This document shows, in pieces, positions 1 to 64,000 of a stretch of 64,000 bases of DNA. Numbering within the stretch: position 1 is the stretch's first letter; each line of letters starts with the position of its first letter. Source of the DNA: Haematococcus lacustris (lineage: Eukaryota > Chlorophyta > Chlorophyceae > Chlamydomonadales > Haematococcaceae); the NCBI GenBank assembly GCA_030144725.1, contig JASKMD010000003.1, positions 18,627,859 to 18,691,858 of the forward strand, written 5' to 3'. A program made the translations under genes and the position numbers. Below the pieces are notes generated by a model, which worked only from the letters and a program-made list of their open reading frames with translations, had not been told where the DNA came from and ran no database searches.

Positions 1-66
1 ACTTACCCTACCTCTCATCCATGATCTGCACTGCCCTGCCACCACCCCGCAGCCCAGCCACCTGAC

Positions 67-1613
67 TTGTTCCCTCGCACTACCACAGGCTCTAGGCCGC
101 TGCTGCCAGCCTCATTCACAGCTTGCTTGACTCCTACTGCATGCAGGTGGTGGGGGGCGTGGGGGTGGAGGTCACACCACCAAACCCTCAATGCCGCCTC
201 GGAGCCTGCCTCAGCCCCCGGCCCCAGCCAGTCCCCCCACAGTGCCGCTGGCAAAACCAGCCCTGCCCCTACCACCATGTCCCCACCCCCCACCCCTGGC
301 CCTGACAGCTCGGACCAGCTGCAGCACCTGCCCCCAGCCAGCCCTGGGCCATCAGGGGGGTCCCTGCTCAACATCCTGCGGGTGCTGGTGCCAGGTGCCC
401 TGGAGGCCCCCAGCAGCCAGGCCCCCCTCAGCCCCTGCGCTGCCTGCGCCCTGCAGCAGGCTCATGAGTTCGATGGTCGGGACTGGCAAATGCGCTGCAG
501 GGAGGGGTGCTGCCACGCTGGGCACCCCCTGGCCCGCTTCCCCCCCGCCAGCTTTGACACAGTGGTGGACACGTTTGGGCTGTGCAGCCATGACAACCCC
601 CTGGTGGTGGGTGGCTGGGTGGCTGGGTAGGCAGGCAAGCAGGCAGCCAACCAGCCAGCCAAACAGCCAGCCAGCCAAATAGACAGGCCGGCGGCTAGGC
701 GGGCAGCAGGCAGGCGAGCGGGCAGGCAGGCAGGCAGGCAGGTGGAGAGCAGGGGACCCCTGCCTGGTGTCCCTGACACCCCTCCACACCCTGCAACACC
801 ACAACACCCTTAATCAGACCCTATTTGCAGCTAGCACACAGCTTCCACCCACTTGCTGCCCAGCTACCACCCAGCCACCACACTTGCTCTTCACCTCACA
901 CCTTCCTGGAATCACACTTGCACCCAGCCACCCGCAGACTGGCTGGCCAGCTGTCCCTGCTGACCTCAGGTGTTGCGCCAGGCTGCCCGTGTGTGCAAGC
1001 CAGGCGGCAAGGTGCTGCTGCTGGAACACGGCCGGTCCAGCTGGGGCTGGTGGAACCGCAGCCTGGACGAGGGTGCGCAGCGGCACCGCAGCAAGTGGGG
1101 CTGCTGGTGGAATCGCGACATCCTGGCCATCGTGCACCAGGTAGGCCAGGCCCAGCTGTTTCAAGGGCAGCAGCAGCACCGCCCTTGCCACCAACACTGT
1201 TTGGGGGCTCATGCAGATCACCGTCCTTGCTACCAGCATAGGGAACGGCAGGCAGCAGCAGCAGCCAAGCCAGACCCCCCACTCTGCAGCAGACACCTTC
1301 CATGTCCAACACTCTTGTCACACCCTGCAATTTGGCTACAAACCACGGCACTGCCTGGCGAGCCAATGATGTTGGCTGGCGGCCAGGCCTAGTGATGATA
1401 GTGGGGATGACGATGGCGGCTCAGCTAGTCCTAGTCAGCACCGCTAGTCAGTGAACTTCCCTGGTGACCATGCTGTGAAGTGATGCACCGCGGAGGTTTC
1501 GGCTGCAGGCCGGGTTGGTGGTGGAGTATGTGTCGCGCTGGCACTTTGGCACTTCCTACATTATCGTGGCCAGCCCTGCTCGCGTCACGCATCGGGACCT
1601 GGCGATTACGTAA
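67..1613 (+). CDS. OMS1/COQ5-like class I SAM methyltransferase, 3' part
   Basis: Three exons are visible. One ends at 606, followed by 970-1140 and 1509-1613 (stop TAA at 1611). All junctions are GT-AG and in phase 0. The product contains FDTVVDTFGLCSH, then VCKPGGKVLLLEHGRS, and ends in RWHFGTSYIIVAS. This order is typical of the C-terminal half of the ubiE/COQ5-like methyltransferases related to yeast mitochondrial OMS1: post-motif II, motif III with the PGG turn, and a terminal FGT-Y strand. The SAM-binding GxGxG motif is not visible, so further exons must lie upstream, probably outside the window. The frame is open back to position 67, but only about 530-606 is clearly family-like, so the true exon start is uncertain (a possible acceptor ends at 500). 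Substrate unknown. The intron after 606 holds GGCAG-type short repeats (about 630-745). Confidence 0.75.
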
Positions 1614-2285
1614 AAGCGGGAACCGGAGATGTAACTTGACAGCGGCGGACGACGGATGACAGTGACCCCGCACTAACCCGGAGCCTACCTTGGTCATGAC
1701 AGCTTTGCCAGGGGGATGAACTGCACCCGCAATCCAGCACCCTGCCGGAAATGTTATGTGTGAGCAGGAGTGTTGGTGCTGCACAGATGGCAAATCAGCG
1801 ACATGCAAACAGCAATGCGCTGCCCAGTACACATTGTGCATGCCAGCTGGAGCATAGTGTGTCTTGACAAGAGTCTTGTAAAGAGGTATCCATCAAAATG
1901 GCATCCCAGCTGATGTAAGCCGTGGTGCTGAGGGTAAGGTCATGGGGGGGCTGACACGACAAGGTCTGGTTTTAGTTGGGGGTCCGGCACCAGGCGCCGG
2001 CAGCAGGCAGCGAGTGGACAAGCCGAGACCAGCGTGGAGCAGCAGCTCTAGCGAACAAATCTCAGCGGCGAGACGGGTCTCCTTGTGACGGTGAGCCACA
2101 TCCCTGTGACCCCATCAACCGGACGCAGTGAGCTGATTGTGCACAAATGGAATGTCCGGCCAAAACACTTGTAACGCTTTGAAACACACAGGCACATGGG
2201 AACGTGGTCGGTGTGTTCCATTTTGTCACTCGATTGATCGCTGCCCGCACACGTAGCATACGCACACACCGCGCGTAGCACCACC
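1614..2285. other. intergenic region between methyltransferase and HDR
   Basis: No coding sequence recognised. It should hold the methyltransferase 3' UTR and the HDR promoter and 5' UTR. The context before the HDR start (CCACC then ATG) is favourable for initiation. No clear TATA box is seen. Confidence 0.5.
1877..1881 (+). terminator. candidate TGTAA polyadenylation signal of the methyltransferase gene
   Basis: TGTAA occurs about 265 nt after the stop. In chlamydomonadalean algae TGTAA replaces AATAAA as the main poly(A) signal. Supported by the motif and its position only. Confidence 0.35.
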
Positions 2286-5200
2286 ATGCAGCTCCTCGGA
2301 CATCAGCAGCTCGTTATGGGCGGAGCTCAACGCCCCCCCGTCGTCAGGCGATGTGCTCGCTTGTGCGTTCAGTGCACTGTGGCAGGTAATTGTTGTGTTT
2401 CATTGCAGTAGGCAGCCGGATGCGCAGGTCAGCTAGGCAAATGACCCCGGTGTGTTCAAGCTGCACCTCCGGGCCCTGTTGCAGGCGTGGAGACCGAGAA
2501 GATTGATGGGAGAACGATTCGGCGCTCTCTCAACCAGACTGGCCGGTATACGCGGCAGCCCAGCAACAACACTGAGAGCCAGCAGCTGATGGACACACAC
2601 GGCGTGGGTTATTCCTCGTCGGGCCTAGTCGCTCAGATGCGAGAGAACGGGAACGTATGGCAGCAGGGTGAGGTGACCGTTAAGTTGGCCAAGGCTTATG
2701 GCTACTGCTGGGGCGTGGAACGCGCTGTGCGTATGGCGTATGAGGCGCGCAATAGCTTCCCCGACCGAAACATGTTCATTACAAACGAAATCATCCACAA
2801 CCCAGAAGTCAACGAGGTGAGCACCACGCAGCCGTGCAAGCAGGAAAGCTGCAAGAGCCAGAGCTGTGCACAGGCTGCCCTGTGGGTGTGCCACTGCCAG
2901 CACAGTGGGTTGCCTCCATGTGCAGCGGCTGCGGGAGCTTGACATCAACATTGTGGAGGAGACTGAGGACAAGGGCAAGGACTACAGCAGTATTCAGAAG
3001 GGCGACGTAGTCATCTTCCCAGCATTTGGTGCAACGGCACAAGAAATGAAGTATTTTCGGGACAAGGGCGTGCAGATGGTGGACACCACCTGCCCCTGGG
3101 TGGCAAAGGTGCGAGTTGCCTGCTGAAGGGGAGCGTGACCCTATATCTCACATTGACTGCAGTCAGTGAGCTGCTCCAGTGCTATGTCTCAGTGATATGT
3201 TCTGCAGCATGCTGTCTGTCCTCCATGCATTCAGCACGCATTCCCCATGCAGTCGCAGGCTTCTGCCACAGCTGCAGCCACGCCATGAGAGCAGTTGTAA
3301 GCCAACACTAGCTAGCATCCGCCACTGGACCACGGGTAGTGTGGACAACCACCCACCCCAGCTGCCCAGCAGCCTTCCTGGCCAGTCAGGCCAATGGACC
3401 ATGCTGGGCAAGACTGCTACATTGTGCCTGTAGCAGCGCTGTGCAGCAAGCCGCCAGTGCTTTGCCTGCAGTGCTCTCCCTCTGTGCAGCTTCTCATGCA
3501 GCAGGGCATGAGTACCTGCCCCTGACAGGCAACACACCAGCAGGCACGGGCTAGAGTGGGTCCCATCATTCCACACTACCAGTCAGCTCAGCTCCAGCCT
3601 GCTCCATGGGCAGCTCAGGTCGTGCTGCTGCAGCTTCTTGAAACTGCCTAGTCCCTGGCTCCAGTGCCATCCTTGCTGCCGTCAGCAGCCAACAGCAACA
3701 CAGCACTGGCACCTGCACATGCCCAGTCTTCGGTTCACCGCTGGCACCATTGTCTATCACCTATCACTGAGAGAGGCGAACGCAGGGCTTACTGAGGGAA
3801 GGGGACAAGAGGCATGCACGAAGGCGGGGTGAGGGGGTGTGACCAGGGTGATGCATGTTGCTGCTGGCTGGTGCCCTGCTTGCCCATGAAGGTGTGGAAC
3901 TCGGTGGACACCTACACAAAGAAGAACAGCACTTCTGTTATCCACGGCAAGTACTCTCATGAGGAGACCGTGGCCACCGCCTCCTTTGCCAGCGACTACA
4001 TCATCGTGAAGGACCTGAAGGAAGCGCAGTACCTGTGTGACTACATCATGTTTGGCGGCAGCAAGGAAGAGTTCATGGCAAAGTTCAAAAATGCGGTGTC
4101 GGCGGGATTCGATCCAGAGACCATGCTTGTCAAGGTGGGGTGCCCGGTTGCAGGTGGATGGGTGAGCAGTGAAGGCGATGCAGGGGAGGCAGAACCGAGT
4201 AGGTGGCAGGTGGCAGTGTGCTGGGTTGGTGTGGGGCCAAGTCAGAGGTAGGGCTTGGTGTGTAGCGTCTAGCTGGCAGGTCTCTGCAGCGCCCTCAAGG
4301 TCCAGGCTAGCTGAACCCTGTGTGACCAAGGCTGGGCCAGTCCGGGAGAGTCGGGGAGGTGTGTGTGATTCACGAGGTGTGACCCAAGGTGTGATTCAGT
4401 CCACAAGCTGTGTACTCTCACAGCCCTGATGCAGCCCACAAGCTGTGTACTCTCACAGCCCTGATGCAGCCAGGGTCAGATACTTCTGGCAGCTGGGTAC
4501 ATGCTTCACCAAGGCTCCAGGAGGCCAGCATGCCCCTGCCCTGCCTGAATGAGGGCGGCTGCAGCTGTCTTGCTCTGCCCGCCAAGCAGGCAGTCAGAGC
4601 CTTGCAGGCAGGCGGCTATGGTGTGTGAGGCAGGAAGTGCTGCTGTGTCCACCCTGATCCCAGGTGGGCCTGGCCAACCAGACCACCATGCTCAAGGGGG
4701 AGACGGAGCAGATCGGCAAGATGCTGGAGCAGACCATGATGCGCAAGTACGGGCCCGACAAGCTGCAGGAGCACTTCATCGTGATGGACACCATCTGTGA
4801 CGCTACTCAAGAGAGGCAGGACGCGCTGTACGACATCACGGCAGACCCCAAGGCCATCGACCTCATGATCGTGGTTGGCGGCTTTAACTCCTCAAACACC
4901 AGCCATCTGCAGGTCAGCAGAGGGCTTGCTCAGGCACCTACCGCCCACCTGCCCCAGCAGGGCCTAGCCTAGTAGCCTCTTACAGACTGGCAGGGGGCTA
5001 CCAGCTGCAGGGCGTGCACGGTGTGGTGCACAGAATGATGCGTGGCAGGCTGCAGCATACAGTAGAGAACGCTCCAGCTGCTGCCTTGCTTGGCGCTTGC
5101 ATGGGACTTGGCCCCTGGCACTTGCAGCGCGGCACATGCCTGCCACGGTCTCCCGGCTCCCACGCTGCCACCTCAGCCATGTCTGGCTCAAGGCTGATCA

Positions 5201-5735
5201 CACTGTGCTGCCACCACGGCCAGCCCAGCAGGCAATGATGCAGGGGATGCCTACAACAGGCATCGCCTTCTCAGGCTGTGCATGAAAAACACACAATGTC
5301 TGCCAGTCACCAATACTGGCCTGTCCTGACCCTCCACAAGGTTCATCTAGCTTTGATCACACAGAGCCTGGACCATTGCCCAGAGAGTGACGCACAGCCC
5401 TAGCCTACCTCACCCTGGCCCCTTCCCATCCTCCTCCCCCTTGCGATGTGCAGGAGATAGCAGAGCACAAGGGCATCCCCTCCTACTGGGTGGATTCTGC
5501 CGCCCGCATTGACGTTGCGGGCAACAAGGTGCTGCACAAGCTGGCCTATGGTGAGCTTAAAGAGACCAGCGGCTGGCTGCCAGCTGGGCCCCTAACCATC
5601 GGGGTCACCTCGGGCGCCTCCACCCCTGACAAGGCGGTGGAGGAGGTGATGGACAAGGTGTTCAAGATCAAGGACCCGGCCTTCGCTGGCATCACCCCTC
5701 GAGAGTGCGCCCCCATGAAGGTGCCAACGCATTAG
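2286..5735 (+). CDS. HDR: 4-hydroxy-3-methylbut-2-enyl diphosphate reductase (HDR/IspH), plastid
   Basis: Six exons: 2286-2385, 2485-2816, 2926-3108, 3892-4134, 4664-4912, 5454-5735. All introns are GT-AG, the phases close, and the product is 462 aa. HDR makes the last step of the plastid MEP pathway, reductively dehydrating HMBPP to IPP and DMAPP with a [4Fe-4S] cluster fed by ferredoxin. The three cluster cysteines are present: C108 ([10 protein letters not shown]), C200 (DTTCPWVAK) and C331 ([12 protein letters not shown]). Other family blocks are [43 protein letters not shown] and [14 protein letters not shown]. Residues 1 to about 40 are rich in Arg, Ala and Cys and lack acidic residues, as expected for a chloroplast transit peptide. 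The next roughly 60 residues are the N-terminal extension known from plant and cyanobacterial HDR. The 3' UTR appears long. No broken or missing key residue was seen. Confidence 0.97.
4402..4471. repeat. 35-bp tandem duplication in HDR intron 4
   Basis: Two adjacent identical 35-bp units, 4402-4436 and 4437-4471, lie inside the intron between HDR exons 4 and 5. Confidence 0.85.
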
Positions 5736-6841
5736 GCAGGCGAGCCAGCTAGAGGATGATGGCTGGCTGGCACAGCTCAAGCCGGCAGCCGTGAGGCTGC
5801 TTGGCACAGCCAGCTATAGCGAGCCAGCTTGAGCCAGCTTGAGCCAGCCAGCTTGAAAGGCCACCCTTGGGATAGGGAGGCATAGGGAGGCAGCATGGCT
5901 GCGTCTGGGCTGGGCAGGCAGGCGGGGTGGTGCTACGGTGGGCTGATGGCAGCTGAGGCCAACCACACTTGGCATGCACTGCTTGTACCTGATGACCTTG
6001 ACTGGGGGGAGGGGAGCCAGACACATGGCAGGGAATACGCGGGGCAGGCGTTTGCGAGTACCTCATGGGGATGGCAGTGCAGTGGCAGACACGCACCGTG
6101 TGGCGGTGAGGGGGTGCAGAGATGTAGCAGGCATAACAGAGTACGTGGTTCTTGAGTGCCAGAGTGGTTGGGTGTTGTTGGCGTGGTTTGGGGCAAGCCG
6201 AAATCTTGAGTTACAGGTCCGTGAAAACAGGATTGGAGTGTGGCATAAATGGTGCCAGGCTATCATGGCGTGCTCTTGTTGGCGTGAGGCTTCAACCCTC
6301 AGCGCTCGGTGTTGTGTGGGGGGCAAGACGTCGCTGATGGCTGCAAACCGGCGGTGCGTGGCGTTGCTAGGGTGAGGGATGATTGAACGGGCGGGCGGAA
6401 GCGCGTGTATCACGACGTTGTCATATGTAATGTGCGTCATGTCATGTTCACTCGACTCAAAAAGGCACGCCCACACCTGAACGCACAGTGCAGAACACCA
6501 TCGTCAATCTTCAACCTGCATGCCCTTAAGTAGCACCACGACCCACTTGGACGGACGCGCCATGAGCATGTTCTGATGGCGTGCAGACTGCGCACGTGCT
6601 AAAGACACGTCTCAGCGTCAGCCGGTCCTGGCTATTGGAAACAGCCAAACAACCAGACTCATACAACATGCTCCCTGCCCTCTGCTCTGCCATGTGTCAG
6701 GAGCAGCCCTAGAGCGTGTGACAGCTGCTCCTGCTAAAGCCTCTGCTCAGCCGTGCACATGCCGCAGCCAACACGGTGCGGGGCATAGCGCAAACGCCCT
6801 GGACCCCCTGGTGCTGGGCCTAGTAAATCTCGACCAAACAA
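5736..6841. other. HDR 3' UTR and intergenic DNA
   Basis: No credible coding sequence. Short GCCAGCTTGA-type repeats occur at about 5808-5850. A TGTAA motif at 6426-6430 is the best candidate poly(A) signal for HDR, about 690 nt after the stop. HDR and the next gene on the minus strand are convergent here. Confidence 0.45.
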
Positions 6842-7245
6842 AACAAAATTCGTTCAACAAGGAACAACATGTTTGACTGTGGGTAATCTCACTCCGCTAC
6901 AATCAAATTGAAGCATCCTCGGTCGCACCCCTGATGACTGCCAGCCCCACACCGATGGCACATTCCCCCTAAACCAATGGGCACCTCATCAAAACTAACA
7001 GCACATGCTTTGGAGCGCTGCTGGTACTCCTTGCCAATTGGGAGCGGAGCCTCTAGGTCCTTCCAGCTGCACAGCTCCAGGGGGCGCTGCATGCTCTCCC
7101 CAATGCGCTGGAAGTTGAGGCAAGGGTAAGTGTCCCGATCCAGCCACCTGCCCCATGGGGGGCCCTGGGGTCGTGGGATTGGGCCAGGTGCAGCAAGTCG
7201 CTGGTCCTGGGCAGGGGGGGCCTGTACTGAGAGAGGAGGTGGCTC
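6842..7245 (-). pseudogene. 5'-truncated Fanzor (TnpB-like) copy B with conserved 3' end
   Basis: Reading the minus strand from 7245 downward gives a Pro-rich linker, then WLDRDTYPCLNFQRIGE and the tail LELCSWKDLEAPLPIGKEYQQ. This matches the RuvC-III region of the intact gene at 28989-32179 (there DRDTNACLNFQRIGE). The conserved NA after DRDT is YP here, and the C-terminal tail carries a deletion. About 165 bp of non-coding sequence (7010-6845) then matches the region downstream of the intact gene, ending in a shared TTGTTCCTTGTTGAA block. Everything 5' of the linker is missing. The copy starts immediately after the stop codon of the neighbouring minus-strand gene, so it forms that gene's 3' UTR. 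Confidence 0.8.
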
Positions 7246-9598
7246 TTAATGCAGGGTTGGGCCAAGCAGGCTTAGAGGAGGTTCGGAGAGTACTGGGTGC
7301 TGTCTGCTAGGCTGGCTCCGTATGGGGACAGATGAAGGCACCTGCTCACACATTCCCAGATTTTTTCTCACACCCCTCTTCAGCTCAACCCTCTGCCCCT
7401 TGCTCCCCAAGCACTGCTGAGGAGCAGCCTGCATGAGGGCAGCCTCCATGAGGGGCTGCACAGGGCCCTAGGGGCGCCAGCAGCTACAAGCAGTGCACTC
7501 GCCTGACGTACACCTTGGCTGCCTGTTCCACTAGCTGGGCCCAGTTGCTGTCGCTGTCCATGCTGCTCCCCTCCCTAGGCAGCACCACCCTGGGCAACCT
7601 GCGGGGCGGCAGTTCGCTGACTTGGCCCTGCCGATCCACAAAGGTGACGCTGAGCATGTCGCCGCGGCCGCAACTGAGGATTTCGCCGGCAAAGGCGACG
7701 TTGAGCGCGGTGGCCAGGTCGCTACGCGTCTTCAGGCCGTCTGTGGGCAGGCTTATTCCCCAACGCACGCCCGCGTAGAAGATCTTCACGCGGCGAGGCA
7801 GGCCTGCGGGACAAGCACGAGCGCGGGAGGGCGGCGGTTGCCCACACTGCCAAGCAGCGAGCCTGGTCCCACGATATATTGGTGCTGTGCCTGGTAGACG
7901 GGCTGGATAAGCAATGAGCTGGGTCACTGGTGGGCCTGCTGGCCTGGAGGCACTGCTGGATGTCAGCCATCAAGACTCCTTCCACATGCTATGGGAGGTG
8001 TGGGAACATTAGGAAAGGTGGGACTGCCAAAACAACCTCCTTCTATTGTGGAAGTGTGAATGCTTGCTGCTGCCTGACTGATCTAGCCATGCCCCAAGAG
8101 CTGGGCTGGTAGCTCACATTCACCATTTCTTATCCAGTACATCATCTAAACCCTTCCAAACTAGACGCTGACCCCGCTGCTGATGCTGGTGTTTGTGTTA
8201 AAGCTAGTGTTGGAGCTGTGTGCTGCCAACATGGCATGCATGGTGCTGCCACCCCTGCTGCTGTGGCTGCCACTGCTGTTGACTGGCAGGAGCAAGAGAG
8301 TGGGGCATGGCAGGGAAGGTGGACCTCCGCCTGGTGCGCCCAGCCTGAAGCCAGCGGTGTGACCAGCCAGTCCAGGGCCTAATGTGGTGCCCTCAGGTGC
8401 CCCCATGCCAGCCCCCACAGCCTCACTGCAGCCAGCCAGCTACAAGTGCACCAAGCACTAAGCGCACCAAGCTGAGCAGGCAGCAGAACCTACCCAGCCC
8501 ACCAAGGGCAAAGGCCAGGGCCAGGGCAAGGCTGCCAAGCTCAAACCGGCCAGGCGGGCAGCCAGGCAGGGACTGCAATGCAGCGCTGAACATGCAGCGC
8601 ATGGGAAGAGCAAACTTCACCCGCTGTAGCTGTGCTGGGAGCTCGGGCAAACAAAGCTGCCAGCCAAGGGAAGGGAGCATACTGGCCTGCGCTACAAGCG
8701 GCTACAAGACTGACCACCACAGGCCCAGCAGCAGCCTATGGCACAGTGGCATGTGCCTTGTTGAAGCTGAAGTACACTAGTGCATGGTTGTCATGCCAAA
8801 CTGGCTGGCCGCCCCTTAGCAAGTCAGGCAGGAGATAAGGTACCTGCAGCCTTAGGCACACTGTGGTGGATGTGGTAGATGTCGCGTCTGGCACGGCATG
8901 TGAGCTATGCCGGCACTGAAGCTGGCACCGCAAACAGCACACAGCTGGTGACTCACATTGTCTGGACGCATTGCCACTGAGGCACTGTGCTTGCAGCTCC
9001 TTCAGCTGTGCCCGCACTGCCGTGCTTGCTGCTACTGCTGCTGCTTGCATGGGTGCTAGAGACTGTATCTGCAGCGCTGCTGCCGGACTAGTGCATGGCA
9101 GGGCGTCTGGAGTATGGCCCTCGCCCTGCACAAAGCATGGCCCAGCGTGCACAAAACCTTCAGTGATCATGCCCAATGCCTATGACAGCGTGTGCTTGTT
9201 GAACAGAAGGTCAATGCTGACCTGAGGTCTTAGTCTCTTGGGTGGGGGTTCAGATGTGGCACAACCCTGAGCTGGAGCAGGCCCGTCAGGGGTTGTTGTC
9301 AACACTGGAGCCAATGCAGGCTGTTCAGCTCCATCTTGATCACCTGCATTTGTCTGTTTCTTCACAGCTGACCAAGCATGCACCCTGTGGCTGAACAGCT
9401 TGCTGAGGGCCAGGCCTCACCTGAGCTGGTACTGCGGGAACTGCGGTGGGGTGCTGCCCGGTCCTGTTGCTTAAGCTTTCGCGAAGGTATGGCCAACACA
9501 GAGCGTTCCGCAGGTCGTCGTCGCAAGCTTCCTAAGTTTATCTCACGATGCAGTTTAAGACTCAAAGCTTCGCTTTCTGCATCGCGTTCCAGCGCCAT
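7246..9598 (-). CDS. unrecognised protein with a PB1-like segment
   Basis: Five minus-strand exons fit with GT-AG sites and consistent phases: 9598-9421, 9343-9222, 9125-8957, 7803-7514 and 7455-7246 (stop TAA), giving 322 aa. Residues 1-60 are basic (LKLHREINLGSLRRRP), and residues 60-155 are low-complexity Ala/Pro/Gln with a basic patch PPPKRLRP that could be a nuclear localisation signal. Residues about 157-253 form one compact segment that begins RRVKIFYAGVRWGISLP, continues with TRSDLATALNVAFAGEI and MLSVTFVDRQGQV, and ends NWAQLVEQAAK. This resembles the order of a PB1 (ubiquitin-like, AUX/IAA-ARF or NLP type) interaction domain, but that is an inference from pattern only. The last exon is Gln/Ser/Pro-rich. 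The 1.15-kb intron 3 holds a Fanzor-type fragment. The gene is divergent from SF3B3, 538 bp away. Exon structure is fairly secure, function is not. Confidence 0.65.
8310..8680 (+). pseudogene. Fanzor (TnpB-like) copy E, degenerate
   Basis: In the plus strand, opposite to the host gene, one frame reads VRPA-stop-SQRCDQPVQGLMWCP, matching SRPAWSQR...VRGLKW of the intact gene with a stop in place of Trp. A nearby frame gives GRDCNAALNMQRMG, the RuvC-III motif. The linker between is basic (KAKARARA). It lies in an intron of the minus-strand gene at 7246-9598. It is clearly inactive. Confidence 0.7.
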
Positions 9599-10136
9599 GC
9601 CTTGAAACTTTGCTACAGAGGCTCAGTCTTGGCGCGAGCTTTTGTTCCTAATACACAGAATTCATACTGCCTACCTATATCCATGTATGCCATGTTGGCA
9701 TTGCCAAACTATGTTCCTGACACCCAAGCTGCGAGACGACACAGGGTGCGAGATCTAAGCTGCCAGCTAACATTGTTGCTCTGTTTCCAGCTTTGCCATG
9801 TGATGTGTGTACATACCTCTATTAGTTTAAGCCCTCTTCTAGGATCTTGCCCTACATACATCCCGGGGAAAGCTCAATTGCACCTGGCATAGCACCGGGC
9901 TATTCTGGTCATCTGGCATTAGCAAACAGAAGGAGCATATGCTAACTACTACGGCAGTAAAAGCCAGGCCCCACACACTCCTCACAGACTGCTGTGCACA
10001 TTTCAATGTGCACAATGCACAAAGCGCCTATGGTTCACTCATGGCGAACATGGAAGCAAGCCTATTGCACAGTGACGCCTTGGCGCCTGCGATGCGTCAC
10101 CAGGCGTGTAGCGGAGGAACATAGAGGGGGCATAGG
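9599..10136. promoter_or_regulatory. shared intergenic region of two divergent genes
   Basis: The minus-strand gene starts at 9598 and SF3B3 at 10137, so these 538 bp should contain both promoters and 5' UTRs. No core promoter element can be named with confidence. The stretch is more AT-rich than its neighbours, consistent with a promoter. Confidence 0.45.
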
Positions 10137-13100
10137 ATGCATTTGTACCACCTGACGCTCAGCAGAGCGTCTGGCATCCAGGTTAGAATTGATCATGGCA
10201 CGGCTGTAGTGGTCTTCGGCGCTTTACGCCGTGCCCCATTTGTGCTTGCAGTCTGCAGCCTATGGCAACTTCTCTGGGCCGAAAGCCCAGGAGATCGCTG
10301 TGTCGCGCGGCAAGATGCTCGAGCTACTACGACCCAACGAGCTGGGCAAAATGGTTACCGTGTTGTCGACGGACGTGTTCGGTTGCATCCGTGCCATCGC
10401 ACCCTTCCGCATCACTGGTGCCCAGACGGATTACCTGATAGTGGGTTCCGACTCTGGGCGCATCGTGGTGTTGCAATACGACAAGGACAGGAACGCGTGG
10501 AAGAAGGTGCATCAGGAGACCTATGGCAAGAGTGGCTGCCGCCGGCTGGTGCCAGGCCAGTACCTGACATGCGACCCCAAGGGGAGGGCATGCATGATTG
10601 CTGCCATTGAGAAGCAGAAGTTCGTGTACGTGTTGAACCGTGACAGTGCAGCAAACCTCACCATCTCTTCACCCTTGGAAGCTCACAAGTCACACAACAT
10701 CGTGTTCAGCATCGTGGGCATGGACTGTGGCTTTGACAATCCCATCTTTGCCACAATCGAGCTGGACTATGCAGATGCTGACCAGGTGGGCATGTGCATA
10801 AATGGCATGTGTACAGCGCAGCTTGGGGCTGGATTGTGAGAAGGCCATGGCTGCAGGCTACTGAACACGCCACTGGGTCTTGCTTGCTTGCTGTGCCTCT
10901 CATGCCTGCTGTACCTGCCACAACCACATTGTGCAGCACCAGGCAGGGACAGTGCTGCAGGGAGCATGGGTCCACATGGTGCTGTGCAAGCATTGCATGC
11001 TCAACCCAAGGCCCCTCAATTGCTGGCGCAGCAGCAGCAGCTAATGTGCCGCCACAACATCAGTCTACCCCACGACAGCAGGAGCAGCAGGAGCAGCAGC
11101 CACAGCCGCAGGCTGGCCACACCCAGTGACAATGCTAGCCCCACAGCCAGCGGTATTCCCCGACATCAAGACAGCCTGGCTCGACATAGCCCACCACTCA
11201 GGTTCATGGCACAGCAGCAGCTGCATGCTGTAGCTCAGTGAAGACCACACATACAGTTCAGCTTCAGCGCACCATCTTCAGTTGAGTGGAGCAGGTCACC
11301 AGCCTGTATGACAGCACGCGCCCCCTAACCCTTCCCACCCACCCTTCCCATCCCATGGGGTGTTTGCCCACCCCACCCAGTCCACCCAGATGCCGCACTC
11401 CTCTGCTGATTGCTCGCCCAGGATCCCACAGGCGAAGCCGCCTCTGTGGCCCAGAAGCACCTCACCTTTTACGAGCTGGACCTGGGGCTGAACCACGTGG
11501 TGCGCAAGTGGAGCGACCCAGTGGACAACGGCGCCAACCTGCTGATGCCAGTGCCTGGAGGGGCTGATGGGCCGGGTGGGGTGCTGGTGTGTGCGGAGAA
11601 CTTCATCATCTACAAGAACCAGGACCATGAGGAGGTGGGTACAGGGACGCGAGAGCGCGACTCCAGCAGACCACACTGTCACCTGGTTCACCTGGTTTTG
11701 AGTGTCGCTGGTGCAGCTGGGTCACACCATGTCACACCATGTCACTGTGCGAGGCTTTGCCTGCCTGCAGGTTCGCGCCGTCATCCCTCGCCGCAATGAC
11801 CTGCCTGGTGATCGGGGTGTGCTCATCGTCAGCTTTGCGGCACACAAGAAGAAGGCCTACTCCTTCTTCTTAGTCCAGGTCAGCCGGCTGCAGAGTATCC
11901 TGCGCACGGTGTCCGTACCCTTCCCTGAGAGCGGGCGGGAGGCAGGAGTGGCTCAACAGCCGCGGACACAGCCTGATAAGGGCTGGGCACCTCAGCATGG
12001 GAGGCAGCTATAGGGGAGGTTGCCACACAGCCTTTCTTTACCTGGTACCAGACAGTGGCAGCTGATGAATGGGGTTGGGGGTTGCAACATTGACGGCAGG
12101 CCAGGCAGCAGTCACACAGGCCTAGTAATCACCCTAGCCGGCAACATATTTGCATGCCTAGACGTGCCATCACACCACTCACACAGCCAGCTCCTCTTCT
12201 CCCTCACAAGCCTTGCGCGTCGTGCTGCATGTGGTACCCCATGTGGTGGCTCATGGTAGCTACCCAGAAAGGCTGTCAGGATGAGGAGCAGAGCACCTCA
12301 CCTTGGCTCAGGAAGACAGCTGCACCGCAATGTCACCCATGGCTGGCATGCTGGCTGGGTGCCTGCTTACCTCACTGGACTGCCTGCTCACTGGACTACC
12401 TGGACTACCTGGTCAGCTGCCTGATGAGCTGCTGCCCTTGTGTGCCTGGCGGCAGAGTGAGTACGGGGACATCTACAAGGTCACCCTGACAACAGACGGG
12501 GACACAGTGCGGGAGGTCAAGGTCAAGTACTTTGACACGCTGCCGCCCTGCGTGTCAATCTGTGTGCTCAAGACCGGCTTCCTCTTCGCAGCCTCAGAGA
12601 CTGGCAACCATGCCCTGTACCAGTTCATTGTGAGGAAAGAGTGGGGCTGTGGGCTAGGGCAGCTGGGCCCCAGCTGCAGGGTGGCAGGCCAGATTGTGAG
12701 CTGCCTGACATGCTGGAGCACCAAGCGTGATGGAGCACATTGCCTGTTTTGGTAGCACTGTCTGGTATGCCTCAAGATTAGTCTTAGTCTCAGGTTAGGC
12801 CAGGTGGGGTGTAGGTGTGGGTGAGACACGGTGTGGTAGTGGGCCATGTGAGGAGCATCACATGAGCCCGTCATCCCAGTGCCTGCTCCCTGCTTCAGGC
12901 CCTGCGTGTTTCACAGCTCACACTCTTGACCCTGACTCGCCCCTGCCCCAGGCCCTGCCCCTGCCCCAGGCCTTGGCCCTGCCCCAGGCCTTGCCCCTGC
13001 CCCTGCCCCTGGCCCTGGCCCTGGCCCTGCCCCAGGCCCTGCCCCAGGCCCTGGCCCTGCCCCTGGCCCTGGCCCTGCCCCTGGCCCTGCCCCTGCCCCA

Positions 13101-16100
13101 GGCCCTGGCCCTGCCCCAGGCCCTGGCCCTGCCCCTGGCCCTGCCCCTGCCCCAGGCCCTGCCCCTGCCCCAGGCCCTGCCCCTGCCCCAGGCCTTGGCC
13201 CTGCCCCAGGCCTTGGCCCTGCCCCTGCCACTGGCCCTGGCCCTGGCCCTGGCCCTGGCCCTGCCCCAGGCCCTGCCCCAGGCCCTGGCCCTGCCCCTGG
13301 CCCTGGCCCTGCCCCTGGCCCTGCCCCTGCCCCAGGCCCTGGCCCTGCCCCTGGCCCTGGCCCTGCCCCAGGCCCTGGCCCTGCCCCGCCCCTGGCCCTG
13401 CCCCTGGCCCTGGCCCTGGCCCTGGCCCTGGCCCTGCCCCTGGCCCTGGCCCTGCCCCTGGCCCTGCCCCTGCCCCAGGCTCTGGCCCTGCCCCAGGCCC
13501 TGGCCCTGCCCCTGGCCCTGCCCCTGGCCCTGCCCCTGCCCCAGGCCCTGCCCCTGCCCCTGCCCCTGCCCCAGGCCCTGCCCCTGCCCCAGGCCCTGGC
13601 CCTGCCCCTGGCCATGCCCCTGCCCCTGGCCCTGGCCCTGGCCCTGCCCCTGGCCCTGCCCCTGCCCCAGGCCCCGCCCCTGCCCCAGGCCCTGGCCCTG
13701 CCCCAGGCCCTGCCCCAGGCCCTGGCCCTGGCCCAGGCCCTGCCACAGGCGCTGGCCCTGCCCCTGGCCCTGGCCCTGCCCCTGGCCCTGCCCCTCCCCC
13801 AGGCCCTGGCCCTGCCCCTGGCCATGCCCATGCCCCTGGCCATGCCCCTGCCCCAGGCCCTGGCCCTGCCCCAGGCCCTGGCCCTGCCCCTGGCCCTGCC
13901 CCTGGCCCTGCCCCTGGCCATGCCCCTGCCCCAGGCCCTGGCCCTGCCCCAGGCCCTGGCCCACCAAATATATCCCCTGCCTTCTAGCTACTGCCTCATG
14001 TCCCTGGCCCTGCCTCATGTCCCTGTGTTGAAGACAAGCTGTGTCTCAGGCATGTCAGCCAGTCCCTTATAGCGTTTGCAGTTTGCCTTTGAACTATGTG
14101 TGAGACCCATCTTAGCTTTTGCTCTGGGTAGAGTTCTTCACTGTTGGGTTCGTGGAGTGCTCGCTCATCTTCTCGGGTCTCGCTGCTAACACCCTGTGTG
14201 GAGCGCCCCTGGTCCCACCCACCTCGGCTCACCATGCTTGCGCCCGGTGCTCAGGGCACTGGTGATGACGAGGACGTGGAGAGCAGCAGCGCGCAGCTGG
14301 TGCAGACAGAGGAGGGCTTCCAGCCTGTGTTCTTTGACCCCCGGCCGCTGAAGAACCTGCTGCTGGTGGATGAGATGCCCTCCCTCATGCCAATCACCGA
14401 CATGAAGGTGAGCAAGTCGCCTGGCACGGTGACAGCTGCATGGTTGCCTGGTTGCCTGGCTGGTCACCTGCACCTCACTTACTGGCCTGGGAGACCTGCG
14501 GCTATTGTGTAGAAACCATGTGTTCATATGTATAGGCGAGCTGAGACCTTCGGCATGGTGCACAGCAGACCTTTGTGTGAAAAGCAGATGTTCATCACCT
14601 TTTGTGGCACTGTGCAGCCATGGTGCCACCAGGCAGTCATCAGCACCTCAGGTGGACCTTGTCACCTGGCCCCTACATGAGCTGGTGCTCGGTAAAGGCT
14701 GCAGTTGTGTGACACTAGGTGAGGCTGAGATATCATGGTTGAGCCAGGCACAGCTGGGCGTGCTACCACTGCTGCTGCCAGGTGGCCAACCTGCTGAATG
14801 AGGAGATCCCTCAGATCTACGCCATCAGTGGCCGTGGGCCGCGCTCCAGCCTGGCGGTGCTGCGCCCCGGCCTGGCGGTGACAGAGCTGGCCGTCAGCCC
14901 GCTGCCCGGCAACCCCACGGCCGTGTTCACTGTCAAGCGGGCGGTGGGCGACGAGTTTGACGCCTACATCGTGGTGTCCTTCACAAACGCCACCCTGGTG
15001 AGGAGGGTGGAGAAGGGAGGAGGAGGAGGAGGGTGGGGTGAGGGTGGGGTGGGGTGAGGGCAGGGAGGATGCGGGAAGAGGTTGGGGTTGGTGTGCAGCA
15101 TGTGCCTGTACACAACCAAGGGACCTGAGTGAAGCCGGGAGGATTTTGTACAGCCTGCACACCTCCAGTTGTATAGCTCCTCCACTCCACAGGCATTGCT
15201 GTCATCCTGGCTGCCTGTCACCTGTCCACTGACCCTCCTGACCCTCCTGCACCTGACCCTATCTACCCTGACCCTGTCCCTACCTGACCCTCCTGCACCG
15301 CTGCCTCCCCCTGCAGGTGTTCTCTATTGGTGAGGAGGTGAAGGAAACAAATGACAGCGGCTTCCTGGGCACAGTGCCCACCTTACACACTCAGCTGCTG
15401 GCCGACAACTCCTTGCTGCAAGTGAGCCTGGGCACATACAATGGCCATTTCCGGCACTGCCTGGCAGGCCTCCCTGGCTTTCCCACCTTGGGATCAGGGC
15501 TTGGAGCACTCCTATCCGTTGCCACTGCTGCTATTAGCTTCTGGATGCCACTGCTGTTGCTTTCCTTGCTGCTGCTCCCCTCCATCCCCCACTATCCTTG
15601 ACTGCTATGCCCCTTTCCCTTCCGCTCCGATTGTGTTCTCCACTCCACCGGCTGCTGCTGCGCTGCTGCTGCTGCTGCTGCAGGTTCACCCAGGTGGGTT
15701 GCGCCACATCCGTCCTGACCGACGCATGAATGAGTGGAAGGTGCCCGGGCGGCGTCAGATCACCAAGGCCACCAGCAATGAGCGTCAGGTGGCCATAGCG
15801 CTAGGCGGGGACGTCATCTACTTTGAGCTTGACCAGATGGGCCAGCTGCTTGAGACAGAAAAGAAGGAGGTGCGGCGGGGACTGGAGCTGGATCTGAGGC
15901 TGAGGCTGGGACTGGGTCTCAGGCTGGGGCTCGGCTTGGGGCTGAGGCAGGGGCAGGGGCCAGAATCACGTGTGGAGGCACATGAAATGGTGCTAGTATG
16001 GACCCCCATGCCATGTTTATGGTGGCTGGCTGCTGGGGCTGGTTGCAATCATAGCACATGTTGCCGTCCCTTTGCATCACGACCCTCAAGGCAGCCCTGC

Positions 16101-19100
16101 AAGTTGGCAGTGCATCGTGTCATGCTGCATAAATGTGTTGTGCAAGCCAACTGCCCGCTTGCTGGGCTTGTTGTGCCTGCGTGCAAGGCAGGCCAGTGAT
16201 GGGTTGTTTGCAGATGGGAGATGACGTGGCCTGCCTCAACGTGGCCCCAGTACCTGAAGGTCGTGCCCGGTGCCGCTACCTGGCCGTGGGCTGCTATGAC
16301 AGCACCGTGCGCATCCTGGGCCTTGACCCTGAGGACGGCCTCAAGGGACTGGCGTTGCAGGCAAGCGCCATGCCAGCGCCCTGCAAGCCCTAGAATCAGG
16401 TCAACTCTAGGTGTATCAGTATCACAATGCAGTGAAAATGAGACACCGGTAGCATCAGGCTGGCAGCCATACAGCAGCTGGAATGGAAGTTAAACACAGG
16501 TGCTGTTGCATTGCAAGACTGTTTTAATTGTCTGCTCCTTTGCAGGCGCTGCCCGCAGCAGCCGAGAGCGTGCTGCTGCTGTATGGTGGCCAGGCTGGCG
16601 CGGGTGATGCAGGGGTTGACAGCTCCCTGTTCCTGCAGGTCGCCCTCATCAATGGCGTGCTCTTGAGGACTGAGGTGTGTATCCTGGCCACGTGTGTATG
16701 CTGCCTGTTTCCAAAACATTTAGAAACATTCAAATAATGATGTGTTGCAGCCGGGACGACTGTTGTACAATTGGTAGCCCAGCCACCCTCACCGCTGCTG
16801 CAGCTGCTGCTGTGGGTGTTGGCAGGGGTCAGCCAGGATCTGCCTGGGGCTGCTGTGCATGCCACCACCTCCAGGTGGACCGAGTGAGTGGTCAGTTGAC
16901 GGACCCCCGGTCACGCTTTCTTGGCACGCGCCCACCACGCCTGTTTGCCACCCTTGTGCGTGGCAAGCTGTCCATGTTGGCGCTGTCCAGCCGCCCCTGG
17001 CTGGGCTACAGCGACCAGGGCCGCTTCTCCATCAGCCCCCTCTCCTACGAGGCATTGGACTACGCAGCCAGTGAGTGCTGGCTGGAGGCAGGGGGCAGGG
17101 CAGGGAGGGGTGTGATGCTGGTAGGCACAGCTCCAGTAGCTGTGACCAGGATGGCATGGTATCGGGCACTGGGCATGTGTAGCTGTGCTGGGCAGGCAGT
17201 GAGACTGGGTGGTGTGCTTGTTGGCTTTGTCTAGTAACCTGATGTGGCCATGCAATAGGGCGAACTGGGCAGAGGAGGAGGTGGGCTACCAGGCAGCGCC
17301 TGCTTGCAACAGGGCTCATCCCCGTCCCTGACGTGTCCTCCTGATGATGCCCTCACTGCCCTCCTTCACTGCCGACCTGTTTCATCCCTTTGACTGGCCT
17401 GGCCATGCTCACCCTCCCAGCCTGAAGCCTGACGCTCCCGACAGCCTGAAGCTGGCCATGCCTGGCCCGCTCCCTATCACAGCCGGTGCCCCGCCCGGGC
17501 CCTTGTGCTGCAGGCTTTGCGTCAGACCAGTGCCCTGAGGGCTTTGTGGCCGTGGCCAAGGGCAGCCTGCGCATCTTGTCAGTGGAGAATGTTGGCGAGA
17601 CCTTCAACCAGCAGGTGAGGGCAGCTAGCTGCAGGCAGCCAGGGGTGTAGGAACATCATGGCTAAGCAAACTCAGGTGCCAGGCTGTGGGGCGCAAGCTG
17701 AGATGACATGGGGCAGCTGCAACAGGCAAGGCGCCTGGAACCTGCCACAGCTTGCCACAGCTTGCTATGAATAAGAACAGCTTGCCACAGCTTGCCACAG
17801 CTTGCTATGAATAAAAATTGGCTAAGGCTGCATGGTAGCATGGTCTCCTCTTCTCCTCCTGCTGCCCTCACCTCTCAACCTCTACCTCTCTCTCCACCTC
17901 AATCGCGCTCTAACCTCTCTCCCTCGTCCTGTCATCCCTGCCCTGCCCGCAGGCCTCTGATCATCTCACTGTGTAGCATGGCCCCTGACCTGCCGCTGCC
18001 TGCTCCTTGCCCAGGTCACTCGGTTGCGCTACACGCCACGCCGCCTGGTCATCCACCCTCAGCACAACATGCTGATGGTCGCAGAGGCCGACTACGGCGC
18101 CATCCCCTTGGCAGAGCGTGAGGACCTGAAGCAGCAGCTGCAGTCTGGGGAGAACGGCGTGCTGCAGGTCAGGCTTGACAGCAGAGCAAGATTCAGCTGC
18201 TGCTGACAGCGCTGCTGACAGTGCTGCTGACAGTGCTGCTCCCGTCACTACTGCTGACGATAGCTTGCTTGGCTCTGAGCTGCTGCTAGTAGTGCTCAAC
18301 ATGCAGCATTGGGTTGCAGCAAGGCTAGGAAATGTATGACTGGGTGTGAGGAGGCAGGTTTAGTGTGATCAAGGATGGGAAAAAGGGACAGCAAAGTTGA
18401 GGTGACAAGTGCAGGAGAAAGTGGTTACTTATGCTTAAGGGTGATTGCCCAGGGGGTGGGCCTGTGAGCAGCACCCCAGACTCAGCCTATCCCTCCCATC
18501 CGCCCTGGACATGCTGTGTACGCACCGCCCCCCCACCCCCCCACCCCCACCCCCACCCCCCCCACCCACCCACCACCCACCACTCACCCACTTGCGAAAT
18601 GCTCTCCACTGTTCCCTTTTCCTGCCAGACCACCCACCTACCCTTAACATTGGCAACCCTGTTGTAGGGTGTTGAGTTTGATGAAGAGGCAGCTGCCCTG
18701 GAGGAGCAGTACGGGCCTCCCAAGGGCAGCCCAGGGCAGTGGGCAGCCTGCTTGCGGGTGGTGGACCCCGCCACCCTGTCCACCGCCTTTGTTACCGAGC
18801 TGGACAACAACGAGGGCGTGACCTGCATGGGCCTAGCAGCCCTCAGCCCCTCCACCAAGGGCCCGCAGGAAACCTTCCTGGCAGTGGGCACCGCGCAGGG
18901 GCTGCGGTACCTACCCACGGACTGTGAAGGTGCCAGCGCAGGGAGGGAGGGGAGGAAGGGGAGGGAGGGAATGAAGGGAAGGAAAAGAAATGAAAAGGGA
19001 AGTGGATGTCACGGCAAAAGAAAAGGAGGGGGCAAGCATTCTGCAGCACGCCTGCCCGCCTGCACCCAGACCGCTGCCCTCATCACACTGCAGGGGTAGC

Positions 19101-21775
19101 CCCTAAGCCTTGTTGTGCTGGCCACCCCGCCCTCCACCGCTTGCCTGTGCAGCCGCCTACATCCGTGTGTATCGGGTGCTGGATAGTGGGCGGCGCTTGG
19201 AGCTGCTGCACAAGACACAGACAGAGGGCGGTCCAGTGGGGGCTGTGGCAGGCTACAAGGGGCGCCTGCTGGCCAGCAGCGGCCCAGTGCTGCGTCTGTA
19301 CGAGCTTGGCAAGAAGAAGCTGCTGCGCAAATGCGAGTACAAAAAGTGGGTGAGGGAGTGGGGGTGGGTGGGTGGTCAGGGCTGACAGTGCTGAACCAGG
19401 ACTGGCAGTCAGGAGTGCAGAATATGGTGTGGGCAAGGTGGTGGCTCCTACCCTGCTGTCTCTGCCTCTGCAGCCTCTGCAGCCTGTGTCGGCTGTTGGT
19501 GTCACCTGGCTGTGCCCACACTGCCCACTGCGCCCTGCAGGTTGCCAGTCAACATCATGTCGCTGCAGGTGCAGGGCAGCCGCATAATTGTCGGGGACTC
19601 GCAAGAATCGGTTCACTTGATGAAGGTGAGGGCAGCTGGAGGACCGCCTCAGGCTCTACCCCTAGCTCACCCACCCTGCCAGACCTTCACTGCAAGTTAC
19701 AGCAATGTCAGCTACCCTGGTCAGCTCTGGCTTTTCCAAGGCTGTTGATACCAAGCTGCGCTGCTGCCTTCACATTGCCTGCTTGCAGTATAAGAAAGCA
19801 GAGAACATTTTTTACATTTTTGCTGACGACACTATGCCGCGGTTCGTGACCAGCATCCTGCCACTGGACTTTGACACCTTCGCCGTGGGAGACAAGTTTG
19901 GCAACCTGACAGTGCTGCGGCTGCCTGCTGACATCTCAGCCCAGGTGCGCTGCCCAGGGGCTGCAGGGGCTGCTGCTGCCCTAGCTTGTCATCACTAGCC
20001 ACAGTCGTGGGATATCTGCTGCAGCGGTGGAAAGCTTGCACCTTTGAATGCTGGCAGCGCCCTCGCCGTGGGTTGGACCTGGTTGATGGTAAAGAAAGGG
20101 TTAGAACCCTAGCCTTACCTGCTGTGATGCCTGGCCTACACACACCACACCACACCACACCACACCACACCACACCACACCACACCACACCACACCACAC
20201 CACACCACACCACACCACACCACACCACACCACACCACACCACACCACACCACACCACACCACACCACACCACACCACACCACACCACACCACACCACAC
20301 CACACCACACCACACCACACCACACCACACCACACCACACCACACCACACCACACCACACCACACCACACCACACCACACCACACCACACCACACCACAC
20401 CACACCACACCACACCACACCACACCACACCACACCACACCACACCACACCACACCACACCACACCACACCACACCACCCTCCTCCCACCCCTGCGGCAC
20501 CCCTACTGTGGCCTTTCAGGCGGGAGCGCTGCGCCGCACAACACAACACCGCGCCACGCCACGCCATGCCATGCCACGCCCTGAGTTGCAGGTGGAAGAG
20601 GACCCCACTGGTGGCAAGCTAGCAGCTTCCACAGGCAAGCTGAACGGCGCCCCTCACAAGCTGCAGGCCATCACCAACTTCCACATCGGCGACACCATCA
20701 CCGCCATGCAGCGTGCAGCCCTGCAGCCTGGAGGCCAGGAGGTGCGGGTCACAGGGGCCGGGACACAGGGGAAAGGGGCAGAGGCGAGGGGCAGAGTGGA
20801 GCTGAGGCAAAAAGGTGTGCACTGCAGGCAGTGGCATGCACCCCCAGCATGCACAGCACCAGTACATTAGCACCACAGCCACTGAGCACCTCAACCAATG
20901 CCCCTATGCCCCTATGCCAAGGAGAGTCCAGGCCATCATTCTTACAGTCCATATAGCTAGCGCCCAGACATGACAGCTGGTTCGAAGGTGGTCTGGTAGT
21001 TACCGGCTTTCCTCGCTTTCCTGGCTCAAACTGCATTGGAGCCCGACACACTGGGTTGCATGATGAGCTATGGACCCTGCTGGTGCTGATGCATACAACC
21101 CTAACTTAAACCTTGGTCACACAGTCACTCGATTTCGAAGCTGACATAAACCCTAATTTAAACTTGAGTGTGACCCAGACCCTGGTCTTGACCCCGGCTG
21201 CCACAGGTCATCGTGTATGGCACAGTGATGGGGGCCATAGGGGTGCTGTACCCCTTCAGCAGCAAGGAGGACGCGGACTTCTTCACGCACCTGGAGATGC
21301 ACTTGCGGCAAGAGCACCCGCCTCTAGCTGGCCGTGACCACATGGCCTTCCGCTCCGCCTACATTCCCGTCAAGGACTGTGTGGATGGCGACCTATGCTC
21401 TCAATACCCCTCTGTGAGTAGAGCAGGGTCTGACATTCCAGGCCGCCTGGTTCAACCTGGGTTCTGGTAGGCATCCGTGTTGACTCAACCTGTGCCCTGT
21501 TTTTCTCGCCACTTTCACTTGCTTCTGCATACCCTGATCGCATACCCTGATGACGTGGCTTGTTGCCCGCCTTGATGTCCGCTGCTGCCAGTGACATCTC
21601 ACTCAACAATCACACCTTTGCCAGTACTGCGGTCGACACCAGACGCTCATAGGCCGCATGCCCTTGCTGGCCGCAGGTGCCAAACGCCAAGCAACGCAGC
21701 ATCGGGGAGGAGTTGACTCGCACACCTGGCGAGGTCTTGAAAAAGTTGGAGGACATCCGCAACAAGATCCTGTAA
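10137..21775 (+). CDS. SF3B3: splicing factor 3B subunit 3 (SF3B3/SAP130)
   Basis: Twenty-one exons with closed phases give 1203 aa (animal orthologue about 1217 aa). They are 10137-10181, 10252-10785, 11422-11634, 11771-11878, 12456-12629, 14255-14407, 14782-14997, 15317-15421, 15684-15869, 16214-16360, 16546-16674, 16875-17070, 17514-17614, 18015-18167, 18668-18929, 19153-19345, 19541-19625, 19789-19944, 20592-20741, 21207-21413 and 21677-21775. SF3B3 is a WD-like triple beta-propeller scaffold of the U2 snRNP SF3b complex, which recognises the branch site, and is related to DDB1/CPSF160. Recognisable blocks are [92 protein letters not shown] and the C-terminal [17 protein letters not shown]. 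The intron after exon 10 uses a GC donor (GCAAGC) instead of GT. Introns 5 and 18 contain long arrays. The intron 16 donor is fixed by phase at 19346 (GTGGGT), not at the stronger-looking GTGAGG just downstream. Confidence 0.97.
12930..13970. repeat. CCCTGG/CCCTGCC/CAGG repeat array in SF3B3 intron 5
   Basis: About 1 kb of C-rich six-base repeat made of mixed CCCTGG, CCCTGC and CCCCAGG units. Many frames stay open through it on both strands, but it lies between exons 5 and 6 of SF3B3 and is spliced out, so those open frames are not genes. Confidence 0.95.
20140..20478. repeat. ACACC pentanucleotide array in SF3B3 intron 18
   Basis: About 335 bp of nearly perfect CACAC/ACACC repeat (some 67 units) between SF3B3 exons 18 and 19. 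Intronic. Confidence 0.97.
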
Positions 21776-22280
21776 TTGAGCGACGCGAGGCAGATTTTGT
21801 CACGTGTGCCTCCCTTGGGCGCTGGGATTGCTCACAAAGCTTAGGTGACACGCAGTGTCAGGTACATGATGAACACCATGCACACGCGGACATCGACGCA
21901 GCATGAACGGCTGGGCTTGCAAAGTGCGCGATGCTTGTCAACGAGTGCCGGCTTACTTTATGTGTTCTTGCCCGTGTTAATGTACAAGCTGCGCACGGGA
22001 GCGTTGCACCGCAGTTGGCAGCCGACCAAGTGAAATGTAGCATGGCCATGAAGGAATGCGGATCTGGATCTCCTTAGGCAACAGTTAAATCTGAACTGGT
22101 GGTGGTTTTTCGATGCCTGGGTTTAATCCACAGACAGATTAAAACAACTGCAGATTACGCCCTAGTCTGCTCTGGAGACCTACAAATCCGCTGGGCTATC
22201 GTCAGGAGCATAGCTGAGGGCATGCTATGGTTCAGGGGTGGGTTAGGTGGGTTAAGTGTGGAGAGTTCACCCTCTTGCGC

Positions 22281-22285
22281 TGTAA
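22281..22285 (+). terminator. candidate TGTAA polyadenylation signal of SF3B3
   Basis: TGTAA lies about 506 nt after the SF3B3 stop. Another TGTAA overlaps the stop codon itself (21771-21775) and is too close to be the likely signal. Confidence 0.3.
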
Positions 22286-22364
22286 GATAGCACTAAGATC
22301 AGCTGCACCGCACTGGAAGCTGACCGTAGTAGCCTCACGCTACACATAGGGTTAGTGTGTTATA

Positions 22365-22570
22365 CCGTCTGTATGCTCACGTCCATCAACACGTGCTGAC
22401 TGCCTGGGGCATGGCACACAAGGTGCTGCCAGCTGAGCAGTTTGGGTTCATCCCGGGACGCAGCACCACGCAACCCATGTTCTTTCTCCGCCATCTTGTC
22501 CACGCTCAATAGGCTAGCGCAGATGCCAAGCACCGTAAGCTTTTCACTGCCTTCATTGACTTCAGCAGGT
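22365..22570 (+). pseudogene. LINE reverse transcriptase fragment (N-terminal RT region)
   Basis: The plus strand reads YRLYAHVHQHVLTAW, then LPAEQFGFIPGRSTTQPMFF, an in-frame stop, and KLFTAFIDFSR. This is the GF-PGRST and FxDFS region of non-LTR retrotransposon reverse transcriptases. The stop and the loss of the downstream RT show it is dead. It could belong to the same family as the interrupted LINE at 28.4-33.2 kb. Confidence 0.75.
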
Positions 22571-24169
22571 CAGGGCCTCCCAACTCTGATATTTTGGCAT
22601 GTAAGACCGTCACATGCGACCGATTGCTCCTGGAGCAGGCCGATGGCTTTAGCCCTGCGCGGCATGGCTTTAACGCGGACTCTAGTTGCGGCAGCAACCA
22701 GCAGCTGCTTCAATTGTGGTCGATAGGGTGGTTGGGATCCGCCGGCCACCCTCAAGACACCCTCAAGACCCTGTTGGTGCTCTACGCATAGGCGCTGCTG
22801 CCAGCCCGCGAGGTGAGGTGCACGCAGCAGTTCCCACTATTCCTGCGCCGATGGCCGCCAGCACAGGTTACCCGACGAACATCTGATGATGCAGGAGTTT
22901 CCGAGTACATCACGGCACACCTAAATGGGCTTTACAAGCTTCAGCTGCGGCTCCACTGAGCAGGTAGGATTTGCAGTAATCCAGCCAAAACTCAGAGAGA
23001 TGTCGTATTTTTGTGCTGTCCCCCAAATCAAAAGCTACTCTACTCATATGCCCAGCTGAGACAGAATAGTCAATATTACTGTCAAATCTCAGTGAGCCAT
23101 GGATTGTCAATTGCAGGAGGCCAAGCACCACTGACCCTTCCTGCCCACTGTACCTGCCAGCAGCCCACCCTAGCAGGCCCAGCTGCCTACCACCACCTCC
23201 CAGCACCTCCTCACTGCCCTTCTGCCTGACATGCCACCCGTCCCAAAACACATGAGAGCAAACAGAGCCAATGGGGCAAAGTCAGGAGTCCCCAACATGG
23301 GGTTGGTAATCTTCATGCAAGTACTCGCTACGAAGTGCACCGATTTCGGTAGCGTTTGTTGCATTGGCACCTGCGAATAACTCCGCATCTACTGGCAAGC
23401 GGCGCGTTAATCCTTGCATCAGAGTCCGTGCCGGCGCAAGCGAGCACGGACACACCTCAGCTACTCACAACCGATTGTTCTAGTGGTGAGTAATGGCACC
23501 AATGAGCGAACTCCGCCTGGCATCCAGCCGGAAGTACAATCACAGCACAGCCCGCCAGGCTCGCTCCGCGAGCCTTTTGTTGGTGCAGGCGGTGTTGGAG
23601 GGCCATCGTCGGGCTAGTAATGACTCGACATTGCAGCGAGGTGCGAATGGATATAGGTTTCTCTAGCCAGCCACACAGAAAAAGGGATCCCCTTGCACAA
23701 ATCGGCATGTTGTGAGCTGACCACTCTGAGTTATTAGAATTTCGAGTCATTACTCTGTTCGTAACTCTACGACACAGCTGCTGGAATAGAAAGCACGGCA
23801 ATCCATCAACCAGGCCCGCCTCCTCACCCTTTGGCGTGACCCGACTCTGCCTTGCAGAATTGACTAGCCTACTCCGACCGCCTGGACCCTGCCCCCTCGC
23901 ACCCCCTTGCAGCCCCACCACCCCCTTGCAGCCCCACCACCTCCCAGGCCCCGCAGAAGCCTCCCACCCCCTCCCACCCCCGCACTGCCCCCTCACTGCC
24001 CCGCCAACCCTTTCCACCCCCTCCCACCCCTTCCCACCCCTTCCCAGCCCCTCCCACCCCCGCCACCCCCTCCCACCCCCTCCCACCCCTGCCCACCCCT
24101 TCCCACCCCCTCCCAGCCCCTCTCAATGTCGCCCCCTGGCCCTAGCAAGTCATTGCAAGACGCAAACCC
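22571..24169. other. intergenic DNA, transposon debris
   Basis: No gene recognised. From 23880 to 24125 there is a C-rich block of CCCCTCCCAC-like units, leading into the next gene. Confidence 0.5.
23880..24125. repeat. C-rich CCCCTCCCAC-type repeat
   Basis: About 245 bp of imperfect C/T/A repeats directly 5' of the start at 24170. It could be a 5' leader or promoter-proximal low-complexity sequence. Confidence 0.7.
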
Positions 24170-26955
24170 ATGAGTCCCAGCCGGCAGCGTGCTCATCTTG
24201 CAGCACTTGTAAAGTCACCAAGGGCTGCTCATCTGCACAGTCCTAATGGCCTAAAAGCTACAGCAAGGAGGGCTAACGACATTGCCCAGGAGGTGCAGGC
24301 AGAGAATGAGCTGCTGATGACCGAGGCTCAGTTGCTACATGCTATTGAGGAGGTCCTTGCTGCCAAAATGCTCGACCTTGAGGAGAAGTACCAGCACCTA
24401 CAGGCAGCACACAGGCAGCTGAGATTGGATAACGAGTCTCTTGAGGCAGTCATCGAGCAGTGCAAGCTGGCTATTACAATTGCAAGGCGTGATGTGCACC
24501 GCCTAGAGGCCCAGCTGCGCAAGTATCAGCGCCGGCCCCAGCTAACCCGCAAGCAGAGGCAGCAACTACAGATCTTAAAACAAACAGGTGTTTCAATCGA
24601 GGTCCTGCGGCGGTGGGCTGACAGCAACTGCAGCCGACTTGACACCCATGGCAGACCTGGTGGCACAACAGTGCAGCCCACACCGGAGCCGAGCCCACCT
24701 GAGCCCACACCGGGGCCGAGCCCACCTGAGCCCTCTGACTTCTTCATCCCCACGCAAGAGGCACCACCTGGAAAGCCAGCAGCAAGGACAGCAGCATTCA
24801 CAGCTCAGCACTACCTCAGCACAGCCAGGTTGATGTTGAAGACACATGTCAGCCGTCGCCGGCTTCCCACATGCCGGCGGCTGTTCATCACAGAGCAGTG
24901 TGTGGTGGCCAACATTCACCGGCCTGGCGAGCACACAACTATGGGCCGGCAGCAGCGTGTGGTCTGCAAATACATTCGGCAACGAACCCTAGGTAAGGGC
25001 TGGGCTGAGCTGGGCTGGGCTGGGCTGGGCTGGGCTGGGCTGGGCTGGGCTGGGCTGGGCTGGGCTGGGCTGGGCTGGGCTGGGCTGGGCTGGGCTGGGC
25101 TGGGCTGGGCTGGGCTGGGCTGGGCTGGGCTGGGCTGGGCTGGGCTGGGCTGGGCTGGGCTGGGCTGGGCTGGGCTGGGCTGGGCTGGGCTGGGCTGGGC
25201 TGGGCTGGGCTGGGCTGGGCTGGGCTGGGCTGGGCAGCCCAAGAGGTGGTTAGCCATGCAGAGAGGATGCAGCAACAACAGGAAGACCAGCAACAACAGC
25301 AGGAAGTGGAGGGCCAGCAACAGAAGAGGACAGGGCAGCGGCTGCCAATGTGTGACCCTCGTGTGTGGGACGCGCATGGCACATGGGAGAAGCATAAAGA
25401 GCAAATCCGTGACATGGCCGACATGCGCGCGCTGAGTGAGCAGGACCAGCAACAACTGCAAGCGCATCTGGAGGTGTATTACCTTGCCTGCCCAATCTCA
25501 AATGCCCCTGTGGAGTCCCTGCTGCAGCTACTCAAGCATGGGACGGGCATGTTCATGGAGCTGCCAGCTTTGCTTGAGCTCATGTCCATGCGTACCCACA
25601 GCGATGCCGTTGACGGCGTGGACGTGCTAGACTTTGCACAGCGGCTGCCAGAGCTACGCAAGGAAGTGCGGCGTGAAGAGGCAGCAGCAGCTAGGGAACG
25701 ACGGACAGCAAAGGCGGGGATCAAAGCAGCAGCAGCAACTCATAGGGTGGGGCAGGTGGTGGTTGATGTGGGGGACCATGAGGGGCAGCATAGACTGGAA
25801 GCAGCATATGCTCTGACCTACGATGGGCGCGGTTACAGCCACACCACTCTTGAGGAGGCTCAGAAGCTATCAGTTAGGGAGCTGCAAGCTTACCTCCGCT
25901 TCCACCATCAGGACGTCATGAAGGGGTGGTTGAAGCCCAAGCTAAAGGGTCTTGTCATGGCCCACATTCGCAACACAGTGGCCGGCTTGCATGGGGATGA
26001 GCAGGGGGCAGGTGCAGGTCCTGGTGCTGCTGCTGGTGCCGCTCCTGGGCTGCCCACCCCTCCTGCTGCCCCCCCCTGGCAGCAGCTGGCAGCTGCTGCT
26101 GGTGCCGCTCCTGGGCTGCCCACCCCTCCTGCTGCCCCCCCCTGGCAGCAGCTGGCAGCTGCTGCTGGTGCCGCTCCTGGGCTGCCCACCCCTCCTGCTG
26201 CCCCCCCCTGGCAGCAGCTGGCAGCTGCTGCTGGTGCCGCTCCTGGGCTGCCCACCCCTCCTGCTGCCCCCCCCTGGCAGCAGCTGGCAGCTGCTGCTGG
26301 TGCCGCTCCTGGGCTGCCCACCCCTCCTGCTGCCCCCCCCTGGCAGCAGCTGGCAGCTGCTGCTGGTGCCGCTCCTGGGCTGCCCACCCCTCCTGCTGCC
26401 CCCCCCTGGCAGCAGCTGGCAGCTGCTGCTGGTGCCGCTCCTGGGCTGCCCACCCCTCCTGCTGCCCCCCCCTGGCAGCAGCTGGCAGCTGCTGCTGGTG
26501 CCGCTCCTGGGCTGCCCACCCCTCCTGCTGCCCCCCCCTGGCAGCAGCTGGCAGCTGCTGCTGGTGCCGCTCCTGGGCTGCCCACCCCTCCTGCTGCCCC
26601 CCCCTGGCAGCAGCTGGCAGCTGCTGATGGTGCCGCTCCTGGGCTGCCCACCCCTCCTGCTGCCCCCCCCTGGCAGCAGCTGGCAGCTGCTGATGGTGCC
26701 GCTCCTGGGCTGCCCACCCCTCCTGCTGCCCCCCCTGGCATGCTCACCCCTATATCTGAGCAGCAGGGGGCCACAACGGAGCTGGACACAAGCTCGACAC
26801 GCAAGCGGGGGGCGGGCGGGAGGGATCGGACCCAACATGTCGAGGAAGGTAACATAGCAATGGCACACACACCTTGTGAGGCATTGCAGAGTGGCCAGGC
26901 CAACAGTATTGCTCACGAAGGGGTCAAGCATCGCAGCAACCTTGCATGTTTCTGA
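24170..26955 (+). CDS. unrecognised coiled-coil, Gln-rich protein with 22-residue repeats
   Basis: Two exons, 24170-24992 and 25238-26955, join across a GT-AG intron in phase 1 to give 846 aa. Residues about 35-130 are a coiled coil (EENELLM-like heptads, [20 protein letters not shown]). Then comes a Pro/Glu-rich linker ([16 protein letters not shown]), a basic block ([12 protein letters not shown]), a Gln-rich stretch, and a helical region ending [20 protein letters not shown] that is SAP-like in length and pattern. Residues about 540-775 are eleven near-identical 22-residue units with [14 protein letters not shown]. The intron consists almost wholly of GGGCT repeat. The stop at 26955 may not be the true end, because a possible donor (GTAACA) lies at about 26850. 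Neighbours are transposon remnants, so it may be transposon-encoded. No family recognised. Confidence 0.5.
24998..25236. repeat. GGGCT pentanucleotide array filling an intron
   Basis: About 45 copies of TGGGC occupy almost the whole 245-bp intron 24993-25237. It is the same pentamer, in opposite orientation, as the 1.6-kb CCCAG array at 45431-47040. Confidence 0.95.
26036..26740. repeat. 66-bp coding minisatellite, about 10.7 units
   Basis: Eleven starts spaced exactly 66 bp apart from 26036 to 26696, the last unit partial. The unit length is a multiple of three and the frame is kept. The last two units share one change (AAAG to AADG), which indicates local tandem copying. Confidence 0.95.
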
Positions 26956-27296
26956 GCATGGGTGGAGGGGCGCTGTTACATCGGTTTGGCATGCCATGTG
27001 AACCGTTTTTACTGCGGCGACTGTGCCTCCCTGTGCGCAGGTGCTCCTGGGCCACGTCGGTCGCGGCGGTCTCTCGCGGCGAGGCCCGCATGAGCAAAAC
27101 GTGCATGGATTTGAATGTGAAGATTTGAGCCGCCATAGCACCCAGCACACTGCACAGTATTTAATGATACAAGCTGCACCGCATAGCTGACAGAGTCCTT
27201 TATCCAGGGATGTGCGAAACATAAATAGAAACCACGTGGCTGAGACGCGGCGTCGTTTTGATTACCAGGGGTCAGTTTCCTGTCATTTTCTGTTAG

Positions 27297-27470
27297 TTGG
27301 GGACACCTGAGGCAAAGGCCCAGGCTCACCATGAGGCAGCCAAGAGCATGGAGCAGCTCACCGCTGCGCATGCAGCCCTCACCGCTGCACATGCAGCCGC
27401 CCAGGGATCAGCCAGTCGGCAACACCTTGGTGGCAGGCTGGCAGAAGGCCGTGCAGAAGCACATTGCTGA
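27297..27470 (+). CDS. possible isolated 3' exon, Ala-rich coiled coil
   Basis: After an acceptor-like TGTTAG the frame reads LGTPEAKAQAHHEAAKSMEQ, then LTAAHAALTAAHAAAQ, to a stop at 27468. Composition is helical and coding-like. It cannot be joined in phase to the putative donor at about 26850, so its gene is unknown. Confidence 0.25.
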   Translation: MGTPEAKAQAHHEAAKSMEQLTAAHAALTAAHAAAQGSASRQHLGGRLAEGRAEAHC

Positions 27471-28400
27471 GCGTGGCAGCCCCACCGGGCATGGGGTGTT
27501 GCCCTAGGGCTCTGCTTTGTTGCCATGGGCGTGTAGCTAATGGACAAGAGACCAGGCCTAGCTATGGAGTGTACAGATCTTGCCCTGCCATGGGGTGCTA
27601 GTATGGGGCTTTGTTGTGGCCATAAGGCAAGACTTGCAGTTGCTCGGGAAGGGTGTTCTGCTACCACATCTGCGATGGGTGCTTGCAGTCCTACTAGATG
27701 TTTGCCTTTAGATACTTGTTGCTTATCTACTGTACCCAGCCAGTGGGGGATGCACGTTGTGGCATGCACCTACGGCATGGATTGATGCTAAAGCAAAAGC
27801 TGTTAACAAACTCTAGTGCCAGGGGCCTTTGCTATGGAGTGTACAGGCCTGCAGGTGCGAGTGGGGCCAGATGGGAGGACACGAGGTGCAAGGGAGTGCA
27901 GCGGGTCATGGCACCGTGGACCGAAGCACATGTCTCGGTGGTGATGTCCCAACACGAACCACACAACGACACAACGAAGGCTTCGATTCTACGCATATGC
28001 TCTGGCTACAACGAACAAAGCTCATAAGCAGGGGAACGAGCAGAAATGGCTCAAGTATGAAGAGTCCCGCGGTCAGTTTGACTATCAGGCCAGATAGTCT
28101 TCTGTAACAAGAAGTGAAGGGTGCACATAGTGTCTTGATGAACCGCTAGAGCATACAACCACTCCGTCTCTCGCTTGACAGCGCGAACGACACAAATGAC
28201 GAGTGAAAGCTAATAGATGTTAAGAAGTATGCGGCTGGTTTAGACGCAACATCAGCAGTGGTGTGGGTGCGTTAAAGAAGCATTTCAGCTTCTTAGGTTT
28301 TAAACTCGCGATACCGGCCATCGCAACACAAAGCGCGACTGCACACATACGCGACTGCACACATACAACCCGTGAGCAGGCCTATGACCACATACCTCGA
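27471..28400. other. intergenic DNA
   Basis: No gene recognised. A short phrase (CTATGGAGTGTACAG) occurs twice, near 27562 and 27832. A TGTAA lies near 28103. Confidence 0.4.
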
Positions 28401-28790
28401 CAACAATAGTAGGAGCACTCGCGGGTTGGGGTCAAGCTGCCACAGCCCTTGCTTGCCTGCCTGGAGGGTCTGTATAGGGATGACCCCCCCAGTGACTCTG
28501 GACCAAGGTGTCAAGCAAGGCTGCCCCATCAGCCCACTCCTGTTTGCTCTCTATGTTCACGACATCAGTAAGGAGTTCCTGGGTCCTGTTGATGCTGTGA
28601 GGGTGCAAGGCACACCCTGTCACCACTTCATGTATGCTGATGACCTTACCCTCATGAGCACCTCGCCCCACGGGCTGCAGCGGCTGGTCTGCCAGCTGTA
28701 AGGCTTTGCAGACAGGAAACACCTTACACTCAATGTGTGCAAGTCAAAGGTAATGGTCTTCAATGGCAACTCACAAACTGCAGCTCCTAG
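28400..28790 (+). pseudogene. LINE reverse transcriptase, 5' part of the interrupted copy
   Basis: The plus strand gives LDQGVKQGCPISPLLFALYV, then HFMYADDLTLMS, then NVCKSKVMVFNGNSQTAAPS. These are the QGxxxSPxLF and catalytic YADD blocks of a non-LTR retrotransposon RT. Upstream, LPACLEGLYRDD-type sequence is in another frame, so there is a frameshift in a C run near 28485, and an in-frame stop follows YADD. The frame is interrupted at 28790 by the Fanzor-bearing element and resumes at 32417. Confidence 0.85.
28778..28790. repeat. 13-bp direct repeat, left copy (target site duplication)
   Basis: CTGCAGCTCCTAG here and again at 32404-32416. Deleting one copy with everything between restores the LINE frame as ...SQTAAPS|IVCKHAIS... 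without an indel. Confidence 0.85.
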
Positions 28791-28875
28791 TGTCTTCTCG
28801 CATCCGCCTGAGTGTCTTCTCGCATCCGCCTGAGTGTCTTCTCGCATCCGCCTGAGTGTCTTCTCGCATCCGCCT
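28791..28875. repeat. 22-bp terminal tandem repeat, about 3.9 units
   Basis: Units begin at 28791, 28813, 28835 and 28857 with TGTCTTCTCGCATCCGCCT. The last diverges into CACATCC. The array begins at the first base of the inserted element. Confidence 0.9.
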
Positions 28876-28988
28876 CACATCCTTCTCACATTCTCACATT
28901 CTCACCGCCGCACTCCGGTTAGATGGCGACCTGATGCACTCCCCAGCACTGCCTCTCCGCTTGTTTAATGTAATGCAAAATACCTGAT

Positions 28989-31078
28989 ATGCCCCCGAAG
29001 GGGCAGCGCAAGCGCCCCGTCTTCCCCGCACAGAGTGCAGCCGGTAAGCCGCTACGCTGGATTAAAGGCTGTATCGCACGAAGCTAACTGATGACGAGTG
29101 TGTGTACGACGCGACAATGCGACTCCGTGCATCAAGTCCTGCCGTGCGTGTGTTGTGCTTTCCCGTGTCTGCAGGCGCCAGTGGCAGTGGGCAGCAAGAC
29201 CAGGGGCAGGGGCAGGCTGTGAGGTCATTGCAGAGAGGCGCCAGGTCATCAAGGCAGCATTTCGTGGCCTTGTTGTGGCAGCGCGGCCTGATCTCAGCCC
29301 AGCTCAAGTCGATGCAGTGGTGGCAGAGGTCAACAAGCGAATGACCATGGGCAGCAAGCAGTGCTGCCTAGCAGCAATCCTAGGTCTCGCCGTGCTGCTG
29401 TCATCCTTCCTAGGCCAGCCCACTCCAGGCTTCCCAGCAGCTAGTCCTGCCCCAGGCCCCCCTCCCCCACCCGACCCAGCCTGCCCTCCCTACTCTCACC
29501 CCTGCCTTCCCCCACGCACCTCCCCCCGCTCTGCAGCCGCCCCAGCCCAGCTGCCTCCCCCAGTGCAGCTGAATATCCTGGACCCACAGCTGTTGGTACA
29601 GATCCGTGATGCCATGGAGCTGATCACCAAGGCCAGTGTGCAGGAGCACCTCATGCGTGGCCCCCACCACCGTGGCATCCGGCTGCTGCCCGGCGAGGTG
29701 GCTGTGTTTGAGCAGCCCAGCAGTGCCTGGACAGTTGCCATGCTCAATCAGCTGGACGAGGAGCACGTGCGGGGGGACAACAATTCCCTAAACGCCAACG
29801 CAACGAATATCATCACCAGCATCCAGGATTTCTACCGGCACCCGGGGCGCTTCATCCGTTGGTGGTGCAAGGCGGTTGGGGTGGTGGAGGAGGGGTTCAG
29901 TAGGGCAATGAAGAAGCACTTCCCCCAGCTGGTGCTAGGGCGCCTAGACTACAGCCTGCCTGACAGGCAGCACAAGTGGCGCTTGCCACCCAACAGTGTG
30001 CTGCGGCAGCCTAGGTGGCGGGAAGAGGTAGTCAAGCACAGGAGGCTGCTGGGGCTGGCAGCCGAGTGGGAGGCGGGAGTGGACTCCATAGGGAAAAGGG
30101 GGGCAGGCAGGCTGCCCATTGAGAAGAGAGTTCGCTATGTGTTGTTCGTCAACCGCAGCCTAGAGGGCTGGCAGGCAGCCCATGACACCTGCCCGCGCCC
30201 CTTCACCATGCTCCCCATGGTAGGGGTGCGTGCCCGCCACTTCGTCATTGATGACAGGGTGCTGCATGGGCTGCTGACGGACCTAGGCATGACCAACCTG
30301 ACACAGCAACAGATTGACGCGGACAGCCTGCCCCATTGGCAGAACTTCATCCAGTACAGCCAGCTGCAGAACAGCGGGTGGGACTTTGCCCGTAGAGTAG
30401 AGACGGATGGAGTCAGCATCAGTGTTCACTTTGTGCGCAGCCAGGCAGTCCTTGAGCCAGTGGAGCTGCCCTCCATAGGGCGTAAGCTCACAGCCACTAG
30501 TGACTTCAGCCCAGCCACCCACATTGCTGTTGGGGTGGACCCAGGTGTCACCCAGGCCATCAAGGCTGCGCATGCAGAGCGTGATCCAGCTACAGGCCAA
30601 GTGCTCAGGAAGTGGGAGTGGGAGCTGAGCAAGGGGCAGCTGAAGCATGACAGCGGGCTTACTAAAGCCAAGCAGGACACAGCCCGCTGGTCAGCTGCCA
30701 TCCAGCCACAGCTGATGCAGCTGGCAGCTGCCCCCCCAGCTGGCACCACCCTGGACAGCCTCCAGGCCCACGTCCTGGCCCTCAAAGCCACCTGGGACGC
30801 ACTGTGGGAGGAGTATCTCAAGCCACGCTGGCGCCGTCAGCGGTTGGCGCTGCACCATGCCCAGGAGCGCATCATTGAGGCCTTCTGCAAGAAGGTATGA
30901 CCCTGACCCTGACCCTGACCCTGACCCTGACCCTGACCCTGACCCTGACCCTGACCCTGACCCTGACCCTGACCCTGACCCTGACCCTGACCCTGACCCT
31001 GACCCTGACCCTGACCCTGACCCTGACCCTGACCCTGACCCTGACCCTGACCCTGACCCTGACCCTGACCCTGACCCT

Positions 31079-31113
<35 letters not shown>

Positions 31114-32179
31114 TGACCCTGACCCTGACCCTGACCCTGACCCTGACCCTGACCCTGACCCTGACCCTGACCCTGACCCTGACCCTGACCCTGACCCTGA
31201 CCCTGACCCTGACCCTGACCCTGACCCTGACCCTGACCCTGACCCTGACCCTGACCCTGACCCTGACCCTGACCCTGACCCTGACTCGGCCCCTGCCCCA
31301 GGCCCTGACCCTGACCCTGACCCTGACCCTGACCCTGACCCTGACTCGGCCCCTGCCCCAGGCCCTGACCCTGACCCTGACCCTGACCCTGACCCTGACC
31401 TGCAGGTGGTGAATGGGATGAAGTGGGTGTCCCGCCACCACTATGGCGAGGAGAGGGGAGTGGCGGTGTTCCTGGGAGCGGGCAACTTCAGCCAGGGTGG
31501 GTGGAAGGCGGGGGCGGTGCGGGCGAGGTTTCGCAAGGTGGTGGAGCAGCCCAGCAGGCCCAGCACAGATCCCAGGCCTGACAGGCTGGTGATCGTGGAT
31601 GAGTTCCGCACCAGCCGTGTCAGCTCGTCAGTGCATGCCTGCCAGCCTTGTGAGCTGCACCTGCCGCCTGACCAGCCTAGGCCTGCAGACTGGGTACCCC
31701 CAGCAGGCCAGGTCAACCCGCGGCTGTCGCGCCCAGCCTGGAGCCAGCGGCATGCTAAGTGTGTGCGGGGCCTGAAGTGGTCCCATGAGGTGCCGCCCAG
31801 CCCCCCAGCCCCTGCCCCTGCCCAGGACCCCCCAGCCCCTGCCCCTGCCCAGGACCCCCCAGCCCCTCCCCCTGCCCTGGCCCAGCCCGCGGCCCAGCCT
31901 CCACCCGGCCCAGCACCACGACCCCAGGCCCCCCCAGGGGGCAGGTGGCTGGATCGGGACACCAACGCCTGTCTCAACTTCCAGCGCATTGGGGAGAGCA
32001 AGCAGCGCCCCCTAGAGCTGTGCCAACGGGATGACCTGGAGGCCCTGCCCCCCGTTGGCAAGGAGTACCAGCAGGGCTACAAGCGGGTCAATGACCGGCT
32101 GCCCAAGGGCAGGCAGAGGCTGCACCGGGCTGCAGAGTACCGGCGGGGCATTGATGGTCGGGCCCGCAACAATGCGTAG
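28989..32179 (+). CDS. Fanzor-like (eukaryotic TnpB) RNA-guided nuclease, apparently intact
   Basis: Proposed exons are 28989-29043, 29195-30894 and 31406-32179, about 842 aa. The second acceptor could instead be at 29215, still in phase. The N-terminus MPPKGQRKRP is basic like a nuclear localisation signal. RuvC-I is VGVDPGVTQAIKAAHAER with D467. The segment VAVFLGAGNFSQGGW, then VIVDEFRTSRVSS (E651), matches the VDEFRTS block typical of Fanzors. E600/E601 (GEERG) is an alternative for the RuvC-II glutamate. RuvC-III is WLDRDTNACLNFQRIGE with D768/D770. In TnpB the VDEFRTS block is followed by CxxC-CxxC; here only a CQPC pair and a single KCVRGLKW cysteine remain, so the zinc ribbon is altered. 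A Pro/Ala-rich linker (residues about 705-760) separates the ribbon from RuvC-III. The last intron is a CCCTGA repeat. Known TnpB/Fanzor proteins cut DNA guided by an RNA from the element's 3' end. Activity here is inferred. Confidence 0.82.
30898..31400. repeat. CCCTGA hexanucleotide array forming the Fanzor intron
   Basis: About 500 bp of ACCCTG/CCCTGA repeat between donor GTATGA (30895) and acceptor TGCAG (31405). It contains a block of CCCCGA variants (31081-31110) and two CGGCCCCTGCCCCAGG interruptions. Without splicing, the nuclease frame stops at 30898-30900. Confidence 0.95.
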
Positions 32180-32403
32180 GCCCTAGTAGTTTGCACAGGC
32201 TGTTAGCCTATCAAGCATTAAGCTGTTAGTTTTGATGAGGTGCCCAGTGGTCAAGGGGGATTAGCCCCAGGAAAGAGTGCCACCGGAGTGGGGTTTGCAG
32301 TCATCAAGGGTGCGACCGAGGATGCTACAACTTGTTTGTAGTAGCTGAGTGAGATTACCCACAGTCCAACATGTTGTTCCTTGTTGAATAAGTTTTGTTG
32401 GCC
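32180..32403 (+). ncRNA. candidate guide (omega) RNA region 3' of the Fanzor gene
   Basis: Non-coding sequence between the stop codon and the element end. From about 32207 to 32398 it aligns with 7010-6845 of truncated copy B. Shared blocks include GCTGTTAGTTTTGATGAGG, GGTGCGACCGAGGATGCT, GAGTGAGATTACCCACAGTC and TTGTTCCTTGTTGAA. Conservation continues where the flanking protein tail has been deleted. In TnpB and Fanzor systems the guide RNA scaffold lies here, with the guide beyond the element end. Transcription is not shown. Confidence 0.5.
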
Positions 32404-33220
32404 CTGCAGCTCCTAGCATTGTGTGCAAGCATGCGATCTCGCTTGTGGTGAGAGAGTTCAAGTACTTAGGCATGCACTTCAATCCCAGCGCCACCCCTGC
32501 TTTTGCTGCCACCTATATGAGGGCTGGCATGTTCCTCGCCATGCACCAGGCGTGCAAGCGTGCCAGAGAGTATGGGGTCCTGCATGATCCATATGCGCTG
32601 TGTCACCTCATTAGAGCGTTCGTGCTCCCCTTGGGGCTGTATGGCAGCCAGGTATGGGGCACTGCCTTCCTTAGGCATGGTGTGCAGCTCTCCAACCCAG
32701 TGCAAACACGCATGCTCAGCTTTCTCAGGTGTGCTGCCAGGGTACGTAGCTCAGTGTCAGGCCTGATGGTGCTGCATGGCGGATGAGTTGATGGCGGATG
32801 GCGGATGAGTTGACCTTGAGCCCGGACATGGTCCTAGGCACCAAGGCTTTGGAAGTCAAGTGGCTCGAGAGGTGGGGGAGGCGTTGGGTTGGGTTTGAGG
32901 GAGACCCTAGGCTGCCTGAGACGTTGCATCGGGAGAGATGCTCCTATGCTGCATGGTTCAAGCATGGGGACGGCATTGGCATCAATCACATGGCACCACA
33001 CCTGCTACACAAAGAGCTCTCTACAGAGGTCCGCACGAGCTTGACTAGGTTCAGGTTAGGCAACAGCGGTTTGGGGGTGGAGAAGGCTCGCTTTGAGGGA
33101 GTTACTTTCATTGATCGCACATGCACAAGATGCACTGAGGGGGTAGTGGATGACGCCATGCATTTTATCTTTGAGTGCACTGCCACGAGTTCCGTCAGCC
33201 ATGTCATTTCAGAACAATAA
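32404..33220 (+). pseudogene. LINE reverse transcriptase, 3' part of the interrupted copy
   Basis: The frame resumes as SIVCKHAISLVVREFKYLGM, followed by the RT connection region (LIRAFVLPLGLYGSQVWG). After a frameshift near 32784, where GGCGGATG units are duplicated, the C-terminal region ends with CTRCTEGVVDDAMHFIFEC, the CxxC...H...C zinc finger of plant/algal-type LINEs. The stop is at about 33218. It is the downstream half of the copy starting at 28400. Confidence 0.85.
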
Positions 33221-33708
33221 TGATGACTTGCATGACTTCATTTTGTGACAGAAAGTCCCGAACCCCTAGAGGGGGACGGTGGTCAAGCCACGTTGTAAGC
33301 CATCATCAACACCATCATCCTAACCTGCATTGGCTTGATCATCCCATCATCAGCGTTTCCCTGCACGGCCACGAGTCTTCCCAAAGTAACCCTCGACCTA
33401 TAAGAATGATTTAGACCAAGAATCACAAGTATAAGCCATGCTGCTAAGCTTGTGCGCACCTTTGCCTGTGCAGTGTTTTTGAGATGTTTTTGCAGGCTGC
33501 TTGCCCTTTAGGGGCATCACATCAAAGAAACAATCTTAGCGATGCACAGCCAATAGAGCACAATAGCCATCCAGAGTGACCGGGGATGTGACAATGCAAG
33601 CCATTCAGCTCAATCACGGGCGATGGCCATGTAATGGCACTGCATTATTGACGTCACGGTAACAGACCAAACGGTGAAAGACCAGCCACCATGTCATCAC
33701 TGGCATCG
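33221..33708. other. LINE 3' region and intergenic DNA
   Basis: No coding sequence recognised. A TGTAA lies near 33294 and could be the LINE poly(A) signal. Confidence 0.35.
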
Positions 33709-36700
33709 TCACATGGTGCTGGGCACAGACCCTGCCGCAGCTGCCTGCAGCGCCTGCCTCTGCCGCAGCGCCTGCCACTCCCTGTCCATGGCCCATGCCA
33801 GGGTGGCATTAGGAGCCACCGCCCGGTGCACCCTGGCCATGGTCTGCTGCAGCTCAGGGCTTTCTGATCGTGAGAGAGGTGTGCTGGCCTCACGGGCTGC
33901 ATGGCTGTCTGGCCGCATGGGGGAGATGTCCCTGAACAGGTCCCTGCGGGGTGAGGGGCGGCTGTGCTGGCCTGATGCCTGAGAGGCCGGACTGCCGCGC
34001 CCTGGCTCCATGTAATGCCCCGCTCTGGCTAGGCTGGCCTGGCCCTGGGGCAGCCCTGCCATGCTGCTTGTCGGTTGCTGTGAAGGGCGCCAGGTGGCCA
34101 GGGCACTAGGTGGCTGGCTGTGTGCCTGGGCAGCCTGTGATGTGATGGTCAGAGAGTGCTTGGTAGGTGAAGGGCAGGCTCTGCTGTTGCCTGGCAAGGC
34201 TCCGGGTCGGCGCGCCTCAGTCTGGGCCACAGGCTGGGTGGAGGGGTAGCGGCCGCCAAGAGGTCTCCGGGGGCAGCTTTGGGAGTGTGCCACGGATGCA
34301 AGAGGCACAGGGGGCCGGGGGAGAGTGGATGCCAGAGCAGGGGGCGGCAGGCTGGCAGCCAGCAGGGCCTCCACACGAGACCAGAGCGCCATGTGCTCCT
34401 GGGGGGCCAGCACCTGAGCACACAACCAAAAAGGAAAAACAATGATGCACCGGGGCATCTGGCCAGAGCTGGCTGCTGTGATGTGTTGCCTGGGAAAAGT
34501 GGCGTGTCCAGTACCAGAGACATATGCAAATGGGTCCTTCACATCAACACACTATATACTGTTTTGCTGGCCGCCCATCTTCAAGCAGCAGCAGCTGATA
34601 TGCTAAGACTGGTGCCGTGATGCACTGCCATGCCACCTTCCATGCTGCATAGTGGTCCACTGCACGTCACACTGCCAGGTGAGTCACCTTTTGCTGCGCG
34701 ACCAAGGCATGCAGCGCCCGCAGCTCCTGCGCCTCCTCCTGCGTCACCCCCTGGGCCAGGCGCTGCTGCAGGCCATTGCCTGGCTGCAGCAGTAGAGCTA
34801 CGGCAGCTGCTGCCTGCTGAGCCTGCTTGCCCTGCAGCTGGTGCAACAGCAGCTGGAGGGGCAGCTGCTCTGCTCCCGCCTGGGGCGCCCTGCTGAGCCT
34901 GAGGTGCTCAAGGGGAAGGAGGGCAGACGAGTGCAGCTCAGGGCGGGCAGAGCCAAGCTCAGGGGAGGTGGTGGCTACAGCACAGTTGTTCCTACAGCTA
35001 CAGCGGGTGGCTACAGCGGGCTGGCCAGTGCCAGGTTTGCCTGGGCTGGACACATTCAAAAATTGGGTGCGGGTCTCTGCCAGCAGCAGCTCGGCGTGGA
35101 GGGGCTTGGCACCTGGTTGGCCCATCAGAGTGATAGCATGATAATGAGGGGGAGGCACAGATGCGGCTGGGTCTGGAGGGGCAGCTAGCACAGCTGCTGG
35201 TGAGAAGGGGAGAATATTGGAGGCAGGGGTGGCTGCGGGTAGCAGGGGGAGGGCGTGCAGCATGGCATGGGCATGGAGCTGCAAGGCAGGGGGCTCGGGC
35301 CGCAGCAGTCCAGATGGAGGTGCGGGCTCCACAGCTGAAGCAGGAGCTGCTGGGAACCTGGTGGCGTCAGTTTTGGCAGTGGCGCGAATGTTCAGGGAGG
35401 TGTCCATCCAGTGGTTTGACAGGGCCTGCTGGTGCAGTGACGTTTGAGGGTTGGGCAGGCTAGAGAGCCTGGCCTGGGAGGCCGGACCCATGTGGGTGCG
35501 GCTCGCTGGCATGAAGGTGTGTGTGGTGTGGCTGGCAGGGGCACCCTTTTGGGCCTGCGCTGGGCTGAAGTAATCTGGTTGTGGTTGAAGGGAAGGGTGG
35601 GGGCTCAGCCTGTCACTCCTTATAGAGGCTGGCAGCGTTGCTTCCACATGCACTGTGGCACTTGTTGACTTGTAGCTCTGTAGCTTTGAGGGCGGTGTGG
35701 AGCTGCGGCCTCTGGCTAGGTTCGCTGAAGTGGTGCCAGTGGCAGCGGCGGTGGTGGCAGAAGCGGAAAAGAATGGGGCCAGCATGGTGTTTGTAGACAA
35801 TCTGGCAGGCAAACGGCCATAGCGCCGGTCAGGGCTTCCAGTTCTGTCAGTGGCAGGCGAAGGGTGGGAGCTGAGAGGCCGGCGAGGGGAGGTGCCAGCC
35901 CCTGAGCGTGGAAGGGGAGGGGGTGGGCTGCCGCGATTGATGGAGGAAGCAACACTGGGCCTCACTGGTGAAGGGCCACTGACCCCTCCAGCCATGGAGG
36001 TGAAGGCAGCCTTGGAAGCATGGAGGGAGAGGTGCTGAGGGGAGGGGGCCTGGACATGGAGGGGCTGGGAGGGAGAGGCTGGCACATACAGGTAGCTCTG
36101 AGGCGCTGCATCATGTTGGAAAGCCTGTTGGTGAGTTGGCTGACGGTGCTGTAGCTGCACAGCTGCTTGGTGTAGCATGGCTCGGTCGGCTTTGCTTACG
36201 CCCACCTCGCCCACAGCCGCTGCAGCTGCTGCAGTCAGGGACCCCACCCAGTGGCTGGCTGTGCCAAAGCTGTGCCTAGTGAGGGATGAGGGGCTGCTCT
36301 GCCGCTCTGCCTGTTTTGCTGCGAGCAGAGAGACAAAACAACAAAGGAAGGCAGGGGAAGGATCAGCAGCTGACACTACACAACTGGGATTGCTTGATAC
36401 CATATTATGGACAAGTATGATACACTGCACCTGGGGCCCATGCTGGGGCCCATGCTGGGGCTCATGCTGGTATTATCTATCCGCGTGTTCCGCATGTTGA
36501 CAAGACGCCACCCCGTGTGACGGGATCTGTTTCTGCCTTTGCGGGCCAATGAGGGAGGTGCTGGTATTGGCTACAAGGGGCGGTTATGGGGCACCTGATG
36601 ACAATGTCGATGCTGTCACAATGCTGCAAGACAGGCATAGGCCCCAGTGCTATGCCTGAACCAGGCTAGAATGTGTTGCCGTCAAGGATGAATAGGTTAT

Positions 36701-39053
36701 AGTTCCCATGGATAAATATGTTATAGTTCAGGAAGGACCACCCACAGGCCAGCACTCAGCAGGAGATGTCAACGCTGGCATTGGCACGCGGGGTGGGTGG
36801 GGGGCCAAGGCCGTGCTGCAGGCCTGCCGCAAGGTGGTGGAAAGGCCCACCAGCAGCAAGCCAACAGACAGGGTGCCAGGGAAGGTGGTGACAGTAGATG
36901 GATTCCCACCAGCAGGGTCAGCTCAGCTATGACTAGCCCCTAGCCCTGTGAGAAGGAGCTCGACCGCAGCGAGCCCCCCAAGCCTGGAGGTTCGAAACCC
37001 CAGCCAGGTCAGGTGCAGGGGCGCTCAATGCGGTCAGCCTGGAGCAAACGGTTTGAGGCACCTGTGCGGGGGCTCGTGTGGTGCCCCAAGCTGGACCAGG
37101 CCACCCCTGGTGACATTGGCAAATGGGTGGATAGGGACTGCAACGCAGCTCTCAACCTCCAGCGGGCTGGGGAGGCCACATGGCGCCCACTGGAGATGTG
37201 CAGGTGGCAAGACCAAGCAGCGGCTTCTACCAAGGGCAAGGAGCACCCAACGTTGGGCTGCAAGCAGCTGCGAGATTGAGCGCCCAAAGCCCAGCAGCCT
37301 GGAGCACAATATCATGTGTGCACTAGGTAATGCTTAAGCTGTTGCTTACATTAGGTATAAGATATTGGCAAATTATAGACAACGTAGCCCCATAGTTGTA
37401 TGGGGCAATATGCGCTGAGCAGGAGATGTGTTGCATGAGGTATAGTGTTGTTGCCGCACCTGTATTGTTAGCGTTGAGCATGTGCAGTTCGCCTGTCAGG
37501 GGCGGTGGTGCTGCAGCCGGCTCCCATGGGGCAGGCACCAATGCTGGGATTGCTGCTGCAGCTGTACAGTTTAGGTGGGCCGTGCCTAAGGCATTGGGCA
37601 TGTGGGAAGCAACTGCCCTGTCAGCTGGAGCTTCTGCCACTACTGCCGCTTCACTGGCTTCTGATAGGGAGGACAGCTCACTGGATGAGGTGGCGTGCGC
37701 TCCTGCAGCAAGACAAGCTTGCAAGACATGGAGTTGGGCCTTCCAGCTGGGGCTGCAGAGCTCTCAGCCCTGGCAGTGTGTCGCACACAAGCACATCTGA
37801 AGCAACATGTGTGAACATGGGAAGTGAGGCATGGGACTGCCAAGCACACTCTTGCAGGGTGTTCACTAGCCGTACCATGCCGACCCATTGCGATGGATAG
37901 CTGTGCACTGCGACAGGAACGCCAGATGCAGGAGCCAGCTTACTTTGGTGCAGGGTTGAGGCAATTGTCTGTCACCAGGCCTGCCATGTGTCACACCCAA
38001 AGTCCAAAGCAGCTGAGCTATGGTAGCAAGCTCAGTCAGCAAGACTTGATAGAGATGATGTCCCGTCCCCAAGGAACCCCCAGCCACAAGTGCCACATGC
38101 CATGCTATCCAGCAGTAAGCATCACAACAGAAACACACAGCAGTCAAGGATGAATTGCAAAAGTGCTGGGCATCACCTTGCTTGACTTCTGCCGGCAAAA
38201 CTTGGCCGTGGCACGCTTGCAGCTCCGCAGCCGCATGGTCACTGGCCGTTGACACCGCTGCGTCATGAAGGCTGGTTGCAGTGCTGCGATACACACACTC
38301 TGATGGCTCCGACAATGGCTGCACAGGCACTGCTAGGTAGTCAGCTTGGTGGTGGGAAGCCCTCTGGTGCAGCTCCGTGAGCATCTGTGCCTGCATCCGG
38401 CTGAGCTCCTGGAGCTGAGCACGGCGCCGGTTGCCAGCTGGGGCAGGCAGCACCGACCCGATCTGCTGAGCGTTCGCTTCTAGATGCTGCAGCTGGGTCT
38501 GAACAGTGTCTGCTGGCTGTGTGGAGCTTGTCGGCTTGCTGATGGGGCCTGCCTGGGGTGGGGCACCAGACCCAAGCCCCCCAGGAGCTGAATGACTCTG
38601 CCCCTCAGGACTTGGACTTCTACGCCCCACAGGGCTGCTGCGGCCAGGCTTTGCCCCGTCCTCGCTCTTGGTGCGGCGGTGAATGGAGCAGTTCATGAAC
38701 ACGCGCTCAATCTCTGTCAGTTCAGCCTCCAGGGCAGAGAAGTGGCAACCCCCAGGTAAGAGGCAGGCCGGCCTTCCAGCAGTGTCCTCCACAATCGACA
38801 CACTTTGGCTCAGTGCTGTTGCTGTGGAGTGCGTGGCTGTTAAGTTGGTTGCGAGCTTGTGCGGGGTTTTACTGGTAGCCTGCTCATGCTGCTCCAATGC
38901 ACCCATGAGGGCAGAGTCCGATTTCAGAGGTGTAGGTGGGGACGACACTACACTCAGTGCCCTGCTCCGGCCTAAGGCTTGTTCTGCGGCAGGCTCGCTT
39001 AAACTCTCACCATCCTTGTGGTGGCATCCCTCCAATGCACCTGTCGAATGCAC
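33709..39053 (-). CDS. large Ala/Pro/Ser-rich protein of unknown function
   Basis: Four minus-strand exons join in phase: 39053-38177, 37702-37460, 36318-34688 and 34413-33709 (stop TGA), about 1151 aa. All introns are GT-AG. The first exon may begin further upstream; the Met at 39053 is the first available, and an acceptor-like CGACAG lies just inside it. The protein is low-complexity and probably disordered. It has Ser-Pro clusters (SSPVGRRSPSPEG, TSPRRPLSSHPSP), a short acidic/hydrophobic stretch EAELTEIERVFMNC, and a Gln/Leu-rich helical region near the exon C/D junction (LQLLLHQLQGKQAQQ...RALHALVAQQK). No catalytic domain is recognised. The intron 37459-36319 holds a Fanzor fragment in the opposite orientation. 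Part of exon 1, exon 2 and that fragment are duplicated at 54217-55907. Confidence 0.6.
36735..37330 (+). pseudogene. Fanzor (TnpB-like) copy D1, C-terminal fragment
   Basis: Frames read GTRGGWGAKAVLQACRKVVE, then VVTVDGFPPAGS, then (after a frame change) FEAPVRGLVWCPKLDQ and KWVDRDCNAALNLQRAGEA, ending CKQLRD-stop at 37280. The catalytic-region VDEFRTS has become VDGFPPA. Downstream of the stop, AGCCCAGCAGCCTG and CATGTGTGCAC are shared with copies C and D2. It lies inside an intron of the minus-strand gene at 33709-39053. Confidence 0.85.
36735..38447. repeat. segmental duplication, copy 1 (partner 54217-55907)
   Basis: About 1.7 kb of nearly identical sequence in the same orientation. It starts at CCACCCACA and ends at CAGCTGGGGCAGG. 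It contains a Fanzor fragment plus exon 2 and part of exon 1 of the host gene. Confidence 0.93.
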
Positions 39054-40140
39054 ATTGCCAGCTCAAGGTTGGCAGATGCATGCTATGGCCAGGGTTGGCC
39101 TCCAGGAGTTGTCTGGCCACCTGAGCATGCCTGGGGATGCTTAGCTAGAGTTGTGCAAATGCTACCTCAAGGGACATGCACACGTGTGTCGAGCAACCTG
39201 GCGGAGTTGCTAATTAACATCTGACTGGTGACTTCTGTACCTGCCATCGCTGCAAGCCAGAGCTGGGGATGTGTCAGCTCTGGTCTCGCAGGTCAACGCC
39301 CAGCCGCAGACCCAACGGCGCGCTGAAACGCCCAGTTGTTTGCGGTGTGCCAGCTGGCTATTCCTGTAGACCCAGAGATGCCGCAGACGTGCGAGGTTGA
39401 CCGGCATTCCTAAACCTACGACTCATTTCTAATGCCTGTGGGTATTGCAACAGTGTTTGTATACGTGCATCACCAGCAACCACCGCGTTCAGAGTCAACT
39501 GTCATTCATGAATGAGAGCCGCAGATAGGCTTATCTACTGTCCTTAGGAAAGAAGGCTAGCCGCGCGACGTGCAGCATGCTCCTCGTGAGCAGTTGGGAG
39601 GCAGTTGCTGTGTCCCAAGTGGAGCATGGCATAAGCATTCAGGAGGCAACTATAGTGAGGTAGCATACGGAGCTGCATACGAAGGTTGCATCATGTGCAA
39701 GACGTCCAAGACATGCTGCGCCGCGTAAATGTTGGGTAATCTGTGGCTATGCCTCCTGTGGAGCTTTGTGTGGCACAATGTTGTAGCGGCAAAGCATGCA
39801 AATGCAACGTAAGAGGTGTTGTCATCTCACAACAGCTAGGAGTAAAGCAACTTGCCTTCCCTACACCCCTCACCCTCTGCCACTCACACTCTTAATTAGC
39901 AGTGCTGGTGAGTGGCCAAGCCTATCCTAACCACCCTCTCCAGCCTCCAACACTTCCTTTACTTGCTGCAGGTTCAATACAATGATGGTCACCCCGCCCC
40001 ACTCCCGCCCCCCACCCCCCTACCCCGCCCCGCCATGGCCCCACCATTGTGTAGGTCTTGTACACCTGTCATTGGGACCATCAGCGCCCCCCCTTCCCCT
40101 TCCCCCCTCCCCCTCCCGCACCCTTCCCTTGCACCTTCAT
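39054..40140. other. region upstream of the minus-strand gene
   Basis: No secure gene. It should contain the promoter and possibly a first exon of the 33709-39053 gene. From 39975 to 40140 the sequence is C-rich. Confidence 0.4.
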
Positions 40141-40185
40141 CGCGACTTACATTGGCAACTATCACTCTCTCGACTTCGACGATGG
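40141..40185. repeat. 45-bp direct repeat, left copy (right copy 41413-41457)
   Basis: Identical 45-bp sequences starting CGCGACTTACATTGGCAAC flank the minus-strand Fanzor fragment. The TTACATTGGCAAC core recurs three times near 60555-60600. Confidence 0.9.
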
Positions 40186-40226
40186 ATGGCTACAGCAGCC
40201 GCCTTAGCTGCCCTGACGCCGCACTA

Positions 40227-40346
40227 CAGCACAGTTGTTCCCCTACTATTACTACAGGGCAGGGGCTGTGTTATCTGTTATCCGGTTTGTTTGCATGCAG
40301 CAAGCATCCGGTACCACTACGTGATTCACTACCCCAACCCGCTTGC
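40227..40346 (+). repeat. dispersed 120-bp repeat, copy 1
   Basis: It matches 60435-60554 almost base for base, from CACAGTTGTTCCCCTACTAT to CCCCAACCCGCTTGC. It is non-coding and probably part of a short interspersed element. Confidence 0.85.
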
Positions 40347-40407
40347 GAAGGCCGGGCAAACTATGTTGGCATGAAATACATGCTCTGATGTAGGCACACA
40401 TATGCGG

Positions 40408-41391
40408 TGCACACATGCTACTGTGCTACAGGCTGCTGGGCTTGGGCCTTGGGGGCTCGCTCTCACAGCTTCTTGAAGCCCAGTGCTGGGTACTCCCTGC
40501 CCTGGGCAGGAAGCCTTCCTCGGTGTTGCCACCTGCACAGCTCCAGTGTGCGCCACTTGCTCTCCCCTGCCCGCTGGAGGTTGAGGGCTGCGTTGCAATC
40601 CCTGTCCACCCATTTGCCCAGCTTCCAAGGGGTAGCCTGGGCCAGCCAAGGGCACCACATGAGGCCCCGCACTGGCGCCTCAAACCGCTTGCTCCAGGCT
40701 GACCGCAACAAGCGGTCCTGCACCTGACCTGGCTTGGGCTTCCAGCCTTCAAGCCTGGTGGGCTTGCTGCGGTCCAGCTCCTCCTCACAGGGCTGGGGGC
40801 TGTTCAGGATTGAGCTGACACTGCTGGTGCGGAACTCATCCACTGTCACCACCTTGCCTGGCACCCTGTCTGTCGGCTTGCCGCTGTTGGCCCTCTCCAC
40901 CACCTTGCGGCAGGCCTGCAGCACGGCCTTGGCCCCCCACCCACCCCGCGTGCCAATGGCTGCGTTGCCAAAGAACACCACCAGCTGCTTGCGGGTCCCC
41001 CACTCCTGCTGGGACACGGTGGCTGCCTCCTCCTCCAGCTGCATGGCACACAAGATACACACAAAGCGCATGACATCCTGGGTAGGACTGTGGACATGGG
41101 CACCTAGCAGGTCACATGTGGGGGCGGTCTTCAGCCTGTGGTCCTTCCCCCCTACCCTTGGGCACTCCCACCTTCATGAAGTAGCGCTCCAGGACCGTCT
41201 CCTGCGCGCCACTTGACGAACTGGATCCTCGACTTGGCCGCCTCCTTCAGTCTCTCCTTAAGCGCCCTCCCTTGTGGCGATACGGGGCCTACCCAGCCCA
41301 GGTCGTCAGGCTTGTCCTTGGGCTTTGGCTTAGGCTGCTTGGGATTGGGCTGTTTGGGCCCATCCGCGCCCTTGCGCTTCTTGCCCTTCAT
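40408..41391 (-). pseudogene. Fanzor (TnpB-like) copy C, internally deleted
   Basis: The minus strand from 41391 begins MKGKKRKGADGP with Lys/Pro repeats (NLS-like), then RALKERLKEAAKSRIQFVKW. It then jumps to TRKQLVVFFGNAAIGTRGGW, KVVTVDEFRTSSVSS, FEAPVRGLMWCPWLAQ and KWVDRDCNAALNLQRAGES, ending GFKKL-stop at about 40463. The VDEFRTS and DRDCNAALN motifs are intact, but RuvC-I and the whole middle are missing. The zinc-ribbon cysteines are mostly lost (VSSILNSPQPC). The 3' tail (40462-40408) shares AGCCCAGCAGCCTG and CATGTGTGCAC with D1 and D2. It is flanked by 45-bp direct repeats. Confidence 0.85.
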
Positions 41392-41412
41392 CGCGCTCTG
41401 TAGATGGGGCTT

Positions 41413-41457
41413 CGCGACTTACATTGGCAACTATCACTCTCTCGACTTCGACGATGG
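41413..41457. repeat. 45-bp direct repeat, right copy
   Basis: Identical to 40141-40185. See that entry. Confidence 0.9.
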
Positions 41458-42710
41458 CCGCACTAGAGCATGGCATTTGCACCCTGCTGTGAACATCGAG
41501 GAGGCAGCAGACGTCAGGCTAAGGTGCCCTTGTTGCCTGTGTCGCTAGCTAGCACCCTGTCGCTGCTTGTGGAATGCTCGCAGCCCCCAAGACAACTGGA
41601 GCATGACAGGTATAGCATGACGCACTCCCTCTCACCCCTGCCAAGTGAATGCCATTGGCATGTTGTTTACCTGTGTCTGCCAGCTTGTCATGTTGTCACT
41701 CGAATGTTAAGCATTGCTTTCCTACATGGCCAACAGTACCGGGCAAGCAGTGGCCAATTGGGATCAGCTGCCACAAGGCAGCTGCCTGGAGGGAGGAGCG
41801 GCAGCCAGGAGGCAGCCAGGAGGCCATTACCGCGGGGCTGGCGGTGAGGCACCTCCACGCGGTGGCCCTGGTAACAATCCGCGTTGACTTCGGTCGCACG
41901 GATTGGCTAAGCTACCTCACCACCGCACCCAGCGGTATATAAATTGGGATGCAACGGGACAGCCTTCCCAGGCTTGAACGGGCACCGCTTTGTCCAGCGG
42001 AATACAAATGAGGTCCGGGTGCCGCACACGACCGTTGCGGGTCATCGAGCTGTTGTGGAGTTGCTGGCGTCGTCAAGGAGGGAGCAGAACTACCTCAACG
42101 AGGGACGTTGGCTGACAGCTGAAGTTTGGACTTTTGGAGCCTGAACTTCAGCTTTTAGTGCGACACCCGACGGACAAGGCGGGAACTGCTCTCGTCAACG
42201 AGGAGAAGAGATAGGTCCAGTTGCCGAGTGCATTGGTCTTTGCTCCTCTCATGCCTCTTTGTTTGCCTTGGCTGCTAGCCGTGGTCTGTGGCTACAGCTA
42301 GGGCAGCTTGGTGGGGACATGTCCAGCCTGTGTCCAACATTTGGAGGTGGGAGCAGGCCGCGCCACAGGCGGAAGCTCCTCCCTTAATGCACGCCGGTTT
42401 ATACCGGAGTAGTCTTCTTCTTCTTCTTCTTCAGGCCATTACCGCACATGCCTCCCTTGACCTAGCCCTTCCTCTCCACCCTCCTTCTTCTCCTACCTCA
42501 TTCACAACACATCTCCTTCCCACCCCATTGCGCCATGTCCAGCCATGAAGGCGTTGCCGAGTAGGTACAGCGGTGGCTTCATGCTTGCCACCACGCTGCT
42601 ACCCTCATGCGGCTGGGGCAGGTCTGGTGGGGCTGGGAGGGCTGTCCCGAGAGTGAGAGTAGTCGTGAGAGTGAGAGTCGTAAGAGTCGTAAAGTGCCGT
42701 CTACTACGCA
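41458..42710. other. intergenic DNA without recognised genes
   Basis: Short open frames are present but none is recognisable. A CTT/TTC run lies at about 42414-42433. A segment at 42608-42660 (GGCTGGGGCAGGTCTGGTGG) recurs at the right edge of the second segmental-duplication copy (55895-55950). Confidence 0.4.
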
Positions 42711-42795
42711 ATGAAGGGCAAGAAGCGCAAGGGCGCGAACGAGCCCAAGCAGCCCAAGCCTAAGCAGCCCAAGCCCAAGGGATATTATATAATGT
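42711..42795 (+). pseudogene. Fanzor N-terminal fragment (Lys/Pro-rich)
   Basis: The frame starts MKGKKRKGANEPKQPKPKQP and then breaks at GYYIM. It closely matches the N-terminus of copy C (MKGKKRKGADGPKQP), so it is a detached start of the same subfamily. Confidence 0.65.
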
Positions 42796-43304
42796 CTCGG
42801 CCCGCGCTGTTCACGTTCAAAAAACAACCTCGGCTACGCCTGGTCGTTTACAGCAACTTTCGATGAGGTCTCGGTCGTTGTTTTCCCGTAAGAGCTTGGC
42901 CTCCGACATACCATTCGCCCAACCACACCGCACACGGGCCCAAAGGGGAGGGAGGCGGCAGAGGCCTCGGAGGGTTGGTCGGACCCCTATACCACGTATA
43001 CCTAGTTGTTCCACCCGGCCTTCACTCACTACAAGGCCCATGTAGTGGTGCACTTGCCGATCACATACGCAAGCTCTACGGGGTGAGCAAGCAAGCTATC
43101 TCGCTCCTCGCTTTAAAGCTATTTCGCTCCTTGCATTCTGCGAGATAAGCTGTACATCCCACACAACTTGAGCATGAGCATAGGCATGGGCGGTAAACCC
43201 CCTTCGCCCTGTTGTCTTCGCCCTGTTGTCAGGAGCGCTGCACCCTCCTCCTTGGCCCTAGGGCAGCGCCCCTGCACCTGCTCCGCTGAGGTGGACCGCA
43301 CTGG
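42796..43304. other. intergenic DNA
   Basis: No recognised coding sequence. A few short open frames only. Confidence 0.35.
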
Positions 43305-43595
43305 CTACTGCCACATCATGGCGGCAAGGATGCAGCCCAGGCTGCACATGTAACAGGCACGCACATCCCCATGCATGTTGGTGCAGTCGCGCAGCACATG
43401 TGGGGCGCGGTGTTCCACGGTGGGAATGTCTCGAGGGTTGAAGGGGGTGCCGCTGTCGGTGCGGGCGCGCAAGCCAAAGTCGCCGACGCGCACATGCCCC
43501 GCCCCATCCACAAACATGTTGTTTAGCTGCAGGTCCATATATGCGTCGGCCGGTTCACGTGGATCATGTTGACCGCCAGCAACACCTTGAATCAA
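43305..43595 (-). pseudogene. protein kinase catalytic-domain fragment, copy 1
   Basis: The minus strand reads YMDLQLNNMFVDGAGHVRVG, DFGL, then TVEHRAPHVLRDC and SLGCILAAMM. These correspond to a degenerate catalytic loop (HRD lost, N kept), the DFG motif, an APE-like segment and the helix-F region of a kinase. The N-lobe is absent. Related fragments lie at 51200-51360 and 53940-54110. Confidence 0.6.
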
Positions 43596-44044
43596 AGCGG
43601 TCGACGGTTAGAATCAGAACCAAAATCAGCGGGGTGTTGGCGGGTGCATGAGGCTGGGCAAGGAAGGCAAGGGCAAGGAGGGCATGGCTGGCAGTGATGG
43701 CAAGGAGGGCATGGCTGGCAATGATGGCAAGGATGTCATGGATGGTAGTGATGGCAAGGATGGCATGGATGGCTTGCAAGGGTTAGTAGGTGTTGTGGTT
43801 GGCATGAAAGGGTTAATGAGTTGTCAGGGTCCCCGGAGCAGGATGGTGCGCGTCACAAGCGAGGCATGGAGCCTTTGGGCATGGGAAGTGGGGTGAAGGA
43901 AGCTAGACACACTCAGGCAAATTAGTAACAGCATTTTTGAGATTCAGAGCCTCGGACTTGGTACATAGTCAAAAGAAGGTATTGTAAGATTGGGGGTTGA
44001 AACTATAATTCGTGATTTTGCGCGGTTGGTGAGATACGGCCATG

Positions 44045-44560
44045 CTACAGTACTGTAGGTGTCTACAGTACTGTCGGGGTACCTCGAGAGACCACTTACA
44101 GTACTGTAGATGTCTACAGTACTGTAGACATCTACAGTACTGTAGACATCTACAGTACTATAGGTACCTCGAGGTACCTCGAGAGACCATTTACAGTACT
44201 GTAGGTACCTACAGTACTGTAGACATCTACAGTACTGTAGACATCAACAGTACTGTAGACACCTACAGTACTGTAGACATCTACAGTACTGTAGACATCT
44301 ACAGTACCTCGAGGTACCTCGAGGTACCTCGAGAGACCATTTACAGTACTGTAGGTACCTACAGTACTGTAGACATCTACAGTACTGTAGACATCTACAG
44401 TACTGTAGACACCTACAATACTGTAGACATCTACAGTACTGTAGACATCTACAGTACTGTAGACACCTACAGTACTGTAGACATCTACAGTACTGTAGAC
44501 ATCTACAGTACCTCGAGGTACCTCGAGGTACCTCGAGAGACCATTTACAGTACTGTAGCC
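44045..44560. repeat. 18-bp palindromic satellite with CCTCGAGGTA islands
   Basis: Units of CTACAGTACTGTAGACAT and close variants. The core TACAGTACTGTA is a perfect palindrome. Blocks are separated by CCTCGAGGTA repeats, and a higher-order unit of about 165-180 bp beginning GAGAGACCATTTACAGTACT is repeated. Frames reading STVDIY are by-products. Confidence 0.95.
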
Positions 44561-44652
44561 TTTAAGCACTTAGAAAAATCCTGAACATCTCACTTGCATT
44601 CAAGGCATCCGTCCAACACTTAGTCGCAGCATCGTGTAGCCGGTATTGCAGC

Positions 44653-44955
44653 GATGGCATCGCACGAGGTTACCCATACTCGCAGCCACATCTAGCCCAT
44701 ACTCGCAGCCACATACTCGGCAGACAACCTCGCGGCCACACAGCTGGTCCACAGATGGCATCGCACGAGGTTACCCATACTCGCAGCCACATCTAGCCCA
44801 TACTCGCAGCCACAAACTCGGCAATCAACCTCGCGGCCACACAGCTGGTCCACAGATGGCATCGCACGAGGTTACCCATACTCGCAGCCACATCTAGCCC
44901 ATACTCGCAGCCACATACTCGGCAATCAACCTCGCGGCCACACAGCTGGTCCAGC
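44653..44955. repeat. 101-bp tandem repeat, three units
   Basis: Units start at 44653, 44754 and 44855 with GATGGCATCGCACGAGG. They are followed by shorter CTCGCAGCC-type repeats to about 45085. Confidence 0.9.
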
Positions 44956-45330
44956 AACGCAGAAGCATACCTGTGAGGCAGCTCGGTGCGAGGATCTCAC
45001 CTCGCAGCCCACCTCGCAGCCATTTTCCTCGCAGCCAGCCTCGCAGCCAGCATCGCAGCTAGCCTCGCGGCCAGTTTCCTCGCAACGATTCTCCGCAATG
45101 AATCGCAAGCATTGATGCACCAACGCAAGGCAGGTGCAACGTGTTGTGAGCAGCGAAGAGGCCAGACGGACTATGGTAAGAGCTTAGGACCAAGGTAAGA
45201 GCTTAGAAGGAGCTAGCATTGCGCAGCATAGCCCTTAGTATCCAGCCTAACCGCTACCACACCTGGTTGCTGCAGGTCTTACAATCACGCCTAGTACCCC
45301 CCTGTTCACCACCCCCTCCCAGTCCCCCTC

Positions 45331-45384
45331 ACCACCACCACCACCACCACCACCACCACCACCACCACCACCACCACCACCACC
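45331..45384. repeat. CAC trinucleotide array
   Basis: About 18 perfect CAC units. Confidence 0.97.
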
Positions 45385-45430
45385 ATTTCATCACCTCCCA
45401 CAACGTTCCCACTGTTGCCTCCCTTGTGTT

Positions 45431-47040
45431 GCAGCCCAGCCCAGCCCAGCCCAGCCCAGCCCAGCCCAGCCCAGCCCAGCCCAGCCCAGCCCAGCCCAGC
45501 CCAGCCCAGCCCAGCCCAGCCCAGCCCAGCCCAGCCCAGCCCAGCCCAGCCCAGCCCAGCCCAGCCCAGCCCAGCCCAGCCCAGCCCAGCCCAGCCCAGC
45601 CCAGCCCAGCCCAGCCCAGCCCAGCCCAGCCCAGCCCAGCCCAGCCCAGCCCAGCCCAGCCCAGCCCAGCCCAGCCCAGCCCAGCCCAGCCCAGCCCAGC
45701 CCAGCCCAGCCCAGCCCAGCCCAGCCCAGCCCAGCCCAGCCCAGCCCAGCCCAGCCCAGCCCAGCCCAGCCCAGCCCAGCCCAGCCCAGCCCAGCCCAGC
45801 CCAGCCCAGCCCAGCCCAGCCCAGCCCAGCCCAGCCCAGCCCAGCCCAGCCCAGCCCAGCCCAGCCCAGCCCAGCCCAGCCCAGCCCAGCCCAGCCCAGC
45901 CCAGCCCAGCCCAGCCCAGCCCAGCCCAGCCCAGCCCAGCCCAGCCCAGCCCAGCCCAGCCCAGCCCAGCCCAGCCCAGCCCAGCCCAGCCCAGCCCAGC
46001 CCAGCCCAGCCCAGCCCAGCCCAGCCCAGCCCAGCCCAGCCCAGCCCAGCCCAGCCCAGCCCAGCCCAGCCCAGCCCAGCCCAGCCCAGCCCAGCCCAGC
46101 CCAGCCCAGCCCAGCCCAGCCCAGCCCAGCCCAGCCCAGCCCAGCCCAGCCCAGCCCAGCCCAGCCCAGCCCAGCCCAGCCCAGCCCAGCCCAGCCCAGC
46201 CCAGCCCAGCCCAGCCCAGCCCAGCCCAGCCCAGCCCAGCCCAGCCCAGCCCAGCCCAGCCCAGCCCAGCCCAGCCCAGCCCAGCCCAGCCCAGCCCAGC
46301 CCAGCCCAGCCCAGCCCAGCCCAGCCCAGCCCAGCCCAGCCCAGCCCAGCCCAGCCCAGCCCAGCCCAGCCCAGCCCAGCCCAGCCCAGCCCAGCCCAGC
46401 CCAGCCCAGCCCAGCCCAGCCCAGCCCAGCCCAGCCCAGCCCAGCCCAGCCCAGCCCAGCCCAGCCCAGCCCAGCCCAGCCCAGCCCAGCCCAGCCCAGC
46501 CCAGCCCAGCCCAGCCCAGCCCAGCCCAGCCCAGCCCAGCCCAGCCCAGCCCAGCCCAGCCCAGCCCAGCCCAGCCCAGCCCAGCCCAGCCCAGCCCAGC
46601 CCAGCCCAGCCCAGCCCAGCCCAGCCCAGCCCAGCCCAGCCCAGCCCAGCCCAGCCCAGCCCAGCCCAGCCCAGCCCAGCCCAGCCCAGCCCAGCCCAGC
46701 CCAGCCCAGCCCAGCCCAGCCCAGCCCAGCCCAGCCCCAGCCCAGCCCAGCCCAGCCCAGCCCAGCCCAGCCCAGCCCAGCCCAGCCCAGCCCAGCCCAG
46801 CCCAGCCCAGCCCAGCCCAGCCCAGCCCAGCCCAGCCCAGCCCAGCCCAGCCCAGCCCAGCCCAGCCCAGCCCAGCCCAGCCCAGCCCAGCCCAGCCCAG
46901 CCCAGCCCAGCCCAGCCCAGCCCAGCCCAGCCCAGCCCAGCCCAGCCCAGCCCAGCCCAGCCCAGCCCAGCCCAGCCCAGCCCAGCCCAGCCCAGCCCAG
47001 CCCAGCCCACAGCCCAGCCCACAGCCCAGCCCAGCCCAGC
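45431..47040. repeat. 1.6-kb CCCAG pentanucleotide array
   Basis: About 320 copies of CCCAG, nearly perfect, with a single extra C near 46736 that shifts the phase and two CAGCCCA interruptions near the right end. All frames on both strands stay open through it, so the long open frames here are not genes. Confidence 0.98.
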
Positions 47041-47278
47041 CCAACCCATGCCCCCAACCCAACCCACCCCCGCCCAGCCCAACCCGTTTGAGCCTCCCGC
47101 CTCCCCACCTCCCGCCTCCCTGCCTCCCGCCTCCCCGTCTCCCGCCTCCCTGCCTCCCACCTCCCGCCTTCCACATCTACCCCCCCTCCCCGCCTTCACT
47201 CTTCCAATCCCCCCCCCTTCCTAGCAGCAGTCATCAAGCAGCCAAAAGGTAGGTAGGTGCTACAGTGCCCCTACTATA

Positions 47279-47803
47279 TCTGCTGCTGCTGCCACTGCTG
47301 CTGCTGCTGCTGCGCCCCTGCTGCTGCTGCTGCCCCCCTGCTGCTGCTGCCCCCCTGCTGATGCTGCTGCCCCCCCTGCTGCTGCTGCTGCCCCCCCTGC
47401 TGCTGCCCCCCTGCTGCTGCTGCTGCTGCCCCACTGCTGCTGCTGCCCCCCTGCTGCTGCTGCCCCCCTGCTGCTGCTGCTGCCCCCCTGCTGCTGCCCC
47501 CCCCCTGCTGCTGCTGCTGCCCCCCCGCTGCTGCTGCTGCCCCCCTGCTGCTGCTGCTGCTGCCCCCCTGCTGCTGCTGCTGCTGCCCCCCTGCTGCTGC
47601 TGCTGCCCCCCTGCTGCTGTTGCTGCCCCCCTGCTGCTGCTGCCCCCCTGCTGCTGCTGCCCCCCTGCTGTTGCTGCCCCCCTGCTGCTGCTGCCCCCCT
47701 GCTGCTGCTGCCCCCCTGCTGCTGCTGCTGCTGCCCCCCTGCTGCTGCTGCCCCCCTGCTGCTGCTGCTGCTGCCCCCCTGCTGCTGCTGCTGCTGCCCC
47801 CCT
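47279..47803. repeat. CTG/CCCCC mixed repeat
   Basis: About 525 bp of short (CTG)2-6 runs separated by CCCCC. It abuts the hairpin satellite directly. Confidence 0.95.
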
Positions 47804-47806
47804 GCG

Positions 47807-49619
47807 GTCTACAGTACTCATGGGGGTCTTGAGTACTGTAGAGGTCTACAGTACTCATGGGGGTCTTGAGTACTGTAGAGGTCTACAGTACTCATGGGGG
47901 TCTTGAGTACTGTAGAGGTCTACAGTACTCATGGGGGTCTTGAGTACTGTAGAGGTCTACAGTACTCATAGGGGTCTTGAGTACTGTAGAGGTCTACAGT
48001 ACTCATAGGGGTCTTGAGTACGGTAGAGGTCTACAGTACTCATGGGGGTCTTGAGTAATGTAGAGGTCTACAGTACTCATGGGGGTCTTGAGTACTGTAG
48101 AGGTCTACAGTACTCATAGGGGTCTTGAGTACTGTAGAGGTCTACAGTACTCATGGGGGTCTTGAGTACTGTAGAGGTCTACAGTACTCATGGGGGTCTT
48201 GAGTACTGTAGAGGTCTACAGTACTCATGGGGGTCTTGAGTACTGTAGAGGTCTACAGTACTCATGGGGGTCTTGAGTACTGTAGAGGTCTACAGTACTC
48301 ATAGGGGTCTTGAGTACTGTAGAGGTCTACAGTACTCATGGGGGTCTTGAGTACTGTAGAGGTCTACAGTACTCATGGGGGTCTTGAGTACTGTAGAGGT
48401 CTACAGTACTCATGGGGGTCTTGAGTACTGTAGAGGTCTACAGTACTCATGGGGGTCTTGAGTACTGTAGAGGTCTACAGTACTCATGGGGGTCTTGAGT
48501 ACTGTAGAGGTCTACAGTACTCATGGAGGTCTTGAGTACTGTAGAGGTCTACAGTACTCATGGGGGTCTTGAGTACTGTAGAGGTCTACAGTACTCATGG
48601 GGGTCTTGAGTACTGTAGAGGTCTACAGTACTCATAGGGGTCTTGAGTACTGTAGAGGTCTACAGTACTCATGGGGGTCTTGAGTACTGTAGAGGTCTAC
48701 AGTACTCATGGGGGTCTTGAGTACTGTAGAGGTCTACAGTACTCATGGGGGTCTTGAGTACTGTAGAGGTCTACAGTACTCATGGAGGTCTTGAGTACTG
48801 TAGAGGTCTACAGTACTCATAGGGGTCTTGAGTACTGTAGAGGTCTACAGTACTCATGGGGGTCTTGAGTACTGTAGAGGTCTACAGTACTCATGGGGGT
48901 CTTGAGTACTGTAGAGGTCTACAGTACTCATGGGGGTCTTGAGTACTGTAGAGGTCTACAGTACTCATGGGGGTCTTGAGTACTGTAGAGGTCTACAGTA
49001 CTCATGGGGGTCTTGAGTACTGTAGAGGTCTACAGTACTCATAGGGGTCTTGAGTACTGTAGAGGTCTACAGTACTCATAGGGGTCTTGAGTACTGTAGA
49101 GGTCTACAGTACTCATGGGGGTCTTGAGTACTGTAGAGGTCTACAGTACTCATGGGGGTCTTGAGTACTGTAGGGGTCTACAGTACTCATGGGGGTCTTG
49201 AGTATTGTAGAGGTCTACAGTACTCATAGGGGTCTTGAGTACTGTAGAGGTCTACAGTACTCATGGGGGTCTTGAGTACTGTAGAGGTCTACAGTACTCA
49301 TGGGGGTCTTGAGTACTGTAGAGGTCTACAGTACTCATGGGGGTCTTGAGTACTGTAGAGGTCTACAGTACTCATAGGGGTCTTGAGTACTGTAGAGGTC
49401 TACAGTACTCATGTGGGTCTTGAGTACTGTAGAGGTCTACAGTACTCATAGGGGTCTTGAGTACTGTAGAGGTCTACAGTACTCATGGGGGTCTTGAGTA
49501 CTGTAGAGGTCTACAATACTCATAGGGGTCTTGAGTACTGTAGAGGTCTACAGTACTCATAGGGGTCTTGAGTACTGTAGAGGTCTACAGTACTCATGGA
49601 GGTCTTGAGTACTGTAGAG
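47807..49619. repeat. 37-bp hairpin satellite, 49 units
   Basis: The period is exactly 37 bp over 1813 bp (49 units). Each unit holds a perfect 12-bp inverted repeat, CTACAGTACTCA and TGAGTACTGTAG, around a 9-nt loop TGGGGGTCT. Most variation is in the loop (TAGGGGTCT, TGGAGGTCT). Only a few units carry a stem change. The right flank GAGAGACCATTTACAGTACT is shared with the 18-bp satellite at 44 kb. Confidence 0.97.
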
Positions 49620-49708
49620 GTCTACATACAGTACTGTAGAGAGACCATTTACAGTACTGTAGCTGCCTTCCCCCATGCATCCTTAACCCCCATGCCCCCT
49701 TCACCCCC

Positions 49709-49813
49709 ATGCAGGAACAACTCAATGTAGCCCAAGCTCGTTTGCTATCCCGACAGTGCTATGCAAATGCGCTGACAACAAAGCGTGCCTATGTTGCCGA
49801 GCACAAGTGGTGA
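49709..49813 (+). CDS. short orphan ORF or last exon
   Basis: It encodes 34 residues, with LNVAQARLLSRQCYANAL and AYVAEHKW-stop, after an acceptor-like CCATGCAG. A TGTAA (49814-49818) follows the stop at once. It is probably the 3' exon of a transposon gene whose body was replaced by the satellite. Confidence 0.3.
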   Translation: MQEQLNVAQARLLSRQCYANALTTKRAYVAEHKW

Positions 49814-49948
49814 TGTAATGATGTAGGCTAAGAGTCATGATGTAATGATGTGAGGTTAGATGTAATGATGGATGGATGGAGCAAATGGTGGTTTGAATGT
49901 GGAGAACAGCATGGTACCCTATTTACAAGAGACCTTGTCAAATCTGAC

Positions 49949-50091
49949 CTACAGTACTGTAGATGTCTACAGTACTGTAGATGTCTACAGAACTGTAGAT
50001 GTCTACAGTACTGTAGATGTCTACAGTACTGTAGATGTCTACAGTACTGTAGATGTCTACAGTACTGTATACATCTACATTACTGTAGGTA
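49949..50091. repeat. 18-bp palindromic satellite, second block
   Basis: About eight units of CTACAGTACTGTAGATGT. It has the same core as the array at 44045-44560, with the spacer ATGT instead of ACAT. Confidence 0.95.
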
Positions 50092-50709
50092 CCTACACTC
50101 CAAATGCTCACATACTCAGAATTTCAACAAGCGTCAAGTGGCGTTGGAGTCGCAAGGACAATCCGAGGCGAACCGCATAAAAAAACTACCCCCCTAGGAT
50201 GACGAATATCCGCACTAATTTGCCTGTGTGCAGCGTCCGGCCGACATGCTCCATGAATTCCGCACGCATGAATGCCACACTCTAGGTCACTACAAACTGT
50301 TGCAAGTCTGTGAAAAAAAAGCTGCGGCTATACCCAATAATCTTGGCCAACAGCACCGCCTCCCGCTACAGGAGGAGCGTTGTAGCGCGGCGAGGGCTGC
50401 ATGGGGGACTTGATGGCGAGGTGACGAGAGGTGCCCATGGTGTTGGATCCATGACTTTCACCCAATAACAACATTCATCCAGCAACATCTGCAATCACCA
50501 GACCAATCGCTGCTTGGGGGGCCTGGCGCATGATGCACCATTGGTTTTGTAGTTGTTGTTGCTCCGGCTACTGTTGTCGTCGTTGTCGCTGCTGGGGATC
50601 TCTTCATCCTCGTCATCTGCTTCCTCCCCCTCCCTTGCTTCCTCCTCCTCCTCCTCCACGCTCTCATTGGCCCCATGCCTGCACATGCACACGCAGGAGC
50701 AAACAAGCC
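50092..50709. other. accessory DNA with possible exon
   Basis: At 50231-50413 a frame after TGTGTGCAG reads RPADMLHEFRTHECHTLGHY and ends at a stop; it looks coding-like but is unplaced. A CTC-rich stretch lies at 50620-50660. Confidence 0.3.
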
Positions 50710-51176
50710 TACCACCTGAGACCTTCTACGGGTCTGCAATTTGTAAGGCAGACACCCACCAAACACATGCAAGTTTGTTCGCCTGGTGAGGCATATGCCC
50801 CTCAGGATTGGGCACCGCACATGGGCCATTCAAAGGTTGTTTCCGCCTCATCATCGCTGAGCTCCAACGGGTCCACGCCATCCACCTCCAGTTGGTTGCA
50901 CGCGTAACATCTGTCGGCACACCCAGCACAAGAAGATCTCTATCAGTCTTCTTCTTGCGCCGGGTGTGCCGACAGATGTTACGCGTGCCACCAGCTGGAG
51001 CTGGATGGCGTGGACCCGTTAAAACTCAGTGATGATGAGGTTGAAACAGCCTTTGCGTGCCCCATGTGCGAGGCCCAGTTCTGCGGGGCACATGCCCCTC
51101 CAGGCGAGCAAGCTTGCATGTGTTTGGTGGGTGCATGCCTTGCAAACTGCAGACCCGGAGAATGTCTCAAGTGGTA
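50710..51176. repeat. large imperfect inverted repeat (about 225-bp arms)
   Basis: 50710-50937 is complementary to 50950-51176. Identity is highest at the centre: 50901-50924 and 50962-50985 are perfect 24-bp complements. The right arm encodes ACPMCEAQFCGAHAPPGEQA and then further cysteines (MCLVGACLANC). The left arm holds the same frame, decayed, on the minus strand. Confidence 0.88.
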
Positions 51177-51199
51177 AGGCGTCTCAAGTGTGCGCTGAC

Positions 51200-51360
51200 A
51201 TGCGTGTGTGATGCTAGTGCAATCGCGCAGCAGCTGTGGGGCGCGGTGTTCCACGGTGGGTATGCCTCAAGGGTTGAAGGGGGTGCTGATGTCGGTGCCG
51301 GCGCATAGGTCGAAATCGCCAACACGCACATGCCCCGCCCCATCCACAAGCAGGTTAACC
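51200..51360 (-). pseudogene. protein kinase fragment, copy 2
   Basis: Minus-strand sequence matches copy 1 with frame breaks: GAGHVRVGDFDL, then TVEHRAPQLLRDC. DFG has become DFD. It lies at the edge of the inverted repeat. Confidence 0.5.
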
Positions 51361-51585
51361 ATCCACAAACATGTTAACATTGAAGCCCAAAGGGAAGTTG
51401 AGTATGCCTCCCACATTCAGTTTTGGGTGCGGGTGCAACATCTGCACCGCCTTGAGTTGGTATTGCGCCTTGCTATCACTCGCTTATTCACCATGGCCAC
51501 TGTACTTAATATGTCAGAGCACTTCACGGTTGCGCGTGGTTCCCTATGAACACCCATGCCCGCATAGCAGCAACAACCACAGCAA

Positions 51586-51873
51586 GTGCCACCAGCACCA
51601 GCTCCTGAAGAAGTCATCGCAAGCCCAGAGGTCATCGTTGCACGGCGATCTGGCCGCACGGCCAGCCAAGGGGCCCAATTGGCCACCCAAGGAGCACAAG
51701 TTTCACGCCAAAGCCATGTGGGCAGAAAGAAGAGCACCTTGTATGGAGGTGTTGGCCCTGACTCTTGGTATGCAGTCAATGGAGAGCAATTCGACAACTT
51801 ATTTGTGTCTGCATTCCCACACAAGGAGGGCCAGGGTGATATGTACTTTGTCCCATACAGCAGCCACAACTGA
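51586..51873 (+). CDS. orphan ORF, unrecognised
   Basis: A 95-aa frame with ARRSGRTASQGAQLATQGAQ, then LYGGVGPDSWYAVNGEQFDN and FVSAFPHKEGQGDMYFVPYS. The second half looks like genuine coding sequence. It may be a transposon exon. Confidence 0.3.
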   Translation: MPPAPAPEEVIASPEVIVARRSGRTASQGAQLATQGAQVSRQSHVGRKKSTLYGGVGPDSWYAVNGEQFDNLFVSAFPHKEGQGDMYFVPYSSHN

Positions 51874-52293
51874 ACACCACACGGACAATTGTTTGCATGC
51901 CTAACATGCAATACCTGTCACAGCAAACGGTGAAGCAAAGGTAATCGTTGATGTTGTCAGTACACCCAGATTCCATAGCCCCGACCCTAGCCTAAGCCCT
52001 ACACAGATAAATGCCTAAATTGAGCCACCCCGTTTCTCGGGTTCTCTTGATTCTTTACCGAAAGCCCCTATGTTTTTCCCGCGCATCGCGTTCTTAGGTG
52101 CTTACTAGGGTGGTTGTCGGGCCGCATCATGTTTGCGCGTTGTGGGAGGAGAGATCTCAACACCGCCGGGACCGCCGGTTTTCACCTCGTCCGGAGTCAA
52201 GGCCCGGTCGTGACTACCAGGAGCGTTTCACGAAGCTTCCTTAACGCTCCTAGATACCTTGGTGGGTAACAAAGATGGTGCAGTCGGCGCGCT
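51874..52293. other. accessory DNA without recognised genes
   Basis: No coding sequence recognised. It is probably the upstream part of the element carrying the HTH ORF. Confidence 0.3.
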
Positions 52294-52794
52294 GTGTCAA
52301 ATGTGCAGCTGTCCGGCGGTGACGCTTGCCGTAACGCATATAACAGAAATGGCTTTTCTACTTGCAGAGCTCAGGCCCCGACCCTTGCTCAGATGATCAC
52401 CGCTTCTGCCACACGCGCTAGGAGGTATAGCAAAGCTTCTAACGGGGCACGCCATAGGGCTAGCATGCTTGCAGCCGCCGCTCATGCCCTCTTCAAGTAC
52501 AAGAGGGGGGTTGTGCGCCCTTTCGTGCGTGCTGCGGCAAAACAGCATGGCATCCCCCGCTCCACCCTCTGCGACTTTATCAACATGAGGGGTAGGGATG
52601 CAGCAAGGGGGAGACCGACAGCTTTGACTGAGGCAGCGGAGATGCAGCTGGGCAGCATTGTCAAGGGGGCCCAAGCGCAGGGTAGGGGGGTAACGAGATT
52701 GGACCTCCTTGGAGCAGTGCAGTGGGCTTGCGAGGTCCGTGTGGGCAAGAACCTGCCACAAATCTTCCCTAATGCAAGCCCGAGCAGCAAATAA
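52294..52794 (+). CDS. Psq/pogo-type HTH protein, probable transposase N-terminus
   Basis: The frame ends at a TAA at 52792. The likely real exon starts at 52369 after CTACTTGCAG. The core VRAAAKQHGIPRSTLCDFIN is a Psq-type helix-turn-helix (recognition helix IPRSTL). It is followed by RGRPTALTEAAEMQLGSIVK and GVTRLDLLGAVQWACEV, the second-helix module seen in pogo/Tigger and related DDE transposases. No DDE domain follows in frame. It could be a domesticated or broken transposase. Confidence 0.55.
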   Translation: MSNVQLSGGDACRNAYNRNGFSTCRAQAPTLAQMITASATRARRYSKASNGARHRASMLAAAAHALFKYKRGVVRPFVRAAAKQHGIPRSTLCDFINMRGRDAARGRPTALTEAAEMQLGSIVKGAQAQGRGVTRLDLLGAVQWACEVRVGKNLPQIFPNASPSSK

Positions 52795-53939
52795 CACCAT
52801 TTCATTATTTTATACTTATTAGTATGAATTATTGATAAACATAATCATACTAAACGAAGCCATTGAAGCGGGCATTTGCCAAGACAGGCTAATACCCCCC
52901 CAACAAGGAGCAGCTGCTGGCAGCTGCTAAAGCCTATATTCAAGCTGGCAAGAGCATGGCGACTCTAGCACCATGGAAGCGCTTAAATGTGACCAACGAT
53001 ATGATGGATGCAGCTTTAATTGCTCAGAGGGGCAACCTCCGTTGTATTCCCGGGCAGTGGACCACTTCTACAACAGGCAGGAGCTGGAAGAGCAGGTTTC
53101 CATGAGGGCAGCTAAGTATGGCGGAGGGGCTCGCGTGTAGGGGGGGGGGGGGCACATCATGATGCTTTAACTTTCGACTCACAACACAACTTTTATGTGG
53201 ATTTCTGGTGCCATCAGGGCTTCAACCTCATAGTGATGACATGCCTGAAGTGGGTGTAGCAAGGGTCTGTGAGAGTTGGCTGTGAAGGGGCTGGCTCGAC
53301 TTAGGTTACTTTAGCTTGAAAACCCATATTTTGGGGTGGGCTCCACTTTCCGGGCTGCAGCTGCCCAACCACTTTGACTCGTGATACAACATGGGCACTG
53401 CCGGGTAGTAGACTCAAAGCTTAACTTAGGCATTTATCTGTGTACTCCTAACCCTAGCCCTAATCCTACTCCTCACCCTAACCCAAACCAAACCCATCCT
53501 CACGTCCATGTCTAGCCCTGACCCTTACCATACTCCTAGCCCTACTCCTAAGCCTAACCCTAACCCAACCCCATCCCCAAGTCCATTCCTATCCCTTACC
53601 CTAGCCTTGACCCTGCCCTATCCTAGCCCTAGCCCCACAGACATACAGGGATACAATGACAGGCTGTCAGTACTGACAGGCATTCATTGATGAGATACCA
53701 GCTATCTGTATTGAATAGCTGTCTGTATTGACAATCCATTTGTCAGAAGCCGTAGTCATTCAGCACTAAAAGGCATTCAGTGCTGACACGCAGTCAGTAC
53801 TGACAGGCATAGAGCATAGGCATTCAGCACTGAATGACAGACACACAGTATCCCATCAACCACTGGGATTTGATTTATTTTCTAAATTCGTTGGCTTGCA
53901 AATGAACAATTGAAGCCTGCCAACACCCTTAGGTGGCAC
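52795..53939. other. accessory DNA with degenerate telomere-like and TGACAGGCAT repeats
   Basis: 53447-53640 holds irregular CCCTAACCCTA/CCTAGCCCTA units. 53665-53850 holds repeated and inverted GTCAGTACTGACAGGCATTC-like motifs. No gene recognised. Confidence 0.4.
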
Positions 53940-54110
53940 GAACTGTGCCATCTTTAATTCGAGTGTTGTCCGGTTTCAGGTCCAAGTGCGTCTGAAATCA
54001 CGTGCATCATGTTGGCCGTCAGCAACACTTGGAATTAAGGCGGTCAGCGGGTGTTGGCGGGTGGATGAGGCTGGGCGAGGGCCAGGGCCAAGAAGGGAGA
54101 TAGGCAGACA
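53940..54110 (-). pseudogene. protein kinase-associated repeat, copy 3
   Basis: This stretch matches 43530-43660 (shared TGTTGGCGGGTG, AGGCTGGGC and the segment before the kinase catalytic loop). It breaks before the DFG region. Its presence in three places shows that the kinase piece moves as part of a dispersed repeat. Confidence 0.45.
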
Positions 54111-54216
54111 GAGTGAATGTGGCGACCGGTATGCAATTGTGGGACGAGTGGTGGGGGGGCAGTTTGGGTGTGGCGGGTGGAAGGGCGATGTAGCGGTGGG
54201 CAGGGCAGTGGAAGCA

Positions 54217-54780
54217 CCACCCACAAGTCACCACTCAGCAGGAGATGTCAACGCTGGCATTGGCACGCGGGGTGGGTGGGGTGCCAAGGCCGTGCTGCAG
54301 GCCTGCCGCAACGTGGTGGAGAGGACCACCAGGCAGGGTGCTAGGCAGGGTAGTGACGATAGATGGATTCCGCACCAGCATAGTCAGCTCAGCTATGACC
54401 AGCCCCAAGCCCTGTGAAAAGGAGCTCGACCGCAGCGAGCCCCCCTGGCCTAGAGGCTGCAAGCCCCAGACAGGTCAGGTGCAGGGGCGCTCAATGTGGT
54501 CAGCCTGGAGCCAGCGGTTTGAGGCACCAGTGTGGGGGCTCATGTGGTGCCCCAAGCTAGACCAGGCCACCCCTGGTGACATTGGTAGGGACTGCAATGC
54601 AGCTCTCAACCTCGAGCGGGCTGGGGAGGCCCCATGGCGCCCACTGGAGATGTGCAGGTGGCAAGACCAAGCAGCGGCTCCTACCAAGGGCAAGGAGTAC
54701 CCAACGTTGGGCTGCAAGCAGCTGCGAGACTGAGCGCCCAAAGCCCAGCAGCCTGGAGCACAATATCATGTGTGCACTAG
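54217..54780 (+). pseudogene. Fanzor (TnpB-like) copy D2, C-terminal fragment
   Basis: Duplicate of D1. It reads VVTIDGFRTSIVSS (E of VDEFRTS lost to G, as in D1), FEAPVWGLMWCPKLDQ, then GRDCNAALNLERAGEA after a small deletion that removed KWVD. It stops at 54733. The conserved AGCCCAGCAGCCTG and CATGTGTGCAC tail follows. Confidence 0.85.
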
Positions 54781-55907
54781 GCAATACTAAAGCTGTTGCT
54801 TACATTGTATAAGGTATTGGCGGATTATAGACATCGTACCCTCATAGTTGTATGGGGCAGTGTGCGCTGAGCAGGAGATGTGTTGCATGAGGTATAGTGT
54901 TGTTGCCGCACCTGTATTGTTAGCGTTGAGCATGTGCAGTTCGCCTGTCAGGGGCGGTGGTGCTGCAGCCGGCTCCCATGGGGCAGGCACCAATGTTGGG
55001 ATTGCTGCTGCAGCTGTAGAGTTTAGGTGGGCCGTGCCTAAGGCATTGGGCATGTGGGAAGCAACTGCCCTGTCAGCTGGAGCTTCTGCCACTACTGCCG
55101 CTTCACTGGCTTCTGATAGGGAGGACAGCTCACTGGATGAGGTGGCGTGCGCTCCTGCAGCAAGACAAGCTTGCAAGACGTGGGGTTGGGCCTTACAGCT
55201 GGGGCTGCAGAGCTCTCAGCCCTGGCAGTGTGTCGCACACAAGCACATCTGAAGCAACATGTGTGAACATGGGAAGTGAGGCATGGGACTGCCAAGCACA
55301 CTCTTGCAGGGTGTTCACTAGCCGTACCATGCCGACCCATTGCGATGGATAGCTGTGCACTGCGACAGGAACGCCAGATGCAGGAGCCAGCTTACTTTGG
55401 TGCAGGGTTGAGGCAATTGTCTGTCACCAGGCCTGCCATGTGTCACACCCAAAGTCCAAAGCAGCTGAGCTATGGTAGCAAGCTCAGTCAGCAAGACTTG
55501 ATAGAGATGATGTCCCGTCCCCAAGGAACCCCCAGCCACAAGTGCCACATGCCATGCTATCCAGCAGTAAGCATCACAACAGAAACACACAGCAGTCAAG
55601 GATGAATTGCAAAAGTGCAGGGCATCACCTTGCTCGACTTCCGCCGGCAAGACTTGGCCGTGGCACGCTTGCAGCTCCGCAGCCGCATGGTCACTGGCCG
55701 TTGACACCGCTGCGTCATGAAGGCTGGTTGCAGTGCTGCGATACACACACTCTGATGGCTCCGACAATGGCTGCACAGGCACTGCTAGGTAGTCAGCTTG
55801 GTAGTGGGAAGCCCTCTGGTGCAGCTCCGTGAGCATCTGTGCCTGCATCCGGCTGAGCTCCTGGAGCTGAGCACGGCGCCGGTTGACAGCTGGGGCAGGT
55901 CTGGTGG
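54217..55907. repeat. segmental duplication, copy 2 (partner 36735-38447)
   Basis: Same order as copy 1. It ends at CAGCTGGGGCAGG, where it joins sequence matching 42612-42660. Copies of host-gene exon 2 and part of exon 1 lie in it on the minus strand (about 55850-54912) and have no rest of the gene, so they are a pseudogene. Confidence 0.93.
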
Positions 55908-56328
55908 GGCTGGCACTGCTGGGGAGAGGGCTGTTCCGAGAGTGAGAGTCAGTGGATGTCAGTCAGCGAAGTTTACGATCTTTTCACAGCATGATGCGCG
56001 ACATTAGCGGACTTTACGCACTCGCCGTGCGCGCTGCCATGCAACATATCTTCAGTTTGTCCTGCAGTTGTATACCAGCATCATAGCATAGCATAGAACT
56101 CGCTGAAGTGGCTGTGGGAAGGTGCTGCTGTTTCTGCTGCTGCTATCGCTGCTGTCCCCGTAAGGAATTCTATATTCTTGACTACGAGCTGGCGAGAAGT
56201 TGCGATCCCCAATCAAATACGAACTTTGAATGTGAAAGTTCAGGACCCGAACCGCTGAGCCTCGGATTTAGCAGAGACTAACCACTAGCACACGCAGAGG
56301 TCAGAGGCCACTTACAGATCAAGCGGCG
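55908..56328. other. 5' region of the GH17-lectin gene
   Basis: No coding sequence recognised. It contains the junction of the segmental duplication and a tRNA-like element. The promoter of the next gene must lie here. Confidence 0.4.
56241..56298 (-). repeat. tRNA-like (SINE head?) sequence
   Basis: The minus strand reads GCTAGTGGTTAG (A-box-like) and about 35 nt later GGTTCGGGTCC, which fits the B-box consensus GGTTCGANNCC. A TCAG/CTGA stem flanks the B box. No convincing anticodon stem or acceptor stem, so probably a tRNA-derived SINE remnant. Confidence 0.3.
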
Positions 56329-59300
56329 ATGATGTGTCGACAGGCAGTGAAGCCACTTTGGGTCTTGGGCCTTTTCATCGTTTGTTGTCAGTCGTTGCTG
56401 AGCTGCGCTTCAGCACAGGAGCGTGGCCTGGCATACTCCCCGTACTCAAGCGACAAGAACAACTTCTGCTTGTCCGCCTTGGATGTTGCGCGCGACCTCA
56501 GAATCCTTGCGCAATACACAAGCTATCTGCGCCTGTGAGTCAGTTTGCTTCCTAGACGCGCAACGGCTCGTATCTGACGGGTGATGTGCAAGTCTTGCAG
56601 GTACGGGGTAGCGGCTTGCCTCCCTGCCACCCAACAAATTCTGGCCTTCGCAGAGAAGAACTCGATGCGAGTGATGCTGGGGCTGTGGATTGGCTCGGAC
56701 TCCAAATCAAACGAGGAGGTACAGCAGCAAGGAGGATGGTGAAGGGCCAGCATATGCTCTCTTGGTCAGAGTGCACTTACAGTGGCAATCGCTTGTCCCT
56801 GAGAAAGAGTTGGGAACAAGAGAGAGAAAGAGACTTTCCTGAGAAAGAGCTGAGAACAACACAGTACAGACACGACACAGCACAGCGAGAAAGGAACAGC
56901 AACAGATAATGTTACCCACACACATTGCTGAACGTGTGTGTATGTATGTGACTGATGCATATGTTTGCTGCAGGAGCTAGCTGCACTACCTGGCCTGCTG
57001 TCCAGCTACAGTGGGGTCATCCAATCAGTGGCTATAGGGAACGAGCCCGTCTCTTTTCTTGGCCTGGAGCCCTCCTTTGTGCTACCACTTGTCAAGAGGT
57101 GTGCTGACGGCCCTGTATGTCAAGGAGGCCTGGCACGATAATGGAGTGCCACCATCCCCATTGCGATGCTGTTGACACTGATCCATCATGGGCGCTCGTC
57201 ACCGCGGCTGGCAATATTGTGTGTTGTGGGAGTTGTGTGCAAGCTCCAGCAGGCATGGCCAGGGTGGGCTAGTCGATCCCTGAGCCCAAAGACCAAGGGT
57301 TGGGAATGTTACTTCCCAGGCTGTGCTGTTGCAGAGGACGGGACCTTGTGAAGAGGGTCAGCAGCATCCCAGTGACCTCTGTGGAGATTGCATCTGTGTG
57401 GGACAAGGTGTCGGAGCAGGGCTCTTATGCCGCCCAGCTGCTGCCGGAGATTGACTTTGTGGGGGTGAACGCGCACCCCTACTTTGAAGGCCTCCCAGCC
57501 ACCTGCCAAGGTCAGGCGCATGCGGCATCTGGCACGAGGCAAAACATGTCATCAACAGGGCCGCCACCCCGACAGCTGCTACTGCTCGCACTGCCAGGGC
57601 TATTGCTGTTGCTGCTACTGCGGTTGCTGCATGTGTTGTGCTTGCACTGCTGCTCTGTGCCTCGTTTATGTAAGCCGGACACATCTGTGTGGCCTGTTCA
57701 CAGGTTTGAACATCACAGGCTGCTATGACGCTGCCACCTGGGCCGTCCAGAGGTGCGCTACCTTTGCACTTGTGGTGGTTTAGCAAGCTAATCATTGCTA
57801 TCTCCCACAGTTACCAAGGGCCTGATAATAAGATATGTATTGCATGGGTCAATCACACATATTACATAAGATAAATCTGTAACATTGGCAGAGTCACCAC
57901 ACACATATATTGAGACATCCATGCAAGTCATGTTGTGGTGTTGGCCTGTGGGCTGTTGGGCTATGTCACGATGGCAGGTTGTCCAAGATAAGGGAAGGTG
58001 TGGGTGGCCATCAGGCTGTTTTTCTTGATTGGTTTTCTACTGCATCTCACCCTTACCTATCACTCCCCATCAATCCACCTGACCCTGACCTGACCCTGAC
58101 TTTAACTGTGACCCTGACCCTGACTTTGACCCTGACCTGACCCCTACCCTGACTCTACAGGGTGCAGGGGCTCCAGAAGTCGCTGGGCAAGAGGGTGGTG
58201 CTCGCTGAGACTGGCTTCCCTACAGCTGGCGAGCGCTGCTGGTACGTTACTTGGGCCGAAGTCGCCATACCGTGCACACAGCATGCTATGCTGCAGCTTA
58301 CACCAATATGTCAATGAATGCTACAGCTCACTCTCAGCTGCCATGCTTGTTTTCTGCCAAACACCAAGCGGCAAATACCTTTGCACATGCACCTGACATG
58401 TGTCATTGTTGTTGTGTGCAGCAATTACCGGCCCTCAGGCTTTCCCTCCTCTGCCCCGCTCTTCATGGCGGCTCCCTCCGTCGCAGCTTCAGCTGCAATG
58501 CTGGCCTCCTTCGTGTCGCAGGCAGCATTCGCAGGTATAGCTCACACTGAGGGTGTGGAGCTCGGGGCCAGGGGTGCAACAGTGAAGATGCTGGTGACCC
58601 TTCACAACCACCACAACCACCAGCCATGCTGTAGCCGATGCCATTGCTGCAACTGCAGCTGTGTGTTAGCTGCTCGCCCCTTCTGCATAACTCCATAGAG
58701 TTTTAGCAAGCCTTCTGTGGGCCAACTGGTGATGGGCTTGCGGCCAGTGAACACAGGGTCGGGGGCTCCAGGTAGTGGTTGGATCTGCCTGGCTGCAGGC
58801 ATATCCTATTACTACTTTGAGCCGTTTGATGCGGACTGGAAGCGCACCTATGCCCCCTGTTCCTTCTGCTCCCCTTTGGACTCCTGCTCAAATGGCCAGT
58901 GCACCTACGAGTGAGTTCAGAACTGAGCCACTCGATCATAAAGCACTTGCTGTTGTTCACTGTCAACGGTGAGTGAGCTGTGTGAGCATTCAGAATCAAA
59001 AGGCATGCACCCAGTCCATGGCCCTGGCTCTGGAAGGCCTCATTAGCACATCCCTTGTAACTTGAGCGGGCAACAAGCACCTGTCTCATCGTGTGATGAC
59101 AGAACGGGAATCCGGCGTGGGCCATGTCAGCTTGAGCTAGAAACCATCTGGGCAACCTACCCCCACTGATACACTTGATACGTATACACACTCTACGAGT
59201 ACTGCTGGTATTGGTGATGGGGCTGGCTGTTGGCTGTATGCTGCTGCCTGTGTGCTAAACGTCCACCAGTGTATGTACTCCTCTCCCACCTCCCTTACCT

Positions 59301-62300
59301 GTTTCGACCCCTTGGGTTATCACGGCTTTCACGGAGTGATGGTGTGGGTCAGGATTACGCATCACGCATTGGCCTTGTTACCTGTTTTAGCCCCTTGCTG
59401 CCCGCAGGTACAACTGGGGCCTGATGACGGCCGACAGAGTGCCCAAGTCCGGCATGCCACTCAGCCTGCTGGTCCCCTCAAGCATTCAGCCTGCCCCCTC
59501 TTCCTCCCTGCCTGCTGCCCCTCCCGCAACGCTTCCCTCTCCTTCTCCTGCCCAGTCCCTTCCATTCCAGAGCGCCCCAGCGCCAGCATCTTCCGCGGCT
59601 CCCTCACCCTCAGGCTACTTCATCGCCACCCAGCCACCCTCTGACTGGCAGTCGGCCAGCCAGGTGGGGCACCTCACTCACAGCAGGGTATGAACTTGCA
59701 CGCAACTGTTTGACCCTACCCTCCCGCTGCTCTCTGCACCCTTGGTGGTGCTCTTGTAGCCCTAAGGGTCCCTGGCACCACCTCATACCACCCTGCTGTG
59801 CCCTGCATCGCATCTTAGCCCTGTGGGGTCAAACCTTCCCCTCGCATCCCTGCCCTCTCCCCACCCCACCCCACCCCACCCCAGCTCTCATGCCCGGCAC
59901 CTCCTCATCCCCACCCGTGCAGCCCTGCTTACCCTTACAGCTGTTGCTATGCGCTGCAGGCCTGCTCGCGCTCCGGTGCTCGCCTTGCCGCCTTCTCCTC
60001 TGACTCTGACCGGGCCGGCGTGTCAGCCCTGCTGGGTGGCGGCCAAGGCCAGGCCCAGAGCGCCTGGGTGCAGGAGGACACGGTGGGCGGGCAGTGCCCC
60101 CTGGTGGCCCCGAGCTCGTCAGGTGCAAGTCTCAGCCATGCCAACTGCTTTGACCCCAAGAGACCAGCGGTGGGTGATGCTCTTTCAGCCTGCCAGGCTG
60201 CAGTGCCCTGCTGGGAACCAGCAGTTATTCAACCCCACTCACTCCTTCTCACATTGCACTTACACAAGTCCCAGTATGATGGCATCCGTCACACCGCCTC
60301 ACACAACACTTTACAGGGCCAATGCTGCCTCACTGATCTGTTGTCGAATTCTGGTCAAGAATGTATTGCCAGTGTCTTGGAAGTGGTTTGGCTGATGTGT
60401 TTGTGCTCAAGTATAGTTTTCCGAGCATCATACTCAGCACAGTTGTTCCCCTACTATTACTACAGGGCAGGAGCTGTGTTATCTGTAATCCGAACTGTTG
60501 GCATGCAGCAAGCATCGGGTACCAATACGTGATTCACTACCCCAACCCGCTTGCTTACATTGGCAACAGTCACATTGGCAACAGTTACATTGGCAACATC
60601 GACAACTTTACACAGCGCATCAGCGCATCAGCGCATCAGCGCAGCATCATACTCAGCAGGGCGTAGGTCGTAGCCTGCGTGGGGCTGACAAGATGGCCAG
60701 TCATCCACTGTGCTTCCTGGTTCATTGTGCTTGCAGGTGTGCTACGCTGCGCCGTCCAGTGGCTCAAAGTAAGTGACCCCTACACCCTGTATCCGCACCC
60801 ACCCTTTGAAACCCTGCACGTGCATCTCCCCTCCTCTTCCCTCCTCTGCTCTCCTTCCTCTCCCTCCAACACCCTACAGCTTCTCACATTTTGGATTAGT
60901 TGCAGCTCACATGTGTGGTGCACTGATGTGCTGCAGTGATGGCAGCTGGCTGGCTCAGGTGCCACTCGTTAGCCCAGCCGCCACACAGCCAGCCCTTGAT
61001 ACGGCGCAGCCCTTGACACAGCCCTTCCAACTTCCACAGTTCAGCTCTGGAAATCAAATGTTTCAGATCCCTATCCCTCAAGTCTTGGCCGTTAACCAAC
61101 CTGAGGCCACGCCTGCTGCTCAGTCCCAGTAAGTGGTAGCTGGAGGAGGCCGATGCCCATGGCGGCCTCTCATGTCAGCCCAGTGTATGATAACTTGATA
61201 GTAAGAGTAACCTGTGGGCTATTGAAGTGTGGCTGGTCAACCTGTACCTGTCTTTTGTACGTCATCACACCTCACCGGGCATGCTCAGTCTAGGGGCTTG
61301 CTCCTTACCCAAAGGGCTACCTGCTCAAGCTTGCAGCTGTACGTTCTGACAAGGTGTACTAATCTAAGCCACCATGAAGACCATGCCTAGTTGTGGTCCA
61401 ACCATTGATGCCATGGTTGAAATCTTCTTCAGCCACTCTTGGTCATGGGCAGACGACTCTTGGTCATGCACCCGACTTGAGCCCAATTGTGTCTCTTACG
61501 TTGCACAGCTACCCATGTACTGCGAGTTGAGGGATGGGGTGATGTCCTTGTTCAACTACGTGCCCATGGAGGGGCTTGAGGTGGGGGCAAAGGAGCAAGT
61601 TGAGCGGAGACATGAGCAAGGGCTAGTCAATCTCATAGCCATCGAGTCAATGCCTGGTTGTGGGCTGCCACACCCATGCCAATGCATCAGGAGTTGAGGC
61701 ATGGGTTGGACTTGCTGTGTAGTCCTTGGGATCCTTGGGGAGGTGTGGGGGCAAGGGCAGTGGGAAGGGACCTGGGCAGGGGCAGGGGCAGGGGATTCAG
61801 TAGTCCGGGAAGGAGAGTCTTACTGGGGGTCTATGGCCCCACACAGGTTTTGACACGTTGCAAAACAAATGGTATCCATTACAATATATCCATTACTGGA
61901 CGTACCAGCCGCACCCAATAGTACCTCAGTGGCTAGTTCAATCTCCCTTCTAAAACCACATCATAACTAGTGTTTCTTTTGCGATGCTGGCCATCTCAGG
62001 GGGTTGACCTCTTGTGCGCAATGCCAGCCTTTGTATCACCTGCCATTGATGTCTCTGATGTCTGGGATGCCTGAGTGGCCCGGGGCCATGCTATGGATTC
62101 AATCGGAGTGTATATTGTTATGTACCTACTCCAGTTGTGCACCTACACCCACACCTGCACCCATACCTACACCCACACCTGCACCCACACCCACACCTAC
62201 ACCCGCACCTGCACCCACACCTACACCCGCACCTGCACCCACACCTACACCCGCACCTGCACCCACACCTACACCCGCACCTGCACGTGCTCAGGACCCA

Positions 62301-63477
62301 GATCATTGGCGGCGTGCGCTACCAGCTCATCACCCAGACCCAGGACTTCAACAGCCTGGCAGCCTTCCGTCAGGGCTGCCCCTCAGGCACCACATTCTCA
62401 TCCTTCTCTGGCACTGATAAGGATGCCGCCCTGGCACTTGCTCCAGGTGAGCTGGGTTCAGTGCAGGGCGCGGCCAGGATTGAGTCAGGGTGCAGGGGGT
62501 GGAGGTGTCATGATGGCTGCCAGGCTTAACAGGGTGCGGGCCCCTCCACAGTTGTTGCATTCTCTGTGTTGAGCCTCATCCTACCCATACATTGTTTATC
62601 AACCAATGTTAATGGCAGGTCAAAGGACAGTGGTCAACAGCTAGCACCACTGCATCCCGCCACCTTGCATGCATACTGGAGTTGTGTTGCGTCATGTCGT
62701 CTTGGGTCGGGTTATGCCAAAGCGCAGCATCCTCGACAACATCTGTAGGCCATGGAACTGTGACTCTGTGACGAGTGAGGAGGGCACCTGCCTGTTGCGC
62801 AGGGTTGGCCATCTGGGTGAACGAAAACACTCAGAATGGGCAGGTACCGTACAAGACCACCAGTGACCAGCTTGCGTACCAGAACACCCAGGTCAGGAGG
62901 TGGCACCACCCTGTGCTTGCATGCGCCCACTGTGGTCGTCAGCCTTTACCATGTCCTGAATGTGTCTGCCATCACATCCAGCACCAGCAGCGGCAGCATT
63001 GCCACTGTGCTGCATGTGTCAATGTGTGGCTCCGTTCACTGCCTCCAGCGGGCTGTTGCAACACATGATATCACACACAAACACACACAGTCACCCATGA
63101 GGCACATTCTACACCCTGGCAGTCAATGATGCCATAACATACGTCGCTGCCTAAGTCACGGGTGCAGGCTTAGCACACTCCACTACCCACAGGCTTGCAT
63201 GGCAACCGCTCTGGCTGATCTCTGACCTGGCCTGCCCCTACCTGCAAACATGCATCTCACGGAACCTCACTCTCACTCAGCTCTGCTTCACAATGCCTGC
63301 CCCTGCTCTTAAGATTGTGAGCACCCGCCTCCGCTGCCCCACCTACTGCTCCCTTGCACCAACCATCTTCGGTGGGATTGCTGGACCCGTGGCTCTGCCC
63401 TGCCTGGGTGTCACCAGTCATGCCTGTGTGTGCTGCTGGATGTGTTGCAGCTGCTCCCCTTCATCTGCAAGGGGTGA
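56329..63477 (+). CDS. secreted GH17 beta-1,3-glucanase with two C-type-lectin-like domains
   Basis: Exons: 56329-56534, 56601-56718, 56974-57098, 57335-57510, 57704-57752, 58161-58241, 58422-58534, 58799-58910, 59408-59663, 59960-60169, 60737-60768, 60937-61128, 62295-62446 and 62803-62891, all GT-AG and phase-consistent (637 aa so far). The probable last exon, 63451-63477, encodes [12 protein letters not shown], a typical lectin-domain end. One exon between 62892 and 63450 is unresolved. Residues 1-29 are a signal peptide ([18 protein letters not shown]). Residues 30-310 are GH17 of the fungal BGL2/SCW type: YTSYLRLYGVACLP, acid/base E132 in [13 protein letters not shown], nucleophile E241 in [10 protein letters not shown], and [13 protein letters not shown] Ser/Pro linker follows. 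The first lectin-like domain (about 393-497) has [26 protein letters not shown] and VCYAAP. The second (about 560 to the end) has [20 protein letters not shown] and [10 protein letters not shown]. Likely role: extracellular or cell-wall beta-1,3-glucan remodelling with carbohydrate binding. Confidence 0.85.
60435..60554 (+). repeat. dispersed 120-bp repeat, copy 2, in a GH17-gene intron
   Basis: It matches 40227-40346 and lies between exons 10 and 11. It is followed by three TTACATTGGCAAC-type units and four GCGCATCA units. Confidence 0.85.
62146..62286. repeat. CACCTGCACCCACACCTACA minisatellite
   Basis: About 140 bp of 24-bp ACC-rich units next to the acceptor of exon 13 of the GH17 gene. 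Intronic. Confidence 0.9.
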
Positions 63478-64000
63478 TGGCAGTGTGCAAAAAGTGTCCA
63501 AATGTGTTTAAGGATGAAGCAAGGCCAGCGCCATGCAAGGTGGCCTGCAAGGAGGTGGTGGACAGCAGCATCGGGGCCATGTACATATGCACATGACATG
63601 GAGAGATTTAGCATGTTGCATGATATGCATGCTTCTGTTTGCATCGTCTTGGTATAGATGGAGGACTGGGCGGGCTCTGCACTTTGCAGCAGCAGCAGTG
63701 AACAGTCTCAGAGATGCATGCAGTATGCGCCCTTGCAGCCTCTCATCCCTCACTAGGGCCTAAATGGCCCAATGGGCCCTTGCAGCTTGTGTGCCAGACA
63801 CCTGTCGCCAGTGCTGGGGCTTCCTTGCTGCTGGGTGCAATAGAATACGAGGGCGCATGCCGACTGCGATGTGTGTGATCCCAAGCATCAGTGATCGTAT
63901 CGGACCCTACCAAGCTGCCCCCTTGTGTTTATATCTTCATGCATAGCACTTGCAAGTTTAGTTGGCTGTAAGAAGTGTCGGTTGGCAAACACTAGAGTGG
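63478..64000. other. 3' UTR and downstream of the GH17-lectin gene
   Basis: No gene recognised. A Cys-rich open frame at 63478-63596 could be an alternative end of the gene. TGTAA near 63967 is a candidate poly(A) signal. Confidence 0.35.

Follow-up and report, generated by a model that had tools for sequence, protein, structure and literature searches.

The Fanzor element and its host LINE

The window analysed in this study is a stretch of 64,000 nucleotides from the green alga Haematococcus lacustris (contig JASKMD010000003.1). It contains a mobile element at approximately 28791-32403, which is inserted in the reverse-transcriptase frame of a LINE (PF00078, RVT_1, E 1.8e-10, 28297-28701). 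The limits of this unit were set by an exact 13-bp direct repeat, CTGCAGCTCCTAG, which borders the Fanzor element at 28778-28790 and 32404-32416. At another locus, L026, the LINE possesses one unbroken copy of the target site (CTGCAGCACCTAG). A preliminary description of the window had assigned a TnpB homologue (Fanzor) to 28989..32179; the gene is located there, but the mobile unit is larger. The following features were assigned (residue numbers are those of the 842-residue protein of the preliminary description, and other loci are designated by L numbers):

28377..28790, plus strand: 5' part and reverse-transcriptase segment of the host LINE (RVT_1 match; LINE flanks of other loci match)
28778..28790, plus strand: left copy of the target-site duplication, CTGCAGCTCCTAG, 13 bp (exact repeat of 32404-32416; uninterrupted site in L026)
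28791..32403, plus strand: Fanzor element, with a left end that is ragged among copies and a right end defined precisely, to about 32400 (target-site duplications; right end common to other copies)
28989..29043, plus strand: putative exon 1 with ATG, donor GCCG/GTAAG (alignment of copies)
29175..30894, plus strand: exon 2, entered at the conserved acceptor of the family; loss of 4 bp between 29221 and 29222 shifts its frame in this copy (alignment of copies)
30538..30540, plus strand: codon of the RuvC-I catalytic Asp, D467, with GVDPG at 30532-30546 (counterpart of SpuFz D383 by aligned ends)
30895..31405, plus strand: intron 2, mainly (CCCTGA)n (GT..AG ends; repeat family D1)
31406..32179, plus strand: exon 3 with RuvC-II, the lost zinc ribbon, the Pro/Ala linker, RuvC-III and the stop codon (splice ends; alignment of copies)
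31601..31603, plus strand: codon of the alternative Glu of RuvC-II, E651, in VDEFRTS (counterpart of SpuFz E541 by aligned ends)
31622..31633, plus strand: codons S658-V661, where the first zinc CxxC belongs (motif survey of family proteins)
31781..31942, plus strand: Pro/Ala-rich linker (length varies among copies)
31958..31960, plus strand: codon of the RuvC-III Asp, D770, in RDTN within RWLDRDTNACLNFQRIGE (motif)
32300..32398, plus strand: 3' block of conserved noncoding sequence, which forms the right end and is a candidate for the guide-RNA scaffold (5.2% divergence, nearly gapless)
32404..32416, plus strand: right copy of the target-site duplication and start of the presumed guide sequence, in the LINE (exact repeat of 28778-28790)
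32404..33245, plus strand: 3' part of the host LINE (matches LINE flanks of other loci)

Gene structure and selection on the protein

The copy in the window had been regarded as apparently intact, which is not the case. Four bases between 29221 and 29222, found in all 20 other aligned copies, are missing from it, and translation with the family acceptor at 29175 meets a stop at residue 74. The 842-residue protein requires an acceptor at 29195 instead; because of the four-base difference and the conserved junctions, it depends on an acceptor that is not used by the family. The description as intact is appropriate for some relatives. Splice junctions were located by pattern in 16 of the 21 copies tried, the window counted among the 16, and in seven of these (L009, L011, L017, L018, L020, L024 and L025) the reading frame is open to the common C-terminus, with L025 lacking the DPG string and L018 being joined across a long intron. 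The mRNA of the intact relatives would be spliced twice.

Several copies break inside the (CCCTGA)n intron, so that 5' halves occur without 3' halves. The array looks as if it were a point of recombination, the 5' halves being more alike than the 3' halves.

In the register of the window (552 codons), exon 2 is free of stop codons in 18 of the 20 other copies. Ten of the 21 copies were used for pairwise comparison of this exon, and dN/dS ranged from 0.18 to 0.31 in 41 of the 45 pairs and from 0.49 to 0.68 in the four closest pairs. For the well-aligned parts of exon 3 the ratio of mean dN to mean dS was 0.34 (91 pairs, 14 copies). These values indicate that exon 2 is under purifying selection and that the protein was maintained during the spread of the family.

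RuvC motifs, zinc ribbon and linker

The order GVDPG, VDEFRTS and RWLDRDTNACLNFQRIGE, on which the first identification relied, was confirmed, in exons joined over the (CCCTGA)n intron with its GT..AG ends. Since the motifs are invariant or almost so across subfamilies of about 40% identity, and exon 2 shows the low dN/dS values given above, the RuvC motifs are not a product of chance. Three subfamilies occur in this one genome, namely proteins with DEFRTS or DEFRTT and a Pro-rich linker, proteins with DEHRTS and a Pro/Ala/Lys-rich linker, and proteins with a short linker (P0099).

According to the available text of PMC10711439, two characters set Fanzors apart from the majority of TnpBs, the DPG string and a glutamate placed six residues ahead of the zinc finger. 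Both are present here. DPG occurs in 82 of the 84 matches to [GA][VI]DxG among 218 family proteins, and E651 is followed by six residues and then by S658 at the position of the first zinc-finger cysteine, which is the signature of the alternative glutamate. Of the candidate glutamates E600, E601 and E651, the last is the best supported.

The near-loss of the zinc ribbon noted earlier turned out to be correct as a loss; it is, however, complete and family-wide, and the remaining CxxC is accidental. Both cysteines of the first CxxC are present in none of the 217 motif occurrences in the 218 family proteins (Ser with V, L, M or Y at these positions in 203/217). The CxxC of the window (ACQPC) is private to it, as ARQPC is found in all 16 other copies reaching the place; L022 does not extend to this position and is outside this count. 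The motifs QPCE and RGLxWC have well-conserved cysteines, and that of LELC is conserved too, all of them off the canonical ribbon positions. It is possible that these C-terminal cysteines form a rebuilt metal site.

The Pro/Ala linker of about 55 residues, which had also been pointed out as unusual, is real. It is not a peculiarity of this copy but a family trait of variable length, short in the P0099 subfamily, and the spacing from motif II to motif III ranges from 106 to 169 residues in the seven open copies.

The C4 zinc finger is counted among the strictly conserved features of Fanzors in the accessible part of PMC3627910, where it lies between RuvC-II and RuvC-III; none of the 217 occurrences in this family has both of its first cysteines. 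The corresponding part of PMC10711439 states that 'many' TnpBs and Fanzors contain it. As the finger is absent, yet not obligatory according to the latter text, the family is filed as a ribbon-less variant and not as a typical member. It is a Fanzor by its active-site layout and fold, whose zinc ribbon was lost.

Fold and database comparisons

In a Foldseek search with the AlphaFold model, the six best PDB matches were Fanzors (GtFz, E 2.9e-7). The model is poor (mean pLDDT 42.3; pTM 0.30) and better only at about residues 463-660, the superpositions reached TM-scores of 0.14-0.22 at rmsd values of 26-31, and Cas12j equals SpuFz by Z in the fold comparison. The predicted structure contains an RuvC fold with a helical insertion, by which Fanzors and TnpBs are recognised. 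A structure prediction had been proposed to see whether the acidic residues converge. Of these, D467 and E651 are the counterparts of SpuFz D383 and E541 by aligned ends. The third, D770 in the RDxN motif of RuvC-III, is present in the protein but lies in the unmodelled part.

A profile search, proposed for the 842-residue protein, gave a divided result. The window protein itself had no usable match in Pfam or among PDB sequences, and the family profile A2 reached at best an E value of 0.056 against PDB sequences, on low-complexity parts. In seven of the eight sister proteins scanned, on the other hand, the whole-protein score passed the PF07282 cut-off, which no single stretch passed alone. 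The 25 NCBIfam entries listed for 36 members included no TnpB family; the matches were unrelated or belonged to fused genes. Two protein searches (8000 candidates scored in the first) yielded homologues which were all from H. lacustris among the best 120 of 508 and the best 120 of 489.

The fold search, DPG together with the alternative glutamate, and the PF07282 scores of the sister proteins support the presence of a Fanzor homologue in this algal genome. An unrelated RNase-H-fold transposase or chance motifs would agree with the missing direct Pfam or PDB match of the window protein, but with Fanzors at the top of the fold ranking and PF07282 passed in sister proteins this explanation was already disfavoured and is highly improbable. 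RNA-guided nuclease activity of proteins of this family is plausible.

The conserved 3' end

The guide RNAs of TnpB and Fanzor lie at the 3' end of the element. A comparison of 22 copies gave a mean pairwise divergence of 5.2%, almost without gaps, for the final 99 nt of the element. The 3' UTR is less conserved at its beginning, where the first 120 nt differ by 15.1% and contain gaps. This set excluded five of 27 rows, namely L013, which duplicates L012, the second right end of each of these two loci, an isolated right end of L017, and L029, whose end is broken. The 99-nt block is a candidate for the scaffold of a guide RNA (omega/reRNA). This function is put forward as a candidate because folding of the 3' end was not convincingly better than that of shuffled sequences (z -1.7 and z -1.34, not significant). 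The 3' end had no match in Rfam.

Insertion pattern across the genome

Target duplications and many copies show that the Fanzor gene is carried by a mobile element. In the genome search with the right end, 40 of 2527 first-look candidates were scored (97-100% identity). Thirty right ends (..TTTTGTTGG) were fetched, and in 29 of them one or two bases separate the end from a CTG. The exception is L046; three right ends of the first sample also deviate, those of L015 (TTG) and L029 and an isolated one of L017. Because L049/L056, L050/L062 and L051/L064 have common flanks, the 30 right ends represent about 27 independent ones.

The right flank was searched for upstream of the element in 29 loci. 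Eleven of these, one of which is a duplicate, have a repeat that begins exactly at the CTG and was matched by none of 100 shuffles. The ten distinct duplications have exact lengths of 16, 16, 15, 15, 15, 14, 14, 12, 11 and 9 bp. In 18 of the 29 loci no duplication was present within 1.5 kb; the left ends of these loci may be further off, or none was made. Three of seven fetched pairs of left and right ends showed duplications of 13, 15 and 16 bp with one mismatch (by eye). Left ends are ragged between copies and right ends are precise. Upstream of the sites, no motif beyond a purine at -3 was found in 14 duplication contexts (13 distinct sites), and a TAM is therefore not established.

Of the ways in which the element might be moved, rolling-circle transposition of the Helitron2 type, with the Fanzor just aiding retention, is quite possible, if short of probable. 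According to the part of PMC3627910 (Bao and Jurka 2013) that was available, CRe-1/2/3 of Chlamydomonas have a TTTT target and are ascribed to one-ended transposition of this type, and the pattern described there, which recurs in H. lacustris, is that of elements that captured a Fanzor1, are shortened at the 5' end or deleted internally, or consist of 3' ends lacking coding parts, with duplications of 7-19 bp in the CRe elements. The target speaks against it, being CTG rather than TTTT, and none of the 14 contexts has a run of T ahead of the duplication.

Further fragments of the Fanzor superfamily were identified in the window at 6843-7218 (minus strand), 36908-37309 (plus), 40448-41158 (minus) and 54326-54775 (plus). 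Three of these four are closest to the short-linker subfamily, and the pieces at 36.9 and 54.3 kb lie in repeats which are 97% identical. The right end is common to only one other fragment of the window, at 6843-6958. At L069, the right flank shows that the element landed in a different Fanzor gene, next to its DEHRTS motif. In the H. lacustris gene models P0003, P0026, P0070, P0013 and P0116, parts of Fanzors are fused to reverse transcriptase or to domains of host proteins (Arf, ribosomal protein S13). As annotated proteins join Fanzor parts with other domains in this way, the annotation of H. lacustris is contaminated by the Fanzor repeat.

A recurrent site in a LINE

Four of the 30 right ends (window, L045, L053 and L066) lie at the same position of the LINE; L045 and L053 are the loci L014 and L020, met a second time. 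When the first sample is added, ten right ends adjoin the LINE at this site, and that of L009 is located about 28 nt further on. If CTG were the only target, the chance of such a recurrence at one LINE position would be ~3e-10 to 3e-7 (3/29) or ~6e-7 to 6e-5 (2/25), with an assumed figure of 1000-10000 copies of the LINE site. Something steers elements to the LINE site, which may be a guide RNA, homology or both.

Judged by their junctions, the copies at the LINE site do not look like one insertion. The spacer bases vary (CC, AA, C), as do the left junctions, and L010 has a different 5' end. The duplications of the window (T) and of L019 (CCCAG) bear one variant on both sides, that of L019 being off by one base. 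The compared 5' noncoding sequences of L016, L020 and L023 are identical, yet their left LINE flanks are 3.7-5.3% apart. A single insertion that was amplified with its LINE was considered for all copies at the site and rejected; it is possible for L009, L014 and L033, which resemble composites carried by a LINE and truncated on the left, and hard to accept for all, as junctions and distances are discordant. Because of such composites, part of the abundance of the element may be due to LINE retrotransposition.

This leads to the possibility, which we regard as rather doubtful, that the LINE machinery spreads the element by target-primed reverse transcription and the Fanzor gene is a passenger. 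The first nick would be made at CTG and the second 11-16 nt away, incomplete synthesis would truncate the 5' end, and the copies at the LINE site would be derived in part from one composite of LINE and element. Precise 3' ends, ragged left ends and duplications beginning at a nick-like motif are consistent with this mechanism. The LINE sequence on the left side of the element is itself cut short at several points, and L009, L014 and L033/L040 have LINE sequence on the right and none in about 320 nt on the left. The median divergences of the 3' UTR (7.9%) and the right LINE flank (8.3%) are alike, which would be expected from a shared history and counts against homing. Other observations disagree with target-primed reverse transcription. 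No run of A was found at the right ends of the 30 loci, and distances of the left LINE part and of exon 2 are uncorrelated (Mantel r -0.02, P 0.53, 7 copies, the LINE piece of L018 being partly non-adjacent). Intron 1 is retained in the aligned copies, and many contain the repeats of intron 2; spliced RNA was therefore not the template, and unspliced RNA could still have served as such. This mechanism concerns mobilisation and can be combined with a nuclease function of the protein.

Ordinary ectopic gene conversion among LINE copies, which needs no nuclease, is a further explanation of the recurrence, and an equally doubtful one. It would account for the discordant distances and is in agreement with the mosaic elements, as the 5' halves of L010, L014, L015, L019 and L028 are 92-96% and their 3' halves 86-91% identical to the window. 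The differing spacer bases, left junctions and 5' subfamily, and the variants borne on both sides by the duplications of the window and L019, are difficult to reconcile with it.

Proposed function of the element

It is likely that the element in the window is a damaged member of a transposon family present in H. lacustris in high copy number. Only one gene was recognised in this family; it would encode a divergent, zinc-ribbon-less RuvC nuclease of the Fanzor1 type, with guiding or homing and one-ended insertion as outlined here. The gene is most likely a Fanzor1-derived RNA-guided nuclease gene of a transposon like CRe-1/2/3 of Chlamydomonas. The 3' end of the transcript (the last ~99 nt of the element and the flank) would most probably give rise to the omega/reRNA, so that the guide of each copy would be the sequence just to the right of its insertion. 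The nuclease would then cleave those copies of its site that are still empty and so promote the copying of the element to these places. The primary insertion would be one-ended and performed by a separate activity, which would leave a precise right end before CTG, a ragged or truncated left end and a duplication of mostly 11-16 bp.

The available text of PMC10432273 gives cut positions in the target of 14-17 nt for GtFz1, and for SpuFz1 of 16-17 nt on one strand and 20-21 nt on the other. Duplications of mostly 11-16 bp that begin at the first bases of the guide could be the trace of a Fanzor-type cut after which the element was copied in, right end first. Their geometry also fits a two-nick insertion, by target-primed reverse transcription or a rolling circle. 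The most far-reaching version of the proposed mechanism is a natural RNA-guided homing in a eukaryote: LINE-borne copies would guide the zinc-ribbon-less Fanzor to the empty LINE site, the cut would be made about 13-16 nt in, and repair would copy the element from the right end and leave part of the protospacer as target duplication, with the LINE family as a multicopy landing pad. This is a speculative scenario, which we consider unlikely. Against it stand the like divergence of the 3' UTR and the right LINE flank, with the 5' noncoding part alone less divergent than the LINE (1.7% vs 4.6% on the left), the absence of a duplication from 18 of 29 loci and from four of seven end pairs, and the right ends that lack CTG.

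Relation to known systems and significance

Like CRe-1, CRe-2 and CRe-3 of Chlamydomonas reinhardtii, as far as these are covered by the accessible text of PMC3627910, the family is green-algal and multicopy, with a Fanzor1 captured by a non-autonomous element, and shares 5' truncation, internal deletions, a precise 3' end and variable target duplications. It differs from them, in a comparison by description and not by protein sequence, in the CTG target instead of TTTT, the lost ribbon, the Pro/Ala linker and the recurrent LINE site. Among the Fanzor1 proteins with solved structures, SpuFz1 and GtFz1 are the best fold matches, from RuvC-I to RuvC-II, and agree in the aspartate and the alternative glutamate by aligned ends. 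They are 14-16% identical to the H. lacustris protein, and nuclease activity is established for those two and predicted here. Unlike the H. lacustris family, SpuFz1 retains its CCCC zinc finger (PMC10432273, available part).

A parallel to the proposed homing exists in bacteria. Bacterial TnpB is reported to act as a gene drive in multicopy plasmids (PMC11870625). In IS200/IS605 TnpB the guide holds a record of where the element was inserted, and copies of a multicopy target that are still empty are attacked, as is proposed here. These TnpBs differ from the H. lacustris family in being bacterial and in usually having another position of the glutamate, and the target here would be a LINE family. 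In Auxenochlorella, a Fanzor-encoding element is likewise an abundant green-algal repeat, which is called uncharacterised in the accessible text of PMC12636532. In a full-text literature search, the papers that mention both Fanzors and Haematococcus were versions of the Auxenochlorella paper, whose accessible text does not describe Fanzors from Haematococcus; an earlier listing of the family in Jiang et al. 2023 (PMC10530073) is possible.

The idea of homing can be tested by sequence and in a cultivable alga, as the family offers numerous copies that are alike, members that are uninterrupted and under selection, right ends that each record their flank, and a multicopy target that is hit repeatedly. 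It bears on what Fanzors do for eukaryotic transposons. The family-wide loss of the ribbon with a conserved active site raises the question of the role of the ribbon in nucleases of the TnpB/Cas12 type, and the family offers natural ribbon-less enzymes with which this may be tested.
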